In this document: piece after piece, positions 1 through 64,000 of the stretch
How positions within the stretch are numbered: the first letter of the stretch is position 1
How the letters are laid out: every line of letters begins with the position of its first letter
Source: Amnibacterium flavum
Lineage (GTDB): Bacteria > Actinomycetota > Actinomycetes > Actinomycetales > Microbacteriaceae
Length of the DNA: 64,000 nucleotides
Reading direction: 5' to 3'
Assembly: GCF_003097495.1 (NCBI RefSeq)
Contig: NZ_QEOP01000002.1
Span: 124,001 to 188,000 of the forward strand
Translations under genes and position numbers: made by a program
Notes under the pieces: generated by a model
Told to the model about the DNA's origin: nothing
Database searches by the model: none
Seen by the model: the letters and a program-made list of their open reading frames with translations, nothing else

Positions 1-2
1 TC

Positions 3-1802
<1,800 letters not shown>

Positions 1803-1858
1803 CGCGTCGCCGTCGCAGTACCCCGATCGAGCGGGGAGCCTCACCTATCCTGGGTGGC

Positions 1859-2317
1859 ATGGCTCCCCGCTCGTTCCGTTTCCTGGCCGCCGCGGCCCTG
1901 TCCATCGCGCTGCTGACGAGCGTGTCGGCGTGCAGCGGCAACCCGCTCGAGAACATCGTGGGCGGTGCCGTCGACAAGGCGATCGAGGAAGCCGTCGGCG
2001 GAGACGTCGACATCTCGACCGACGGGCAGATCTCGGAGGGGTTCCCCGACTCGATTCCGCTCGTCGAGGGCACCGTCGTCGGCGGCGCCGCCGGGGGAGG
2101 AGCCGGGTGGACCGTCATCATCCAGCCGGGCTCGGCCGACGCCTACAACGACGCGAAGGCCGCGCTAGAGGGCGCGGGATTCACCGCCGACGTCAGCAAC
2201 GCTGACGGCAACAGCGCTTTCGGCTCGTTCAGCGGCACGGAGTACAACGTGCAGCTGACCTTCGCGACGGACACGGACGGCGTCGTGACCGCCGTCTACG
2301 TCGTCACCAGCGTCTGA
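1859..2317 (+). CDS. small predicted lipoprotein of unknown function
   Basis: Encodes 152 residues. A basic N-terminus and hydrophobic stretch lead to a lipobox-like VSAC-S around Cys25, so export and lipid anchoring are predicted. The mature part begins with an acidic, Gly-rich segment and then a compact domain with alternating polar and hydrophobic residues; no catalytic motif is recognised. The ATG was chosen because it precedes the signal peptide directly. No ribosome binding site is present, but TATCCT at 1846-1851 lies 7 nt before the ATG and could be the -10 box of a leaderless transcript. The gene is followed by an inverted-repeat element and converges with efeB. Confidence 0.8.
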   Translation: MAPRSFRFLAAAALSIALLTSVSACSGNPLENIVGGAVDKAIEEAVGGDVDISTDGQISEGFPDSIPLVEGTVVGGAAGGGAGWTVIIQPGSADAYNDAKAALEGAGFTADVSNADGNSAFGSFSGTEYNVQLTFATDTDGVVTAVYVVTSV

Positions 2318-2323
2318 GGCCGG

Positions 2324-2418
2324 CCGGTCTCGGTACGGCCCACGGCCTACTCGACCGGTCTCGGTACGCGCTTCGCGCCGTCCGCCTACGGCGGACCAGG
2401 ACGCGGTATCGAGACCGG
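2324..2418. repeat. cruciform-type intergenic repeat between convergent genes
   Basis: Outer arms CCGGTCTCGGTAC (2355-2367) and GTATCGAGACCGG (2406-2418) pair with a G-T wobble. Inside lies a perfect stem GTCCGCC-TAC-GGCGGAC at 2380-2396. A second direct copy of CCGGTCTCGGTACG begins about 31 bases upstream near 2324. The element separates a plus-strand and a minus-strand gene that end toward each other, so it can serve as a bidirectional terminator. Elements of this general type (GGTCTCGATACGC-like ends) are common in Microbacteriaceae intergenic DNA; that comparison is from memory. Confidence 0.65.
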
Positions 2419-2423
2419 CGGCG

Positions 2424-3812
2424 TCAGGCGAAGAGGCCCTCGCCGATCCAGCCGCCGTTCTCGATGCCGGGCGGGATCGCGAAGATGCCCGAGCCGACGT
2501 GCTTGATGTACTCGTTCAGGGCATCCCGCGACAGACTGCGTTGAACGGTGATGAACTGCTCGGGGTCGCGCTGGTAGCTCATGAAGAACAAGCCCGCGTC
2601 CAGGCGGCCGAGGGAGTCGTTGCCGTTGACGTAGTTGTAGCCGCGGCGCAGCAGTTGGGCGCCGCCGTTGGCGCTCGGATGCGCGAGACGCACGTGCGCG
2701 GCCTCGTCGATGAGCGGCTGGCCGGCAGCACCGGTGGCGTCGAAGTCCATCTCGGTGAACTCGGTGCCGCCGGACAGCGGAGCGCCTTCGCGTTTGCTGC
2801 GGCCGATGACCCGCTCCTGCTCGAGCAGCTGCTGACGGTCCCAGCTCTCGATGATCATGCGGATCTTGCGGGCGACGAGATAGCTGCCGCCCGTCATCCA
2901 ATCGACGTCGTCGCCGCGCTGGACCCAGACCTGGGTGTCGACGGTCTCGGTCTGCTCGGCCTTCACGTTCGCCGTGCCGTCCTTGAAGCCGAACAGGTTG
3001 CGTGCGGTCACCTGGCTCGTCGACGTCGACGAGGTGCGGCCGAAGCCGAGCTGCGACCACCGGATCGACGCCCGGCCGAAGGCGATCCGGCTGAGGTTGC
3101 GGATCGCGTGCACCGCCACCTGGGGGTCGTCGGCGCAGGCCTGGATGCACAGATCGCCGCCGGTGGCTCCGGGTTCGAGCGCGTCGCCGGCGAATCGGGG
3201 GAGCGGTTGAAGCGATGACGGCTGCTTCGCGGCGAGTCCGAAGCGGTCTGTGCCGTCCGACGTCGTGAACAGGCTCGGGCCGAAGCCGAAGGTGATGGTG
3301 AGTCCGCTGGCGGGCAGGTCGAGCGCCTCGCCGGTGTCGTCGGGCGGCGCGTAATCCGATCCGCCCGTCGCGCCGGACTCGGAGACCTCGAGACCGCGAG
3401 TCATGCGCGCTGCGGCATACGACCAGTCCTTGAAGAGCTCGATCAGATCGTCGCGGGTGACGGAGGCGTCGAGGTCGTAGACCGCGAAGTGCAGGCGGTC
3501 CTGGGCGGGCGTGACGATTCCGGCCTGATGCAGGCCCTCGAAAGGGTAGACGCGGGCCGTATCGACGCCATTGCTGGTCGCGACGGCGGCGGTGATGCCG
3601 ACCCCGCCGGCCCCGCCGACGGCGACCCCGGCAGCTCCGACGCCGATGAGTCCGAACAGGCCGCGGCGCGAGATGCCGGTCGGCCGCTCAGCCGAGTCGG
3701 TGACCTGCTCCGACGGCAGCTCCGAGACGCGTTCCGAGGGTGTCCCGGGTGCGGAGAACGACTCGGCCGCGGGGTTCGCGGCCGAGTCGTCTCGGCGATC
3801 CTGTTCGGCCAT
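2424..3812 (-). CDS. efeB: deferrochelatase/DyP-type peroxidase EfeB
   Basis: Heme peroxidase of the DyP superfamily, third member of the EfeUOB ferrous iron/heme-iron system, acting outside the membrane. The 462-residue product has a long polar N-terminus and then a twin-arginine signal, SRRGLFGLIGVG, so folded export by Tat is expected (tatB lies at 13.2 kb). The DyP signature GFKDGTAN is present, as is the C-terminal block HVRLAHPSANGG that carries the proximal heme histidine. It follows efeO with 31 bases between. TAGCAT at 3820-3825, 7 nt before the ATG and with no SD, suggests a second, leaderless promoter inside the operon. Confidence 0.95.
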   Translation of the reverse strand: MAEQDRRDDSAANPAAESFSAPGTPSERVSELPSEQVTDSAERPTGISRRGLFGLIGVGAAGVAVGGAGGVGITAAVATSNGVDTARVYPFEGLHQAGIVTPAQDRLHFAVYDLDASVTRDDLIELFKDWSYAAARMTRGLEVSESGATGGSDYAPPDDTGEALDLPASGLTITFGFGPSLFTTSDGTDRFGLAAKQPSSLQPLPRFAGDALEPGATGGDLCIQACADDPQVAVHAIRNLSRIAFGRASIRWSQLGFGRTSSTSTSQVTARNLFGFKDGTANVKAEQTETVDTQVWVQRGDDVDWMTGGSYLVARKIRMIIESWDRQQLLEQERVIGRSKREGAPLSGGTEFTEMDFDATGAAGQPLIDEAAHVRLAHPSANGGAQLLRRGYNYVNGNDSLGRLDAGLFFMSYQRDPEQFITVQRSLSRDALNEYIKHVGSGIFAIPPGIENGGWIGEGLFA

Positions 3813-3843
3813 CCTGCGAATGCTAGCCCGTGATCCGGACCCT

Positions 3844-5058
3844 CTAGCCTGCGGCTCCCAGCACGGTCGCGGTGAGCTGCGACAGCGGTTCGGCGAGCGC
3901 GTTGACGCGGTCCGAGAGTTCGGCTCGCTGCTCGTCGGTCACGGTGTCGTAGGAGACGAAGCCCCCGTCGAGCGAACCGTATTCGGCGAGGAGCGCTTCG
4001 AGCGCGGCGAACTCGTCGGAGATCTGGGCCACGAGCGCGGTGCCGTCGTCGCCTGTCCCGGCGGCGATGTCCTCGACGTTGCCGAAGGCCACCTCGGCGC
4101 CCTGCACGTTCGCGGCGAAGTCGTAGAGGTCGGTGTGCGACCACCAGTCCTCCTCGCCGCTGATCTTGCCGACGGCCACCTCGTCGAGCAGGCCGATGGC
4201 TCCGTTGCTGATGTCGTCGAGCGAGACCTGGAAGTCGTCGGCGTAGACGAGGTCGTAGAGGCTCTGGACGTCGTCCACGAGCTTCTGGCCGAATTCGGCG
4301 CGCTGCTCGGGAGTCGAGGGCGTCCAGTCGAGGAGTGCGCTCGTCCCGTCGGAGTTGAGCGCGTCGGCGGCCGGGGGCCAGAGGTCCTTCTCGATCCGGT
4401 GGAAGCCGGTCCAGTCGAGGCCCTCCGCCACGGCGTCGACCTCGCGGTAGTCGATCATCGGGTCGAGATCCCCGAAGGCCTCGGCGGTCGGCTCGATGCG
4501 CTCGTACGGCACGCGCGCGGTCGCGAAGAGCCCACGCGCCTTCTCGTCGTCGCCCGCGACGTAGGCGTCGACGAACTCCTGGACAGCGGGCACAAGTTCG
4601 CCGGTCTGCGACTTGATGTAGGAGATGTAGTTGGCCGTCGCCTCGTCGATCAGCTGCTGCTCGTCCTCCGATGCGGCGATGCTCTCGCCGGTGACGGTGA
4701 ACTCGGCGAGCCCGACCGGTGCCCCGATGAGCTGGAACTTGCAGGCCGTGTAGTAGGTGCCCGGGCCCAGCTGAGCCGTATAGGTCACGGTCTGGCCGGG
4801 GGTCACGTTCTCCTTCTCGCCGACGATGCGGAGCTTGTCCTCGGCGAGGATCTCGAACTCGTTGACGTCGCTGCCGCTGTTGGTCAGCGAGAAGGTGACC
4901 GCGCCGGCCGCCGTCTCGGCGGCGGACACATCGCACGCGTCATCGGCGATCGCGACATCGATCGACGTCGCGGACCCGGCGTTGTTCGGCACGCAGCCGG
5001 CGAGGGTCAGGGCCAGCGCAGTCGCTGCGGCAGCGCTGAGGAGGAGGCGGCGGGACAT
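3844..5058 (-). CDS. efeO: iron uptake system component EfeO
   Basis: Periplasm-side (here membrane-anchored) iron-binding protein delivering iron to EfeU. 404 residues: a lipoprotein signal ending in LAGC, an N-terminal cupredoxin-like EfeO domain (about residues 28-125) with a conserved ACKF segment, then the M75 imelysin-like domain (about 140-400) carrying the HxxE metal motif as HRIE. The start ATG has AGGAG a few bases upstream. It sits between efeU and efeB on the minus strand, the canonical efeUOB order, with an 85-base gap to efeU. Family assignment is secure. Confidence 0.95.
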   Translation of the reverse strand: MSRRLLLSAAAATALALTLAGCVPNNAGSATSIDVAIADDACDVSAAETAAGAVTFSLTNSGSDVNEFEILAEDKLRIVGEKENVTPGQTVTYTAQLGPGTYYTACKFQLIGAPVGLAEFTVTGESIAASEDEQQLIDEATANYISYIKSQTGELVPAVQEFVDAYVAGDDEKARGLFATARVPYERIEPTAEAFGDLDPMIDYREVDAVAEGLDWTGFHRIEKDLWPPAADALNSDGTSALLDWTPSTPEQRAEFGQKLVDDVQSLYDLVYADDFQVSLDDISNGAIGLLDEVAVGKISGEEDWWSHTDLYDFAANVQGAEVAFGNVEDIAAGTGDDGTALVAQISDEFAALEALLAEYGSLDGGFVSYDTVTDEQRAELSDRVNALAEPLSQLTATVLGAAG

Positions 5059-5143
5059 GGGGCTCCTGTCGTAGGGATAGTGCTGTGTGCTGTGTGAGGG
5101 GAGTCGGTTCGCACTGCGGCCGCCACGCTGCGGCCGGGGCGGC

Positions 5144-5995
5144 TCAGACGCTGCGCGGTTGCGGCACGCCGGATGCGGTGGCGCGCTCGGCCGGGCGTCG
5201 GCGCAGGCGGTGGATGAAGATCGGCAGCACCACCACGACGTAGAGCAGCCAGGCGACGACCTGCGCCCAGGTCGGCTCGGGCGTGAAGTTGAAGACTCCG
5301 CCGAGGACCGTGCCGTACCAGCTCGACGGCGGGATCAGTGCCGCGAGGCTGAAGGCGGGCTGGCCCCAGCCGGGGATGAGGCCCGCCTCCTGCAGGTCGC
5401 CGACCCCGTAGAGCAGCACCCCTGCCGCGACGACGATCAGGAATCCGCCGGTCCAGGTGAAGAAGCTGCCGAGATTGATGCGGACGAAGCCGCGGTAGAT
5501 GAGCCACGAGATGACGACGGCGGTGAGGATTCCGAGCACGGCGCCGAGCGTGCTGGCGAGAGTCGACCCGCCGGGGCCGACGGTCGCCCAGACGAAGAGA
5601 GCGGTCTCGATGCCTTCGCGTCCGACGCTCACGATGCCGAGGATCACCAGGCCGACGCCCGATCCCGCCAGAGCGGCATCCAGCTTGGTCTGCAGCTCGC
5701 CCTTGAGGCCGCGGGCGTGCTCGCTCATCCAGAAGGTCATCCACGTGACGAGGCCGACAGCGAGGATCGACAGGGCGCCGCCGAGGATCTCCTGCGCTTG
5801 GAAGCTCAGGCCGTAGGGACCGAAGGTCAGGATGGCTCCGGTCGCGAGCGAGGCGGCGACCGCGAGGCCGATGCCGACCCAGAGTCGGGGGAGGAGATCG
5901 GTGCGCGACAGCTTGTGCAGATAGGCCACGAGGATGCCGACCACGAGGCCGGCCTCGAGGCCTTCGCGCAGGCCGATCAGATAAGTCGAGAACAC
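5144..5995 (-). CDS. efeU: FTR1-family iron permease EfeU
   Basis: Polytopic permease for ferric iron, first gene of the efeUOB operon. 283 residues with about seven hydrophobic segments. Both REXXE iron-binding motifs are visible: REGLE near residue 10 in the first helix and REGIE near residue 125. The start used is GTG (V-F-S-T-Y-L), which leaves the first helix intact; no clear SD precedes it. A DtxR/IdeR-like box lies 27 bases upstream of the start codon, consistent with iron repression of the operon. Confidence 0.95.
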   Translation of the reverse strand: MFSTYLIGLREGLEAGLVVGILVAYLHKLSRTDLLPRLWVGIGLAVAASLATGAILTFGPYGLSFQAQEILGGALSILAVGLVTWMTFWMSEHARGLKGELQTKLDAALAGSGVGLVILGIVSVGREGIETALFVWATVGPGGSTLASTLGAVLGILTAVVISWLIYRGFVRINLGSFFTWTGGFLIVVAAGVLLYGVGDLQEAGLIPGWGQPAFSLAALIPPSSWYGTVLGGVFNFTPEPTWAQVVAWLLYVVVVLPIFIHRLRRRPAERATASGVPQPRSV

Positions 5996-6021
5996 AGGAA
6001 CTAAGGATCCGCTCGGTCAGG

Positions 6022-6040
6022 ATTGGTTAGGATTGCCTAC
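6022..6040 (-). promoter_or_regulatory. DtxR/IdeR-like iron box upstream of efeUOB
   Basis: Read on the minus strand, the 19-mer GTAGGCAATCCTAACCAAT agrees at 13 of 19 positions with the DtxR/IdeR consensus TWAGGTTAGSCTAACCTWA (my alignment, consensus from memory). One half-site, CCTAACC, is perfect. It lies between efeU and a divergent membrane-protein gene, so an iron-dependent repressor bound here would cover the efeU promoter. Confidence 0.55.
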
Positions 6041-6123
6041 CCTTGGATGACTGTAGGACCACGGTCGGTCGGTTGTCCAGCCGATCACGGGGTATGGCGA
6101 CGGGGCGCCGGATACAATCCAGC

Positions 6124-6618
6124 GTGCCCAGACCTGCGAGTGATCTCGGACCCGGCAGCCAGCTCCACGGCGGTCAGGCGGGGGTTTCCCGCGAAACCGG
6201 CGACGCTCCGGTGGCGGGCATCGGTTCGAAGATCGCAGAGGCTGTCGCCGCGCTGGTGCTCGGCGGGGTGGTGGGGGGAATCGGGACTTTTGCGCACCAG
6301 CTGAGCTGGACGGAGCTCGGCCTGCCGCTTCCCGTGGGACTCGTCGCAGGACTCGCGGCGGTGGCGCTGCTCCTGGCCGGCATCCGGATCGCGCTCGAAT
6401 CGCGGTGGCTCGCGGGACTCGCCGCGTTCGGGGTCGTCCTCGTCGTCGGACTGCTCTCGCTGCCCGGGGCCAACGGCTCCGTGCTCATCCAGGACGACCT
6501 CGGCGGCCTCGTCTGGGCGCTCGGTCCGACCATCGTGGCCGTCATCATCCTCGCCTGGCCGGGAGCCCGCGCGCTCGCGGTTCGCGGCTCCTCGTCAGGT
6601 AACTCCTCCGGACAGTGA
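6124..6618 (+). CDS. small multi-spanning membrane protein (DUF6113-like)
   Basis: About 164 residues. A polar N-terminal region of about 37 residues is followed by four hydrophobic helices ([20 protein letters not shown]..., [18 protein letters not shown]..., [19 protein letters not shown], and a last one after [12 protein letters not shown]). A similar small membrane protein precedes the ferredoxin gene in many Microbacteriaceae (recollection). Start choice: GTG at 6124, because TACAAT at 6113-6118 is a good -10 box 5 nt upstream and no SD exists; an in-frame ATG at 6094 and another at 6043 are alternatives. Function unknown. The fdxA start follows after 31 bases. Confidence 0.65.
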
Positions 6619-6649
6619 AATACTGGCTGACTGGAAAGGATCTCCACTC

Positions 6650-6973
6650 GTGACCTATGTGATCGCTCTGCCCTGTGTCGATGTTAAAGACCGGGCCTGC
6701 ATCGACGAATGCCCCGTCGACTGCATCTACGAGGGCGACCGCATGCTCTACATCCACCCCGACGAGTGCGTCGACTGCGGTGCGTGCGAGCCGGTCTGCC
6801 CGGTCGAGGCGATCTACTACGAGGACGACCTTCCCGACAAGTGGGCCGACTACTACAAGGCCAACGTGGAGTTCTTCGACGACCTCGGCTCCCCAGGCGG
6901 CGCCGCGAAGGTGGGTGTGATCCACAAGGACCACGCCGTCATCACCGCCCTGCCGCCGCAGGTCGAGGCCTGA
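6650..6973 (+). CDS. fdxA: ferredoxin, 7Fe/8Fe type
   Basis: Low-potential electron carrier of 107 residues. Two cysteine clusters are seen, CIDECPVDC near the N-terminus and [12 protein letters not shown] near residue 45, giving a two-cluster ferredoxin of the FdxA/FdxC type common in actinobacteria. The C-terminal extension after the second cluster ([23 protein letters not shown]) is the family's usual tail. GTG start with GGAAAGGA 9 bases upstream. It lies between the small membrane protein and citrate synthase; electron partners cannot be read from the locus. Confidence 0.95.
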
Positions 6974-7132
6974 TCGAGCACAGATCGGTCCGCTGTGGAT
7001 TCCACTAACGGATCCGCCCGAGTGTTGCTCGATGTCACGATTGCCCTGGCGACGTTCTAGGCTGTAGTCACCTCGCCCGCGTGCCACCAGCCCGCAGCGA
7101 GACCACTCGAGCAGATCCCCGAGGAGGCACCC

Positions 7133-8434
7133 GTGGGCGATGTCGGCCACACGACAGGTGAGACCGAGAGCGTCAAGCTGATCCACCCAGGTGGCACAGC
7201 CGAGTTCGCCATCGCGCGAAGCGTCGACGGCCCGTCGAGCATCGACATGTCGTCGCTCACGAAGCAGACGGGTCTGACCTCGCTCGACCCGGGCTTCGTC
7301 AACACGGCGTCGACCCGCTCCGCGATCACCTACATCGACGGCGAGAACGGCATCCTGCGCTACCGCGGGTATCCGATCGAGGAGCTGGCGAAGCAGTCCA
7401 CCTATCTCGAGGTCGCCTGGCTCCTGATCTACGGCGAGCTGCCCAGCGAGAGCGAACTGCTCGAGTTCGACGAGAAGATCCGCCGCCACACGCTCCTCCA
7501 CGAAGACCTGAAGCGGTTCTTCACCGCCCTGCCGCACAACGCGCACCCCATGTCGGTGCTGTCGTCGGCGGTGTCGGCGCTGTCGACCTACTACGAGGAC
7601 TCGCTCAGCCCGCACGATCCCGAGCAGGTCGAGATCTCGACCATCCGTCTCCTCGCGAAGCTGCCGGTCATCGCCGCGTACGCGCACAAGAAGGCGCTCG
7701 GCCAGGCGTTCCTCTACCCCGACAACTCGCTGAGCTTCGTCGACAACTTCCTGCGGCTCAACTTCGGCAACATGGCCGAGCCGTACGAGGTGAACCCCGT
7801 GCTTTCCAAGGCTCTCGACCGTCTGCTGATCCTCCACGAGGACCACGAGCAGAACGCGTCGACGTCGACCGTTCGACTGGTCGGGTCCACGGAGGCGAAC
7901 ATCTTCTCCTCGATCTCCGCGGGCATCAACGCCCTCTACGGCCCGCTGCACGGCGGTGCCAACGAGGCCGTCCTCAAGATGCTGGCCCAGATCCGCGACT
8001 CCGGCGAAGGCGTCGGCAAGTTCGTGGAACGGGTCAAGAAGAAGGAGGAGGGCGTCCGCCTGATGGGCTTCGGCCACCGGGTGTACAAGAGCTACGACCC
8101 CCGCGCCAAGCTCGTCAAGGAGAGCGCCGACGAGGTGCTCGACGCCCTCGGCGTGAGCGACGAACTGCTCGACCTGGCTCGTGAGCTCGAGCAGATCGCG
8201 CTCGCCGACGACTACTTCATCGAGCGCAAGCTCTACCCGAACGTCGACTTCTACACCGGGGTCATCTACAAGGCGATGGGCTTCCCGCCGCGTATGTTCA
8301 CCGTGCTGTTCGCCATCGGGCGTCTCCCGGGGTGGATCGCGCACTGGCGCGAGATGAACAGCGACCCCGCAACGAAGATCGGCCGCCCCCAGCAGCTCTA
8401 CGTGGGCCCCCCGGAACGCCACCTGAACCGCTGA
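7133..8434 (+). CDS. gltA: citrate synthase
   Basis: Condenses acetyl-CoA and oxaloacetate at the entry of the TCA cycle. 433 residues, normal for the hexameric type II enzyme. The N-terminal domain (DPGFVNTASTRSAITYIDGENGILRYRGYPIEEL) and catalytic landmarks are clear: GPLHGGANE with its histidine, and GFGHRVYKSYDPRA. GTG start preceded by GAGGAGG at 7121-7127. The 158-base upstream gap contains TAGGCT near 7056 as a possible -10. Downstream the gene converges with dapD across a 268-base gap with hairpins. Confidence 0.97.
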   Translation: MGDVGHTTGETESVKLIHPGGTAEFAIARSVDGPSSIDMSSLTKQTGLTSLDPGFVNTASTRSAITYIDGENGILRYRGYPIEELAKQSTYLEVAWLLIYGELPSESELLEFDEKIRRHTLLHEDLKRFFTALPHNAHPMSVLSSAVSALSTYYEDSLSPHDPEQVEISTIRLLAKLPVIAAYAHKKALGQAFLYPDNSLSFVDNFLRLNFGNMAEPYEVNPVLSKALDRLLILHEDHEQNASTSTVRLVGSTEANIFSSISAGINALYGPLHGGANEAVLKMLAQIRDSGEGVGKFVERVKKKEEGVRLMGFGHRVYKSYDPRAKLVKESADEVLDALGVSDELLDLARELEQIALADDYFIERKLYPNVDFYTGVIYKAMGFPPRMFTVLFAIGRLPGWIAHWREMNSDPATKIGRPQQLYVGPPERHLNR

Positions 8435-8450
8435 CCTCGGATGGGCCCTA

Positions 8451-8503
8451 CGGCGCACGCTTGCGCCGGGGGATTGCGGACTTGCACGCGCGTTCCAGCG
8501 TGC
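8451..8503. terminator. paired hairpins behind gltA
   Basis: Two stems follow the gltA stop: CGGCGCA-CGCT-TGCGCCG at 8451-8468 and GCACGC...GCGTGC at 8484-8503. There is no T-run, as is usual in high-GC actinobacteria. They lie between convergent gltA and dapD. The rest of the 8435-8702 gap holds no gene; its right end is the 39 bp dispersed repeat. Confidence 0.45.
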
Positions 8504-8660
8504 GCGCATGTCCGGATCGTGCGTGTCCGGAGGGTTGGTCGCGTGCCCGCTACGAGTGGGCTGTGAGCTGCGACAAGCCGAGGGGCTCAGCCCGCAGCGA
8601 TGCCTTGCCGCGAATCCGGTCGTAGCCGGCGCCGACGAGTCCGAGCAGCAGCCGCAGCGA

Positions 8661-8699
8661 TAGCCCACGCCGCAACGTGCGGATGCACCCGGAATATCC
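8661..8699 (-). repeat. 39 bp dispersed intergenic repeat, copy A
   Basis: On the minus strand this segment starts GGATATTCCGGG and contains CGTTGCGGCGT. It matches the plus-strand segment 24872-24910 at 32 of 39 positions. It begins only 3 bases beyond the dapD stop codon. No coding potential is seen. Confidence 0.5.
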
Positions 8700-8702
8700 G
8701 GT

Positions 8703-9662
8703 CTAGGCGTGGAGGGCGGAGTTGAGTTCGATGCCCACGCCCTTGCGGGCCACGGCTTCGACGGCTCCGGTGAGGGAGTTGCGGCGGAAGAGCAGCCCGG
8801 GGCGTCCCGACAGCTCACCCGCCTTGACGACCTGCGGGCCGCCATCCGGGCGGGGAGCGGCGCCCACGAGGGCGACCTTCGTCCCGGCCGTGATGTAGAG
8901 CCCCGCTTCGACGACCGAATCGTCGCCCAGCGAGATCCCGATGCCGGCGTTCGCGCCGAGCAGGGCGCGCTCGCCGATCGTCACGCGCTCCTTGCCGCCG
9001 CCCGACAGCGTGCCCATGATCGAGGCGCCGCCGCCGATGTCGGACCCGTCGCCCACGACGACGCCCTGCGAGATGCGACCCTCGACCATCGAGGCGCCCA
9101 GGGTGCCCGCGTTGAAGTTGACGAAGCCCTCGTGCATGACGACGGTGCCCGGCGCGAGATGCGCGCCGAGGCGCACGCGGGAGGCGTCGGCGATGCGCAC
9201 ACGCGGGGGAGTGACGTAGTCGGTCAGGCGCGGGAATTTGTCGATGCCCTGCACCTGGATTCCGTGTCGGCGCAGCGACGGAACCGAGACCGCCGCGACG
9301 TCGGGATGCATCGGGCCGGCCGTCGTCCACGCGACATTGGGCAGCTGAGCGAAGATGCCGTCGAGATTGATCTCGTTCGGCCTCACGAGCGTGTGCGAGA
9401 GGAGGTGCAGACGCAGGTAGGCGTCGGAGGTCGACGTCGGCGGCTTGTCGATGTCGATCTCGACCGTGACGGCGTCGACGCGCACGTCACGGCGGGGATC
9501 GGACCCGGCGTGCAGCGAGATCTCGGCGGGCACGATCCACGGCTCACGGCCCGCGGGGAGCTCGCCGAGCTGCGGGTCGGGGTACCAGGTGTCGAGGACG
9601 GTGCCGTCGGAGGCGACCGTGGCGAGGCCGTAGCCCCACGCCGCGCGAGCTGTCTTGGTCAT
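8703..9662 (-). CDS. dapD: 2,3,4,5-tetrahydropyridine-2,6-dicarboxylate N-succinyltransferase
   Basis: Succinylates tetrahydrodipicolinate in the lysine/diaminopimelate pathway, in the cytoplasm. 319 residues, the actinobacterial DapD length. An N-terminal domain is followed by a left-handed beta-helix of hexapeptide repeats ([27 protein letters not shown]..., [19 protein letters not shown]). Start ATG at 9662 gives the usual [15 protein letters not shown] beginning; a longer in-frame extension exists but looks non-coding. No SD; TACCCT at 9669-9674 sits 6 nt upstream. Divergent from dapE, the step two reactions later in the same pathway. Confidence 0.95.
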
Positions 9663-9742
9663 GCCCCAAGGGTAGTAGGGCGGGACCTTCCGAACGGGTG
9701 TGCGGACCTGCGGTAGCCCCCGGGTGACCGTAGGGTTGAGAG
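9663..9742. promoter_or_regulatory. divergent dapD/dapE promoter region with two leaderless-type starts
   Basis: In 80 bases the region carries TACCCT (9669-9674, minus strand) 6 nt before the dapD ATG and TAGGGT (9731-9736, plus strand) 6 nt before the dapE GTG. Neither start has an SD. Geometry matches -10 boxes with transcription beginning at the start codon on both strands. Confidence 0.6.
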
Positions 9743-10831
9743 GTGAGCTCCGACGTCCTCGACCTGTCCGCATCCTCGATCGAGCTGACGCGGGTCATCT
9801 GCGACATCGACTCCGTCAGCGACAACGAGGGCCCCCTCGCCGACCTGATCGAGAACACGGTCCGCGCCCTGCCGCACCTGCGGGTCGACCGCTTCGGCGA
9901 CACCATCGTGGCGCGAACCTCCCTCGGCCGCGACCAGCGGGTCGTCATCGCCGGACACATCGACACGGTGCCGCTGAACAAGAACCTGCCGACCCGTTTC
10001 GAGACCATCGACGGCGTCGACTACCTGTGGGGTCGCGGAACGGTCGACATGAAGGCGGGCGTCGCCGTCCAGCTCAAGCTCGCCGCCGAACTGACCGACC
10101 CCGTCGTCGACATCACCTGGATCTGGTACGACCACGAAGAGGTCTCCGAGTCGAAGAACGGCCTCAACCGGCTCTCCCAGACGAACCCCGAACTGCTCCA
10201 GGGCGACTTCGCGATCCTGTCCGAGCCGACTCGGTCCGAGATCGAGGGCGGCTGCAACGGCAACCTCCGCGCCGAGATCCGCACCCGCGGACTCCGTTCG
10301 CACTCCGCCCGGTCGTGGGTCGGCGACAACGCGATCCACAAGGCGGCTCCGATCCTCGACATCCTCGCCGCCTACACGGCCCGGCAGGTCGAGGTCGACG
10401 GTCTCGTCTACCGCGAAGGTCTCAATGCGGTCGGTATCAGCGGGGGGATCGCCGGCAACGTCATCCCCGACGAGTGCATGGTGCACATCAACTACCGCTT
10501 CGCTCCGAGCCGTTCGGGTGAAGAGGCGATCGCGCACATCGAGGAGCTCTTCGGCGAGTGGGAGGTCGAGATCGTCGACCTGGCCGTCGGAGCACGTCCC
10601 GGCCTGGACGCCCCGATCGCGCAGCAGTTCGTGGCGGCTGTGGGTGGCGTACCGATGCCCAAGTACGGCTGGACCGACGTCGCCCGCTTCTCGGGTCTCG
10701 GCATCCCCGCCGTCAACTACGGCCCGGGCGACCCTCTCAAGGCCCACGCCGACGACGAGCGGGTGCCGCTCCAGCAGATCACCGACTGCGAGCGAGGATT
10801 GCGGGCGTGGCTGACCGGCGCGACCCGCTGA
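9743..10831 (+). CDS. dapE: succinyl-diaminopimelate desuccinylase
   Basis: Zinc M20-family hydrolase releasing LL-diaminopimelate from its N-succinyl form. 362 residues. Metal and catalytic motifs: [10 protein letters not shown] (His and Asp), [11 protein letters not shown] (bridging Asp), the DHEEVSE glutamate pair, and the C-terminal metal histidine in [14 protein letters not shown] dimerisation domain lies between. GTG start with TAGGGT 6 nt upstream and no SD. The next gene begins inside its last 25 bases, so the two are likely translationally coupled. Confidence 0.95.
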
Positions 10832-12060
10832 CCGAAACGCGCAGCACGGCCGTCCCGCAACCCGGGCCGGCCGGTCCGGCAGCTCGCATCGTCGGTGCGC
10901 TGCGGGCGCGCCCCTGGCTCCAGGTAGTACTGATCTACGCTGCGGCGCGGATCCTGACTAGCATCATGATCGTGCTGGTCGGCTCTCAGACCGGGTCGGG
11001 TTCGCGTGCCGGCGGGTATGCGGGATTCTTCGACTACTCGGCGATCTGGGACGGCCAGTGGTACTGGCGGATCTCGCTGCTCGGCTACCCGAACGAGCTG
11101 CCGGTCGATGCGTCCGGCTACGTCGGCGAGAACGAGTGGGCGTTCATGCCGCTCTATCCGGCCGTCGTCCGCGTCGTGACGCTGGTCACCGGCCTGGGCT
11201 GGCCGCCCGCCGCGTTCATCGTCTCCATGGGATTCGGTTTCGGCGCGGCGATCATGGTCTACCGGTTGCTGCGTGATCGGCTGGACCACTCCGCGGCGCT
11301 CTTCTCGGTCGTCCTGTTCTCGGTCTCGCCCCTCTCGTTCATGCTGCAGATGGCCTACGCCGAGTCGATGCAGCTGTTCTTCCTCGCGCTCGCTCTGCAT
11401 CTGCTCCTCCGCCGCCGGTGGGTGCCGCTGCTGCCGGTCATCGCCGCCGTCGCGCTGACCCGACCGACAGGTCTCGCCTTCGCGCTCACTCTCGGCCTGT
11501 ACTGGCTGGTCCGCTTCTTCACGAGGTCGCGTGAGCCGTTCCCTCCGCGGGACCGCATCTGGGTCGCTGTCCTGACCGCCTTCAGCGGCTTCATGGGCTT
11601 CGCCTGGGTCCTCATCGCCTGGCTCGTCACCGGGTCGCCCGCGGCGTACACGGACACCGAGCTGGCCTGGCGGTCGTCGTGGATCGGGCACCAGCATCTC
11701 CTGCCGTTCGCCCCCTGGTTCCAGGCGGCGCCCTTCTGGTTCGGCAGCACGATCGGCCCGATCATGGTCGTGCTCATCGTGGTCGGGTTCGCCGCTCTGC
11801 TGTTCCTCCCCGCGGTCCGTCGACTGGGCGTCGAGATCCGACTCTGGGCGGCCTCGTACGGGCTTTACCTGTTCGCCGTCTTCTTCCCCCAGTCGAGCCT
11901 GCTCAGGCTGCTGATGCCGATGTTCCCGCTGCTCGGTGCAGTGGGCGTCGTGCGATCGATTCCGCTCCGGGTCGGGCTCGTCGTGGTCAGTCTCATCGCC
12001 CAGGCGCTCTGGCTGTGGGCGACCTGGGGGCCGACGGTCAATTGGTGGTCGATTCCCTGA
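10807..12060 (+). CDS. integral membrane glycosyltransferase-like protein (PIG-V/GT-C type)
   Basis: 417 residues with about nine to ten hydrophobic helices. After the first helix comes FDYSAIWDGQWYWRISLLGYP, matching the GT-C pattern in which an acidic residue pair in the first extracytoplasmic loop (here WDGQWY) forms the active site. The segment EWAFMPLYPAVVR is typical of PIG-V-like mannosyltransferases. A polyprenyl-phosphate sugar donor is expected for this fold but not shown. GTG start at 10807 has CGAGGA about 9 bases upstream, inside dapE. Function in cell-envelope glycosylation is inference. Confidence 0.7.
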   Translation: MADRRDPLTETRSTAVPQPGPAGPAARIVGALRARPWLQVVLIYAAARILTSIMIVLVGSQTGSGSRAGGYAGFFDYSAIWDGQWYWRISLLGYPNELPVDASGYVGENEWAFMPLYPAVVRVVTLVTGLGWPPAAFIVSMGFGFGAAIMVYRLLRDRLDHSAALFSVVLFSVSPLSFMLQMAYAESMQLFFLALALHLLLRRRWVPLLPVIAAVALTRPTGLAFALTLGLYWLVRFFTRSREPFPPRDRIWVAVLTAFSGFMGFAWVLIAWLVTGSPAAYTDTELAWRSSWIGHQHLLPFAPWFQAAPFWFGSTIGPIMVVLIVVGFAALLFLPAVRRLGVEIRLWAASYGLYLFAVFFPQSSLLRLLMPMFPLLGAVGVVRSIPLRVGLVVVSLIAQALWLWATWGPTVNWWSIP

Positions 12061-12161
12061 TCCGCCCCGGATACCGGCTCGAAAAGGACTTTCGAGCGTG
12101 GTTTTGGTGGATGTCGGCGGGGTACGGGATAATAGAGCGATTCCTGAGAAAGGGGAACTCA

Positions 12162-12332
12162 ATGGCCGCAATGAAGCCGAGGACAGGCGACGGGCCGATG
12201 GAGGCTGTCAAAGAAGGTCGCCTCATCATCGTGCGCGTACCGCTCGAAGGTGGCGGTCGTCTCGTCGTGTCGGTGAACGACGCCGAGGCCAAGGAGCTGC
12301 ACGACGCTCTCGGTGCTGTCGTAGGCGCTTAG
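12162..12332 (+). CDS. DUF3117 family protein
   Basis: A 56-residue protein beginning MAAMKPRTGDGPMEAVKEGR, which I recognise as the actinobacterial DUF3117 family (Rv1211-like). Function is unknown. GAGAAAGGGGAAC provides a strong SD, and GATAAT near 12129-12134 is a plausible -10. The family is nearly invariant across actinobacteria, pointing to an important housekeeping role. A 19 bp near-duplication covers its stop codon (12315-12333 and 12334-12352, 16 of 19 identical). Confidence 0.9.
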   Translation: MAAMKPRTGDGPMEAVKEGRLIIVRVPLEGGGRLVVSVNDAEAKELHDALGAVVGA

Positions 12333-12419
12333 TGCTGTCCTAGGCGCTCAGCGCCGAGTACCGCAGTGAGCGCCGGGTGCTGTAGCAAGCGCCTCGCCGC
12401 CGACTGGCTCTACCCGATG

Positions 12420-12451
12420 AACGCCCCGGGCACCGATGTGCTCGGGGCGTT
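12420..12451. terminator. hairpin terminator between DUF3117 gene and O-methyltransferase
   Basis: AACGCCCCGGGCAC, a 4-base loop CGAT, then GTGCTCGGGGCGTT form a 14 bp stem with one wobble. It lies between convergent genes and can act in both directions. Confidence 0.8.
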
Positions 12452-12516
12452 CGGCGTCCCCGGACGATGACCGCCCGGCCCGGCGAGCCAGGGGCACCGG
12501 GCCACGAGCGGAGGAG

Positions 12517-13143
12517 TCAGCGACGGACGAGCTGGAGCAGACCGTCGCCGGCGGGGGACAAAGCGCTGAAGACCGCGCTCGAATCGGACACCTCGTCGAG
12601 AAGGGTGCGCAGGCCGGTGGCGACCGCTCCGCGCTTCGCGGGATTGGCGACATCGCCGCCCGCCAGTGCGCCGGCGACCAGGACGAGTCCTCCGCGACGC
12701 ACGAGCCGGAGGCCGTGCTCGAGGTACTCGATCGCGTTCTCGGGGTCGGCGTCGAGCAGGACGAGGTCGTAAGACTCCTCGTTCATGCGCGGGAGCACGT
12801 CGAGCGCGCGACCGGCGATGAGTCGGATGCGACCCATGCCGTATCCCGCCTCGGCGAACGCGGCGCGTGCGGCGAGGTGATGATCGGGTTCGCTGTCGAT
12901 CGAGGTGAGCGTCGCCTTGGGCGCCCCCCTGAGCATCCAGAGACCGGAGACGCCTGCACCCGTGCCGATCTCGATGATCGAGGTCGCCTTCGCCGTCGCA
13001 GCGAGCAGCGCGAGCTGTGCGCCCACGGCCGGGGAGACCGGGTCGATGCCGAGTTCGAGCGAGTGCTGACGCGCGACCGCGATCGATTCGGGCTCGACGA
13101 CGATGTCGTCGGCGTACTTCCAGTTGACTTCCTTCTCTGACAT
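12517..13143 (-). CDS. O-methyltransferase (SAM-dependent, Rv1220c-like)
   Basis: 208-residue class I methyltransferase of the COMT-like family. SAM-binding motif I is EIGTGAGVSG near residue 57, motif post-I is SIDSEPDHH, and VLLDADPENAIEYL carries the metal-binding aspartates of this family. Substrate unknown. It is divergent from tatB with 64 bases between starts, the same relationship as Rv1220c and its neighbours in mycobacteria (from memory). Confidence 0.88.
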   Translation of the reverse strand: MSEKEVNWKYADDIVVEPESIAVARQHSLELGIDPVSPAVGAQLALLAATAKATSIIEIGTGAGVSGLWMLRGAPKATLTSIDSEPDHHLAARAAFAEAGYGMGRIRLIAGRALDVLPRMNEESYDLVLLDADPENAIEYLEHGLRLVRRGGLVLVAGALAGGDVANPAKRGAVATGLRTLLDEVSDSSAVFSALSPAGDGLLQLVRR

Positions 13144-13207
13144 AGCCAGGCCAGCCTATTGGTCGGTACCTGCGCTGACGGTGAGGATACGGGGTTACTC
13201 TTGTCGC

Positions 13208-13573
13208 ATGTTCGGCCTGACGTTCGAGAAGCTCCTGCTGATCGCCGTGCTCGCTGTGCTGATCGTCGGACCTGACCGTCTGCCGCAATTCGCTGCCACG
13301 CTCGGACGCGCCGTCCGCTGGGTGAAGGACTTCGCCGACGGGGCGAAGACGCGGGTGCGCGAGGAGATGGGTCCCGAGTTCGACGAGGTCGACTGGAAGA
13401 AGCTCGACCCGCGGCAGTACGACCCGCGCCGCATCATCCGTGAGGCACTCGCCGACGAGCCCGCTGTGAAACCGGTGTCGACATCGATGCGCCCGGTGCC
13501 CAAGTCCTCCAGCGCGCCCAAGAGTCCCGCGGCGCCGTCCTCCGGGCCGGTCTTCGACTCCGAGGCCACCTGA
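13208..13573 (+). CDS. tatB: Sec-independent translocase subunit TatB
   Basis: 121 residues: one N-terminal transmembrane helix (about 5-20), the short hinge GPDRLP, an amphipathic helix, then a charged, Ser/Pro-rich tail. The GPDRLP hinge and length fit TatB rather than TatA. It would act with TatA/TatC in export of folded proteins such as EfeB. No SD; TACTCT at 13196-13201 lies 6 nt before the ATG, another leaderless-type start. tatA and tatC are not in the window. Confidence 0.85.
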   Translation: MFGLTFEKLLLIAVLAVLIVGPDRLPQFAATLGRAVRWVKDFADGAKTRVREEMGPEFDEVDWKKLDPRQYDPRRIIREALADEPAVKPVSTSMRPVPKSSSAPKSPAAPSSGPVFDSEAT

Positions 13574-13619
13574 CCCGTCGTTGCCCGGCCCGCCTTCGGG
13601 CTGTCAGTACACTGCGGCA

Positions 13620-14984
13620 ATGACCGCGGATGTTCAGCCCGTCGCCTCGACCCGTCTTCGGACCGGGACGGTGGCGCGATACGCCATCGGCTCGCTCGCC
13701 ACCGGAGGCTTCAGCACCCTTCCGGGTCTCGTCCTCGTCTACTACCTGACCGACACGCTCGGAGTCGCGGCTCTCGTCGCAGGTATCGTCGTCGCGGCCG
13801 CGAAAGTGTGGGACGTGGTCATCGATCCGGTGATCGGGGGCGCGAGCGACGCGGATCTGGCCCGCACCGGGTCGCGTCGTCGTTTCATGCTGCTCGGGGC
13901 CGCAACGATCCCGCTGCTGTTCATCGCGACCTTCGCCGTGCCGGCGGGGCTCCCTATCGCGGGCGCCGCCGTCTGGGTGCTGATCGCGTTCGTCCTCACC
14001 GCGACGGCGTTCAGCGTCTTCCAGGTGCCCTACATCGCGCTTCCCGCCGAGCTGTCGAGCGACTACGACGAGCGCACCCGCCTCCTCACCTGGCGGGTCG
14101 TCGTCCTCACCTTCGCCATCCTGCTGTTCGGGGCGGGAGGCCCGCTGCTCCGCGGCGCCGCGTCCGACGACAGGCTCGGCTATCTGATCATGGCCGTCGT
14201 CGCGGGGCTCGTCCTCTGCGTGGGGATGCTCGTCGCCGCAGGGGTGGCCCCGAGATCGGCTCCCGCCCGTGCCGCGACCCGCGGACGGGTCGCCGACGGG
14301 TACCGGCGCAGTCTCGCGGTTCTCCGTCGGAGTCAGCCGTTCCGCGCGCTGCTCGCGACTTTCGGTCTCCAGGCGCTCGCGACGGGGATGATGCTCGCGG
14401 GTGCGCAGTACGTCGCGACCTGGGTGCTCCGCAGCGAGGACGCTGTCACGCTGCTCTTCCTCGCCCTCATCGCCCCCGCGCTGGTCTTCGCACCCGTCTG
14501 GGGACGTATCGCACGCCGCATCGGCAAGGAGCGGGGATTCGCGATCGCCAGCGTCGTCTTCGGCCTCGCCGCGCTGTCCCTCCTCGGTCTGCTCTGGGCA
14601 CCGGGACCGTGGGTGTACCTGCCCGTCGCCGTCGCGGGGGCCGCCTACGCGGGGATGCAGTCACTGCCGATGGCGATGCTGCCCGACGTCATCGGCGACG
14701 ACGCCCGGCGTGCCGGCCCGGGATCCGCGGGCACCTTCGGCGGTGTCTGGACCGCCGGCGAGACCACGGGCATGGCGCTCGGCTCCACAGCCCTCACGGT
14801 CGTGCTCACCCTCACCGGGTATGTCGAGCGCGTCGCCGGTGAGACCGTCAGCCAGGCACCGGAGGCGATCGCCGGAATCGCCATCAGCTTCAGCGTGGTG
14901 CCCGCGCTGCTCATCGCCCTCAGTTTCCTTCCCCTGCGTCGCTACCGGTTGCGCCGCGAATCGTTCACGGAGGTGGGTGCATGA
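13620..14984 (+). CDS. MFS transporter, glycoside-pentoside-hexuronide (GPH) type
   Basis: 454 residues with about 12 transmembrane helices. The loop DPVIGGASDADLARTGSRRRFMLLGA matches the GPH-family motif after helix 2 (DPxxGxxSDRTxxRxGRRRPWL-like), and PYIALPAELSSDYDERTRL matches the second family motif. The substrate could be a sugar, but the 4-base overlap (ATGA) with a PLP-dependent decarboxylase gene suggests its job is linked to that enzyme's substrate or product. TACACT at 13608-13613 is 6 nt before the ATG. Confidence 0.8.
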   Translation: MTADVQPVASTRLRTGTVARYAIGSLATGGFSTLPGLVLVYYLTDTLGVAALVAGIVVAAAKVWDVVIDPVIGGASDADLARTGSRRRFMLLGAATIPLLFIATFAVPAGLPIAGAAVWVLIAFVLTATAFSVFQVPYIALPAELSSDYDERTRLLTWRVVVLTFAILLFGAGGPLLRGAASDDRLGYLIMAVVAGLVLCVGMLVAAGVAPRSAPARAATRGRVADGYRRSLAVLRRSQPFRALLATFGLQALATGMMLAGAQYVATWVLRSEDAVTLLFLALIAPALVFAPVWGRIARRIGKERGFAIASVVFGLAALSLLGLLWAPGPWVYLPVAVAGAAYAGMQSLPMAMLPDVIGDDARRAGPGSAGTFGGVWTAGETTGMALGSTALTVVLTLTGYVERVAGETVSQAPEAIAGIAISFSVVPALLIALSFLPLRRYRLRRESFTEVGA

Positions 14985-16390
14985 TCGCCCGACGCGCGAC
15001 CAGCGAGAGCATCCTCGCCCGACTCGACGAGCTTCGCGCCGGTGATGCCCCGACTCATGGCGGGCACGTCCTCAGCTACGTGTACGACCCCGGTATCGCA
15101 GAGCTCGACGAGCTCGCGGCCCGGGCGGTCCGCGCCATGCAGCCGGTCAACGGCCTCGACCCGACCACGTTCACGTCGGTCGCCGTCCTCGAAGGGGAGG
15201 TCGTCGGCTTCGTCCGCGACCTTCTCGGAGGCGACGACGAGGTCGCCGGATCGGTGACGAGCGGCGGTACCGAGAGCTGCCTCCTCGCCGTCAAGACGGC
15301 CCGCGACGAGTGGCGAGCACGGGGCGGGCAGGGTGTGCCGCGCATCCTCGCCCCTACGACCGTCCATGCCGCGTTCCACAAGGCCGCCCACTACTTCGGA
15401 CTCGATCTCGACCTCGTTCCCGTGTCACCCGAGACCGGAACGATCGACGTCGCCGATCTCGTCGGACGGCTCGGCCCCGACGTGGCGCTCGCCGTCGTGT
15501 CCGCCCCGTCGTACCCGTATGCGGCCCTCGACCCCGTGGCCGAGGTCGCTTCCGCCTGCGCCGACGCCGGGATCTCCTGCCATGTGGACGCGTGCATCGG
15601 CGGCCTGGTCCTGCCGTTCGAATCCGATCTCCCGCCCTGGGATCTGCGGGTTCCCGGCGTCACGAGCATCTCCGCCGACCTGCACAAGTACGGTTTCGCG
15701 CCGAAGGGGGTGAGCGTGTTGCTGCACCGGGACTCCGCCCGTCACCGCAGGCAGTTCTTCGCGACGACGCGCTGGCCCGGATACCCCGTCGTCAATCCGA
15801 CGATGCTCGGATCCAAGTCGGCGGGCGCCCTCGCGGCGGCATGGGCGATCATCAGCGCCCTCGGCGAAGACGGTTTCGCCGACCTCGCGCTGCGCTCGCG
15901 GCGAGCGACCCACTCGCTCCTCGCCACGATCGGCGGCATCGAGGGCCTCCGGGTGGTGGGCGACCCGGTCGGGCCCCTTTTCGCCGTGGCCGTCGACGAG
16001 TCGGTTCCGACCGACCGTCGTGTCGATCCGCACCACTGGGCCGACGCGGCTCGCCAGCTCGGCTGGCTGCTGCAGCTGCAGCCGGGTTTCGCCCAGCCGG
16101 GGGCAGCGACGCTCCCGCACACGACGCACCTCACGGTGACCCCGGTCACCGAGGATGTCCTGCCCGAGCTGACGAGCGCGCTCATCGAGGCGGCCGACAC
16201 CGTCCGCGGAGTTCCGCGGGTCGCGCCCGAGGAGGTGCTGGCGTCCCTCGGCGGCGATGTCGCCTCCATCGTCAGCGGCCCGCTGCCCGACCGGATGGCG
16301 CCACTGCTGTCTCTCGTCGAGGGACTCCCGCCCGAGGCCGTCGAAGGGCTGCTCATCCAACTGCTCGCGGGGGTCTCCCGAGCGCGATGA
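14981..16390 (+). CDS. PLP-dependent decarboxylase/lyase (group II; sphingosine-1-phosphate lyase-like)
   Basis: 469 residues of the group II PLP decarboxylase superfamily (glutamate/aromatic decarboxylases and S1P lyase). Visible: VTSGGTESCLLAVKTAR (cofactor phosphate binding), HAAFHKAAHYFG (stacking histidine), HVDACIGG (Asp for pyridine nitrogen) and DLHKYGFAPKG with the Schiff-base Lys at about residue 236. The Asp-Leu-His-Lys-Tyr-Gly form is closer to S1P-lyase-like members than to GAD. Translationally coupled to the upstream MFS gene. Substrate undetermined; an amino acid or long-chain base phosphate are both possible. Confidence 0.78.
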   Translation: MIARRATSESILARLDELRAGDAPTHGGHVLSYVYDPGIAELDELAARAVRAMQPVNGLDPTTFTSVAVLEGEVVGFVRDLLGGDDEVAGSVTSGGTESCLLAVKTARDEWRARGGQGVPRILAPTTVHAAFHKAAHYFGLDLDLVPVSPETGTIDVADLVGRLGPDVALAVVSAPSYPYAALDPVAEVASACADAGISCHVDACIGGLVLPFESDLPPWDLRVPGVTSISADLHKYGFAPKGVSVLLHRDSARHRRQFFATTRWPGYPVVNPTMLGSKSAGALAAAWAIISALGEDGFADLALRSRRATHSLLATIGGIEGLRVVGDPVGPLFAVAVDESVPTDRRVDPHHWADAARQLGWLLQLQPGFAQPGAATLPHTTHLTVTPVTEDVLPELTSALIEAADTVRGVPRVAPEEVLASLGGDVASIVSGPLPDRMAPLLSLVEGLPPEAVEGLLIQLLAGVSRAR

Positions 16391-16430
16391 CAGCGGCTCC
16401 GGAGTCCTTGCGGCCGCGATCGTCGCGCGG

Positions 16431-17345
16431 TCAGGCGGTGTTGGCGCCCATGATGGCCTCGGCTTCTGCGCGCAGAGCGTCGAGGATGAGCCTGACGGAG
16501 GGCCGTTCCGCCCGGTCGGGCCTCGACAGGGCGGAGATGTGCCGTTCGGCGCTGACCCCCTCGAGCGGCCGCAGGGTGATCTCGGACGCGGTCGAACCCG
16601 CCGTGAAGCGGGGGAGGATCGCCACTCCGTGCCCGGTCTGCACGAGCGACTCGACGATGCGGGTGTCGCTGAAACGCTGCCGCACGTTGGGGGCCTCGCC
16701 CGTGACTTTCTCGATCTCGAGCAGCACCTGCTGGAACGGGAAATCGAGCGGAACCCCGATCCACGGCTCTCCGGCGAGGTCCGATGGCCGCAGAACGGTC
16801 TTCGACGCCAGTCGGTGGTCCGGTGGCAGCGCCACGTCGAGCGGTTCGGTCATGAGGTCCACGATGTGCAGCTCACTCGTGCGCCAGGCTCGCGGACCGT
16901 CGGGGGAGTGCGCCAGGACGATGTCGTGATCGTGGGCCAGCTCGGCGAAGCCGTCGAGGCTCGGGTCGTGGTCGGTCGCGATGAGGCGGATGCCGGGGTG
17001 CTCCTCCAACCGGGTGAGCAATCCCGGCAGGAACATCTGGCCGGCGGTCGGGAACGTCGCCAGGGTCACCTCGCCGCTCGGGGTCCCGAGGTACTCGGTC
17101 CAGAGGGCTTCGGCCCGCTCCATGGCGACGGCGATGTCGGTGGCGGTGCGCGCGAGGGCTTTGCCCGCGTCGGTCAGGATGACCCCGCGACCGTGCCGTT
17201 CGGTCAGCGCGGTACCGATCTCCCGCTCGAGCACCTTGAGCTGCTGCGACACCGCGGACGGCGTGCGGTGGGTCGCCTGCGCGACTGCGCTCACACTGCC
17301 GCGTTCCGCTAGTTCGCGCAGAAGTTCGAGTCGACGGACGTCCAT
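16431..17345 (-). CDS. LysR family transcriptional regulator
   Basis: 304 residues: N-terminal winged HTH (MDVRRLELLRELAERGSVSAVAQATHRTPSAVSQQLKVLE) and a type 2 periplasmic-binding-fold effector domain. Start ATG at 17345 gives the classical LysR N-terminus; five more in-frame codons exist upstream. TACGCT at 17352-17357 lies 6 nt before the ATG and no SD is present. It converges with the MFS/decarboxylase operon, separated by 40 bases, so control of that operon is possible but not shown. Upstream, ATAATG...TTACGTTAT around 17360-17384 could be a T-N11-A type site. Confidence 0.88.
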   Translation of the reverse strand: MDVRRLELLRELAERGSVSAVAQATHRTPSAVSQQLKVLEREIGTALTERHGRGVILTDAGKALARTATDIAVAMERAEALWTEYLGTPSGEVTLATFPTAGQMFLPGLLTRLEEHPGIRLIATDHDPSLDGFAELAHDHDIVLAHSPDGPRAWRTSELHIVDLMTEPLDVALPPDHRLASKTVLRPSDLAGEPWIGVPLDFPFQQVLLEIEKVTGEAPNVRQRFSDTRIVESLVQTGHGVAILPRFTAGSTASEITLRPLEGVSAERHISALSRPDRAERPSVRLILDALRAEAEAIMGANTA

Positions 17346-17431
17346 CGTCCTAGCGTACAATAATGAAGCGCGGCTTACGTTATATGGCTAAACCATTCGC
17401 TTGTGCTAACAGGTCGGGAGCGGTCTACTGG

Positions 17432-17457
17432 GTACAGACGGGCAGACCCGTCTGTAC
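17432..17457. promoter_or_regulatory. 26 bp perfect palindrome, repressor operator candidate
   Basis: Arms GTACAGACGGG (17432-17442) and CCCGTCTGTAC (17447-17457) with a 4-base centre CAGA. It is perfect over 11 bp per arm, typical in size and symmetry of TetR-family operators. It ends 22 bases before the start codon of a 38-residue membrane protein, so it lies over the promoter or in the 5' leader. As RNA it would form a stable hairpin, so attenuation is an alternative. Confidence 0.6.
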
Positions 17458-17479
17458 AGTCATCTGAAAGGCACATCCA

Positions 17480-17596
17480 GTGTTCGCGTCAATTGCTCTC
17501 GTCGTCCTCATCGTCGCAGGGTCGCTCGGTCTCGTCTCGAGCTCGATCGTCGTGGCCCGAGACGGATACCGCCGCATCCCCACCCGCCGCGCCTGA
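17480..17596 (+). CDS. 38-residue single-pass membrane microprotein
   Basis: GTG start at 17480 with GAAAGG 8 bases upstream, stop TGA at 17594-17596. Translation: MFASIALVVLIVAGSLGLVS, then SSIVVARDGYRRIPTRRA. One hydrophobic helix of about 20 residues is followed by a basic tail, so an N-out, C-in orientation is expected. The good SD, sensible amphipathic layout and a palindrome just upstream support a real gene. It falls below usual gene-calling cutoffs. Function unknown. A 115-base gap without features separates it from the convergent mrp gene. Confidence 0.65.
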   Translation: MFASIALVVLIVAGSLGLVSSSIVVARDGYRRIPTRRA

Positions 17597-17711
17597 CCCG
17601 ACCCCCACGCGGAACAGGTGGCCCTGCGCAGCAGGCAGGCCTACCGCGTGCGGTCCCTCCGACCGCGCGAGCCAGGATCTCGCGGGACCCCGCTCCCGTC
17701 GGACTCCGCGC

Positions 17712-18875
17712 TCAGCGGGGGACGACGGGAAGGCCGCGGCCCACGAGGCTCCGCGCCCGGATGGACAGCCGGTCGGCGATCCGACCGATCTCGATCGCTG
17801 CCGGGTCCTGCGGGTCGCTGAGCACGATCGGCACGCCGATGTCGCCGCCCTCCCGCAAAGCGGGGCTGAGCGGGACCGAGCCCAGCAGCGGCACCTCCTC
17901 CGTCTCGGACGACAGTCGGCGCGCAGCCTCGGCGCCTCCGCCCGAGCCGAAGATGTCGAGCACGGATCCATCGGGCTGAACGAAGCCCGCCATGTTCTCG
18001 ATCACGCCCACCACGTGCTGTCCGGTCTGGCGAGCCAGGATCCCGGACCTCTCGGCGACCTCGGCCGCGGCGGATTGAGGGGTCGTCACGACGATGACCT
18101 CGGCGCCCGGAAGTAGCTGGCCGACGGAGATCGCGACATCTCCCGTGCCCGGCGGCAGATCGAGCAGGAGAACGTCGAGATCGCCGAAGAAGACGTCGGT
18201 CACGAACTGCGCGACCGTCCGGTGCAGCATGGGGCCGCGCCAGGCGACGGCCTGACCGCGCTGCTCCGCCGTCAGGAACATGCCGATCGAGATCGCCTTC
18301 ACGCCGTACGCGACCGGCGGCAGCATGAGCTCACCGACCTTCGTGGGCGTCACGTCGTGATCGATGCCGAGGATCCCGGGGATCGAGAAGCCGTGGACGT
18401 CGGCGTCGATCAGGCCGACCGAGAGCCCGCGCGACGCGAGCGCGACGGCCAGGTTGGCGGTCAAACTCGACTTGCCGACGCCGCCCTTACCACTCGTCAC
18501 CGCGATGACCCGGGTCAGGGACTCGGGTCCGAAGCGCGATCCGCGGGGTCGTGTGCCGCGCAGCCTGCCGGTCATCTCCGTCCGCTGCTGAGGCGACATG
18601 ACCGAGACATCGATCGTGGTCGACGTCACTCCGGGCACGACGCTGACGGCATCGCGGACATCCCGCTCGATCCGGTCGGCGGCCGGGCAGCCGACGATGG
18701 TGAGCTTGACCTCGACCCGGGCGGCTCCGTTCTCGTCGACGGTGATGTCGCCGACCATGCCGAGGTCGACGATGGGTTTGCGGATCTCGGGGTCGATCAC
18801 GGTTGCCAGGCCCGCGCGAATGGCCTCGGCGAGCTCATCGGGCCGATCCATGGTCTCGGTGCTGGGGTCAGTCAC
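17712..18875 (-). CDS. mrp: Mrp/NBP35-family iron-sulfur cluster carrier ATPase
   Basis: 387 residues: an N-terminal MIP18/DUF59 domain (about 10-95) fused to a ParA/MinD-like P-loop ATPase. The deviant Walker A motif GKGGVGKS is at residues 129-136, followed by LIDADVHG and LLLDLPPGTGD. The C-terminal CxxC seen in ApbC/Nbp35 is absent; the matching stretch reads MAGFVQPDGSVLDIFG, as I recall for other actinobacterial Mrp proteins. Likely role: Fe-S cluster handling. Its start overlaps the end of the DUF1003 gene by 8 bases, so it is third in a minus-strand operon. Confidence 0.93.
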   Translation of the reverse strand: MTDPSTETMDRPDELAEAIRAGLATVIDPEIRKPIVDLGMVGDITVDENGAARVEVKLTIVGCPAADRIERDVRDAVSVVPGVTSTTIDVSVMSPQQRTEMTGRLRGTRPRGSRFGPESLTRVIAVTSGKGGVGKSSLTANLAVALASRGLSVGLIDADVHGFSIPGILGIDHDVTPTKVGELMLPPVAYGVKAISIGMFLTAEQRGQAVAWRGPMLHRTVAQFVTDVFFGDLDVLLLDLPPGTGDVAISVGQLLPGAEVIVVTTPQSAAAEVAERSGILARQTGQHVVGVIENMAGFVQPDGSVLDIFGSGGGAEAARRLSSETEEVPLLGSVPLSPALREGGDIGVPIVLSDPQDPAAIEIGRIADRLSIRARSLVGRGLPVVPR

Positions 18876-19458
18876 GACGCGATGCCCTCTCCGCGAGAGG
18901 GGCGCCCGACTCGGCGTCCGCCGGGTCGTCGGCGAGTCCCAGCTGGGCGGCGTCGCGCTTGTCGAGCTCCTCGAGCAGCGAGCGCAGCTCGGCGCGGATG
19001 AAGTCCTTCGACGCCATGTCCTTCACCAGCAGTCTCAGGGCGACCACCTCGCGCGCCAGGTACTCGGTGTCGGCGAGGTTGCGCTCGGCGCGCTGTCGAT
19101 CCTGCTCGATCTGCACGCGGTCGCGGTCGTCCTGTCGGTTCTGCGCGAGCAGGATCAGGGGGGCGGCGTACGACGCCTGAAGCGACAGGATGAGCGTGAG
19201 CGCGGTGAAGCCGATGGCGGCGTCGTCGAAACGCAGAGGCGTGGGCGCGGTGACGTTGTAGATCATCCAGGCGATCACGAAGACGCTCAGTGCGAAGAGG
19301 AACCACGGGGTTCCCATCGCGCGGGCGATGAACTCGGTGAAGCGGCCGAAGCGGTCGCGGCTCGGCCGGTTGCTGCGCAGCACGGACGTGCGCAGGCCCT
19401 TAGGGGCGTCGAGGCGGTCGCCACGCGACGAGCGCGCGGAAGAATCAAGGCGTGCCAC
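18868..19458 (-). CDS. DUF1003 membrane protein
   Basis: 196 residues. A basic N-terminus, two transmembrane helices (TPWFLFALSVFVIAWMIYNV and a second around IGFTALTLILSLQASYAAPLILLA) and a long charged cytoplasmic helix rich in Arg, Glu and Asp. This is the DUF1003 layout. GTG start at 19458 has GAGGAGGGA upstream. It overlaps the mgtE-like gene by 14 bases and mrp by 8, so translation of all three is probably coupled. Function unknown. Confidence 0.85.
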   Translation of the reverse strand: MARLDSSARSSRGDRLDAPKGLRTSVLRSNRPSRDRFGRFTEFIARAMGTPWFLFALSVFVIAWMIYNVTAPTPLRFDDAAIGFTALTLILSLQASYAAPLILLAQNRQDDRDRVQIEQDRQRAERNLADTEYLAREVVALRLLVKDMASKDFIRAELRSLLEELDKRDAAQLGLADDPADAESGAPLAERASRRD

Positions 19459-20761
19459 TGCTGTCCCTCCTCGCTGCGATGGTCGGTACTCTACGGGCGC
19501 CCGCACTGCGGGACCGGGTCTGGCGCGACGATCTGCCGCCGCGCCAGTCGTCGGGCAGCAGATGGTCGAGGACGTCGTCGATGGTGACCACGCCGAGCAG
19601 ACGGTTGTTCGCGTCGACGACGGGCACGCTGACGAGGTTGTAGCTCGCCAGGATCCGAGTCACCTCGGATGCCGGGGTGTCGGGTGTCACGGGGTCGAGA
19701 GTCTGGTCGACGAGTGTGCCGAGACGCTCGTGCGGCGGGTAGCGCAGCATCCGCTGGAAGTGCACCATGCCGAGGAACCGCCCGGTCGGCGGCTCGTACG
19801 GGGGCAGCGTCACGCAGACGGCCGCGCCGAGAGCAGGGGCCAGCTCGTGCCGGCGGATCATCGCGAGTCCCTCCGCGACCGTCGCGTCGGCACTGAGGAT
19901 GATCGGCTCGGGGGTCATCAGACCACCGGCTGTGTCGGGCTCGTACTCGAGGAGGCGTCGGACGTCGTCGGCCTCCTCGGGCTGCATCAGCTCGAGCAGG
20001 GTCTCGCCGCGGCCCTCGGGCAGCTGGGCGATGAGGTCCGCGGCGTCGTCGGGCTGCATCGCATCGAGCACGTCGGCGGCGCGTTCGTCGCCGAGCCGAG
20101 CGAGGATGCGGACCTGATCGGACTCGGGCATCTCCTCGAGGACGTCGGCGAGACGCTCGTCGGGGAGCTCATGTGCGACCTCGAGCATGCGCTTGTCGGG
20201 CAGGTCGAGCAGGGTGCTCGCGAGGTCGGCGGGCTTCAGGTCCGAGTAGCTGGCGATGAGCTGCGCCGCCGACTGGTTCTCACCCTTCGCAGGACGCTCG
20301 CGCACTTCGCTCCAGGACACGAAGGCCGTCGCACCCTTGCCGAATGGGCTCGGGGTGGTCCTCGGGCGGCGCACGAAGAGCTGCGCGACCTCCCACTCGG
20401 ACGGTGCCACCTCCTCGATGGCGACATCCTCGATCGTGGCCTCGCCGCCGCCGTCGGTCAGCAGGACGCGCCGCCCCAGCATCTCGGCGATGATCCGCGT
20501 CTCGCTCGTTCGCTGCTCGAAGCGGCGCACATTGATGAGGCCCGTGGAGATGATCTGGCCGGAACTGATGCTCGTGACCCGACCGATCGACAGGAAGACG
20601 CGGCGGCGACCCGGGATCTCGACGACGAGGCCGACCACCTGAGGCGGATCGGTGCGCCGATAGACGACCACGATGTCCCGGACCTTGCCGAGCCGATCGC
20701 CCTGAGGGTCGAAGACGGTGCGGCCGACCAGCCGGGCGACGAAGATCCTGACCGCACTCAT
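19445..20761 (-). CDS. PRC-barrel, MgtE N-terminal and CBS domain protein without membrane domain
   Basis: 438 residues. An N-terminal PRC-barrel-like region (RTVFDPQGDRLGKVRDIVV) is followed by the MgtE intracellular superhelical domain (LASTLLDLPDKRMLEVAHEL...DDAADLIAQLP) and a tandem CBS pair ending LLGVVTIDDVLDHLLPDDW. The MgtE Mg2+ channel helices are missing, so this is a soluble sensor-like relative and not a transporter by itself. First gene of the operon with DUF1003 and mrp. TAGATT lies 6 nt before the ATG without an SD. In mycobacteria the same trio is Rv1232c-Rv1229c (from memory). Confidence 0.85.
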   Translation of the reverse strand: MSAVRIFVARLVGRTVFDPQGDRLGKVRDIVVVYRRTDPPQVVGLVVEIPGRRRVFLSIGRVTSISSGQIISTGLINVRRFEQRTSETRIIAEMLGRRVLLTDGGGEATIEDVAIEEVAPSEWEVAQLFVRRPRTTPSPFGKGATAFVSWSEVRERPAKGENQSAAQLIASYSDLKPADLASTLLDLPDKRMLEVAHELPDERLADVLEEMPESDQVRILARLGDERAADVLDAMQPDDAADLIAQLPEGRGETLLELMQPEEADDVRRLLEYEPDTAGGLMTPEPIILSADATVAEGLAMIRRHELAPALGAAVCVTLPPYEPPTGRFLGMVHFQRMLRYPPHERLGTLVDQTLDPVTPDTPASEVTRILASYNLVSVPVVDANNRLLGVVTIDDVLDHLLPDDWRGGRSSRQTRSRSAGARRVPTIAARRDSSGTP

Positions 20762-20853
20762 ATTCCAAATCTACTCCGGCAACCGGTCGGGCCCCTCCGA
20801 ACAGCCCAGCCCGTCCATAGAGTTCACCAAGCAGGTTCGGCCAGAATGAGGGC
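20762..20853. promoter_or_regulatory. divergent promoter region, mgtE-like operon and stress-protein gene
   Basis: TAGATT on the minus strand (20768-20773) ends 6 nt before the mgtE-like ATG. On the plus strand CAGAAT at 20842-20847 ends 6 nt before the stress-protein ATG. Neither side has an SD. An AT-richer patch at 20760-20775 fits the first -10. Confidence 0.45.
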
Positions 20854-21354
20854 ATGTCGACTTCGCGTTCGCCTCTCGGATCCCGCCCGCTGCTCCAGCC
20901 GACCCTCCCCAAGGGAGAGGTAGTGGCGAGTTACGAGACCTACGTCGAGGCGCAGCAGGCCGTCGACCAGCTCGTGAAGGTCGACTTCGCGGTGCAGGAC
21001 GTCTCGATCGTCGGCAACGACCTCAAGAGCGTCGAGCGGGTGACGGGCAAGCTGACCTGGGGCCGCGCCGCAGGTGCCGGTGCACTCTCCGGGCTGTGGC
21101 TGGGCGTGTTCATCGGCCTCGTGCTTCTGCTGTTCTCGCCCGAGGCGGCGAACATCTTCTCCGTCGCCCTCGGCGCGGCGCTGCTCGGGGCGGCGTTCGG
21201 CATGTTCTTCAGCCTCGCGAGCTACGCGCTCACGCGCCGCATCCGCGATTACACGTCGACGCAGGCGGTCATCGCGACGAGCTACACGCTCGTCGTGAAG
21301 CCCGAGAGCGCGGCGAAGGCCCGCAACCTGCTGGGCACGGCCCCGCAGCTCTGA
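20854..21354 (+). CDS. general stress protein 17M-like membrane protein (Rv1234-like)
   Basis: 166 residues. A soluble N-terminal part (VVASYETYVEAQQAVDQLVKVDFAVQDVSIVGNDLKSVE) resembles YflT/general-stress-protein 17M domains. Two hydrophobic helices follow in the middle (ALSGLWLGVFIGLVLLLF, SVALGAALLGAAFGMFFSLASYAL), then a short C-terminal domain. Divergent to the mgtE-like/mrp operon, the same arrangement as in mycobacteria (from memory). Biochemical role unknown. Confidence 0.8.
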   Translation: MSTSRSPLGSRPLLQPTLPKGEVVASYETYVEAQQAVDQLVKVDFAVQDVSIVGNDLKSVERVTGKLTWGRAAGAGALSGLWLGVFIGLVLLLFSPEAANIFSVALGAALLGAAFGMFFSLASYALTRRIRDYTSTQAVIATSYTLVVKPESAAKARNLLGTAPQL

Positions 21355-21365
21355 GCCTGCGGAGG

Positions 21366-22835
21366 TCAGACGACTGACCCTCCGGCGATCCACCTCTCCA
21401 CGTCGTCCGCGGTGCGCGGGATGCCGGCCGACAGGTTCTCGGCGCCGTTTTCGGTGACGACGATGTCGTCCTCGATGCGCACTCCGATGCCGCGGTACTC
21501 CTCGGGCACGGTGAGATCGTCGGGCTGGAAGTACAGTCCCGGCTCGATCGTGAAGACCATGCCCGGTTCGAGGATGCCCTCCCGGTAGAGCTCGCGCCGC
21601 GCCTTGGCGCAGTCGTGGACATCGATGCCGAGGTGGTGGCTGGTGCCGTGCACCATGTAGCGGCGGTGGCGCTGGTCGTCGGATGCGAGCAGCGTCTCGG
21701 CGTCGGCGTCGACGAACCCCCACTCGGCGATCTTCGCGGCGATGACCTTCATGGCCTCGTCGTGCACGTCGGCGAATCGGATCCCGGGGCGCACGATCGC
21801 GAACGCCGCATCGGCCGCCTCCCGGACCGCCTCGTAGACCCGGCGCTGAACCTCGGTGAAGCGACCGTCGACGGGGATGGTGCGGGTGATGTCGGCCGTG
21901 TACAGGCTGTCGAGCTCGACGCCGGCGTCGATCAGGATCAGGTCGCCCGCGAGTACGGGACCGTCGTTGCGGGTCCAGTGCAGGATGCAGGCATGCGCCC
22001 CGGAGGCCGCGATGGTGTCGTAGCCGACCGCGTTGCCGTCCACACGGGCGCGGGTGTTGAAGACGCCCTCGACGACCCGCTCGCCGCGTGCCTCGCGCTG
22101 GACGGTGGGCAGTTCGGCGACGACATCGTCGAAACCGCGGGCCGTCGCCGCGACCGCGAGTCGCATCTGCTCGATCTCGTACTCGTCCTTGACGAGGCGG
22201 AACTCGTCGAGTGTGCGATCGAGACCGCTGTCGGCGCCGGCGACGAGGTCGTCATCGGTGCGGTCGAGCGTCGCGAGGTCCGCGGTCGCAAGACCGAGAT
22301 CGGTGGCGACCTCCTCGAGCGTCGGGCGGGGGCCGATCCAGAACTCGCCGATGGCGGGGTTGGCGTAGAACTCGTCGGTGTCGCGGCCCGCCGACGGGGC
22401 GAAGTACAGCGTGGCGATGTGACCGTCGCCCGCGGGATCGAGCACGAGAACCGCGCCCGGCTCGCTGTCGGACGCCCAGCCGGTCAGCCAGGAGAAAGCG
22501 GAAGCCGCGCGGAACGGGTAGTCGGTGTCGTTCGAGCGGACCTTCAGCTCCCCGGCCGCGACGACGATGCGCTTTCCCGGGTAGGTCTCGGACAGGCGGC
22601 GACGACGGGCCGCGGCGAACGCCGACTGGTGCCGCTCCGGCGGGAAGGCGGCGGCGCGCTCTGCCCATCCGCTGCCGATGTACTGCGCGAACGACGCGGG
22701 CCACGGGGCCGCCCGGTTCGCGTTCGCCGGCACCGTCGACGCGGGACCGGTGGTCTCGGGAGTCTCGGCGTCCGCCGTCGGGGCGGTGATCTCGGTGCTG
22801 ACGCTGACGGCCGTGTCGCTGGTGTCCTGGCTCAT
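21366..22835 (-). CDS. pepP: Xaa-Pro aminopeptidase (aminopeptidase P)
   Basis: Dimetal M24B peptidase removing N-terminal residues before proline, cytoplasmic. 489 residues, with an acidic Thr/Pro-rich N-terminal extension of about 40, an AMP_N domain and the pita-bread domain. Metal ligands: Asp in LIDAGVELDSLYTADITRT (two), His in MVHGTSHHLGIDVHD, Glu in FTIEPGLYF and Glu in GVRIEDDIVV. The start ATG directly follows a short gap from the upstream phosphatase-family gene's stop (43 bases), so the two may be cotranscribed. Confidence 0.95.
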   Translation of the reverse strand: MSQDTSDTAVSVSTEITAPTADAETPETTGPASTVPANANRAAPWPASFAQYIGSGWAERAAAFPPERHQSAFAAARRRRLSETYPGKRIVVAAGELKVRSNDTDYPFRAASAFSWLTGWASDSEPGAVLVLDPAGDGHIATLYFAPSAGRDTDEFYANPAIGEFWIGPRPTLEEVATDLGLATADLATLDRTDDDLVAGADSGLDRTLDEFRLVKDEYEIEQMRLAVAATARGFDDVVAELPTVQREARGERVVEGVFNTRARVDGNAVGYDTIAASGAHACILHWTRNDGPVLAGDLILIDAGVELDSLYTADITRTIPVDGRFTEVQRRVYEAVREAADAAFAIVRPGIRFADVHDEAMKVIAAKIAEWGFVDADAETLLASDDQRHRRYMVHGTSHHLGIDVHDCAKARRELYREGILEPGMVFTIEPGLYFQPDDLTVPEEYRGIGVRIEDDIVVTENGAENLSAGIPRTADDVERWIAGGSVV

Positions 22836-22878
22836 GCCGTCTATTCTCGCCCCGGAACCGGGGCGAGCGACCGCGTTG

Positions 22879-23907
22879 TCAGACCGCGGGCGTGAGCTGG
22901 GCGAGAACGGGTCGGTGGTCGCTGCCGGCGCCGTCGCGGTCGCCGACGACCCTGAACCCGCTGACCCGCCAGTTCGTCGACGCGAGCACGTGGTCGATCG
23001 GAGTGCCCAGGATGGCGGGAATCGCGGTGGGCCATGTGCCGACCGCCGCGGACCCGGTCTGTTCCGCCGCGTCCCTGCACGAGCCCAGATCGGTGCTCAC
23101 GATCCGGCCGTCGGGCAGGGTGACGGTGCCGCCGAGTCCGGCGAACGCATCGAGGGTCGAGTTGAAGTCGCCCGCGAGGATGACGTTCGGGTTCTGGCAG
23201 AGGGACTGGAGGGTGAAGAGGTCGGAGCGCCAGTTCATGATCTCCGACGGGATGGGGGCGACCGCGTGCACGGCGACGAGGGTGGGACCGCCGGTCGTCG
23301 ACGTCGCGACGACGCTGGGCAGAACGGAGGTCGTGGCGTCGCCGGTGAATACGTACGGTCCGAGATCCTCGCTGATGAGGATCGAGGTCGACCTGGCTTT
23401 CGCGACCTGGTCGTATGCGACCGTGTGCGCGCTGAGGGGGAGGCCCTGACGCCTCGCAGCGGCCGCCACGTCGTCGGCGAGCTGCTCCGTCGTCTCGGGG
23501 AGGGCGACGACATCGGCTCCCGTCTCGACCGCGAGCTGGGCGATCGCATCGGTGCTCACTGCGTCACCGAGCGTGTTCCAGGACAGGACGGTGATGTCGG
23601 CGTCGGTGGCCGTCTCGAATCCGGGACTGCCGAACCCGCGGTCGGTCAGCACGGCGACGTTCGCGACGGTGAAGGCGAGCAGCAGCAGCGCCAGCGAACC
23701 GAGGAAGCGCCGGGCCGGCGCCGCCAGCAGTGCGACCACCGTGAGGATCAGGGCGGTCACGAGCGCGACGGCGGCACCGGCGCCGCGCAGGGAGACGGCC
23801 TGCGCGAACACGGGGGCGCGCTGGAGCCCGAGGAGCTGCGGCCAGAAGACCGCGAGGAGGAGCGCGCCCGTGGCCAGCACGATGAGCGCTGCGAAGAACC
23901 TGGCCAC
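22879..23907 (-). CDS. membrane-anchored endonuclease/exonuclease/phosphatase family protein
   Basis: 342 residues: three N-terminal transmembrane helices (residues about 2-95) and then an EEP-fold domain facing outward. EEP motifs: VLSWNTLGD (Asn), ETGADVVALPE (catalytic Glu), GDFN (Asp-x-Asn) and GSDHRPVLAQL (terminal Asp-His). Nucleic acids, lipids or phosphoesters are all possible substrates. GTG at 23907 was chosen because TACTGT at 23914-23919 lies 6 nt upstream and the first helix starts at once; the frame is open further upstream but reads as low-complexity non-coding sequence there. Confidence 0.82.
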   Translation of the reverse strand: MARFFAALIVLATGALLLAVFWPQLLGLQRAPVFAQAVSLRGAGAAVALVTALILTVVALLAAPARRFLGSLALLLLAFTVANVAVLTDRGFGSPGFETATDADITVLSWNTLGDAVSTDAIAQLAVETGADVVALPETTEQLADDVAAAARRQGLPLSAHTVAYDQVAKARSTSILISEDLGPYVFTGDATTSVLPSVVATSTTGGPTLVAVHAVAPIPSEIMNWRSDLFTLQSLCQNPNVILAGDFNSTLDAFAGLGGTVTLPDGRIVSTDLGSCRDAAEQTGSAAVGTWPTAIPAILGTPIDHVLASTNWRVSGFRVVGDRDGAGSDHRPVLAQLTPAV

Positions 23908-23979
23908 GCGATCACAGTACGACTCCGCATGCCGGCGGGCGGCGGCGGGGTGCGCGCGTCGCGCGTCTAGCATGAGGGG
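23908..23979. promoter_or_regulatory. divergent leaderless-type promoter pair
   Basis: TACTGT (23914-23919, minus strand) is 6 nt from the GTG of the phosphatase-family gene and TAGCAT (23968-23973, plus strand) is 6 nt from the ATG of the PHP gene. Neither start has an SD. Confidence 0.55.
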
Positions 23980-24834
23980 ATGCGCGCGCTCGGACCTGCC
24001 GATCTGCACGCGCACTCCGCGATCTCCGACGGCACCGAGACTCCCGCCGAGCTCGTCGCCGCAGCCTCCGGGGCCGGCCTCGCCACGGTGGCGCTGACCG
24101 ATCACGACTCCACCGCCGGTTGGGCCGAGGCGGCGCATGCGGCGCGCGCCAACGACATCGTCCTGATCCCGGGCATGGAGCTGAGCACCCGCCGCGCCTG
24201 GTCGAGTGTCCACCTCCTCGCCTACCTGTTCGACCCCGACGACGAGGGTCTGCGGGCCGAGACGGACCGGATCCGCGTCGACCGGTTGAGTCGGGCCGAG
24301 CGGATGGTCGAGCGGATCGGTCACGACTACGCGCTCACCTGGGATGACGTGCTCGCGCAGACCTCGCCCGGCTCGACGATCGGGCGGCCTCACATCGCCG
24401 ACGCACTCGTCGCCCGTGGTCACGTCCGCGACAGGGGCGAGGCGTTCCAGAGCATCCTGCACTGGCGTGCGGGGTACTTCCAGCCGCACTACGCGCCCGA
24501 CCCGCTCGAGGGCGTCCGTCTCGTGCGGGCGGCCGGGGGAGTGCCAGTGCTCGCTCATCCGGCGGTGTCATCGGAGCGGGTGATGCCCGACGGTGAGATG
24601 CGGGAGCTGGTCGACGCGGGGCTGTTCGGTCTCGAAGTCCGGCATCGCGACAACAGCGAGGCGGGCAAGCGCCTGCTCCTGGCCTATGCGGACCGCTACG
24701 GACTCGAGATCACGGGCTCGAGCGACTACCACGGCACCGGCAAGCCGAACCGCCTGGGCGAGAACACGACCTCGGCCGAGGTGGTCGAGCGCCTGATCGG
24801 GTCGGCGACGGGCAGCGCCCCGATCATCCCCTGA
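23980..24834 (+). CDS. PHP-domain phosphoesterase
   Basis: 284 residues of the polymerase-and-histidinol-phosphatase fold. Metal motifs: ADLHAHSAISDG (HxH), LTDHDSTAGW, IPGMELST (Glu), HPAVS and the late SSDYHGTGK (DxH). This single-domain form resembles 3',5'-nucleoside bisphosphate phosphatases such as YciV/TrpH (3'-phosphoadenosine or oligonucleotide 3' end). Exact substrate not readable. TAGCAT sits 6 nt before the ATG. A gene-free gap of 204 bases follows. Confidence 0.88.
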   Translation: MRALGPADLHAHSAISDGTETPAELVAAASGAGLATVALTDHDSTAGWAEAAHAARANDIVLIPGMELSTRRAWSSVHLLAYLFDPDDEGLRAETDRIRVDRLSRAERMVERIGHDYALTWDDVLAQTSPGSTIGRPHIADALVARGHVRDRGEAFQSILHWRAGYFQPHYAPDPLEGVRLVRAAGGVPVLAHPAVSSERVMPDGEMRELVDAGLFGLEVRHRDNSEAGKRLLLAYADRYGLEITGSSDYHGTGKPNRLGENTTSAEVVERLIGSATGSAPIIP

Positions 24835-24871
24835 GCGGGGCCGCACCAACCGCGGACGCCACGCCTCGCTC

Positions 24872-24910
24872 GGATATTCCGGGCGCATACGTCCGTTGCG
24901 GCGTAGGCGG
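24872..24910 (+). repeat. 39 bp dispersed intergenic repeat, copy B
   Basis: Starts GGATATTCCGGG and contains CGTTGCGGCGT; matches the minus strand at 8661-8699 at 32 of 39 positions. It lies in the 204-base gap 24835-25038 between convergent PHP and metallo-hydrolase genes. The gap also has GTCCGGAACG twice (about 24914 and 25014). Nothing coding is seen in it. Confidence 0.5.
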
Positions 24911-25038
24911 ATGTCCGGAACGAACGTTCTCCACCGAGTGCGGGCGTTCCGCGTGAACACGCACGGGGTCTCTCCGGGCACGCATGTCGAGGCGACGCGG
25001 CCGGCTCCCGTTGTCCGGAACGTGCGCAGCGGTCGCGG

Positions 25039-25791
25039 CTAGAGGAGGTGGGAGAGTCCGGCTCCGGCGAAGGCGGCGGCGAACTCGTCGCGCCCTTCGG
25101 TGAAATGCGCCCAACTGTCGACGTGCGCCGGCACGACGCGGCGGGCATCCAGGATGCGAGCTGCGAGCGCGGCACCTGTCCCGTCGAGCGTGAGCAGCGC
25201 GCCGTCGAGTACTCGACGGCGGACGGCGCCCGCGAACAGGATGGCGGTGTCGACGGATCCGACCCGGTCGGAGATCTCGCGGACGACGTCGAGGGACGCG
25301 TTGTCGCCGCTGACGTAGACCGTCGGCAGTCCGTCGCTGCTCAACAGGAAGCCGATGACGTCGCCGACCACGGCATCCGCGCCGATCGGACCGTGCAGCG
25401 CCGGGGTCGCCGTCACCGTCACGATGCGACCGGTGGGATCGGTGAAGGCGACCGACTGCCACGGCGCGAGACCCTGGGCGTTGCCGCCGAGCCTGCCCGC
25501 CCCCGAGACGGTGGTGAGTGCCACGGGCACCGACGGCAGCAGCGCGCGTCCCGACAGGTCGAGGTTGTCGACGTGCTCGTCGTGCGACAGCAGGACGGCG
25601 TCGATCATCCCGAGGTCGCCCGGCTCGCGGACAGGAGGAGCGGTCTTGCTGAATTCGCCGGGGTAGTCCTGCGGCTGGTCGAATGTCGGGTCCGTCAGGA
25701 ACCGAAGACCGCCGTACTCGATGAGAACGGTCGGACCGCCGATGACCTGGATCTGAACCGGACCATCCACGTGATCGATGACCTCGGACAC
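25039..25791 (-). CDS. metallo-beta-lactamase fold hydrolase with variant metal motif
   Basis: 250 residues of the MBL-fold (UlaG/lactonase-like) type: GPTVLIEYGGLRFLTDPTFD near residue 20 is the usual beta-strand plus DP-x-F signature. The metal motif, normally HxHxDH, reads SHDEHVDNLD here, so spacing of the histidines is altered. Later ligands could be ALHGPIG (His), YVSGDN (Asp) and VVPAHVDSW (His). Activity is likely but substrate unknown. GTG start 14 bases after the DEAD helicase stop on the same strand, so the two form an operon. Confidence 0.75.
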   Translation of the reverse strand: MSEVIDHVDGPVQIQVIGGPTVLIEYGGLRFLTDPTFDQPQDYPGEFSKTAPPVREPGDLGMIDAVLLSHDEHVDNLDLSGRALLPSVPVALTTVSGAGRLGGNAQGLAPWQSVAFTDPTGRIVTVTATPALHGPIGADAVVGDVIGFLLSSDGLPTVYVSGDNASLDVVREISDRVGSVDTAILFAGAVRRRVLDGALLTLDGTGAALAARILDARRVVPAHVDSWAHFTEGRDEFAAAFAGAGLSHLL

Positions 25792-25805
25792 GGTTCGCGC
25801 GGCGG

Positions 25806-27272
25806 CTAGGCGGACGGAGTTGTGGTGCCCGGACCGCGGCGACGGCGGCGACGCGGGCGGGGTGCTCCGGCGCCATCGTGCGCGCCCGAACCCGGGGCGT
25901 GCTCGGCGTGCGCCTGCTGCGCCTGAGGGGCGGGTGCGTGACCCGTCTCAGCGCCTGTCGAGACGGGGCTTCCCCCGGTGCGACGACGGTTGCGGTTGCG
26001 GTCGCCGCCGGAGCGCGAACCGGATGCCGACGAGGACGAACCCGAACCTTCGCCCTCACGACGGGGAGGCCGAGCGGCCGGGGCGCCCGCCGAGGCGAGT
26101 CGACCCTTCGCGCCTGCCGGGATGTTGAGGTCCTCGTAGAGGTGCGGCGACGACGAGTAGGTCTCCGTCGGCTCGGGCTGACCGAAATCGAGCCCCCGGT
26201 TGATGAGCGCCCACTTGTGCAGGTCGTCCCAGTCCACGAAGGTGACCGCGATGCCGGTCTTTCCCGCGCGACCCGTGCGACCGGCACGGTGCAGGTAGGT
26301 GTCGGGGTCGTCGGGGATCGTGTGGTTGATCACGTGCGTGACGTCGTCGACGTCGATGCCGCGAGCGGCGACATCGGTGGCGATGAGCACGTCCTTCTTG
26401 CCCGCCTTGAACGCCGCCATGGCGCGCTCGCGCTGCTCCTGGCTCAGATCGCCGTGAACGGCCGCGGTGTTGAAGCCGCGGTCGGTGAGCTCCTCGACGA
26501 GCTTGGCGGCGGCGCGCTTCGTCCGCGTGAAGATGACGGTCTTGCCGCGCCCCTCGGCCTGCAGGATGCGGGCGACGACCTCGTCCTTGTCGAGCGAGTG
26601 GGCGCGGTAGATGAGGTGCTTGATGTTCGCCTGCGTCAGCCCCTCGTCGGGGTCCGTCGCGCGGATGTGCACGGGACGGTTCATGAACCGGCGTGCGAGG
26701 GCCACGATCGGGCCCGGCATGGTCGCCGAGAAGAGCATCGTGTGACGGGTGGCGGGAGTCTGCGCGAACAGCTTCTCGATGTCGGACAGGAAGCCGAGGT
26801 CGAGCATCTTGTCGGCCTCGTCGAGAACCATCTCGCGCACGTTGGAGAGGTTCAGGAGCCGCTGGCCCGCGAGGTCGAGCAGACGACCGGGGGTTCCGAC
26901 GGCGATCTGCGCTCCGGCCTTGATCTGCTCGATCTGGCCCTCGTACGCCTTGCCGCCGTAGATCGAGACGATCTTCGTCGCGCGGTTCGAGGTCGCGATC
27001 TCGAGGTCTTCGGAGACCTGCACGGCGAGCTCGCGGGTCGGCACGACGACGAGCGCCTGCACTCCGGGGCCCGGCTCGAGGCCGAGACGCTGGATCAGCG
27101 GCAGGCCGAACCCGAAGGTCTTGCCGGTTCCGGTCTTGGCCTGGCCGATGATGTCCTGGCCGGCGAGGGCCATGGGGATGGTCTGGGTCTGGATGGGGAA
27201 GGGTTCGAGGATGCCCTTGCTTGCGAGAGCGTCGGCCATGTCGGCCTCGACTCCGAGATCACGGAAAGTCAC
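25806..27272 (-). CDS. DEAD-box ATP-dependent RNA helicase (RhlE-like)
   Basis: 488 residues. Motifs in order: Q motif PFPIQTQTIP, Walker A AKTGTGKT, PTRELA, TPGR, DEAD in VLDEADKML, SAT, then ARGIDV and HRAGRTGR in the second RecA domain. The C-terminal ~110 residues are basic and low complexity (Arg, Ser, Gly, then a final RPRRRRRRGPG cluster), as expected for RNA binding. GTG start at 27270-27272. RNA remodelling, possibly in ribosome assembly or cold response, is inferred. A 254-base gap upstream shows no gene. Corresponds in order to Rv3211. Confidence 0.95.
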   Translation of the reverse strand: MTFRDLGVEADMADALASKGILEPFPIQTQTIPMALAGQDIIGQAKTGTGKTFGFGLPLIQRLGLEPGPGVQALVVVPTRELAVQVSEDLEIATSNRATKIVSIYGGKAYEGQIEQIKAGAQIAVGTPGRLLDLAGQRLLNLSNVREMVLDEADKMLDLGFLSDIEKLFAQTPATRHTMLFSATMPGPIVALARRFMNRPVHIRATDPDEGLTQANIKHLIYRAHSLDKDEVVARILQAEGRGKTVIFTRTKRAAAKLVEELTDRGFNTAAVHGDLSQEQRERAMAAFKAGKKDVLIATDVAARGIDVDDVTHVINHTIPDDPDTYLHRAGRTGRAGKTGIAVTFVDWDDLHKWALINRGLDFGQPEPTETYSSSPHLYEDLNIPAGAKGRLASAGAPAARPPRREGEGSGSSSSASGSRSGGDRNRNRRRTGGSPVSTGAETGHAPAPQAQQAHAEHAPGSGAHDGAGAPRPRRRRRRGPGTTTPSA

Positions 27273-27526
27273 GTAGGAAATGCGCCTGTCTTGATGCGCG
27301 CGTATGCGCGGGATGAGTTCGCTGCGCCAGTTCTTATCCAGGCGCGGACACCTCCCGCTGAATCCGGGAGTCGTCCGACAGTCTACCGGGCGGTCCCGTT
27401 TACCGGCGGATTCCTCGTCCAGCGCAAAATCGCTGCGTCAGCAGGACAAACGCGGCCGCGGTTCCCGACGGGTCGGTGGCCTGCGCCTGGACGGTCGGAC
27501 AGGGGCGGCCTCGTAAGCTAAGCGAC

Positions 27527-28237
27527 GTGAAATGGTTCGGCAGGTACGGCAGCGGCGCCGAGTCCCCGCGATCACGTTCGCGCAGTCGCGAACTCCGCAT
27601 CGACCGGGTGGCGCTCACCGATGTCGCACTCGACCCCGTGCGGGTAATCGCCCAAGCGGCTTATCTGCAGCTCGGCGAGTTCGCCGCTCTGTCCCGGGCC
27701 GCCGCGGAAGCGCCCGATCTCGAGAGCAAGAGTGCACTCGCGACGGCGGCGGGACGCCTGCTCGCCAAGCACCGCTCGCTCGTCGGTGCGCTCGAGCGTC
27801 GCGGCGTCGATGCATCGGCCGCGATGGAGCCCTTCGCCGCCCCGACCGACCGGTTCTTCGCCATGGCCGCCGGTGCCAACTGGTACGAGTCGCTGACCGC
27901 CAGCTATCTCGTCGGCGGGTTGCTCGACGACTTCTTCGCCCGCCTGGTCGGAGGTCTCGAACCCGACGGTCCCGAGCTGGCCCGCCTCCTGCTCGGTCCG
28001 AGCGGGGCGGAGGAGATCGTGTCGATCCTCTCGGCCGCGACGGCCGGGGACCCGCGACTCGGATCCCGTCTCGCGGTCTGGGGACGTCGCCTCGTGGGCG
28101 ACACGCTGCTCATCGCCCGTTCGGCGCTGCCCGAAACGGTGCGGACACCGACAGGCGAGGCCCGCGTCGAGCCGATCCTGACCGAGCTCATGGCCGATCA
28201 CACGCGTCGAATGGACCGCCTGGGCCTTACCGCCTGA
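27527..28237 (+). CDS. ferritin-like fold protein (Rv3210c-like)
   Basis: 236 residues. After a basic N-terminus (MKWFGRYGSGAESPRSRSRSREL) the rest is helical with a MiaE/ferritin-like pattern: YLQLGEFAALSRAAAEAPDLESKSALATAAGRLLAKHRSLVGAL carries candidate Glu and His ligands, and LTELMADHTRRMDRLGL may supply the last. Some carboxylates expected for a di-iron centre cannot be placed with certainty. Start GTG at 27527 with TAAGCT 7 nt upstream and no SD. It is divergent from the DEAD helicase, a conserved actinobacterial pairing. Confidence 0.72.
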   Translation: MKWFGRYGSGAESPRSRSRSRELRIDRVALTDVALDPVRVIAQAAYLQLGEFAALSRAAAEAPDLESKSALATAAGRLLAKHRSLVGALERRGVDASAAMEPFAAPTDRFFAMAAGANWYESLTASYLVGGLLDDFFARLVGGLEPDGPELARLLLGPSGAEEIVSILSAATAGDPRLGSRLAVWGRRLVGDTLLIARSALPETVRTPTGEARVEPILTELMADHTRRMDRLGLTA

Positions 28238-28300
28238 CCGGCCCGTCTGCCGTCATGCCGCTGCGATGCGGCCCAGTCGACGCGATCAAACGCGAGCGAG

Positions 28301-28603
28301 TCAGACGGCGACGCGACCGCGCGAGAGCTCGCTCAGTCGTGCCGCGTCGTGGCGTTCGCGCGCGCGGCCGATGAGCAGAGCGGCAGCCGCGACCGTCGCG
28401 GCCGCCAGTGCGAGCGTGATCCACCAGATGAGGCCCTGATCCCAGGCGAGCCCCAGCCAGGTGAGGGCGACCCAGATCACGCCCGCCGCCGCGGCGCCGA
28501 TGGCCGGGACCAGGACGACGCCGTTGGTCTGCCGTCGCGGGAGCGTGTAGCGAGCGAGCAGACCGAGCAGCGCACCGCCCAGGGACACGAAGAGCAGTTC
28601 CAT
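28301..28603 (-). CDS. small membrane protein
   Basis: 100 residues with three hydrophobic segments (LLFVSLGGALLGLLARYTL, NGVVLVPAIGAAAAGVIWVALTWLGL, GLIWWITLALAAATVAAAALLIG) and a charged C-terminal tail. ATG at 28603 was chosen because it starts the first helix; the frame is open upstream through the DUF3107 region in a non-coding reading. It lies 31 bases after DUF3107 on the same strand. Function unknown. Confidence 0.72.
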   Translation of the reverse strand: MELLFVSLGGALLGLLARYTLPRRQTNGVVLVPAIGAAAAGVIWVALTWLGLAWDQGLIWWITLALAAATVAAAALLIGRARERHDAARLSELSRGRVAV

Positions 28604-28634
28604 CAGCAGAGCCGTTCTGTCAGCGGAAGTGGGA

Positions 28635-28859
28635 TCAGGCGACGAAGCCGACGCGTCGGGTCTTCTCGGTGCCGATCTCGATGTAGGCGAGACCCGCGGT
28701 GGGGACGATGTAGAGCTTGCCCGCGTCGTCGACGAGCTTGATGTACTTCTCATCGTTCGCGAGAGCCGAAGCGACGGCCGCCTCGATCTCGGCGGACGGC
28801 TGCGACGACTCGAAGCTCAGTTCCCGCGGGCTGTTGACGATGCCGATACGAATGTCCAA
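28635..28859 (-). CDS. DUF3107 family protein
   Basis: 74 residues, starting at a TTG codon (MDIRIGIVNSPRELSFE) with GGGAAGG about 7 bases upstream. Ends with TEKTRRVGFVA. This is the small actinobacterial DUF3107 family (Rv3208A, TB9.4-like). The rare TTG start is forced: the family N-terminus begins exactly there and no ATG or GTG is available nearby. Role unknown. Divergent from adnA. Confidence 0.88.
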   Translation of the reverse strand: MDIRIGIVNSPRELSFESSQPSAEIEAAVASALANDEKYIKLVDDAGKLYIVPTAGLAYIEIGTEKTRRVGFVA

Positions 28860-29024
28860 CGGCCGACCTTCCCAAGTTCTGCGATGCGCGATCCGGAGGG
28901 ATCGCGCGTTCGTCGTCAACACTATGGCAGGCCCGGGACCTGCTTCCGCGAGTTCACTCAGGGCGCACGCGGACGTGTCCGTGTCGTCCCCTTCCGTGTC
29001 GGGGGGTCCGGTTAACGTTGCCGG

Positions 29025-32000
29025 GTGCACGCTTCCGCCGATCCCACGACGACGGCGCTCCAGGTCGAGCTCGACCCCTCGCAGCGCGCTGTTCTGGCTC
29101 TGCGCGATGACGAGAGCGCCGTGGTGATCGGTGCCCCGGGCACCGGCAAGACCGCCACCCTGCTCGAGCTGCTCGCCGAGAGAGTGCTGTCCGGCAGGGT
29201 CGCGCCGTCCGATGCGCTGGTCCTCGCCTCGAGCCGTGTGTCGGCGACACGTCTGCGCGACACCATCGCGCTCCGACTCGGGATCGCCCTTCCCGGCCCT
29301 CTGGCCCGCACCGCCGCGTCCGTCGCATCCGAGATCGCCAGGGCCGACGCCGTCGCGCGAGGACTCGAGGCGCCCCGGCTGCTGACCGGTGCGGAACAGG
29401 ACCTCATCTTCGCCGACCTGCTCTCGGGCTACGACGAAGAAGGCGGCGGTCCCGCGTGGCCCGCCACCCTCCCGGCAGAGGTGCGACGGCTCGGCCCGTT
29501 CCGCACCGAGCTGCGCGAGCTGCTGGCCCGCGTCGAGGAGGCCAATCTCGGCACCGACGGTCTCCGCGACCTTGGGGCCGAGACGGGGCACCCCGAGTGG
29601 CTCGCGGCCGCCGACTTCTTCGACGACTACCACGCGGTGCTCGACTCCTACCGCAGCGGATCCCGCGACTCGACCGAGCTGCTCGCCGAGGCGGCGGCCA
29701 TCGTCAACTCGGGCACGGCCTCGCGCATGCCGCGTCTCGTCCTGGTCGACGACGCGCAGGAGCTGACCCTCGGCGCCATCGAGCTGCTGTCGGCCTGGGC
29801 GAGAGCGGGGGCGACCGTCATCGCGTTCGGCGACCCCGACATCGGGGTCGCCGGGTTCCGCGGCGGTCGCGCAGACCTGCTGGGCTCGCTCGACCAGCAC
29901 CTGGGCGTGCCGATGCGGATGCTGTTGCTCGACCAGGGTTACCGCTCGGCGGGGCCGATCGCGGCACTCGTCGCCGAGGTCACCAGCCGAGTGGGAGCCG
30001 CCCGGACCGTGCTGCACCGTTCACCGCCGGCGGCGATCGATGCGCCGATCGGCGAAGTCGTGCGCATCGAGGCCCCGACGAGAGCCGAGGAGATCGCCCG
30101 ACTGGCGCGACGACTGCGCGAGCTGCACGTGCTCGGCGGGGTCGCATGGAACTCGATGGCCGTCGTGCTCCGGTCGGGCAGGCACGTGCCCTCGTTCGCC
30201 CGTGGCCTCTCGGCCGCGGGAGTCGCGACCCGGATGAACGCGGCAGCGCGCTCGCTCCGCGAGGAGTGGGCCGCCGACCATCTGGTGCGCGCGGTCGCGG
30301 TCGCGATCGAGGCCGACATCGAAGCGGACACGGTCGCCGATCTTCTGCTCGGCCCCTTCGGCGGGCTCGACCCCCTGGCGCTGAGGCGACTGCGGCTGGC
30401 GCTCCGGCACGAGGAGGTCGCGGGAGGCGGCAACCGTCCGGGCGACGCGTTGCTGGTCGAGGCGATGGCGCAGCCCGGTCGTTTCGCGACCATCGACTCG
30501 CCGCCCGCCCGACGTGCCGGTCGGCTGGCCGAGACCCTCGCGACCGTGCGTGCCCTCCACGAGTCGGGCGCGACCATCGAGGAGATGCTCTGGGCGGTCT
30601 GGGAGCGGAGCGGTCTCGCCGCGCAATGGGCAGGCCAGGCCGATGGTGTCGGCGTCCTCGCCGACGAGGCGAATCGGCACCTCGACTCCGTCGTGTCGCT
30701 GTTCGCCTCCGCGCAGCGCTACGTCGAGCGCACCCCCGATCGACCCCCGATCGAGTTCATCGCCGAGTTCCGGGCCGCCGAACTGCCCGAGGACTCGCTC
30801 GTCGCCCTGTCCCGGCCCGATGCCGTGCTCGTCTGCGCCCCCTCCGCCGTGGTCGGAGCCGAGTTCGACGTGGTCGCCGTCTCCGCACTGCAGGACGGCA
30901 TCTGGCCCAACCTTCGTCTGCGCAGCTCGCTGCTGCACGCCGACCGGCTCGGCCCCGCCGTCGAGGGGGTGCCGCTGGCGGTGCTCGACGATCGCCGTCA
31001 GGTGCTTCACGACGAGCTGCGCATGTTCGCACTCTCGGCCTCGCGCGCGCGTCGGACGCTCATCATCAGCAACGTCTCGAGCGCCGACGAGCAGCCGTCA
31101 CCCCTCGTGCGCCTGGTGCCCGACGACGCCCCGCAGGCGACGATCTCCGATCCGCTCACCCTCCGTGGCATGGTTGGCGCCTTGCGGCGCGAGCTGGCCG
31201 GACGCGCGGGGGAGTCGGCCTCGCCCGCGGCCTCCGCGCTGTCTCGACTCGCGCACGAGTCCGTCCCCGGCGCCGATCCCGCGTCCTGGTACGGCCTCGC
31301 CGCTCCCAGCACCGACGCCCCTCTCGTCGACCTCGACGACGCCGAGGCGCGCGTCAGCGTGTCTCCGTCGCGGCTCGGTGCTGTCGAGAAGTCTCCGCTG
31401 GGCTGGTTCATCGACACGATGTCCGCGGCGCCGTCCGGGTTCCACGCCGACCTCGGCACCCTCCTGCACTCGGCGATGGAGACCCTCTCGACGACGCCCG
31501 GGGCCGCTCTCGATACCGATGCGGTCATGGAAGTCGTCGACGCGCGCTGGCACGAGTTCCGGTTCGACTCCGAATGGGAGAGCGAGTACCAGCGGTCGCG
31601 GGCTCGGATCCGTGCCGCGGGGCTGGCGGACTACCTGAGCTCCTTCGAGAGGGACGGGCACCGCCTCGCCGGCGCGGAGACGGCGTTCACCTTCGAGCTG
31701 GGGCAGGCGGTCGTCGTGGGCAAGATCGACAGGATCGAGCACACCGCCGCAGGGTCCGTGGTCATCGTCGATCTGAAGACGGGAACGACCTTTCCGCGCG
31801 ACGACGAGCTGCCGACCCACGCCCAGCTGGGGCTCTATCAGCTGGCTGCGGTCCACGGCGGCATCGAGGGAATGCCCGAGGGTGCGGAGTTCGGCGGCGC
31901 GAAGCTCCTCTTCGTGTCGTCCGGGGTGCGCGGCAAGCTCTATCGGGAGAAGGAGCAGCCCGCTCTCGGTCCCGAGCAACTCGAGGAGTTCCGCGCTCGT

Positions 32001-32123
32001 GTCCGCTCCGCGGCGGAGACGATGGCGGGAACCCTGTTCCCGGGCGTCGACGGATTGGCCGAGCGCGATCCTCTCGCCGGGTACCCGTATCGGGTGCATC
32101 TCATCCCGGCGGTGTCGTCGTGA
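29025..32123 (+). CDS. adnA: AdnA subunit of the AdnAB helicase-nuclease
   Basis: DNA double-strand break resection motor-nuclease, the actinobacterial counterpart of RecBCD/AddAB. 1032 residues. Walker A GAPGTGKTAT is at about 33-42; motif II reads LVLVDDAQE rather than DEYQ, as the AdnA motor is the weaker one in mycobacteria. The C-terminal RecB-like nuclease domain has GTLLHSAME, GKIDRIEH and IVDLKTG (Asp and Lys near 914-917). GTG start, no SD, with TAACGT 6 nt upstream. The adnB start overlaps its stop as GTGA. Confidence 0.92.
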   Translation: MHASADPTTTALQVELDPSQRAVLALRDDESAVVIGAPGTGKTATLLELLAERVLSGRVAPSDALVLASSRVSATRLRDTIALRLGIALPGPLARTAASVASEIARADAVARGLEAPRLLTGAEQDLIFADLLSGYDEEGGGPAWPATLPAEVRRLGPFRTELRELLARVEEANLGTDGLRDLGAETGHPEWLAAADFFDDYHAVLDSYRSGSRDSTELLAEAAAIVNSGTASRMPRLVLVDDAQELTLGAIELLSAWARAGATVIAFGDPDIGVAGFRGGRADLLGSLDQHLGVPMRMLLLDQGYRSAGPIAALVAEVTSRVGAARTVLHRSPPAAIDAPIGEVVRIEAPTRAEEIARLARRLRELHVLGGVAWNSMAVVLRSGRHVPSFARGLSAAGVATRMNAAARSLREEWAADHLVRAVAVAIEADIEADTVADLLLGPFGGLDPLALRRLRLALRHEEVAGGGNRPGDALLVEAMAQPGRFATIDSPPARRAGRLAETLATVRALHESGATIEEMLWAVWERSGLAAQWAGQADGVGVLADEANRHLDSVVSLFASAQRYVERTPDRPPIEFIAEFRAAELPEDSLVALSRPDAVLVCAPSAVVGAEFDVVAVSALQDGIWPNLRLRSSLLHADRLGPAVEGVPLAVLDDRRQVLHDELRMFALSASRARRTLIISNVSSADEQPSPLVRLVPDDAPQATISDPLTLRGMVGALRRELAGRAGESASPAASALSRLAHESVPGADPASWYGLAAPSTDAPLVDLDDAEARVSVSPSRLGAVEKSPLGWFIDTMSAAPSGFHADLGTLLHSAMETLSTTPGAALDTDAVMEVVDARWHEFRFDSEWESEYQRSRARIRAAGLADYLSSFERDGHRLAGAETAFTFELGQAVVVGKIDRIEHTAAGSVVIVDLKTGTTFPRDDELPTHAQLGLYQLAAVHGGIEGMPEGAEFGGAKLLFVSSGVRGKLYREKEQPALGPEQLEEFRARVRSAAETMAGTLFPGVDGLAERDPLAGYPYRVHLIPAVSS

Positions 32124-35100
32124 CCGAGCGCATCGACGCGGCCACGATCGCCCGAACGCTCGGGCTGCCGACCCCCACCCCGCAGCAGACCGCCGTCATC
32201 GAGGCACCGCTCGCTCCCAGCCTCGTCGTCGCGGGTGCGGGCAGCGGAAAGACCGAGACGATGGCGGCCCGGGTGGTCTGGCTTCTCGCCAACGGGCTCG
32301 CGAACCCCGCCGACGTCCTCGGGCTCACCTTCACCCGCAAGGCGGCGGGCGAACTGTCCGAGCGGGTCAACAGACGAGTTCGGGCGCTGTCGGCCAGCGG
32401 ACTGATCGAGCAGCCGTTCGACGCCTTCGAAGCTCCCACGATCGCAACCTACAACTCGTTCGCGAGCACCATCTTCCGCGAGCACGCCACCGGCATCGGG
32501 CGTGAACCCGACGCGTCGGTCCTGGGCGAGGCCGCCGCCTGGCAGCTCGCGCGCCGGGTCGTGTCCGCCAGCGAGGATCCCGCTCTCGTCGGCATGGAGA
32601 AGTCCGTCGACCGGGTCACCGAGGGCGTGCTCGCGCTGAGCGGCGCGATGGCCGAGAACGTCGTCGACGCCGACGAGCTGCTCCGCATGGTCGCGCGCTT
32701 CACCACGCTCGACAACCTGCCCATCGGCAATGCGCGCAAGAAGACCGCCTACGCGTCGGTCACCGAGGCCATCGACGCCGTCGGATCCCTCCCGGTGCTC
32801 GTCCGCCTCGTCCTCGCGTATTCCGAGGAGAAGGTGCGCCGCGGGGTGCTGGAGTTCTCCGACCAGGTGGCGCTCGCGCTCGAGGTGTCGAGGCGCATGC
32901 CGCACGTGCGCGCCGACTACCGCACCCGCTTCCCGATCGTGCTGCTCGACGAATACCAGGACACCAGCGTCGTCCAGACCCGCCTCCTGTCCGAGCTGTT
33001 CGGCGAGGGAGCCGTCATGGCGGTGGGCGACCCGCATCAGTCGATCTACGGCTGGCGCGGCGCGAGCGCGAGCAACCTCGGCCGGTTCGCGCGCGACTTC
33101 GGACTCCGCTCACCCGACCCCGACGTCCGGGAGCGGTCGGCGCTGTCGTTCGCGCTGTCCACGAGCTGGCGCAACCCGCCACGCGTCCTCGCCGCGGCCA
33201 ACACCATCGTGTCGCCGCTCACCGGGGCATCGGCTGTGCCGGTCGCGGCCCTCGATCCGCGCCCGGGAGCGGGGGAGGGCGAGCTCGAGGTGGCGTTCCT
33301 CGAAACGGTCGTCGACGAAGCGGCTCAGGTCGCCGACTGGCTGGGGCGCCGGATCGAGAGCAACCCCACCGAACCGCCGTCCGCGGCGATCCTGTGCCGC
33401 TCGTTGAAGAAGGTGGCCGTCTTCACCAAGGCGCTGGCGGCGCGCGGCGTCCGGTTCACGGTGCTCGGCATCGGCGGCCTGCTCGAGGAGCCCGCGGTCG
33501 CCGACCTCGTCAGCGTGCTGCACACCCTCTCCGACCCGACATCGGGCAAGTACCTGATCCGCCTGCTCGCCGGGGCGCGCAACCGGATCGGCGTGCGCGA
33601 CATCAAGGCGCTGCGCGAACTCGCCGGTTGGCTCGCGCGACGCGACGCCGCCCAGCAGCCTCTCTCCGACGAGGTCCGCGATGCGCTGCGCGCGTCGCTC
33701 GGAGGCGAGGAGGGAGCCTCGCTCGTCGATGCGCTCGACTTCGTCGCGATCGCGCGTCCCGATCACGGCGCGCTTCGGGATTTCAGCGAGGACGGCCTGC
33801 ACCGGATGCGGGTGCTCGGCACCGAGCTCGCGGATCTCCGACGTCGGTCAGGGCTGGGGCTCGTCGACCTCGTCGCCCTCGTGATCGAGCAGACCGGGCT
33901 CGACATCGAGTCCAGCGCGAACGAGTCGTCCGCGCTGGGACGCGGGGCGCTCGACTCGTTCATCGAGGTCGTCGACGACTTCGTCAGCACGGATCCCGGA
34001 GCGGGTCTCCGGTCGTTCCTCGCCTGGCTCGAGCTCGCCGAGCAGCGCGAGAACCTGGGAGCGCGGCCCACCGATCCTCAGCCGGGCACCGTCCAGCTGC
34101 TGACCATCCACGGTGCGAAGGGCCTCGAATGGGATCTCGTCGTCGTGCCCCGCATGGTCGAGGGCGAGCTACCCGGCACCATGCGCAGCAAAAGGGGATG
34201 GCTGGCCTTCGCCGAGCTGCCCTACGACTTCCGCGGTGACAGATTCGACCTTCCGCAGCTCGGCTGGGCGGGCTGCGAGACGCAGAAGGACTTCGATGAC
34301 GCCTACAAGAGCTACTGCGAGAGCATCGAGGCACGCGATGCCGAGGAGCAGCGCCGCCTCGCCTACGTGGCGGTCACGCGCGCGAAGCACGCGTTGCTGC
34401 TGACGGGTTCGTTCTGGAACACGCAGCGCAAACCACGAGGGCCGAGCAGCTACCTGCTCGAGCTCGCCCAGGCAGGCGCGATCGATCCCGGCCTGCTTCC
34501 CGAATCGCCGGTCAATGAGGAGAACCCGCTCGACGCGCTCGTCAGCCACATTCCGTGGCCGTCCGACCCGCTCGGCACGAGACGCGACCGCGTCGAGGCC
34601 GCCGCCCGCGCCGTCGCGGCTGCGGATCCGACCGCGCGCACCCCGTGGGATCGCGAGCTCGACCTGCTCCTCGCCGAACGGGCCGAAGCGGCGGCCGGCG
34701 GCGGCCTCGACGTGTCGGTGCGCGTCTCGGCGTCGGCGTTCAAGGACCACATCTCCGACCCGGTCGCCATCGCCCGGTCGCTTCGCAGGCCGCTTCCACA
34801 GCGCCCGTACCGGCAGACCCGCCTCGGCACCCTCTTCCACAGCTGGGTCGAGCACCGCTCGGGTGTTCCATCGACGGCCGACCTCGTCGACGCCCTGCCC
34901 GGGGAGAGCGACCTCGACCTCGTCGAAGGCGAGCCCGATGCCGAGGAGCTGGCCCGCCTCCAGTCGATCTTCGAGCGCTCGCCCTGGGCTACGCGGCTGC
35001 CCGAGGCCGTCGAACTCGAGATCCACGTGCCGTTCGACGATCGCGTGATCGTGTGCAAGCTCGACGCCGTCTACCGGGTCGGCGACCGCTGGGAGGTCGT

Positions 35101-35338
35101 GGACTGGAAGACCGGTGCGCCGCCGAAGTCCGACGCCTCGCTCGCCGAGCGCACCTATCAGCTCGCGCTCTACCGGCTCGCGTTCGCGCGCTGGAAGGGC
35201 GTCGACCTCGACCAGGTCGACGCGGCCTTCTACTACGTCGGCGACGACCTGATCATCCGGCCCGCGGTCTTCCCCGACGAAGACGAGCTGAGGGCGCTCT
35301 GGCGTGCCTCCCGAGAGGTGCTCGCCGGCGCGAGGTGA
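32120..35338 (+). CDS. adnB: AdnB subunit of the AdnAB helicase-nuclease
   Basis: 1072 residues, lead motor and second nuclease of AdnAB. UvrD-like motifs: VVAGAGSGKTET (about 35-46), LTFTRKAAGEL, VLLDEYQDTS (about 274), GDPHQSIYGWRGAS, TIHGAKGLEWDLV (about 662) and YVAVTRAKHALLL (about 750). The C-terminal RecB nuclease has RLGTLFHSWVEH, CKLDAVYR and VVDWKTG (about 993). GTG at 32120 overlaps the adnA stop by 4 bases (GTGA), so 1:1 coupled translation is likely. The reading frame is open far upstream inside adnA, but that part is a shadow. Confidence 0.95.
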   Translation: MTERIDAATIARTLGLPTPTPQQTAVIEAPLAPSLVVAGAGSGKTETMAARVVWLLANGLANPADVLGLTFTRKAAGELSERVNRRVRALSASGLIEQPFDAFEAPTIATYNSFASTIFREHATGIGREPDASVLGEAAAWQLARRVVSASEDPALVGMEKSVDRVTEGVLALSGAMAENVVDADELLRMVARFTTLDNLPIGNARKKTAYASVTEAIDAVGSLPVLVRLVLAYSEEKVRRGVLEFSDQVALALEVSRRMPHVRADYRTRFPIVLLDEYQDTSVVQTRLLSELFGEGAVMAVGDPHQSIYGWRGASASNLGRFARDFGLRSPDPDVRERSALSFALSTSWRNPPRVLAAANTIVSPLTGASAVPVAALDPRPGAGEGELEVAFLETVVDEAAQVADWLGRRIESNPTEPPSAAILCRSLKKVAVFTKALAARGVRFTVLGIGGLLEEPAVADLVSVLHTLSDPTSGKYLIRLLAGARNRIGVRDIKALRELAGWLARRDAAQQPLSDEVRDALRASLGGEEGASLVDALDFVAIARPDHGALRDFSEDGLHRMRVLGTELADLRRRSGLGLVDLVALVIEQTGLDIESSANESSALGRGALDSFIEVVDDFVSTDPGAGLRSFLAWLELAEQRENLGARPTDPQPGTVQLLTIHGAKGLEWDLVVVPRMVEGELPGTMRSKRGWLAFAELPYDFRGDRFDLPQLGWAGCETQKDFDDAYKSYCESIEARDAEEQRRLAYVAVTRAKHALLLTGSFWNTQRKPRGPSSYLLELAQAGAIDPGLLPESPVNEENPLDALVSHIPWPSDPLGTRRDRVEAAARAVAAADPTARTPWDRELDLLLAERAEAAAGGGLDVSVRVSASAFKDHISDPVAIARSLRRPLPQRPYRQTRLGTLFHSWVEHRSGVPSTADLVDALPGESDLDLVEGEPDAEELARLQSIFERSPWATRLPEAVELEIHVPFDDRVIVCKLDAVYRVGDRWEVVDWKTGAPPKSDASLAERTYQLALYRLAFARWKGVDLDQVDAAFYYVGDDLIIRPAVFPDEDELRALWRASREVLAGAR

Positions 35339-35390
35339 CGAGTCGCTCCGGGTCTCCGCTCAGCGCGCGGTCATCGGGCGGGCGCCGGGT

Positions 35391-36443
35391 CTACTCGGTG
35401 AGAGCGCCCCGGCCGCCGCCCTGTGCGACGTGAGGGCGCTCCGACAGCATCTGGCGCACTTCGTCGACGTCGAGGATGGGTCCGGTCTCGTGGGCGAGGG
35501 AGCCCTGCTGGTCGCCGCGAACGCTCTCGACGAGCACGTCGAGCATCTGCACGGCGTCATCGACGATCGACTGGTCGCGGGCCTCGAGCCCGAACAGCAG
35601 CCAGCGCGCGAGTTCCAGCTCGGCGTACAGCATCGCGCGGCGGCGGATCTCGCGATCGGCGGCACCGTGGCGGCCCGCGGAGTAGGAGCCGAAGATCTGC
35701 TCGACGGAGTCGGGGCTGGGCGCCGACAGGGCCCAGGACAGGTCGCGGGCCGGGTCGCCGACCCGCAGATCCGACCATCCGATGATCCCCGCGATCTGAC
35801 CGTCGGCATCGTAGAGGAGCACATCGGCGCTCATGGCGCCGTGCACGACTGTGGTCTGGAACTGCCACAGCGAGGTGTCGTCCGTTGCGCTCTCCCAGCG
35901 CGAGAGGAGGCTCGCCGGCACCATCGAGGTCGCGGCGGCGCGATCCATGATCCCGACGACGGAGCGCAGGTTGTCGATGGCCGAGACAACCGGAAGGCCT
36001 GCGTCGACGACGACGCTGGTCGGAAGCGAGTGCATGGCGGCCAGAGCACGGCCGACCGATTCGGGCAGCGGGCTGTCGGGCGTCAGCAGATCGAGGGTCA
36101 GGCGACGGCCGTAGACGAACTCGGAGACGACGGCCCGTCCGCCGCGCTCACCCGGCTTCGGCTTGATGACCGTCTGGCCGACGAAGGTCGACAGTGCGAA
36201 GGGCAGGCGGGTGCGCACTCCCGAGCTGAGCGCTCCCAGGGCGCTGAGCTCCGCCGTCTGCGCCTTCGCGGCGCTCTCGGAGTTCGCCACGCGCACCAGA
36301 TAGTGCTTGCCGTCGCGCGCGGTGAGGAGCGCGCTGTCGAACTCGCCCTGGCGGTGCGAGGTGAACGGCTGAGCCGCGGCGACGTCGAGTCCCGGCACGG
36401 CCGACGTCGCGAGCGCGGCTAGAGTGAGATGGGATCTGGCCAT
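35391..36443 (-). CDS. phosphotransferase (APH/kinase-fold) with degenerate catalytic motifs
   Basis: 350 residues with the aminoglycoside-phosphotransferase-like kinase fold. The catalytic loop, normally HGDxxxxN, reads HGAMSADV at 201-208: Asp is replaced by Ala203 and Asn by Val208. The Mg-binding IDW/IDF motif reads IGW (Gly222), though the following VGDPARDLSWAL is normal. This points to a pseudokinase or a different mechanism. ATG at 36443 with TACCCT 7 nt upstream, no SD. It lies between adnB and nudC, the position of a related phosphotransferase gene in other Microbacteriaceae (from memory). Confidence 0.8.
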   Translation of the reverse strand: MARSHLTLAALATSAVPGLDVAAAQPFTSHRQGEFDSALLTARDGKHYLVRVANSESAAKAQTAELSALGALSSGVRTRLPFALSTFVGQTVIKPKPGERGGRAVVSEFVYGRRLTLDLLTPDSPLPESVGRALAAMHSLPTSVVVDAGLPVVSAIDNLRSVVGIMDRAAATSMVPASLLSRWESATDDTSLWQFQTTVVHGAMSADVLLYDADGQIAGIIGWSDLRVGDPARDLSWALSAPSPDSVEQIFGSYSAGRHGAADREIRRRAMLYAELELARWLLFGLEARDQSIVDDAVQMLDVLVESVRGDQQGSLAHETGPILDVDEVRQMLSERPHVAQGGGRGALTE

Positions 36444-36596
36444 ACGGTCCAGGGTAGGCGGGGCATTCCGCTGGGACACGGCCGCCACGCGGGTATGGGC
36501 CCGCGAATTGCTCGGCCTCTATCCCCAGATGAGGCCGCACAATCGGGGTTCCTCCGGTTGTTCCTCGTCGGTGCGCAAGATGTTCGGGAGGCATGC
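36444..36596. promoter_or_regulatory. divergent region between phosphotransferase and nudC-uvrD2
   Basis: Minus strand: TACCCT (36451-36456), 7 nt before the phosphotransferase ATG. Plus strand: GGGAGG (36587-36592) is the SD of nudC. No further operator is evident. Confidence 0.4.
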
Positions 36597-37559
36597 GTGT
36601 CAGGTTCAGGTGGCTCCGACTTCTCCGATCGGCTCCCGCTCTCGCGGTCGATGATCGACAGGGACTACCTGACTCGCGCCCGCCCCGGCGTGCTCGCCGA
36701 ACTCCGAGCCGATCCGTCGGCCCTCACGATGTTCCTGGCCCGCGGACGCGCACTTCTGGCCGAAGGCGGCGACGGGCCCCGCCTCGAGCTGCGGCCGGCG
36801 GCCACCGTCGCCGAGTCGGCCACCCTCATCTACCTCGGACGAGTCACCGAAGGCGACCTGGAAGGCCGCCCTGTCCTGGTGGCCATCCTCGACGCCGACG
36901 AGGCCGACGCCGTCTCCACCGACGCCGATCGATGGGGTGACCTGCGCGCCATCGCCACCGAGCTCGAGCCGCTCGACTCGGGCCTGTTCACCCAGGCCCT
37001 CGCCATCGCGAACTGGCACTCGACTCACGGTTTCTCCCCGCGCACGGGCGAACCGACGGAGCCGGGCCTCGGCGGCTGGGTGCGACACCCCTCCGGCCAG
37101 CACGACGAGGAGTCGGGCACGCACATCTTCCCGCGCACCGACCCGGCCGTCATCGTCGGCATCATCGACGACGAGGACCGGCTGCTGCTCGGCGCCAATG
37201 CGCGCTGGGGCGGCGACCGATACTCGGTGCTCGCCGGATTCGTCGAACCCGGGGAATCGTTCGAGGCGGCCGTCGTGCGCGAGATGTACGAGGAGGCGGG
37301 GCTGCGCGTCGCGAACCCCACCTACCTCGGTTCCCAGCCGTGGCCGTTCCCCGCGTCGATCATGATCGGCTTCGAAGCGCGACTCGCCCCCGACTCGGTC
37401 CGCGTGCCCGTCCCCGACGGGGTCGAGATCATCGACCTGCGCTGGTTCACGCGCGAGGAGCTGAGCGACGGCGTCCGCACGATCGGCATCCCACCCCGCG
37501 CCTCGATCGCCCGCGCCATCATCGAGAGGTGGTTCGGCGCGCCCCTGGACGCTCCGTGA
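36597..37559 (+). CDS. nudC: NAD(H) pyrophosphatase NudC, zinc-ribbon cysteines absent
   Basis: 320 residues. The Nudix box is GFVEPGESFEAAVVREMYEE-AG, followed by the NADH-pyrophosphatase signature SQPWPFPAS, so NAD(H) or NAD-capped RNA hydrolysis is expected. The N-terminal LPLSR...IDRDY block is typical. The usual four-Cys zinc ribbon is replaced: the region WHSTHGFSPRTGEPTEPGLG and what follows to GTHIFPRTDPA has no cysteine. GTG at 36597 with GGGAGG upstream was chosen to keep the conserved LPLSR block. It overlaps uvrD2 by 4 bases (GTGA). Confidence 0.9.
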   Translation: MSGSGGSDFSDRLPLSRSMIDRDYLTRARPGVLAELRADPSALTMFLARGRALLAEGGDGPRLELRPAATVAESATLIYLGRVTEGDLEGRPVLVAILDADEADAVSTDADRWGDLRAIATELEPLDSGLFTQALAIANWHSTHGFSPRTGEPTEPGLGGWVRHPSGQHDEESGTHIFPRTDPAVIVGIIDDEDRLLLGANARWGGDRYSVLAGFVEPGESFEAAVVREMYEEAGLRVANPTYLGSQPWPFPASIMIGFEARLAPDSVRVPVPDGVEIIDLRWFTREELSDGVRTIGIPPRASIARAIIERWFGAPLDAP

Positions 37560-39271
37560 ATCCGGACGGGCTGCTCGAGGGGCTCGACGACGACCAGCGG
37601 CAGGCGGCGCAGGCGCTGCTGGGTCCCGTCTGCCTGCTCGCCGGGGCCGGGACGGGCAAGACTCGCGCGATCACCCACCGCATCGCTTACGGGGTCGCAT
37701 CCGGCGTCTACCCGCCGGGCCGGGTGATGGCGCTCACCTTCACCACCCGTGCCGCCGGGGAGCTGCGCAGCCGACTCCGCTCGCTGGGGGCATCGGGCGT
37801 CAGCGCGCGGACCTTCCACTCGGCCGCTCTGGCGCAGCTGAGCTTCTTCTGGCCGCAGACGATCGGGGGCACGCTGCCGCGGGTTCTCGACAGCAAGGCC
37901 CGCCTTCTGGCTCAGGCCGCCGAGGCGGTGCGCGTCCCCGTCGACACCGCCGTGCTGCGCGACCTCGCCGCCGAGATCGAATGGCGCAAGGTCGCCGGGC
38001 TCTCGATCGACGCGTACGAGGCCGCCGCCGAGACCCGGATGCTCCCCGGCAATCTCGACGCCCACAGCGTCACCGCCGTCCACCGGTCGTACGAGGAGAT
38101 CAAGGACTCGCGTCGTCAGCTCGACTTCGAGGATGTGCTGCTTGCCACGATCGGGATGATCGAGGAGGAGGAGCGGGTCGCTCAGCAGGTGCGGGAGCAG
38201 TACCGCTTCTTCGTGGTCGACGAGTACCAGGACGTCTCGCCCCTGCAGCAGCAGCTGCTCGACTCCTGGCTGGGGGACCGGCAGGACGTGTGCGTCGTCG
38301 GTGACGCCAGCCAGACCATCTACACGTTCGCCGGTGCGAAATCCGATTACCTCCTCGACTTCGGCGCGACCTACACCGACGCCCAGGTCATCAGACTCGA
38401 ACGCAACTACCGTTCGGATCCCGGAGTCCTCGCGGTCGCGAACAAGCTCATGCGCGACCGCCCAGGCGCCCTGACCCTGGCACCGACCCGGCCGACCGAT
38501 GCCGCCGAGCGGGTCGTCGAGCTGCACACCTACCCCGACGAGCTGGCCGAGGCCCGGTCCGTGGCCGATGACATCGCCGCCCGTGTCGGCTCGGGCGTGG
38601 CCCCGAGCGAGATCGCGGTGCTCTTCCGGATCAACTCGCAATCCGCGGCACTCGAGACGGCCCTCGACGAGCGCGGCATCTCGGCCACCGTCCGCGGCAC
38701 CGGGCGCTTCTTCGACCAGCGCGAGGTCAAGGAAGCCATGATGATGCTGCGCGCCGCCGCCCTCACCATGTCGGACGAGCCCCTCTTCAAGACCGTCAGC
38801 GACATCCTCCGCTCGCTGGGCTGGACCCAGCAGGCCCCTGAGACCCGTGGGGCACTGCGCGACAGGTGGGAGTCGCTCGACACGATCATGACGATGGCCG
38901 AGCAGTGCCCTCCGGGCACCACGACGGGGCAGTTTGTCGAGGATCTGGGGGAGCGGCAGGCCGCCCAGAACGAGCCCACCCGTGACGCGGTGACTCTCGC
39001 GACCCTGCATTCGGCGAAGGGTCTCGAATGGGATCACGTGTACCTCGTCGGCCTGTCCGAGGGGTACCTGCCCATCAGCTACGCGAAGACCCCGCAGGCC
39101 GTCGAGGAGGAGCGCCGTCTCCTCTACGTCGGCATCACCCGCGCACGGTCGACGCTGCGACTCTCCTGGGCGAAGGTCGGCCCTCACCGGGCGGCAGAGC
39201 GGCCACGCTCGCGTTTCCTGGAAGAGCTCGGCACGAGCATCGAGGATGCAGCCGCCACTCGCGTCGGCTGA
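37556..39271 (+). CDS. uvrD2: UvrD2-type SF1 DNA helicase, without C-terminal HRDC part
   Basis: 571 residues. SF1A motifs: LLAGAGTGKTRA (I), LTFTTRAAGEL (Ia), FVVDEYQDVSPLQQQLL (II), VGDASQTIYTFAGA (III), LATLHSAKGLEWDHVYLVGL (V) and RRLLYVGITRAR (VI). It ends soon after motif VI with FLEELGTSIEDAAATRVG, while mycobacterial UvrD2 is near 700 residues with an HRDC domain and a tetracysteine module; those are missing here. GTG start overlaps nudC's stop. Its last 137 bases overlap, on the other strand, the next gene. Confidence 0.9.
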   Translation: MNPDGLLEGLDDDQRQAAQALLGPVCLLAGAGTGKTRAITHRIAYGVASGVYPPGRVMALTFTTRAAGELRSRLRSLGASGVSARTFHSAALAQLSFFWPQTIGGTLPRVLDSKARLLAQAAEAVRVPVDTAVLRDLAAEIEWRKVAGLSIDAYEAAAETRMLPGNLDAHSVTAVHRSYEEIKDSRRQLDFEDVLLATIGMIEEEERVAQQVREQYRFFVVDEYQDVSPLQQQLLDSWLGDRQDVCVVGDASQTIYTFAGAKSDYLLDFGATYTDAQVIRLERNYRSDPGVLAVANKLMRDRPGALTLAPTRPTDAAERVVELHTYPDELAEARSVADDIAARVGSGVAPSEIAVLFRINSQSAALETALDERGISATVRGTGRFFDQREVKEAMMMLRAAALTMSDEPLFKTVSDILRSLGWTQQAPETRGALRDRWESLDTIMTMAEQCPPGTTTGQFVEDLGERQAAQNEPTRDAVTLATLHSAKGLEWDHVYLVGLSEGYLPISYAKTPQAVEEERRLLYVGITRARSTLRLSWAKVGPHRAAERPRSRFLEELGTSIEDAAATRVG

Positions 39272-40016
39272 TCGTCCCGTCCGTCCCGTTCATCGTCAGG
39301 CTCGCACCGTCGAGGGCGGTGGCCCTGCCGAGCGTGAGATCGGACACGGCACGGGTGACGACGGCGGTCGCCTCGGCGGCGGCCGCCGGGTGCACCCGGA
39401 GCGGGGCGATGAGGGCGGGAGCCAGCAGCTGCGCGGCGATGACGGGCCAGTCGGGATCGTCGTCGGTCCGGCTGACGGCGACGCAGTGCAGGCAGGCGCT
39501 GCGTCCCGGGTCAACGAGAGGGCCGACGGTCACGCCTTCGTCGCCGAGCAGCACGGGGATGACGGGGATGTCACGGCTGAGCCAGTAGGCGGCGACCGCG
39601 GGCGCCACGAGGTGCGCCGTCATGACGACGGCGAGGTCGACGGGGTCGTCGCGGCCGACCAGGCGGACGCCGAGCCCGAGGAGCGATGCGGCGACCGCGG
39701 CGTCGATACGGGCCGACCGCTCGGGCCACGGCAGGACGCGTTCCAGCACGATGCGGACCGGGGTGGTCTCGGGCTCGTCGAGCAGCACAGGGGCGAGCTG
39801 TTCCAGCAGGACGTCGATGCGCGCCTCCGATGAGGGCAGGCCGGACGTGAACGCAGCGAGCGCGTCGCGGTGCGCACCGATCCGGAGGGCATGGATGACG
39901 AGTTCGTCCTCACGGGTGAGGTCGCGGAGCACGAGCCGCGGCCGGTCCGCCCCGAACCGGAGGGTGTCGGTGCCGATCCACACCGGGATGACGGACGGAT
40001 CGATGCGCAACACCAC
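39135..40016 (-). CDS. TOMM leader-binding/cyclodehydratase-like (ThiF-related) protein, Rv3196-like
   Basis: 293 residues. The C-terminal half has an E1/ThiF-like pattern with a zinc tetracysteine: CLHC at 175-178 and HPRCSC with Cys260 and Cys262. This CxxC...HPxCxC spacing is what I know from the family annotated as bacteriocin-type cyclodehydratase or TOMM leader-peptide-binding protein. No YcaO gene or candidate precursor peptide is in the window, so it is an orphan here. GTG start (40014-40016) with GGAG upstream. The C-terminal tail after HPRCSC is encoded antisense to the end of uvrD2. Function uncertain. Confidence 0.65.
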   Translation of the reverse strand: MVLRIDPSVIPVWIGTDTLRFGADRPRLVLRDLTREDELVIHALRIGAHRDALAAFTSGLPSSEARIDVLLEQLAPVLLDEPETTPVRIVLERVLPWPERSARIDAAVAASLLGLGVRLVGRDDPVDLAVVMTAHLVAPAVAAYWLSRDIPVIPVLLGDEGVTVGPLVDPGRSACLHCVAVSRTDDDPDWPVIAAQLLAPALIAPLRVHPAAAAEATAVVTRAVSDLTLGRATALDGASLTMNGTDGTISRREWRLHPRCSCRALPGNASVAALPPGEGRPSPRRVAASTVRG

Positions 40017-40090
40017 GCGCCCATGCTCCGCCGCCCCCGAACCGCCCCGCAGAACTTATGCACATGAGAAAGGAAGCACAGAGCACCGCA

Positions 40091-40354
40091 CCGCCCGCTG
40101 AGCTCGTCGAAGCGAAGGACTTCGGCAGGCGGCGACCCACTCATTTCGACGGGCTCAATGGGCGGGCGGGTGTCCCGCCCGCTGAGCGGAGCGATGCGTA
40201 GGGACCTTCGGGCCGTGGTGCGCTCATTTCGCTGCGCTCAATGGGCGGGGGTGTCCCGCTCGCTGAGCGCGGCGATGCGTAGGGACCTACGGGCCTTGCT
40301 GCGCTCATTTCGCTTCGCTCAATGGGCGGTTCGCCCGCTGAGCTCGTCGAGGCG
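40091..40354. repeat. tandem array of ~81-83 bp palindromic repeat units
   Basis: Units begin CTCATTTCG at 40140, 40223 and 40304 (periods 83 and 81), with a partial unit before (from about 40091) and a truncated third unit. Shared blocks: CTCAATGGGCGG, GTGTCCCGC, CGCTGAGCG, GCGATGCGTAGGGACCT and CGGGCC. CGCTCAATGGGCG and CCCGCTGAGC parts can pair as hairpins. This occupies most of the 377-base gap between the zincin gene and the ThiF-like gene (40017-40393); nothing coding is seen. Similar elements occur widely in Microbacteriaceae (recollection). Confidence 0.75.
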
Positions 40355-40393
40355 TTGGGGGTCCGCTACCTCCGGCGGGCTCGATCGTGCGGG

Positions 40394-41731
40394 TTAGGAC
40401 TCGTGGGGGCGGTCCTGGTCGTCGCGGAGGAGATCCTCGATGGCCTGATCGATGTCGTCGTGGGCGACATCGGGGGAGGACAGGCGGGCGACGAGGGCCT
40501 GCGGGTCGTCGATGTCGGCCGCGCTCGGCAGCAGATCGGGGTGGGACCAGAGAGCGTCGCGTTGTCCGCCGCCGAGGCTGTCGCCGACGATCTGCCACAT
40601 CGTGGCCGCTTCGCGGAGGCGTCGTGGCCGCAGCTCGAGGCCGATGAGCGAGGCGAAGGCGGATTCGGCGGGCCCGCCGGAGGCGCGACGGCGTCGGACC
40701 GTCTCGGCGATCGCGTCGCTCTTCGGCAGTCGGGCGGTGGCGGCGGCGGTCACGACGTCGACCCAGCCCTCGACGAGGGCGAGAAGCGTCTCGATGCGTG
40801 CGAGCGCCGCCTTCTGGGCGTCCGACTGCGGCGGGATGAACTTGCCGGAGGTGAGCGCGTCGCGCAGCTGCTCGGGATCGCTCGGATCGAGGTCGGTGAG
40901 GATGTCCTCGAAATTGCTCATGTCGATCGAGATGCCGTGCGCGAAGTCGGTGACGGCACTGATGAGGCCCTGACGGAGCCAGCGTGCGTGCCGGAACAGA
41001 CGCGCGTGGGCGATCTCGCGGACCGCGAGGTAGAGCGCGATCTGATCCTCGGGGATGTCGAGTCCCTCGGAGAAGGCCTTGATGTTCTGAGGGAGGAGTG
41101 CGGCGCGCTCCTCCAGCAGCGGGATGCCGATGTCTCCGCCGGAGACCACCTCGCTCGAGAGGGCGGCGACCACCTGGCCGAGCTGGACGGCGAACAGGGT
41201 GCCGCCGATGCCGCGGAGCAGTCCGCTCGCCCCGCCGAGCATGCCGGCCAGCTCCTCGGGCAGCTGCTGCTTCGTGACCTCGGTGAGGGCGTCGGTGATG
41301 CTGGTCGCGACCGGTTCGGCGAGCTGGCTCCAGAACGGCATGGTCTGCTCGACCCATTCGCTGCGTGTCATCAGGCGTGCGGTGGTGGTCAGTTCCGAGA
41401 TCTCGGTGACCTCGTCGAGCCAGAGGGCTGCGACACCGAGCGCGGCGTCGAAATCGGACCGCTCACGGTCGGTCGGGGTGAGGCTCGTGGTGCGGGTCAG
41501 CTGCAGCGCCTGGTCGGTCGCAAGCTGCCAGTTGATCCCATCGGTCGAACTCGACACGGCGGCCTGCAGCTGCGACATGAGGTTGGCCATGCTCGCCGGG
41601 TCGGAGGGCAGACCTGCGGCACTGGCCAGGGCGGCCGGATCGATCTCGCCGCCTCCGGAGAGGAGCTTGCGGATCATCTCGCGCATCTCGTCGTCGGGAC
41701 CGAGGCCGGATCCGTCGGAGGGCTCTGCCAT
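40394..41731 (-). CDS. zinc-dependent metalloprotease family protein (DUF2342, Rv3195-like)
   Basis: 445 residues, mostly helical. An N-terminal acidic, helical region precedes the core WSQLAEPVATSITDAL...LGQVVAALSSEVVSGGDIGIPL. The putative active-site helix is LYLAVREIAHARLFRHARWL, in which the HExxH pattern appears as RExxH, as in the family annotated as actinobacterial zincin-like hydrolase. ATG at 41731 with GAGAGGA upstream. It is divergent from the PDZ/Lon protease, a conserved pairing of two candidate proteases. Substrate unknown. Confidence 0.82.
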   Translation of the reverse strand: MAEPSDGSGLGPDDEMREMIRKLLSGGGEIDPAALASAAGLPSDPASMANLMSQLQAAVSSSTDGINWQLATDQALQLTRTTSLTPTDRERSDFDAALGVAALWLDEVTEISELTTTARLMTRSEWVEQTMPFWSQLAEPVATSITDALTEVTKQQLPEELAGMLGGASGLLRGIGGTLFAVQLGQVVAALSSEVVSGGDIGIPLLEERAALLPQNIKAFSEGLDIPEDQIALYLAVREIAHARLFRHARWLRQGLISAVTDFAHGISIDMSNFEDILTDLDPSDPEQLRDALTSGKFIPPQSDAQKAALARIETLLALVEGWVDVVTAAATARLPKSDAIAETVRRRRASGGPAESAFASLIGLELRPRRLREAATMWQIVGDSLGGGQRDALWSHPDLLPSAADIDDPQALVARLSSPDVAHDDIDQAIEDLLRDDQDRPHES

Positions 41732-41914
41732 GCGGGATTCCTCTCACGCTGTTCGGGTGAGGGATCGCTCCCGCCCTCACCGCACGATCTACGCTAGTGC
41801 GCGACTATGCGGCCCAGGCTGGATAGGGGCCCGCCGGGCTTCTGCCCGCCGCGAACACCGATCGGCGGTTCGGCCCACCGATCCGCCGGCATCCCCGGCG
41901 CAGGAAGAGCTCCC

Positions 41915-43072
41915 GTGACTTTCTTCAGAGCACAGCGCGACGACGACTCGTTCGACGACGTCGATCTCGGCCGATCGGCTCGCAGCCCGATGACCGACCG
42001 TGAACGTCGCACCTGGCTGGGCTGGCTGCTGATCGGCGTCGCCCTCGTGATCGTGATCGCACTGGCGTTCGCGCCGTCGCCGTACGTGATCGAGACCCCG
42101 GGTCCCGTCTACAACACCCTGGGCACGGTGGGGGAGGATGACGCCCCGCTCATCTCGATCCCCGATGAGGAGACGTACGAAACCGACGGCAGTCTCGATC
42201 TGCTCACAGTCTCGGTGCTCGGTTCGCCGTCGGGCCCTGCGAACTTCTTCGAGGTCGCGATGTCGTGGTTCGACCCGAGCCGGTCGGTCCAACCGCTCGA
42301 GTCGGTCTTCCCGGCGGGCACGACCACCGACGATCAGCGCGAGCAGAGCGCGATCCAGATGACGAACTCGCAGCAGGAGGCGATCGCCGCGGCGCTGACC
42401 GAGCTCGGCTACGAGTTCAGCACCACCGTCTCGATCGGGGCGCTCCTCGACGACTCGCCCGCCCAGGGGATCCTCGAGGAGGGCGACGTGATCACGAGCG
42501 TCGACGGCGTCGCCGTCACCGGTCTCACGGATCTGCGCGAGAAGCTCGCCGCCCACGGTGCGGACTCGCCGGCCCAGCTCGGCATCGAGCGTGACGGCTC
42601 GCCGCTCGAGGTAGAGGTGACCCCGACGGAACGCGACGGTGCGGTCGTCCTGGGCGTGGGTGTCGAGGTCTCCTACGACTTCCCATTCGACGTCTCGATC
42701 GAGCTCCCGAATGTCGGCGGACCGAGCGCGGGCATGATGTTCGCCCTCGGCATCTACGACAAGCTCACACCCGATGCGCTGACCGGGGGGCTGACCGTCG
42801 CCGGCACCGGCACGATCGACGCGGCGGGCACCGTCGGCCCCATTGGCGGGATCCGCCAGAAGCTCTACGGCGCGCAGCAGGCGGGCGCCACCCTGTTCCT
42901 CGCCCCCGCGTCGAACTGCGACGAGGTCGTCGGCCACGTCCCCGGTGATCTGCAGGTGGTGGCGGTCGAGACGCTCGAGGATGCGATCACCGCCATCGAG
43001 ACCGTCTCGGCGGGGGATGACACCTCCGACCTGCCGACCTGCGAGGCGGCTGCGGCGGCCTCCGCCCGGTAA
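41915..43072 (+). CDS. membrane-anchored PDZ and Lon-type (S16) protease
   Basis: 385 residues: one transmembrane helix (about 34-50), a PDZ domain (about 165-245, GILEEGDVITSVDGVAV) and a C-terminal S16 Lon protease domain with Ser271 in GGPSAGMMFAL and Lys316 in IGGIRQKLYGA, 45 residues apart as expected for the Ser-Lys dyad. The protease domain would face outward. GTG at 41915 has GGAAGAG 6 bases upstream; an in-frame ATG at 41807 would add 36 residues of low-quality sequence. Rv3194c/YlbL-like. Upstream of UPF0182. Confidence 0.9.
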   Translation: MTFFRAQRDDDSFDDVDLGRSARSPMTDRERRTWLGWLLIGVALVIVIALAFAPSPYVIETPGPVYNTLGTVGEDDAPLISIPDEETYETDGSLDLLTVSVLGSPSGPANFFEVAMSWFDPSRSVQPLESVFPAGTTTDDQREQSAIQMTNSQQEAIAAALTELGYEFSTTVSIGALLDDSPAQGILEEGDVITSVDGVAVTGLTDLREKLAAHGADSPAQLGIERDGSPLEVEVTPTERDGAVVLGVGVEVSYDFPFDVSIELPNVGGPSAGMMFALGIYDKLTPDALTGGLTVAGTGTIDAAGTVGPIGGIRQKLYGAQQAGATLFLAPASNCDEVVGHVPGDLQVVAVETLEDAITAIETVSAGDDTSDLPTCEAAAAASAR

Positions 43073-43148
43073 TCCGGTCGGGTGGGGCGACAGAAGGTGC
43101 CGAGGCCCGCTCAGCTTCGTGTCTCGGGCCGAAGGTAGGATTCACCCC

Positions 43149-46067
43149 GTGACGACCACAGCCGCCGCACCGCGCCGCAGAAACAGATCCACCCTCGCCA
43201 TCACTGCAGCGATCGTTGCTGCCCTCCTCATCGGATTCTTCATCTTCGCCGGCCTCTACGCCGACGTGTTGTGGTTCGATCAGCTCGGCTTCCAGCAGGT
43301 CCTGTTCACCCAGTGGGGTGCCGGAGTCGCGCTGTTCGCCGCCGGCTTCTTCGGCATGGCGATCCCCGTCTTCGTCAGCATCTACCTCGCCTACCGGTTC
43401 CGGCCGGTCTACGCGCGCCCCGCCGCCCAGCTCGACCGCTACCAGCAGGTCATCGAGCCCCTCCGCCGCCTCGCGGCCATCGGCATCCCGATCGTGGTCG
43501 GCCTGTTCGCGGGCGTCTCGGCAGCGACCCGATGGCAGACCGCCCTTCTCTACTTCAACAGCACCCCCACGGGTGAGACGGACCCGCAGTTCGGTCTCGA
43601 CATCTCCTTCTACCTGTTCGATCTGCCCTTCATCCACGGCGTCGTCGGTTTCGCGTCGGCGATCGTCCTGCTGGCGGGCCTCATCGGACTCGCCACCACC
43701 TACCTCTACGGGGCCATCCGGGTCGCGGGCCGCGAGGTGCGGTTCGCGAAGGCCGCCCGCGTGCAGCTCGGCATCACCGCCGCGGTCTACGTCGCGCTGC
43801 AGGCCGTCAGCATCTGGCTCGACCAGTACGTGACTCTTTCCACCGCCGGCACCCTGATCACGGGTGCGAGCTACACCGATGTCTTCGCCGTCATCCCGGG
43901 CCGGCAGATCGTGGCCGGGGTCGCCGTGATCGTCGCGCTGCTCTTCCTCTTCGCCGCGATCACGGGCCGCTGGCGCTTCCCGGTCATCGGCACCGCGCTC
44001 CTCATCGTCGTGAGTCTCCTCATCGGCTCGGTCGCTCCCTGGGTCGTCCAGCGCTTCACCGTCGCCCCGAGCGAGCTGAGCGTCGAGCGGCCGTACATCC
44101 AGCGCAACATCGACATGACGCGCGAGGCGTACGGCGTCGCGGACATCGAAGAGGTCCCGTACGAGGCGACGAGCGAGACAACCCCGGGAGCGCTCCGTCA
44201 GGACGCCGAGACGACCGCCAACATCCGCATTCTCGACCCCGCGGTCGTCTCGCCGACGTTCGGCCAACTGCAGCGGTTCAAGCAGTACTACACGTTCAAC
44301 GACACGCTCGACGTCGACCGGTACGAGGTCGACGGCCAGACGACCGACACGGTGGTCGCGGTTCGCGAGCTGAACCAGGCAGGCCTCGGAGACTCGCAGA
44401 CCTGGTACAACCGCACGGTTGTCTACACGCACGGTTACGGTCTGGTCGCGGCCTACGGAAATCAACGGTCCGCTGACGGACAGCCGAAGTTCGTCGAGTC
44501 GGATATCCCGACCACCGGTGCCCTCGGCGAATTCGAGCCCCGCGTCTACTTCGGCGAGAACTCGCCCGGGTATTCGATCGTCGGTGCTCCCGCCGGAACG
44601 GACCCCATCGAACTCGACTATCCGTCGAACGGCGGCGAGGGGGACTCCGGCATCTACACGACTTTCTCCGGAGATGCCGGTCCGTCGCTCGGCAACTGGT
44701 TCAACAAGCTGATCTACGCCTTGAAGTTCCAGTCCGAGCAGATCTTCCTCTCGGACGCCGTCAACTCCGAGTCTCAGATCCTCTACGACCGCGATCCTCG
44801 TGAGCGGGTTCAGAAGGTCGCTCCCTACCTGACCCTCGACTCCGACGCCTATCCGACCGTGGTGGACGGGCGGCTCAAATGGGTGGTCGACGGGTTCACC
44901 ACATCGTCGTCGTACCCGTACTCCAAGGTTCAGAGCCTCGGTGACGCGATCGCGGACAGCTATACGCCGTCGCCGAATTTCGCGATCGACGATGTGAACT
45001 ACATCCGCAACTCGGTCAAGGCTACGGTCGATGCCTACGACGGCTCGGTCGAGCTGTACGTCTGGGATGAGAACGACCCGGTCATCCTGTCGTGGGAGAA
45101 GGTGTTCCCGACGAGCCTCAAGCCGATGAGCGAGATGTCGGGTGAGCTGATGAGCCACGTCCGGTACCCGCAGGACCTGTTCAAGGTGCAGCGTGCGATC
45201 CTCGGCACGTACCACGTGACCGATGCCGGCTCCTGGTACCAGGCGGACGACGCGTGGCGCACACCCGCCGACCCGACGGCCCCGGCGACGTCCGACGTGC
45301 TGCAGCCGCCGTACTACCTGACCATGCAGGTCCCGGGTTCGGATGCGCCGACCTATTCGCTGTACTCGACGTACATTCCGCGACAGAACAATGCGGGCGG
45401 CCAGTCGGTGCTCACGGGGTATCTCGCCGTCGATTCGGATGCGGGGGCCACGGCGGGCGAACGGGCTGAGGGGTACGGCAAGCTGCGGTTGCTGGAACTG
45501 CCGAAGGACGACACCGTCCCGGGCCCAGGTCAGGTCCAGAACACGTTCAACTCGAATGCGCAGGTCGCGACCGAGCTGAACATCCTGGAGCGCGGTGGAT
45601 CCGAGGTCGTCCGAGGCAACCTGCTGACCCTGCCGGTCGGTGGCGGTCTGCTCTACGTCCAGCCGGTGTACGTTCAGTCGAGCGGTGAGACGAAGCTTCC
45701 GCTGCTGCGCCGTGTACTCGTGTCGTTCGGTGATCGGGTGGCGTTCGAGGACACCCTCGACTCGGCTCTCGATGAGCTGTTCGGCGGCGACTCCGGTGCG
45801 GACGCTGGTGATACCGCCGTTCCGAACGAGGGTGCGGAACCCGGTACGGGCACCGATACGGGCACGGATACAGGCACCGACGGTGGCACGGAAACAGGTG
45901 GTGACGGAACGGCTGTCTCGGCAGATCTGCGTCAGGCACTCGCGGATGCGAACCAGGCTCTGCAGGATCGCGCCGCCGCATACGCGGAGAACGATCTGGT
46001 GGCGGCGGCTGAGGCCGATGCGCGCCTGCAGGCAGCGCTCGAGAAGGCGATCGCAGCGGGCGGTTGA
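43149..46067 (+). CDS. UPF0182 large membrane protein
   Basis: 972 residues. The N-terminal ~310 residues contain about seven transmembrane helices, with the conserved LYADVLWFDQLGFQQVLFTQWG block. A large extracytoplasmic domain follows (SVERPYIQRNIDMTREAYGV..., HGYGLVAAYGN..., SYPYSKVQ...). A Gly-Thr-Asp-rich linker around residues 900-920 (GTGTDTGTDTGTDGGTETGG) precedes a helical C-terminus with an Ala-rich heptad pattern. GTG start, no SD, TAGGAT 7 nt upstream. Rv3193c-like; function unknown. Last gene before tRNA-fMet. Confidence 0.93.
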   Translation: MTTTAAAPRRRNRSTLAITAAIVAALLIGFFIFAGLYADVLWFDQLGFQQVLFTQWGAGVALFAAGFFGMAIPVFVSIYLAYRFRPVYARPAAQLDRYQQVIEPLRRLAAIGIPIVVGLFAGVSAATRWQTALLYFNSTPTGETDPQFGLDISFYLFDLPFIHGVVGFASAIVLLAGLIGLATTYLYGAIRVAGREVRFAKAARVQLGITAAVYVALQAVSIWLDQYVTLSTAGTLITGASYTDVFAVIPGRQIVAGVAVIVALLFLFAAITGRWRFPVIGTALLIVVSLLIGSVAPWVVQRFTVAPSELSVERPYIQRNIDMTREAYGVADIEEVPYEATSETTPGALRQDAETTANIRILDPAVVSPTFGQLQRFKQYYTFNDTLDVDRYEVDGQTTDTVVAVRELNQAGLGDSQTWYNRTVVYTHGYGLVAAYGNQRSADGQPKFVESDIPTTGALGEFEPRVYFGENSPGYSIVGAPAGTDPIELDYPSNGGEGDSGIYTTFSGDAGPSLGNWFNKLIYALKFQSEQIFLSDAVNSESQILYDRDPRERVQKVAPYLTLDSDAYPTVVDGRLKWVVDGFTTSSSYPYSKVQSLGDAIADSYTPSPNFAIDDVNYIRNSVKATVDAYDGSVELYVWDENDPVILSWEKVFPTSLKPMSEMSGELMSHVRYPQDLFKVQRAILGTYHVTDAGSWYQADDAWRTPADPTAPATSDVLQPPYYLTMQVPGSDAPTYSLYSTYIPRQNNAGGQSVLTGYLAVDSDAGATAGERAEGYGKLRLLELPKDDTVPGPGQVQNTFNSNAQVATELNILERGGSEVVRGNLLTLPVGGGLLYVQPVYVQSSGETKLPLLRRVLVSFGDRVAFEDTLDSALDELFGGDSGADAGDTAVPNEGAEPGTGTDTGTDTGTDGGTETGGDGTAVSADLRQALADANQALQDRAAAYAENDLVAAAEADARLQAALEKAIAAGG

Positions 46068-46118
46068 TCGGAGGGCGGACTTCGAAGCCTCAGCGGCGTG
46101 GTAAAGTTATCTACGTAG

Positions 46119-46192
46119 CGCGGGGTGGAGCAGTTCGGTAGCTCGCTGGGCTCATAACCCAGAGGTCGCAGGTTCAAATCCTGTCCCCGCAA
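46119..46192 (+). tRNA. initiator tRNA-Met (CAT)
   Basis: 74-nt cloverleaf: acceptor CGCGGGG pairing with CCCCGC, D-arm GGAGCAGTTCGGTAGCTC, anticodon stem CTGGG-CTCATAA-CCCAG with anticodon CAT, T-arm with GGTTCAAATCC. The unpaired C1-A72 and the three G-C pairs GGG/CCC at the base of the anticodon loop identify it as the initiator. CCA is not encoded (ACT follows). TAAAGT at about 46102-46107 is a candidate -10. Confidence 0.96.
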
Positions 46193-46541
46193 CTAAATGC
46201 AGAAGGCCCCCGCCGTCAGGCGGGGGCCTTCTGCATTTCCGTGAGGAGTCGGGTGGGCCCACGTCCGCGAGGGGCCCCAAGTGCCGCGGAGCGGTAGTTG
46301 GGGTAGCGGATGGGGTGCCCCGCAACTAAATGCAGAGGGCCCCCGCCGCCAGGCGGGGGCCTTCTGTCTTTCCGTGAGGAGTCGGGTGGGCCCACGTCCG
46401 CGAGGGGCCCCAAGTGCCGCGGAGCGGTAGTTGGGGTAGCGGATGGGGTGCCCCGCAACTAGATGCAGAAGGCCCCCGCCGTCAGGCGGGGGCCTTCTGC
46501 ATCTCCGTGAGGAGTCAGGCGGGCCCACTTCCGCGAGGCCC
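46185..46541 (+). repeat. three tandem 133 bp units carrying the tRNA 3' end and a terminator hairpin
   Basis: CCCCGCAACTA, the last bases of tRNA-fMet plus the next bases, recurs at 46185, 46318 and 46451, period 133. Each unit then has a hairpin and a spacer including GAGGAGTCGGGTGGGCCCAC, with a block GCGGTAGTTGGGGTAGCGGAT before the next unit. The third unit is cut near 46541 and runs into the 3' end of a minus-strand gene. Confidence 0.9.
46195..46238. terminator. 20 bp stem terminator behind tRNA-fMet, unit 1
   Basis: Arms 46195-46214 and 46219-46238 (core GCAGAAGGCCCCCGCC / GGCGGGGGCCTTCTGC) pair perfectly around a GTCA loop and end in ATTT. The same hairpin recurs at 46328-46371 (with mismatches) and 46461-46504 (paired change AAATG/CATTT to AGATG/CATCT). 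It can end transcription from both directions. Confidence 0.85.
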
Positions 46542-46548
46542 GCTGAGC

Positions 46549-47697
46549 TCAGCTGAGAGTAGAGAGCGCCTGCTCCAGGTCGGCGATCAGGTCCTCGACG
46601 TTCTCGATTCCGACCGAGAGTCGCAGCAGGTCGGTGGGCACGGGGCTGCCGGCCCCTTCGACACTCGACCGGTGCTCGATGAGGCTCTCGACGCCGCCGA
46701 GCGAGGTGGCCCGCTTCCACAGCTTCACGTTCGCGGCGACGGCGATCGCAGCGGCCTCGCCGCCGGCGACCCGGATCGACAGCATGCCGCCGAACCCGCC
46801 GCTCATCTGCGCCTTCGCGATCTCGTGACCCGCGCTGCCGGGCAGCCCGGGGTAGAGCACCTCGACGACGCTGCCGTGCCCGTCGAAGTGCTCCGCGATG
46901 CGCTGCGCCGACGAACTCGCCGCACGCACCCGGAGGTAGAGCGTGCGCATGCCGCGGAGCAGCAGCCACGACTCCACCGAGCCGAGAGTGCCGCCGATCT
47001 GTGCGCGTACGCTCCGCAGGCGCCGCCAGTGCTCGTTGTCCGACCGTGTGGTGACGCTCCCCGCGGTGAGGTCGGAGTGGCCGTTCAGGTACTTCGTCGC
47101 GGAATGCATCACCAGGTCGGCGCCGAGATCGATCGGCTGGGTCAGGACCGGGGTCGCCGAGGTCGAGTCGACGGCGAGGAGCGCGCCGGCCCGGTGCGCG
47201 ATGTCGGCCGTGGCCGCGATGTCGGTGATGGTCCACAGCGGGTTCGCGGGCGTCTCGATCCAGACGAGCTTCGTCGAGCCCGGGCGCATCGCCGCCTCGA
47301 CGGCCGCCGGGTCGGTCATGTCGATCAGCTCGACGTCGAGCCCCCACGAGGTGGCGAAGTTCATCAGCCAGTTGCGCAGGCTCCAGTACATGACCTGAGG
47401 AGCCAGGACATGGTCGCCGGGGTGAAGCGCCTGGAACACAGCGGTGGCCGCCGCCATCCCGCTCGCGAACAGCAGGGTCTGATGGCCGTGCTCGAGCTCG
47501 GTGATGAGCGTCTCGGGCTGGTCGAACGCCGGGTTCTGATCGCGCATGTAGACACGGCCCGAACGGTAGGCGTTGTCCGCGTCGCGCACGTACGTGCTCG
47601 ACATGGGGATCGACGGGTTGATGGCCCGGGTGGTCTCATCCACCCACCCCAGTCCTTGTGCGGTCAGGCTCTCGGGATGGATGTTGTCGGCGACCAT
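46549..47697 (-). CDS. trans-sulfuration-type PLP enzyme (cystathionine gamma-synthase/lyase family)
   Basis: 382 residues of the Cys/Met metabolism PLP family. Motifs: SGMAAATAVFQAL (PLP phosphate), WIETPANPLWTITDI, AVDSTSATPVLTQPIDLGAD, and HSATKYLNGHSD with the Schiff-base Lys. LGGVESLIEHRSS near the C-terminus is typical for the gamma-synthase/lyase group. Lyase, synthase or O-acylhomoserine sulfhydrylase cannot be told apart by eye. ATG at 47697 with TAGCAT (47704-47709) 6 nt upstream. It terminates in the tandem hairpin array. Confidence 0.88.
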   Translation of the reverse strand: MVADNIHPESLTAQGLGWVDETTRAINPSIPMSSTYVRDADNAYRSGRVYMRDQNPAFDQPETLITELEHGHQTLLFASGMAAATAVFQALHPGDHVLAPQVMYWSLRNWLMNFATSWGLDVELIDMTDPAAVEAAMRPGSTKLVWIETPANPLWTITDIAATADIAHRAGALLAVDSTSATPVLTQPIDLGADLVMHSATKYLNGHSDLTAGSVTTRSDNEHWRRLRSVRAQIGGTLGSVESWLLLRGMRTLYLRVRAASSSAQRIAEHFDGHGSVVEVLYPGLPGSAGHEIAKAQMSGGFGGMLSIRVAGGEAAAIAVAANVKLWKRATSLGGVESLIEHRSSVEGAGSPVPTDLLRLSVGIENVEDLIADLEQALSTLS

Positions 47698-47850
47698 GTG
47701 GCAATGCTAACGGGGGTGGATCGGGCGGACAGCTCGCGGATCCGTGGCCGCCGCCCAGGCTGGGAGGGCTCCGAGACGGCCCCGGCTAGGGTGACCGCAG
47801 CGCCCGCCGCATCGGCGGTGCGCGCCGCAGAACTGATTGGACTCCCCAGC

Positions 47851-48735
47851 ATGAAGGTCGTCGTCACCGGATCACGCGGCAAGGTCGGTCGTGCCGCCAC
47901 GCAGGCGCTCGTCGACGCGGGGCACGACGTGCTCGGCGTCGACCGTGTGAGCCCCGTCTTCGATGCGGGCGTCGTCGTTCCGGGGCGCTACCAGATGGCC
48001 GACCTGACCGACGCCGGCGCCGCCTTCGCCGTCACGGCCGGCGCGGACGCTGTCGTGCACGTCGCCGCCATCCCGCAGCCCACCGGCAACCCCGCGCACG
48101 TCGTGCTGCAGACGAACGTGATGTCCACGTTCAACATGGTCGAGGCGGCCGTCCGCTTCGGGGTGAGGCGCTTCGTCAACATCTCGAGCGAGAGCATCGT
48201 GGGCAATTTCTTCCCCGAGCGCCCCTTCCTGCCCGACTACGCTCCCGTCGACGAGCAGCACCCTCTGCACCCTCAGGACCCGTACGCGCTGTCGAAGCTG
48301 TTCGGCGAGCAGATGATGGACGCGGCGGTGCGCAGGTCGGATATCAAGGCGATCTCGATCCGGCCCAGCACCGTGCACAACGAGGACAACTACGAAGTGA
48401 ATCTCGGCCCGCAGGTGCGCGACCCCTCGAACCTCAGCGCGAACCTGTGGAGCTACATCGACGTCTACGACCTGGCTGACGCCATCGTGCTCGCGACCGA
48501 GTCGGATCTGCCCGGCCATGAGGTGTTCTACATCGCCTCCCCGGACAACGCCGGCGGACACGACTTCGCGGAGATCCTGAAGCGCTACTACGGCGATCGG
48601 ATCGAGCTCCGCGATCTCGCGCGGGTCGATGCGTCGGGAATCTCCATCGAGAAGGCCCGCCGCCTGCTGGGCTTCAACCCCACGCGCTCCTGGTCCGACT
48701 ACCTCGACCCGTCAGGCCGCTCACTGGTCGTCTGA
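47851..48735 (+). CDS. NAD(P)-dependent epimerase/dehydratase (extended SDR)
   Basis: 294 residues with Rossmann motif GSRGKVGRAA at 7-16, D-V-V-H-V-A-A at the end of beta-4 and the catalytic YALSK with Ser in ISSES. The sequence DPYALSKLFGEQMMDAA and the short C-terminal region fit uronate dehydrogenase- or UDP-glucose-epimerase-like SDRs. Substrate not determinable. The start ATG has no clear SD. The stop codon directly abuts the stop of the next, opposite-strand gene (TGA at 48733-48735, then TCA). Confidence 0.82.
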   Translation: MKVVVTGSRGKVGRAATQALVDAGHDVLGVDRVSPVFDAGVVVPGRYQMADLTDAGAAFAVTAGADAVVHVAAIPQPTGNPAHVVLQTNVMSTFNMVEAAVRFGVRRFVNISSESIVGNFFPERPFLPDYAPVDEQHPLHPQDPYALSKLFGEQMMDAAVRRSDIKAISIRPSTVHNEDNYEVNLGPQVRDPSNLSANLWSYIDVYDLADAIVLATESDLPGHEVFYIASPDNAGGHDFAEILKRYYGDRIELRDLARVDASGISIEKARRLLGFNPTRSWSDYLDPSGRSLVV

Positions 48736-49329
48736 TCACCACCCCAGCAGGCTGGTCACCCCGAGCGCCGCTGCGGCGACGAGGCCGGTCCACAGCACGA
48801 TCGCGATGACCTGCCAGAGGATGACCCAGTGCTTCGGGGTGCCGGATGCCACGAGGAACGCGGCGGTCAGATGGGTCGGGAGAGCGAGAGGGGCGAGGAT
48901 GCTCGCCCCGGGGACGCCGAACCGGACCAGCCAGCGACTGAGCCGCTCCCGGCCCTTGCTCCGCTTGGCGGGTTTGGTGCCGGTTTCCTGGCCGGCGCCG
49001 ACCGCTGCCTCGTCGACGAGAGTCGACCCGCCGGCGGTCGACGTCGCACCGACCGACACGGTGGTCGGGGCTGTGCGGCGCGCGCGGCGTGCGACTACCG
49101 ATTCGCGGACCCGTGAGCTGAGCAGCACGACCGCGATCACCGCGAGGATGTTGCCGGCCGCTCCGGCGAGAGCGGCGACGATCGGGTTGATACCGACGAG
49201 GATGCCGAGAGCCGCGGAGCCCTCGCCTTCGACGTACGGGATCATCCCCATACCTGCGACCACCAGCGGCTGCACGAATTCGGGCAGCTGGTCGACCAGG
49301 TTCTGAAGTCCTTCGTAGGGACTGGACAT
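48736..49329 (-). CDS. small multi-drug export-like membrane protein under MerR control
   Basis: 197 residues with about five helices. The layout (VAGMGMIPYVEGEGSAALGILVGINPIVAALAGAAGNILAVI ... GVPGASILAPLALPTHLTAAFLVASG) resembles the 'small multi-drug export protein' family PF06695. A charged Ala/Thr/Lys-rich loop links the halves. ATG with AAGGAGAAC upstream. A MerR-type promoter (TTGACC, 19 bp, TTTACT) lies at 49377-49407, so it is very likely regulated by the adjacent MerR protein. Transported compound unknown. Confidence 0.7.
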   Translation of the reverse strand: MSSPYEGLQNLVDQLPEFVQPLVVAGMGMIPYVEGEGSAALGILVGINPIVAALAGAAGNILAVIAVVLLSSRVRESVVARRARRTAPTTVSVGATSTAGGSTLVDEAAVGAGQETGTKPAKRSKGRERLSRWLVRFGVPGASILAPLALPTHLTAAFLVASGTPKHWVILWQVIAIVLWTGLVAAAALGVTSLLGW

Positions 49330-49376
49330 GTGCGTTCTCCTTCTTGGGGCCACGGTCGGACGACCGTGCGGGAAGG

Positions 49377-49407
49377 AGTAAAGACCGTGTTCCCGGAACA
49401 GGGTCAA
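49377..49407 (-). promoter_or_regulatory. MerR-type promoter/operator of the exporter-like gene
   Basis: On the minus strand: -35 TTGACC (49402-49407), 19 bp spacer CTGTTCCGGGAACACGGTC, -10 TTTACT (49377-49382). The spacer is a dyad (TGTTCC-GGAACA) and the 19 bp length is the overlong spacing that MerR activators correct. A matching copy lies upstream of the MerR gene itself. Confidence 0.85.
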
Positions 49408-50159
49408 GCGGTCGGATCCGCCGTCGGCGAACCCGTCGCCTCCACCATCTCCCGGGCGATCGCACTGGCCCGGACGATCACGTCGAGTTGCGCGGGGGTG
49501 TACAGCGCGGCGACGGATTCGAGGAAGGTGTTCTGCGTGACGCCGGGCGCTTTGATGAGGTGCGCCGTCGGGTCGCTCAACCACGGGTAGGCGCTGAGAT
49601 GGCGGGCCAGCAGTGGTGCGTATCGCTCTGCGAGCTGCTGGCGCTCGGTGTCGTCGGCATCGGGTCGGAGATCCTCGAACGCGGTGGTCACCTCAACCGG
49701 GTCATCCGCGATCATCTGCCGCAGATCGCCCATCGCTTCGTCGTCGTAGAGCTGGGCGTAGATGAGCATGAGCGACTGCTCGGGTTTCGAGAGACGGGCG
49801 GCGACGTTCTCGAACCCTGCGGGTACGCCGGCGACGGAGGAGCCCTCGAGGATGGCGCGGATCTCGGCCCGAGCGCGTTGCAGTCTCTCGATGCTCGCGC
49901 CGAGGTCGGCGTCGATGGCTCGAAGCGCATCTGCCGAGGCGTCGCCGCTGGCGCCGACCTGTTCGATCTGCTCGAGAGGCACGCCCAGCTCCCTCAGGCG
50001 GCGGATCTGCAGGAGTCGGACGAGGTGTCGGACCTGGTACTGCTTGTAGCCGTTCGACATGCGGTCCGGCTCGGCGAGGAGACCGGTCCGGTGGTAGTGG
50101 CGCACCGTGTTCACCGTCGTACCCGCCAGATCCGCGAGCTCGCGTGTGCTCCAAGGCAT
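49404..50159 (-). CDS. MerR family transcriptional regulator
   Basis: 251 residues. N-terminal MerR HTH and wing (STRELADLAGTTVNTVRHYHRTGLLAEPDRMSNGYKQYQVRHLVRLLQIRRLRELGVPLEQI), a coiled-coil dimerisation helix (about 80-115) and a helical C-terminal effector domain without cysteine clusters, so metal sensing is unlikely and an organic ligand is probable. ATG with GGAAAGG upstream. Autoregulated by the promoter at 50190-50220. Confidence 0.92.
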   Translation of the reverse strand: MPWSTRELADLAGTTVNTVRHYHRTGLLAEPDRMSNGYKQYQVRHLVRLLQIRRLRELGVPLEQIEQVGASGDASADALRAIDADLGASIERLQRARAEIRAILEGSSVAGVPAGFENVAARLSKPEQSLMLIYAQLYDDEAMGDLRQMIADDPVEVTTAFEDLRPDADDTERQQLAERYAPLLARHLSAYPWLSDPTAHLIKAPGVTQNTFLESVAALYTPAQLDVIVRASAIAREMVEATGSPTADPTA

Positions 50160-50189
50160 TCGTGCCGCCTTTCCTGTCTCGGCACGGCT

Positions 50190-50220
50190 ATTCAAGACCG
50201 TGTTCCCGCAACACGGTCAA
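50190..50220 (-). promoter_or_regulatory. MerR-type promoter/operator of the merR gene
   Basis: Minus strand: -35 TTGACC (50215-50220), 19 bp spacer GTGTTGCGGGAACACGGTC, -10 TTGAAT (50190-50195). It shares the GGGAACACGGTC half-site and exact spacing with the promoter at 49377-49407. Confidence 0.85.
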
Positions 50221-50232
50221 GCATCACGTCCG

Positions 50233-50811
50233 TCAGCCGAGTGCGGCGCGAACGTGCTCCGTCAGGAGCGGCACCGTCGTGTCCTGGAACCAGGGGTTGC
50301 GGGTCCGCCAGCCGCGAGCCAGGGGAGAGGGGTGCACGATGGGGAAGAACGGGAGGTAGGTCTCGGCCACGCGGACGGTCTCGGTGAGAGTCTTCGGGGC
50401 GCCGGACCCGAGGTAGTGGCGCTGCGCGTACGACCCGATGAGGACCGTCAGCCGGACCCCGGTGAGCTGCTCGAGGACGGGTGGGTGCCATCTGTCGGCG
50501 AAATCGCGGCGTGGTGGCACGTCTCCGCTCGCCGCCTTGCCGGGGTAGTAGAAGTCCATCGGGACGATCGCGACGTTGCGCGGATCGTAGAACTCGGTGC
50601 GGGTGACGCCGAGCCAGGATCGGAGCAGATCGCCGCTGCGATCGTTCCAGGGGATGCCGCTGTCCTGAGCGACCCGACCGGGCGCCTGGCTGATGATCAG
50701 TACGCGCGCTTCGGGGTGCGCCACGAAGAGCGGCTCGTATCCGCGTTCTCGCGCCCAGGCGTTGCTGGGGTGATCGGTGATCTCGGCGCGCAGGCGGTCG
50801 AGTTCATCCAC
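50233..50811 (-). CDS. uracil-DNA glycosylase superfamily protein
   Basis: 192 residues. UDG-fold motifs: LIISQAPGRVAQDSGIPWNDRSGDLLRSWLG (motif A, with the Gly-x-x-x-x-D/N type loop) and FFPIVHPSPLARGW (HPS motif B). Overall this matches the family-5-like or 'uracil-DNA glycosylase family protein' group rather than Ung. GTG at 50811 is used; GACACT lies 6 nt upstream, and an in-frame ATG at 50841 is the alternative. Base excision repair role inferred. Confidence 0.82.
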   Translation of the reverse strand: MDELDRLRAEITDHPSNAWARERGYEPLFVAHPEARVLIISQAPGRVAQDSGIPWNDRSGDLLRSWLGVTRTEFYDPRNVAIVPMDFYYPGKAASGDVPPRRDFADRWHPPVLEQLTGVRLTVLIGSYAQRHYLGSGAPKTLTETVRVAETYLPFFPIVHPSPLARGWRTRNPWFQDTTVPLLTEHVRAALG

Positions 50812-50859
50812 CCGTCCAGTGTCGCCGATCGGCCAGGGCACCCGCCGGGAGGGGGATCG

Positions 50860-51900
50860 TCACCCGTCGACCGAGCGTTCCGCGGGGTGATCGGTCGATT
50901 CGCGCGCGACGATGGTGAAGTCGGTCGTGAACCGCTGGGGCGGCTGCCGGTCGTTCTTCTCCTCGATCCGGTGGAGGAGTCGCTCGACGGCGAGCCGAGC
51001 GATCTGCGATCGGCCCGGGTCGACGCTCGAGAGGGAGGGGATGGAGAATCGGGTCGCCTCGATATCGTCGAATCCGATGATCGCGATGTCCTCCGGCACC
51101 CGGAACCGCGCCTCGGCCAGGGCCCTCAGCGCCCCGACCGCAAGGGTGTCGTTCATCGCGAACACGGCGTCGAACGGTGCGCCCGAGCGGATGAGAGCTC
51201 GCGTCGCCTCGGCCGCGTCGTCGTGATCCCAGTGCGCGGGCCCGACGACCAGGGCGGGGTCGTAAGCGATGCCCGCCTGCTGCAGAGCCAACTGATAGCC
51301 GGCCGCGCGCAGGTTCGCCGACCCCGCCTCGTCGAGTCGCTCGGCATCGACTCCGAGAAGGGCGATCCGGCGGCGTCCGCGCGAGATCAGGTGCTCGACC
51401 GCCGCGGTCGCCGCCTCGATGTTGAGCATGGTCACATGGTCGGTGGGTCCGTCGAACATGCGCTCGCCGAGCAGCACGAGGGGGAACCGGACGTTCAGGA
51501 GATCCCGATCGTCCTGTCCGAGGCTGGCCGGGCTGAACAGCAGGCCGTCGGTCAGTCGGAGCCGGCGCCCCGAGAGCACGTCGAGTTCCGCCTCGCGCAG
51601 CCCGTTGGTCTGGCTGACGAGCACGCTGACACCGTGAAGATCCGCCGCCTCGATCACCGCGTCCGCGAGCTCTGCGAAGTAGTTCTCCCGAATGGACGGG
51701 ATCGCCAAGCCGATGGCGCCGGTCCTGCCCGAACGGAGTCCGCGTGCGGACATGTTCGGCTGGTAGTCGAGCTCCTCGATGGCGCTCTGCACTCGGGCTC
51801 GGGTCTCGTCCCGCACGTTCGGATGATCGTGGATGACGTTCGAGACGGTCTTGATCGACACCTCGGCGAGCCGGGCGACATCGCGAAGGGTCGCGGCCAA
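50860..51900 (-). CDS. LacI family transcriptional repressor
   Basis: 346 residues from a TTG start: HTH with hinge (TLRDVARLAEVSIKTVSNVIHDHPNVRDETRARVQSAIEELDYQPNMSARGLRSGRTGAIGL) and a sugar-binding periplasmic-type domain. TTG at 51900 is preceded by CGGAGGACCC and puts the HTH at residue 4, the normal place; a longer ATG start at 51996 would add 32 unusual residues. Divergent from the GH51 gene, with the palindrome TACAACGTTGTA between them. Likely controls arabinofuranoside use. Confidence 0.9.
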   Translation of the reverse strand: MAATLRDVARLAEVSIKTVSNVIHDHPNVRDETRARVQSAIEELDYQPNMSARGLRSGRTGAIGLAIPSIRENYFAELADAVIEAADLHGVSVLVSQTNGLREAELDVLSGRRLRLTDGLLFSPASLGQDDRDLLNVRFPLVLLGERMFDGPTDHVTMLNIEAATAAVEHLISRGRRRIALLGVDAERLDEAGSANLRAAGYQLALQQAGIAYDPALVVGPAHWDHDDAAEATRALIRSGAPFDAVFAMNDTLAVGALRALAEARFRVPEDIAIIGFDDIEATRFSIPSLSSVDPGRSQIARLAVERLLHRIEEKNDRQPPQRFTTDFTIVARESTDHPAERSVDG

Positions 51901-52046
51901 GGGTCCTCCGTCTCGCAGGGGCGTATCGTCGGCACACTGTATCGGCAGGTAGCGGTCATTGGGCTTCGAGGGCTCGTGCCGAACACGCTTCCCCAAGGCG
52001 CTGGCTGACCGGATCAGAGGTGCGGTATCGTCACCTCGATCGCGTA

Positions 52047-52058
52047 TACAACGTTGTA
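52047..52058. promoter_or_regulatory. LacI-type operator
   Basis: Perfect 12 bp palindrome TACAACGTTGTA with the central CG step typical of LacI/GalR operators. It overlaps a TATACA -10-like hexamer at 52045-52050 in front of the GH51 gene. Confidence 0.75.
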
Positions 52059-52136
52059 ATCATCGCCCGTGCGTGGGGCGCTGGGGGTCGCGCCCGAACG
52101 CCGTCGCACACTCGAACGTCAGGAGAGCCTCGCCCC

Positions 52137-53669
52137 ATGATCCGCGCACGCATGACCGTCGACCCGCATTTCGTCGTGGGCCCCATCGACCGACGCCTCT
52201 TCGGCTCGTTCGTGGAGCACCTCGGACGGTGCGTCTACGACGGGATCTACGAGCCCGGCCATCCCGAGGCCGACGAGAACGGGTTCCGGCGCGATGTCAG
52301 CGACCTCGTCCGCGAGCTGGGCGTCTCGACGATCCGATACCCCGGCGGCAATTTCGTCTCGGGGTACCGCTGGGAGGACGGCGTCGGACCCCGCGACCGG
52401 CGCCCGCGCCGACTCGATCTCGCATGGCACTCGACCGAGAGCAACGAGGTGGGGCTCGACGAGTTCGCCGGCTGGCTGCGCGGCATCGGCAGCGAGCTGA
52501 TGTACGCCGTCAACCTCGGCACGCGAGGGGTCCAGGAGGCACTCGACGTGCTCGAGTACTCCAACATCCGCTCCGGCACGACTCTCTCCGACCAGCGGGT
52601 CGACAACGGCACGCTCGAGCCGCACGGTATCCGGATGTGGTGCCTCGGCAACGAGATGGACGGCCCGTGGCAGCTGGGCCACAGCTCGGCGCACGAGTAC
52701 GGGCGCGCCGCCGCGAAGGTCGCGAGCGCGATGCGACAGGTCGATCCCGGACTCGAACTGGTCGTCTGCGGCAGCTCAGGCGCTCAGATGCCCACCTTCG
52801 GCGCCTGGGAGCGGGAGGTGCTCGAGCTCACCTACGACGAGGTCGACTTCATCTCCTGCCACGCCTACTACGAGCCGGTCGACGGCGACCTCGGCAGCTT
52901 CCTCGCCTCGGCCGTCGACATGGATCGCTTCATCGACACCGTCACCGCGACCGCCGACCACGTCAAGGCGCTGCGACGCAGCGAGAAGACGATGCAGATC
53001 TCGTTCGACGAGTGGAACGTCTGGTACCAGTCGCGGTACAACGAGGTCGACAAGATCACCGATGCCGAGTCCTGGCCGTCGGCCCCGCGACTGCTCGAGG
53101 ACGCCTACTCCGTGACCGACGCCGTGGTGGTCGGAAGCCTGCTCATCTCCCTGCTGCGTCACGCCGACCGGGTGACCTCGGCCAGCCTGGCTCAGCTGGT
53201 CAACGTCATCGCCCCGATCATGACCGAGCCCGGTGGACCGGCATGGCGGCAGACCACGTTCTTCCCGTTCGCCGTGACATCACGACTCGCCCGAGGGCGG
53301 AGCCTGCAGCTCAAGCTCGACGCCCCCACCTACCGCACGGAGAGGTACGGGGAGGTGCCGCTGGTCGATGCCGTCGCCACCTTCGAGCAGGATGCGGGGG
53401 AGGCCGCCGTCTTCCTGGTGAACCGCAGTCTCGACCAGTCGATCACCGTCGAGGTCGAGATCGGGCAGCTGGGCCGGATGACGGTCGTCTCCGCCCAGAC
53501 CATGCACGACGAGGACCTCGACGCGGTCAACACGCTCGCGGATCAGACGCGAGTGGGTCTCGCCGACAATGCGAGCGCGGCGATCAGCGGAACCACTCTC
53601 ACCGTCGAACTGCCGCCTGTGTCCTGGACCGCCATCGAGCTGTCGGGTGACGGAGCCGAAGAGGACTGA
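52137..53669 (+). CDS. alpha-L-arabinofuranosidase, GH51
   Basis: Releases terminal L-arabinofuranose from arabinan or arabinoxylan fragments; no signal peptide, so intracellular. 510 residues. The catalytic acid/base is Glu173 in CLGNEMDGPW and the nucleophile Glu292 in SFDEWNVWY. RLFGSFVEHLGRCVYDGIYEPGHP at the N-terminus and IRYPGGNFVSGYRWEDGVGP are GH51 hallmarks; a beta-sandwich domain ends the protein. ATG with AGGAGAG 9 bases upstream. LacI operator at 52047. Confidence 0.96.
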   Translation: MIRARMTVDPHFVVGPIDRRLFGSFVEHLGRCVYDGIYEPGHPEADENGFRRDVSDLVRELGVSTIRYPGGNFVSGYRWEDGVGPRDRRPRRLDLAWHSTESNEVGLDEFAGWLRGIGSELMYAVNLGTRGVQEALDVLEYSNIRSGTTLSDQRVDNGTLEPHGIRMWCLGNEMDGPWQLGHSSAHEYGRAAAKVASAMRQVDPGLELVVCGSSGAQMPTFGAWEREVLELTYDEVDFISCHAYYEPVDGDLGSFLASAVDMDRFIDTVTATADHVKALRRSEKTMQISFDEWNVWYQSRYNEVDKITDAESWPSAPRLLEDAYSVTDAVVVGSLLISLLRHADRVTSASLAQLVNVIAPIMTEPGGPAWRQTTFFPFAVTSRLARGRSLQLKLDAPTYRTERYGEVPLVDAVATFEQDAGEAAVFLVNRSLDQSITVEVEIGQLGRMTVVSAQTMHDEDLDAVNTLADQTRVGLADNASAAISGTTLTVELPPVSWTAIELSGDGAEED

Positions 53670-53693
53670 CCCGAGTGGAGCGCGATGCGCTCA

Positions 53694-53729
53694 CGCTTCC
53701 GGCGGCTCGGGAGGAAGCTGCCGGAAGCG
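53694..53729. terminator. bidirectional hairpin between GH51 and dehydratase genes
   Basis: Perfect arms CGCTTCCGGC (53694-53703) and GCCGGAAGCG (53720-53729) around 16 bases, directly between two convergent stop codons. Confidence 0.75.
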
Positions 53730-53732
53730 CGC

Positions 53733-54953
53733 TCACGCAGCGCCGACCAGTCCGACCGGCGGCGCCTCCTCGGTCTGCCCCGGCCCGCGGTTGAAGTAGG
53801 ACCGCGCATCCGTCGGTCGGATGTTCGCGACCGCATCCTGGAAGATCCGCATCGGATGGGGGGAGTAGGGGTGCTCGGCGATCGCCTCGAAATCGAGCTC
53901 GATCCCCAAGCCCACACCTTCGGGGATCATCACGTCGCCCTCGGCGGTGAGCTGCAGGTTCTCGTTCGACACGTCCGAGCGCCACGGCACGTCCACCGCC
54001 ATGATCTCGAGGTAGCGGAAGTTCGGCAGGGTCGCACCGAGCTGCAGGGTGGCCGCAGTGCTCAAGGGACCACTCGGGTTGTGCGGGGCGAACGGCACGT
54101 AGTGGTGGTCGGCGAGGGTGGAGATGAACGACAGTTCGAGCAGACCGCCCGCGTGCGTGACATCGGGCTGGACGAAGTCGACGGCTCCGCGCTCGAGCGC
54201 CGAAACGAAGCCCTGGCGCCCGTACCAGCGCTCACCCGCGGCGATCGCCACCGGCGACTTGCTGCGGATCTCGATCATCGCGTCGAGCCCTTCGGGTGGG
54301 CACGGCTCCTCGAAGAAGACCGGGTTGAACTTCTCGAGCCGCCGGGCGATCCGGATCGCGGAGGGGACGTCGAAGCGGCCGTGCCCCTCGATGAAGAGCT
54401 CGATGTCGCTCCCGACCGCATCGCGGACCGCCGCGACCACCTCGAGCATGCGGTCGAGGTCGCGATCGGTGGTGTTCCGGTCGGCCGCCTCGAACGGATC
54501 CCACTTGAGTCCGCGGAAGCCGTACGCGACCGTCGCGACGGCGGCCTCGGCGAAGTCCTCGGGCTTCTCGGCGCCGGAGAACCATCCGTTGGCGTAGGCG
54601 CGCACGCGATCGCGGATCGCGCCGCCGAGCATCCGGTGGACAGGCACCCCGAGCGCCTTGGCCGAGATGTCCCACATCGCCATCTCCAAGGCGCTGAACG
54701 CTGTGCCCGTGACCGGTCCGCCGCGCCAGTAGCCGTTGCGGGCGACCTCGTAGATCGTCTGCGAGATCCGGGTCGGATCGAGACCGAGGACGGCCTGCTC
54801 CAGCACCCGCACCGCCCCTTGGACGGCGAACTCCTGGCCTTCGAGGGTCGCTTCGGCGACCCCCGTGATGCCCTCGTCGGTGTCGACGACGAGGAAGACG
54901 AGGTTCGTCCGGTAGAAGTCGACCGTGACCGTGCGGAGACTCGTGATCTTCAT
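53733..54953 (-). CDS. enolase-superfamily sugar-acid dehydratase (galactonate dehydratase-like)
   Basis: 406 residues, capping domain plus TIM barrel. Metal and base positions by comparison with DgoD: EGHGRF (Glu/His), FFEEPCPPE, AAGERWYGR and the late His in APHNPSGP; GLKWDPFE follows the lysine strand. DgoD-like dehydratases remove water from aldonates to give 2-keto-3-deoxy acids. Alternatives in the family include galactarolactone cycloisomerase. It is last in the ABC transporter operon, 11 bases after the permease gene, so its substrate is probably what the transporter imports. Confidence 0.82.
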   Translation of the reverse strand: MKITSLRTVTVDFYRTNLVFLVVDTDEGITGVAEATLEGQEFAVQGAVRVLEQAVLGLDPTRISQTIYEVARNGYWRGGPVTGTAFSALEMAMWDISAKALGVPVHRMLGGAIRDRVRAYANGWFSGAEKPEDFAEAAVATVAYGFRGLKWDPFEAADRNTTDRDLDRMLEVVAAVRDAVGSDIELFIEGHGRFDVPSAIRIARRLEKFNPVFFEEPCPPEGLDAMIEIRSKSPVAIAAGERWYGRQGFVSALERGAVDFVQPDVTHAGGLLELSFISTLADHHYVPFAPHNPSGPLSTAATLQLGATLPNFRYLEIMAVDVPWRSDVSNENLQLTAEGDVMIPEGVGLGIELDFEAIAEHPYSPHPMRIFQDAVANIRPTDARSYFNRGPGQTEEAPPVGLVGAA

Positions 54954-54964
54954 CTGATGTGTTC

Positions 54965-55795
54965 CTATCCTTTGACGGCGCCGGCCGTCATTCCGGAGAC
55001 GACGTACTTCTGGGCGAAGAGGTAGAAGGCCACGGCGGGCAGCGTGAACATGAACGCGACGGCCATGATCGTCTGGATCGCCGTCCCCTGCTCACCGATG
55101 AACCCCGCCAGACCGACCGATGCGGGCTGGAGCGATTTGTTGAAGATGAACGTGACCGCGAATACGTACTCGTTCCAGGCGTGGAAGAACGCGATGACCG
55201 CCGCCGCCGCGATCGACGGCAGGATGATCGGCACGTTGATCCGGAGGAGCACCGCGAGCGGTCGTGCCCCGTCGACGCGTCCCGCCTCCTCGAGCTCCTT
55301 CGGGATGCCGTCGATCGCGCCCTTGAGCACAAGCGCGACGATCGGGAGCACGAACGCGGTGTTCGCGAGGATCAGTCCTGCGAGCGAGTCGAGGAGTTCG
55401 AATCGCCGGTAGAGGGAGAACAGCGGAACGACCATCAGGGCTTCGGGGAGCATCTGCGTCATGAGCAGTAGGAGCCCGACCGCGACCTTGCCTTTGAAGG
55501 AGAACCGCGACAGCGCGTACGCCAACGGGATGCCGAGACCGATGGAGAACACCGTCGTGCCGATCGCGACGATCGTGCTGTTCGCCAACCAGGTGAGCGT
55601 CGGACCTTCCGCGAGAGCGTCGACGAAGACGTAGAACTGACCGAAGTCGGGGAACCACCGGGGTTCCGGCGCGAACAGGTCCGCGTCGCTCGTCAGCGCC
55701 GTTGTGAACATCCAGTAGATGGGGAAGACGGCGATGCCGAGCACGATCAGGACCCCGATCATGCGGCCTACCACGCCGATTCTGACGCGCTTCAT
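54965..55795 (-). CDS. CUT1-type sugar ABC transporter permease (MalG-like)
   Basis: 276 residues with six helices and the EAA loop (ELEEAGRVDGARPLAVLLRINVPIILPSI). The C-terminal QKYVVSGMTAGAVKG is the MalG-family ending. ATG at 55795 overlaps the stop of the preceding permease gene by 4 bases. Works with the neighbouring permease and binding protein; the ATPase is not here and is probably a shared MsiK-type protein encoded elsewhere. Confidence 0.93.
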   Translation of the reverse strand: MKRVRIGVVGRMIGVLIVLGIAVFPIYWMFTTALTSDADLFAPEPRWFPDFGQFYVFVDALAEGPTLTWLANSTIVAIGTTVFSIGLGIPLAYALSRFSFKGKVAVGLLLLMTQMLPEALMVVPLFSLYRRFELLDSLAGLILANTAFVLPIVALVLKGAIDGIPKELEEAGRVDGARPLAVLLRINVPIILPSIAAAAVIAFFHAWNEYVFAVTFIFNKSLQPASVGLAGFIGEQGTAIQTIMAVAFMFTLPAVAFYLFAQKYVVSGMTAGAVKG

Positions 55796-56715
55796 GCGGT
55801 GTCCTTCTCTGCTGCGCGTGTGACGAGGCGGCTGCCGACGACCACGATCATGGCGATCACGACGCCGACCATTCCGATCGCGGCGGCGGCGCCCAACTGC
55901 TTCGAGTCGAACGCCTGGGAGTAGAGGTCGATGACGAGGGTGCGGGTCGTCCCGAGGGGACCGCCGCGGGTCATCAGCCAGATGAGCTCGAACCGACGCA
56001 GCGACCAGATCGTCATGAGCAGGGCGATGAGTCCCACCGTCGGCCTGATCACGGGCCAGGTGACCACGCGGAACACCCAGAGCCGGTTGGCGCCGTCCAT
56101 CTCGGCCGCTTCCACCAGCTCGGTCGGAACCGACTGGAGCGCGGAGAGCAGGACGACGGCGACGAAGGGGAACAGCTGCCAGATGGTCGTGAGCAGGATC
56201 GCCGGGAGGGCGAGGTCGGGGTTGTCGAGGATCCCGCTCTCGCCCACGTCGACGCCGATGGCCCGGAGTGCGCGGGTGATGATGCCGTACTGCGCGTTCA
56301 GCATCCAGGTCGCGATGAGTGCCGTCGCGATCCCGGGGGCGGCCCACGGGACGGTGACCAGCGCTCGGGCGATGCCGCGTCCGGGGAAGCTCCCGTTCAG
56401 CAGCAGCGCGACGACGAGTCCGGATCCAACCGCTCCGACGACGCACGCGATCACGTAGACGGCGGTCGTCCCCAGCGTCTGCTGGAAGTCGGAGCTCGCG
56501 AACACCCGCGTGTAGTTGTCGAATCCGATCCACTCGCTCCGGGTGGGATTCAGCAGGTTGGTGCGGGTGAAGCTGAGGTACACCTCCTGCAGGAGGGGGA
56601 TCGCCTGGAAGACGAAGATGTAGGCCGCCGCGGGCAGCAGGAAGACGTAGGGCGTCCACCTGCTGCCCAGCGGGCTGCGCCGTCGCCGGCTCGCCCTGGC
56701 GTTGAGAGTCGTCAC
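55792..56715 (-). CDS. CUT1-type sugar ABC transporter permease (MalF-like)
   Basis: 307 residues, six helices after a basic N-terminus (ASRRRRSPLGSRWTPYVFLLPAAAYIFVF). The EAA loop is VPTELVEAAEMDGANRLWVFRVVTWPVIRP. ATG at 56715, 2 bases after the binding-protein stop, so the operon is tightly packed. Confidence 0.93.
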   Translation of the reverse strand: MTTLNARASRRRRSPLGSRWTPYVFLLPAAAYIFVFQAIPLLQEVYLSFTRTNLLNPTRSEWIGFDNYTRVFASSDFQQTLGTTAVYVIACVVGAVGSGLVVALLLNGSFPGRGIARALVTVPWAAPGIATALIATWMLNAQYGIITRALRAIGVDVGESGILDNPDLALPAILLTTIWQLFPFVAVVLLSALQSVPTELVEAAEMDGANRLWVFRVVTWPVIRPTVGLIALLMTIWSLRRFELIWLMTRGGPLGTTRTLVIDLYSQAFDSKQLGAAAAIGMVGVVIAMIVVVGSRLVTRAAEKDTA

Positions 56716-56717
56716 TG

Positions 56718-57983
56718 TCAGCCGACGATCTGCTCTGCTTCGTCCTGAGCGTTGTCCAGGGCCTCTTCCATCGTCTGCTGTCCCTGGAGCGCGGAGATCA
56801 CCTGAGTGACGACGATCTTCCGGATGTCGGCCGTCTGCGGTCCGAAGCCGACGACGATCTGCGGCGAGCTGCTGTTGGTCAGCTCGTCGTAGACAGGGAG
56901 GAAGGGGGTTTCGGCCAGCTGCTCATCGCTGCGCGTCGTCTTCGTCGCGACGCTGGACGCGCCGAGCGCCTCCTGCAGTGACGTCTGGTTCTCGGCTTCG
57001 AGGACCCAGTTGATGAAGTCCATCGCCGCGTCCTTGTGCTCGCTGTTCGCGTTGATCACGATCGGCGCCATGATCGCGCCCTGGGCGCGGACGGGGAACG
57101 GGATGGGGGCGACGCTGAAGTTCAGGTCGGGGTTGGTGCCGCGGGTCGCGACCAGGTAGCCGCCGTTGTTCAGCTCCATGCCGACCTTGTTCTGCGCGAA
57201 CATCTTGCGGAACGTCGCCGCGTCGGCGCCCTTCGGGATGACGTTCGCGTCGTAGAGCGACTGGTACGCCTCGAGGCCCTCGACGTTCTTCGGGTTGTTG
57301 AGCGTGAGCTCCTCGCCGTCGGACCATTCGCCGCCGAAGCCGTAGACGTAGTTGAAGATGTCCTGCCAGACGCCGTTCTCCTCGGCCTGGGTCTGACGGA
57401 AGGCCAGCCCGTACACATCGCCCTGGGTCGTCGCCTTCGCCACGTCCATGAACTCGTCGAACGTTGTCGGCGGCTCGGGGATGAGATCGGTGTTGTAGTA
57501 CATGACGTAGTTCGAGGTGTCGAAGATGACGCCGTACCGCTCGTCGTTGACGAACATGTACTGGTCGGGTCCCTCCTGGAGCCCGAGCTCGTCGGCGTCG
57601 ATCTTGTCGTCGAGGGGTTCGAGCAGTCCCGCATCGGCCGCCGAGGTGAATTCCGGCATGTCGAAGCGGACGAGATCGGGTCCCTCTCCGCCGCCCATCT
57701 GGGTGAGCACGGTCTGCCCGAAGGTGGGGAAGGGGACGGCGGCAGGCTCGATCGTGACGATGTCCTGGCTCGCGTTGTACTCGTCGACGAGCTCCTGCAG
57801 GCGAGGGCCGAGGCCCGGGTCGCCGAAGGTGGAGGCGGCGAAGGTGATCGTGGCCGGCTCGATCTCGCCGCCCTCGGCGGAGTCCGAGCTGCCGCCGGTC
57901 GAGCAGGCGGAGAGCGTGAGGCCGGCGACCGCGAGCAGGGCGATCCCGCCGAGTCGGGACCGACGGAAGGTGTGCGTTGCCAT
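56718..57983 (-). CDS. ABC transporter sugar-binding lipoprotein
   Basis: 421 residues of the CUT1 extracellular solute-binding family. Signal ends in lipobox LSAC with the lipidated Cys near residue 27, followed by a Ser/Gly/Glu linker. The mature domain shows TFDEFMDVAKATTQGDVYGLAF and NNGGYLVATRG blocks seen in this family. Two ATGs lie side by side; the second (57983) is preferred because AAAGGAG is 5 bases from it and only 2 from the first (57986). First gene of the operon; a CTTnnTAAnTTAnnAAG palindrome lies upstream. Confidence 0.93.
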   Translation of the reverse strand: MATHTFRRSRLGGIALLAVAGLTLSACSTGGSSDSAEGGEIEPATITFAASTFGDPGLGPRLQELVDEYNASQDIVTIEPAAVPFPTFGQTVLTQMGGGEGPDLVRFDMPEFTSAADAGLLEPLDDKIDADELGLQEGPDQYMFVNDERYGVIFDTSNYVMYYNTDLIPEPPTTFDEFMDVAKATTQGDVYGLAFRQTQAEENGVWQDIFNYVYGFGGEWSDGEELTLNNPKNVEGLEAYQSLYDANVIPKGADAATFRKMFAQNKVGMELNNGGYLVATRGTNPDLNFSVAPIPFPVRAQGAIMAPIVINANSEHKDAAMDFINWVLEAENQTSLQEALGASSVATKTTRSDEQLAETPFLPVYDELTNSSSPQIVVGFGPQTADIRKIVVTQVISALQGQQTMEEALDNAQDEAEQIVG

Positions 57984-58020
57984 CATTACTCCTTTGTAAG
58001 TGGGGGGCGAACCAAGCCCA

Positions 58021-58037
58021 CTTCATAAATTACTAAG
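58021..58037. promoter_or_regulatory. GntR operator candidate in an AT-rich divergent promoter
   Basis: CTTCATAAATTACTAAG has the symmetric form CTTnnTAAnTTAnnAAG. The surrounding 58010-58060 stretch is clearly AT-richer than the rest of the window. On the minus strand TTGCTA and TAATTT, 16 bp apart, would be the operon's -35 and -10, overlapping the palindrome. The divergent GntR gene is the natural partner. Confidence 0.5.
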
Positions 58038-58098
58038 AAATGCAGAAATAGCAAGTAAGCCTCCTCTAACGGGGGCGCCTGCGCTATGGTCGTGTCCC

Positions 58099-58812
58099 AT
58101 GGCGGTGTATCCGGGGCGCGGCCTCCACGGCGAGGTCGTCGGAATCCTGGGTCTCCGGATCATCCGCGGTGACTACCCGCCTCACTCGACCATCGACATC
58201 GATGGTCTCGAACCCGAGCTGGGAGTGAGCAAGACCGTCATCCGCGAAGCGCTCAAAGTGCTGGGTGCCAAAGGTCTCGTCGACTCCCGTCCGAAGCGCG
58301 GAACCTTCGTCCGCGGCCGCGACGCGTGGAGCCTCCTCGACACCGACATCATGATGTGGCGGCGCGAGGCGCAGCGCGACGATGACCGGCTGCTCGCCGA
58401 CCTGTCGGAACTGCGCGACGCGATCGAACCGGCGGCGGCGCGACTCGCGGCCACCCGTCGAACGGACGCGGACATCGAGCGGCTCGAGTCGGCCTTCGAG
58501 GCTTTCGCCGCAGCGGGACAGAATGTCGAGATGCTCGGCGCGGCCGATCTGGAGTTCCATCTGACCCTCCTCCAGGCCACCCACAACGAGCTCTACGCGC
58601 AGCTCGATGTCGTCATCACCCACGCTCTGGAGGCGCGCAACCGCATCCAGCACCATCCCGATGCGGAGTGGATGGACCCCGTCCCCGATCACCAGGCAGT
58701 CCTCGACGCCGTGCGCGCCGGCGATCCGGCAGCGGCGGAACGGGCGATCCGTCATGCCCTCCGCGATTCGGACGAAGACCTTCGCGCCGGAGAGCCGCCC
58801 TTCGACCTGTAG
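58099..58812 (+). CDS. FadR-type GntR transcriptional regulator
   Basis: 237 residues: winged HTH (GEVVGILGLRIIRGDYPPHSTIDIDGLEPELGVSKTVIREALKVLGAKGLVDSRPKRGTFV) and a helical FCD effector domain with metal-ligand type residues (Asp and His in DLEFHLTLLQATHN, and DHQAVLDAVRAGD). FCD-type GntR proteins near enolase-family dehydratases commonly respond to aldonates or uronates. ATG at 58099; no SD, TATGGT 8 nt upstream. Divergent from the ABC/dehydratase operon. Confidence 0.9.
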   Translation: MAVYPGRGLHGEVVGILGLRIIRGDYPPHSTIDIDGLEPELGVSKTVIREALKVLGAKGLVDSRPKRGTFVRGRDAWSLLDTDIMMWRREAQRDDDRLLADLSELRDAIEPAAARLAATRRTDADIERLESAFEAFAAAGQNVEMLGAADLEFHLTLLQATHNELYAQLDVVITHALEARNRIQHHPDAEWMDPVPDHQAVLDAVRAGDPAAAERAIRHALRDSDEDLRAGEPPFDL

Positions 58813-58863
58813 GCGTCCTCCGGGGCTGTTCCCCTCGCAAGCCTCTGCCTAGGGTGGAGGAGC

Positions 58864-58879
58864 GCCCCCGCGTGGGGGC
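58864..58879 (+). terminator. short GC hairpin upstream of the matrixin-like gene
   Basis: GCCCCC-GCGT-GGGGGC, a 6 bp stem. It could end the gntR transcript or lie in the leader of the protease gene just before its SD. Confidence 0.4.
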
Positions 58880-58898
58880 ACCTGGGGAGGTAATGCAA

Positions 58899-59645
58899 AT
58901 GGGGAAGACCAAGATGCGCAGAGCAGCCGTCGGGCTCATCGCAGCGACGGCGGTGATCGTGTCGACGATGGTCGCCGTTCAGCCGGCGAGTGCGTACGGG
59001 CTGTTCTCGTACGAGAAGAATGCGGGTTTCGAGGGCTTCGGGTTCGACCCGAAGAACATCGACGTCTGCTACGACAGCACGCTCGCGCAGGGCGCCGATC
59101 CCGGCTTCTGGCCCGAGGTCCTGCGTCGCAGCGTGTCGGTCTGGAACGACGCCACCGACAGGATCCGCTTCCGGTCGCTGAAGCCCACCGAGGGCCACGC
59201 CTACAGCAGCGTCTGCGACGTGCAGATCTGGGGTTCCGTGTCCTATTACGACAGCAACGGCGACGGCACGATCACCGGAGGCGAGAGCTCGGTGCTCGCG
59301 ACGGGCGGCCGGACGGGCTACATCAACCAGCCGGGCAACCGGTACAGCACCGGCCGCGGATACGTCCTCATCAACGACTCGATCTATCGCCGCAGCATGA
59401 GCGAGGCGACCCTGTTCCGGTCGCAGTCGGTGATCGCCCACGAGATCGGTCATGTGCTCGGACTCGCTCACCCGGCAGCCGACCCCGACTCGGCGCAGTC
59501 GCTGATGTCGAACTCGACCTGGCCGGGCAAGCCGATGCAGGACGACATCGACGGCATCGAGGCGATCTACTCGAAGATCACGAAGCCCATCAAGCCGGAG
59601 GCGCCGTACCCCGGCAACGAGCCGGGACTCATCCGGTTCGACTGA
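58899..59645 (+). CDS. secreted matrixin-like metalloprotease with EF-hand-type loop
   Basis: 248 residues. A Sec signal peptide (about 1-35, ending PASA-YG) precedes one catalytic domain. The metzincin zinc motif HEIGHVLGLAH has His181, Glu182, His185 and His191, and SLMSNS supplies the Met-turn. Between strand regions lies DSNGDGTITGGE at 118-129, a canonical 12-residue Ca2+-binding loop. Two cysteines (VCYD and VCDV) could form a disulfide. ATG at 58899 has GGGGAGG 8 bases upstream; the ATG at 58893 is too close. No prodomain cysteine switch is seen. Confidence 0.85.
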   Translation: MGKTKMRRAAVGLIAATAVIVSTMVAVQPASAYGLFSYEKNAGFEGFGFDPKNIDVCYDSTLAQGADPGFWPEVLRRSVSVWNDATDRIRFRSLKPTEGHAYSSVCDVQIWGSVSYYDSNGDGTITGGESSVLATGGRTGYINQPGNRYSTGRGYVLINDSIYRRSMSEATLFRSQSVIAHEIGHVLGLAHPAADPDSAQSLMSNSTWPGKPMQDDIDGIEAIYSKITKPIKPEAPYPGNEPGLIRFD

Positions 59646-59687
59646 CGACGGCGCCTCGGGGGCCGACTGTTCGATGCGCGGTGACCG

Positions 59688-59880
59688 CGTTAACGAGATG
59701 GGGGGAAGAACGCCCCCGCGTTCTTCCCCCAGGTCCGAGATCAGATACTCGGAAGGTTCTTAGCTCCTACCCCTAGAAGCTGTCCCGGTCGCTACCCGAA
59801 GCGGCCGGTAAGAAGAGAATGGCGCGGATGGGAATGTCATGCAATCGGGGTGCCCGTCGTGTGTTCGCTGGGCGAACATC
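59688..59880 (+). repeat. structured intergenic element, copy 1 (candidate RNA)
   Basis: About 190 bases nearly identical to copy 2 over the first 60 and structurally matched after that. Five stems on the plus strand: 59701-59730 (13 bp, CCCC loop), 59734-59753 (TCCGAG/CTCGGA), 59762-59781 (8 bp, one mismatch, CCCC loop), 59785-59808 (9 bp, loop ACCCGA) and 59862-59878 (TGTTCGC/GCGAACA). It lies between the 3' ends of the matrixin gene and the unknown minus-strand gene, filling most of the 255-base gap. Class not recognised. Confidence 0.75.
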
Positions 59881-59900
59881 GGCAGCGATCACCGCTGCGC

Positions 59901-60512
59901 TCACGGAACGAAGAACGACGTCCGCGTACTCCAGTCGCGGTCGACGTAGGCGGTCCAGATGTCCTCTTTGAGCGCGTTGATCCTGAGCCGACGCTCCCTG
60001 GCGTAGGTGGGGTCGTCGGCCGGGTCGAAGGACGGTTTGAGTCGGGAACCGAGCATCTCGTCGAGGGCGGCCTCGCGGGCTGCGGCGATGATCGCGTCGG
60101 TGAAGGTCCGGTCGTCGGCGAGCTCGGCCATCCTCATCGTGAGGACACGCGTGATCTGCTCGCGCATCGCGAGCGCATGCACGTCCATGCGCCGGTAGTC
60201 GGCCGGGTCGCCCGGGCGGCCCCTGCGGGACTGCGCCCGTGCCCGAGTGTTCTCGAGCCGGTCGGCATCGGATGTCTTCTCCGCGATGAGGTCGTCGATC
60301 TCGCCGCGCAGCGCACCCGTCATCCAGGTGTCGTCGTACAGCTCGCCGTCGCGGAGCGCGCGGACGATGAGCCGGTTCTTCATCGACAGTCGCAGAGATG
60401 CGGCGACGATGAGCACGCCCTCCTCGACCTGGCGTTCGACGGACGGCTCCTCCGCGGGAGTGATGATCGCGAGGTCGGCGGCGGAATCGCTCCGTCGTCC
60501 CCGCACACGCAT
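59901..60512 (-). CDS. hypothetical protein flanked by the structured elements
   Basis: 203 residues, soluble, mostly helical and rich in Arg, Asp, Glu and Ala. No known domain is recognised. Segments such as VEEGVLIVAASLRLSMKNRLIVRALRDGELYDDTWMTGALRGEIDDLIAEK and MDVHALAMREQITRVLTMRMAEL look like amphipathic helices. It ends DRDWSTRTSFFVP. ATG at 60512 has GGAGAGG about 7 bases upstream and TACGCT near 60560 as a possible -10. Copies 1 and 2 of the structured element lie in direct orientation on its two sides. Confidence 0.65.
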   Translation of the reverse strand: MRVRGRRSDSAADLAIITPAEEPSVERQVEEGVLIVAASLRLSMKNRLIVRALRDGELYDDTWMTGALRGEIDDLIAEKTSDADRLENTRARAQSRRGRPGDPADYRRMDVHALAMREQITRVLTMRMAELADDRTFTDAIIAAAREAALDEMLGSRLKPSFDPADDPTYARERRLRINALKEDIWTAYVDRDWSTRTSFFVP

Positions 60513-60626
60513 CCCGTGCCCTCTCCACGCCGGGGCCCGACCTTCCTGGCCCCACCCCGAGCGTACTTCGCCGAGGCGGACGACTCACCAGCCGGCTGTC
60601 TCCCGCATCGTGCGGATACGACTAGC

Positions 60627-60818
60627 CGTTAACGAGATGGGGGGAAGAACGCCCCCGCGTTCTTCCCCCAGTCCGAGATCAGAACTCGGAAGGTTCGCGC
60701 TCCTACCCAGGGAGCGGACGTCCCGGTCACAACCCGAAGTGGCCGGTAACAAGAGAATGGCGGGTAACGCCGGCACCTGCAATCCGGGCGATCCGGCGAT
60801 GTTCGCTCCGCGAACATC
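60627..60818 (+). repeat. structured intergenic element, copy 2 (candidate RNA)
   Basis: Plus-strand stems: 13 bp stem GGGGGAAGAACGC with its complement (about 60640-60669, CCCC loop), TCCGAG/CTCGGA (60672-60690), CGCTCC/GGAGCG (60698-60716, loop TACCCAG), CCGGTCAC/GTGGCCGG (60723-60746, loop AACCCGAA) and CGATGTTCGC/GCGAACATCG (60797-60819). It sits in the 388-base divergent gap 60513-60900. The remaining bases hold the promoters of both flanking genes; nothing else is seen. Confidence 0.75.
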
Positions 60819-60900
60819 GACCCCGGAAGGACATATCCGCGTCACGACGACGTCGTCTGCGGGTCACGCACGAGCCGCCGCGTTCTGCGATATTCCGACG

Positions 60901-61752
60901 ATGGCGGGGGAGACGCGCCTGGGGGTGCCAGGCGATCCGGACGGCGTGAGGCGGTTCGTCGCGATCGGCGACTCGTTCACGGAGGGAGTGGGGGACCCCC
61001 ACCGACACCTTCCGAACGGCGTGCGCGGATGGGCCGACCGGGTCGCCGAGCGGCTCGCGAAGAACGAGCCCGGGTGGGAGTACGCCAACCTCGCGGTGCG
61101 CAGCAAGCGGCTGCGGGAGATCGTCGCCGACCAGGTCGACCTCGCGATCGAGCTGCGTCCGACGCTCGTCACCGTGTACGCCGGCGGGAACGACATCCTC
61201 GATGTCGGCACCGACATCGGGGCCCTCCTCGATCAGTACGAGGCGATGGTCGTGAGGCTCGTCCGGTCGGGCGCGACCGTCCTGCTGTTCACCGGGTACG
61301 AGGTGCAGGTGCATCCGATACTGGCACCGTTCAAACGACGCAACCGCGTCTACAACGAAGGTGTCCGCCGGATCGCGCGTGAGCACGGAGCGGTGCTCGT
61401 CGACTACCAGCGGTTCGAGGCCTTCGCGGATCGGCGCATGTGGGCGGAGGACCGTCTCCACATGTCCAAGGCCGGCCACAGGTACCTCGCCTCGCGTGTC
61501 CTCGAGATCCTCGACGTGCCGCACCGGGTCCGGCCCGCACCCGCGGAGCCGCGCGTGCGTCGCACCCTCCGCGAACGTGAGCGAGAGCACCGGAGGTGGA
61601 TCCTCGACTGGGTGCTGCCCCTGGTTCAGCGGAAGCTGCGCGGGGTCACGCTGGGAGACGACCTCTCGCCCCGCTGGCCCGAACCGGTTCGTGTTCCGGT
61701 GAAGGGCGGCCTGCGTCGACTCGCGAAGGAGCGTCGGCTGGGATCGGGATAG
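60901..61752 (+). CDS. SGNH/GDSL-family hydrolase
   Basis: 283 residues. Block I is AIGDSFTEGVGD with catalytic Ser25, block III is YAGGNDILD, and block V is EDRLHMSKAGH with the Asp-x-x-His pair. No signal peptide, so a cytoplasmic esterase or acetylhydrolase is expected. The C-terminal ~80 residues are basic (RVRRTLREREREHRRW...LRRLAKERRLGSG). ATG at 60901 with GATATT 6 nt upstream and no SD. The frame is open further left across copy 2, but that part has no coding look. Its last 107 bases overlap the opposite-strand gene. Confidence 0.87.
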   Translation: MAGETRLGVPGDPDGVRRFVAIGDSFTEGVGDPHRHLPNGVRGWADRVAERLAKNEPGWEYANLAVRSKRLREIVADQVDLAIELRPTLVTVYAGGNDILDVGTDIGALLDQYEAMVVRLVRSGATVLLFTGYEVQVHPILAPFKRRNRVYNEGVRRIAREHGAVLVDYQRFEAFADRRMWAEDRLHMSKAGHRYLASRVLEILDVPHRVRPAPAEPRVRRTLREREREHRRWILDWVLPLVQRKLRGVTLGDDLSPRWPEPVRVPVKGGLRRLAKERRLGSG

Positions 61753-63205
61753 CGCCCCGATCGATCCATCGTCGTGACGCGAGCGCGTGCACGCTCCGCC
61801 CGTCGCGACCTCGGCCCTCGACTCGCACGGCGCGAACCGAGGGGCGACCGCTCGAGGCCTTCGCGTCGAACGACAGCTTCACGGCGAGCACCGCGAACAG
61901 GGCCCAGTTGCCCTCAAGGAGGAGACGGCTCTCGGTGAGCGACTGACCGAGCAGCGCGGCCAGCAGCAGCAGGGCGACGACCGCCGGGCTCCGGAGCGCC
62001 GGACCGGTGGTCGAGAGTGCGCGGCGCCACGCGGTCGTGACCGCAGCGACCGCGGCGATCGCTCCCGCGAGTGCGCCGACGACCCCGACCTGGAGCAGCA
62101 GGTCGAGCAGGGCGTTGTGCGCCTGCAGGTACTCGACTCCCTGGATGACGACGAGCCCGTTGAACGGGTACACCCACGGCGCCCAATAGCTGACCCAGCC
62201 CCAGCCGAGGATCGGACGCTGCTCGGCGAGCGACAGCACGGTCCGCCAGATCTCGCCTCGCCCCGACGCGTCGGTCCTGCCGAGCAGACCGAGCGCGGTC
62301 TCGGGGAATGCGAGTGCCAGCACGATGGCGATGGCCGCGAGAGCACCGACGGCGATCAGCAGCTGCCGACGTCGATGCCGGGGGAGCCGGCGCAGGAGCG
62401 CGACGACCGTGAGCAGGGCGCCCAGCGCGAGCGCGAGACCTACGACGGTGGCCGAGCGTGTCAGCAGGATCGTGACCACGGGAAGGGCGAGTGCGACCTG
62501 CCAGCGCAGTCGCCGGCTCGATCTCGCCGCCATCGCAGCGAACAGGACGAGCGCAAGGAGGGCGATGAAGCCCAGGAGATTGCGGTTGCCCACGATGCCC
62601 TGGATCGGACCGCCCTCGAAGAGATGGTTCTCGCTCCAGTACATGGGCCCCGGTGCGTCGGCACCGATCCCCGACCAGAGGGGCGCGAGACGATCCCGGA
62701 TGACGACGCTCACGACGAGCTCGAAGACCAGGCTGAGCCCGAGGATCCACAGCATCGCTGTCGCGAGCGCGCGGATCAGCTGATCCCAGCCGAGCAGAAG
62801 GGCGAGCAGCAGAGCCGCGAGCGTCGTCGCCCATTGCGCGAGGAGGCCCAGGCTCGTCGCCCATTGGTAGTTCGACCAGATGATGGATGCCCCGCAGACC
62901 GCGAGGAAGAGCACGAGGGCGATGGGGGCTCGCAGAAGGCGCGGGTCGCGGCGGAACGACCACAGTCGGATGCACACGTAGACCAGCGCGATCGCCGCGA
63001 GAGCCAGGTAACCCACCCAGCCCAGGAGGTCCCGGAAGCCCTGTCCCGCGAACAGCAGGAAGATCAACGAGGTCGCGATCAGCTGGTCGCGGGAGTCGGC
63101 GTGGGTGCGCGGGTTCCCGGGGTCGACCGACCCGGGAAGAGGGAACCGTTCGGCGAGCACAGGGTGACGATAATGAGCGGGTCTTGTGGACTCACTGGGC
63201 GACAC
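61646..63205 (-). CDS. O-antigen ligase/polymerase-like (Wzy/WaaL-type) membrane protein
   Basis: 519 residues by the longest start (GTG 63205). About 12 helices, a large extracytoplasmic loop with WSGIGADAPGPMYWSENHLFEGGPIQGIVGNRNLLGFIALL, and later RGEIWRTVLSLAEQRPILGWGWVSYW...QGVEYLQAHNALLDLLLQVG, the O-antigen ligase/polymerase (PF04932) signature with the conserved His in AHN. Likely assembles or attaches a surface glycan. The C-terminal ~100 residues are basic, polar and partly antisense to the SGNH gene. The start is uncertain; the first helix begins near residue 42. Confidence 0.85.
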   Translation of the reverse strand: MSPSESTRPAHYRHPVLAERFPLPGSVDPGNPRTHADSRDQLIATSLIFLLFAGQGFRDLLGWVGYLALAAIALVYVCIRLWSFRRDPRLLRAPIALVLFLAVCGASIIWSNYQWATSLGLLAQWATTLAALLLALLLGWDQLIRALATAMLWILGLSLVFELVVSVVIRDRLAPLWSGIGADAPGPMYWSENHLFEGGPIQGIVGNRNLLGFIALLALVLFAAMAARSSRRLRWQVALALPVVTILLTRSATVVGLALALGALLTVVALLRRLPRHRRRQLLIAVGALAAIAIVLALAFPETALGLLGRTDASGRGEIWRTVLSLAEQRPILGWGWVSYWAPWVYPFNGLVVIQGVEYLQAHNALLDLLLQVGVVGALAGAIAAVAAVTTAWRRALSTTGPALRSPAVVALLLLAALLGQSLTESRLLLEGNWALFAVLAVKLSFDAKASSGRPSVRAVRVEGRGRDGRSVHALASRRWIDRGAIPIPADAPSRVDAGRPSPEHEPVRASGARGRLPA

Positions 63206-63378
63206 TTGAGAGTTCGTGATGTATTCGCCCGCCCGTCGACGGGTGTTCCGGCGGCGTCATCGAGCGTTAACCGGACCTCGGCGCGCACCGCTCGTCGCAG
63301 GATCGTCTCTGCAAGCTCATAGACGATCGTGACCGGTCCGTGTCCCAATCCGACACCTGTCTGAGGTTGGATTATCGG

Positions 63379-64000
63379 GTGCCCGGACCACAGCGAGTCG
63401 TGACGGCGATGCTCGGCATCGCCGCGCTCGTCGGGGCGCTCGCCGGGTGCGTCGCGACGACCGAGCCGGCCGCGCCCGACCGGTCGGCCGAGACGGTCGC
63501 CAGCGCCGACTGCCTCAGCTCGGGTCTCCGCTACTTCAGCGACCTCGGCTTGACCGAGTCGGCGGACGGCGGGCAGCATCCCGTCGCGCCGGCTGCGGGC
63601 GCTGTGCCCGACGGCTTCCCGGCGACGCAGGCGATCCTGTGCACGGGCGAGATGGGTACCGAGATCGACGGCGAGATGTGGTCGGCGGTGCGGGAGACCC
63701 GTTACGACGGCGACCTGGAACCGCTCATCTCCGCACTTGCCGTGGCGAGCGACGCTCCCACCGACGGACCGTGCACCGCCGACTACGAGATCGTCCCCGA
63801 GCTGTGGCTCGTCACGGAGGAGGGCGAGGCCCTGCGTGCTGCCTGGCCGGTCGACGCGTGCGGCAAGACCAAGCCGGGGGTTCGCGCCGCGCTCGACGGT
63901 CTCGACGTGATCGCAGAGAACATCCTCCCCATCGCGCGGGTGAGCACCGACCCGCCTCTGGTGGTCTGCTCGGAACTCCCCGGTGTCCAGGTCGGTGCCG
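63379..64000 (+). CDS. predicted lipoprotein, truncated by the right edge
   Basis: GTG at 63379 begins MPGPQRVVTAMLGIAALVGA, then LAGC, a lipoprotein signal with Cys near residue 24. The mature part has regularly spaced Cys (ADCLSSGLRYF, ILCTGEM, GPCTADYE, VDACGKT, VVCSELP), suggesting disulfides in an extracytoplasmic domain. The frame stays open for 207 codons to the window end, so the C-terminus is unknown. No known domain recognised. The 173-base gap before it shows no other gene; GATTAT directly upstream may belong to its promoter. Confidence 0.7.
   Translation, partial: MPGPQRVVTAMLGIAALVGALAGCVATTEPAAPDRSAETVASADCLSSGLRYFSDLGLTESADGGQHPVAPAAGAVPDGFPATQAILCTGEMGTEIDGEMWSAVRETRYDGDLEPLISALAVASDAPTDGPCTADYEIVPELWLVTEEGEALRAAWPVDACGKTKPGVRAALDGLDVIAENILPIARVSTDPPLVVCSELPGVQVGA

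Follow-up and report, generated by a model that had tools for sequence, protein, structure and literature searches.

The window analysed here, a 64,000-nt stretch of Amnibacterium flavum DNA, carries two copies of a strongly structured repeat, and the question raised by this locus is what the copies encode and from which strand they would be read. The preliminary description of the sequence reported two direct repeats with a near-identical start, and this observation is borne out: positions 59688-59732 and 60627-60671 are identical at 45 of 45 nt, further blocks in the same register are 89-100% identical with small indels, and a BLAST comparison over positions 1-193 gives an overall identity of 81% (E 3.7e-42). 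Because the 22-nt core of hairpin 1, at up to three mismatches, is absent from all 100 shuffled versions of the window, chance is excluded as the origin of the copies. Their context is also as described, with copy 1 lying between the convergent ORFs 58893-59645 (plus strand) and 59901-60512 (minus strand) and copy 2 lying between divergent ORFs. (The plus-strand ORF 58893-59645, convergent with copy 1, is a gene for a Matrixin-like protease [PF00413, E 3e-8].)

Two further copies are known. The third is located elsewhere in the source genome (G000:C1:186314-186526), and the fourth, TasA_G005, occupies the equivalent place in G005, a sister species of the same genus. A model built from all four copies, R1, was used to search 398 genomes of the family with strict filters under which weak matches are lost; it scores the four copies at 174-201 bits and otherwise yields weak matches only. 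As a whole sequence, the element is narrow in these 398 genomes. Several candidates were rejected: reverse-strand R1 matches of hairpin 1 in G104 (28 bits) and G034 (23 bits) were judged on reading to be chance hairpins, the sequence at a BLAST match in G336 reads as coding DNA, and two Acidobacteria contigs from one scan of a contig collection were taken as chance.

The likely transcript is probably that of the minus strand, opposite to the earlier proposal, because the conserved far end of each copy (59816-59878 and 60754-60816) reads on that strand as a palindromic upstream site followed by a promoter. In minus-strand order, each window copy consists of the 17-bp palindrome TGTTCGCNNNGCGAACA, 17 nt, a -35-like TTGNNN, a 17-nt spacer, a -10-like CATTCT, and then about 122 nt containing four hairpins. 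The starts predicted from the -10 positions, A59809 and A60747, would place the palindrome centre 61 nt upstream. The arrangement was compared at 13 palindrome sites, namely those of the four elements, two kinase leaders, and seven others. TTGNNN-N16-18-YANNYT stands at offset 17 on five of the 13 sense sides (both window copies, the third copy, and both kinase promoters) and on none of the opposite sides, while YANNNT at offset 39-41 is present on 10 of 13 sense sides versus 0 of 13 opposite sides, against a background of 0.02-0.03; these counts describe the pattern rather than test it, since it was derived from some of the sites later counted, and the controls are the opposite sides together with a locus in another genus (G118, below). 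In the whole window the full pattern occurs four times, both strands together. The -35 is absent from TasA_G005. A consensus promoter scan of 59600-60900 called no promoter on either strand, and an intrinsic terminator scan of the minus strand over the same interval called none, finding no GC-rich hairpin with a U-tract; a tail, UUUUCGUUUUCC, is present in TasA_G005, and a U-tract is present in the G118 locus (L072). The RNAs of all four copies are free of ATG, and there is one GTG in copy 2.

In copy 1, the palindrome is an exact match at 59862-59878; this motif, enriched in G000 and G005, is proposed to be a response-regulator site. It is followed on the minus strand by TTGCAT at 59839-59844, 17 nt past the palindrome, and by CATTCT at 59816-59821, with a spacer of 17 nt. 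The predicted RNA (59688-59809, 122 nt, fold z -3.53) has no gene behind it. Its fold contains hairpin A (59785-59808, loop UCGGGU, with one C-A mismatch), hairpin B (59762-59781, loop GGGG), a third hairpin whose loop, UAUCUGAU, is not G-rich (59734-59753), and a last hairpin of 13 bp with a GGGG loop (59701-59730), which is also evident from comparison of the repeats. Past this last hairpin, a copy 1 transcript would be antisense to the Matrixin-like gene. Copy 2 has its palindrome, again exact, at 60800-60816, and the offset pattern then places TTGCAG at 60777-60782 and, after a 17-nt spacer, CATTCT at 60754-60759. Its predicted RNA (60627-60747, 121 nt, fold z -3.13) has hairpin A at 60723-60746 (loop UUCGGGUU, from the fold), hairpin B at 60698-60716 (loop CUGGGUA) and a third at 60672-60690 (loop UUCUGAU, not G-rich), both from the hairpin listing, and the 13-bp last hairpin at 60640-60669 (loop GGGG, from the repeat comparison and the hairpin listing). 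This RNA would be the leader of minus-strand ORF 59901-60512, which encodes 203 aa and whose ATG lies 114 nt beyond the RNA end; the product has no Pfam or NCBIfam match, and relatives that are 37-48% identical occur in seven other genomes of the genus. Thus, the earlier remark that a simple 5' leader role cannot hold for both copies is right for copy 1, which leads no gene, but overlooks that copy 2 precedes a co-directional ORF, just as copies 3 and 4 precede a surface-type operon.

If the minus strand is the one transcribed, the exposed loops are therefore G-rich rather than C-rich: three of the four hairpins (A, B, and the last) have such loops, and the third does not. The C-rich loops that were suggested as able to pair with ribosome binding sites do exist on the plus strand, as CCCC and UACCC/ACCC, but that strand is probably the wrong one, and the corresponding minus-strand loops are GGGG and CGGGU. 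It is on the minus strand, and not the one first proposed, that the element should be studied.

The distribution of the palindrome links the element to a two-component system. Allowing one mismatch, the palindrome occurs 10 times in G000, five times in G005, three times in G003, once in G007, and not at all in the five other genomes of the genus; a reversed-pattern control at the same tolerance is found in none of the nine. Exact palindromes are present in 18 of the 398 family genomes (versus one of 398 for the control), and more than one is present only in G000 (four) and G005 (three). The palindrome is also found without the element, ahead of other genes. In both G000 and G005 it lies between a regulator gene and a kinase gene, and at copies 3 and 4 it lies within the kinase gene, at its 3' end, and reads towards the surface-type operon. 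This operon encodes a signal peptidase (TIGR02228 above cut-off, SipW below) and exported proteins; its TasA label reflects signal-sequence resemblance only. Other palindrome sites precede genes whose products look, by sequence, exported or surface-bound, one of them with fibronectin type III domains. The regulator gene near the third copy matches Response_reg above cut-off and the LuxR-type GerE below it. The kinase has no significant match in Pfam or NCBIfam; we take its LHGP.QGRL motif to mark a putative kinase, a call that rests on the place of the gene together with this motif. Kinase homologues at E<=1e-30 are present in three of the 398 genomes, weaker ones such as that of G118 falling beyond this limit. 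The palindrome and the LuxR-type regulator gene co-occur, and the palindrome may be bound by the product of this gene. An assignment of the palindrome as an SOS box was dropped, as the half-sites of that box are the other way round.

Several palindromes lie in other settings. Two one-mismatch palindromes (L047 2267 and L048 2483) on contig C6 of the source genome were omitted from the counts; this 67.7-kb contig has a ParA-like gene, recognised by sight, and is perhaps a plasmid. In G003, which has neither the element nor a close kinase homologue, two palindromes, one exact and one mismatched, lie 55 bp apart and adjoin a kinase-like gene (L051 1681-1752). Five genomes of genus g36 (L073-L077) have one exact palindrome each, with the same or a complementary centre and without the promoter or G-loops.

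When 16 other exact-palindrome loci (L071-L085 and L012) are compared, a single one, that of G118 (L072), has the promoter, and it is also the sole one with a kinase homologue. In this genome of another genus, the exact palindrome is followed by the promoter at the same offset and by a hairpin with the loop UUCGGGU and then AAUCUUUUUCC. The next gene is the kinase homologue (26% identical, E 7e-17), and the same cluster holds a regulator homologue (44% identical). CGGGU loops or close variants recur in the kinase leaders of two genera. (Within L072 1501-1730, the kinase leader has a terminator with the loop UUCGGGU, and an upstream UACCCG could pair with this loop.) A homologous pair is also present in G008 (L055/L087; regulator 42%, kinase 28%), beside tuf and ribosomal genes. 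Even with one mismatch allowed, the palindrome is missing from this genome, hairpins with a GGGG or CGGGU loop are absent around the pair, and there is no surface operon; this is perhaps a simpler form of the system.

Taken together, these features lead us to favour, with somewhat better than even confidence, the reading that the copies are regulator-activated leaders or small RNAs of the minus strand. Each copy would be a regulated transcription unit, in which the LuxR-type response regulator encoded near the third copy binds the palindrome at -61 and switches on the promoter. Transcription would yield a non-coding RNA some 120 nt long, with three of its four hairpins exposing CGGGU, UGGGU, and GGGG. 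Where an operon or gene lies downstream, as it does at the third copy and copy 2, the RNA would serve as its structured leader, and the last 13-bp hairpin is a possible attenuator in these leaders; at copy 1, where no gene lies behind, it may act as a free RNA or a decoy. The G-loops could then base-pair with 6C RNA at its C-loops, an interaction through which 6C would control the mRNAs or, conversely, be titrated by the RNAs.

A 6C candidate is indeed present in the source genome (L050 531-606; G000:C1:998030-998105), where it scores 42 bits against a gathering score of 47. Matches to 6C at E<=0.001 are found in four of the nine genomes of the genus, at 40.6-42 bits; none reaches the gathering score of 47, and default annotation would miss this sub-threshold 6C. 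The two-loop 6C pattern is present in seven of the nine genomes, G000 and G005 included. The element itself is not a member of the 6C family, an assignment excluded by test: RF01066 matches neither the window at gathering score nor 59600-60900 at E<=10, and in place of a pair of C6 loops the element has loops of the CCCC/ACCC type on the plus strand and G-loops on the minus strand. The comparison with 6C in the preliminary description was thus a useful lead, with 6C standing as a would-be partner and not as a relative. The precedent for such pairing comes from B11, which we take to be a 6C homologue. M. abscessus B11 represses by way of its C-loops and a six-G tract in the 5' UTR of eccB4, and paired mutations in loop and UTR restore repression (PMC10470900), while M. 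marinum B11 requires a C-rich loop for target regulation (PMC12395582). The fit of CGGGU to the 6C loops is less than ideal. Given a regulated minus-strand RNA, pairing with 6C would be the likeliest use of the G-loops, although it should be regarded as tentative, and a protein or another RNA is possible as the loop partner. The fuller scheme, in which the two-component system steers 6C via G-loop decoys and so frees surface-protein mRNAs with G-tracts from a 6C block, would seem unlikely as a whole.

To about the same extent unlikely is a minus-strand RNA of the CsrB/RsmZ kind, whose repeated G-loops titrate an RNA-binding protein and not 6C. Such an RNA would account for the regulator type, the upstream palindrome, and the repeated loop motif, and it would be consistent with the poor fit of CGGGU to 6C and the presence of CGGGU or close variants in the kinase leaders of two genera; the loop core, however, is not GGA. 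The core shared by the loops is GGG(G/U), and among the listed loops of the four elements GGA occurs only within CGGGGA of TasA_G005. Because the GGA loop feature is lacking, membership in the CsrB/RsmZ group is not claimed, while the design may well work alike.

The leaders of the 13 palindrome sites contain 19 GGG-loop hairpins and one CCC-loop hairpin; the shuffle mean is 3.4, none of 500 shuffles reaches 19, and the opposite sides of the 13 sites contain two. Nine of the 19 are in the four elements, six in the two kinase leaders, and four in the seven other leaders. For these seven, four hairpins compare with 1.46 in shuffles, 26 of 500 of which reach four; this is a weak excess, and four of the seven leaders have no G-loop hairpin in the counted stretch. 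At least one G-loop hairpin is found in nine of 13 leaders versus eight of 53 upstream regions of the window (p 0.0003), and in five of nine leaders when the elements are excluded (p 0.015), the window background representing 64 kb of a 3.57-Mb genome with gene calls made in this analysis. G runs are similarly enriched: runs of at least 5 are present in 12 of 13 leaders, nine of 53 window upstream regions, and three of 13 opposite sides, and runs of at least 6 in six of 13, three of 53, and none of 13, respectively. The G000 kinase leader has two GGGG loops, and that of G005 has two GGGG, one UCGGG, and one UCGGGU; G-tracts or G-loops also occur in leaders at the other palindrome sites, those of the kinase gene and of surface-type genes. 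CGGGU-loop hairpins with a stem of at least 4 number 20 on both strands of the window, one of them within a copy. It could be argued from this last figure, and from the weak excess in the seven other leaders, that only the palindrome and promoter matter and that the hairpins are the partnerless leader structure of a GC-rich genome. Yet the 19 G-loop hairpins against one C-loop hairpin, unequalled in 500 shuffles, speak otherwise, as does the last hairpin, in which 28 nt are unchanged between two species that share 64% identity in their kinases; we consider this explanation quite unlikely.

Folding was considered for both strands. In both copies, either strand folds better than most or all shuffles, with z values for copies 1 and 2 of -4.46 and -5.11 on the plus strand and -3.53 and -3.13 on the minus strand. 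The compensatory changes noted earlier, CGC/GCG versus CAC/GTG and AGCTCCTA/TAGAAGCT versus CGCTCC/GGAGCG, are present in the sequence; an RNAalifold consensus of the four sequences added little. An Rfam search, which the preliminary description had proposed, was run: at gathering score the whole window yields only a tRNA (46119-46192) and leaves the element unmatched, and at E<=10 the interval 59600-60900 yields five matches, each below its gathering score and taken as chance. A structured RNA family is supported by the four copies, and the stems that change around constant loops, some of them with compensatory changes, are consistent with the small structured RNA first envisaged, apart from its strand. 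Wobble pairs point both ways as to the strand: hairpin A of both window copies has one U-G pair on the plus strand that becomes a C-A mismatch on the minus strand, favouring plus, whereas the two G-U pairs of a hairpin in TasA_G005 speak for minus. A plus-strand small RNA, with C-rich loops that pair with G-rich ribosome binding sites and with the palindrome as its 3' hairpin, would have the better fold z, the retained U-G wobble, and the loops CCCC and UACCC to recommend it. However, the palindrome also precedes other genes where the element is absent and so is not just a part of the RNA, the -10-like box keeps to a single side of the palindrome, and the copies share nothing upstream of a plus-strand start, all of which makes such an RNA improbable.

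A mobile or REP-like repeat, as the RNA-like mobile repeat of the preliminary description, would suit the several copies, two of them near each other, but is highly improbable: the third copy has the equivalent place in two species, every copy begins with the palindrome and promoter region, homology spans the palindrome to just past the last hairpin, and no match was found to the element in plasmid and phage collections or to the hairpin pattern in viral contigs.

If the RNAs of the favoured minus-strand reading are regulated 6C partners, a compact circuit of few parts would connect a conserved small RNA with a two-component system. Should 6C play no part, the joint occurrence of a regulator palindrome and a shared RNA loop motif at the kinase operons of two genera and at surface-type genes would still be new, with a single signal influencing both transcription and the RNA made. 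Those parts of the literature covered by our search contain no mention of the element RNA or the palindrome that we could find, which does not prove its absence.

Among known systems, GacA controls RsmY/RsmZ and UvrY controls CsrB. These RNAs resemble the element in having a LuxR-family regulator, a palindromic upstream site, a loop motif that recurs along the RNA, and a hairpin at its end; the element differs in its loop core, GGG(G/U) and not GGA, and in also standing as an mRNA leader. The operon behind the third copy is reminiscent of the SipW/TasA-type surface operons of Bacillus, given its signal peptidase (above cut-off for TIGR02228, below it for SipW), but it belongs to another lineage, adjoins its own two-component genes, and owes the TasA label to signal-sequence resemblance only. 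6C/B11 RNA (RF01066) is, like the element, a bacterial RNA with hairpin loops of one base, and its pairing would mirror that of the element, with C in the place of G; it differs in its C6 loops and its other place in the genome (L050), whereas the element has G-rich loops on the likely strand. The leaders also have a parallel in the B11 targets: eccB4 of M. abscessus has a 5' UTR G-tract able to pair with C-loops (PMC10470900). Unlike such a target, the element presents several G-loops, each in a hairpin, downstream of a shared palindrome, and one of its copies leads no gene.
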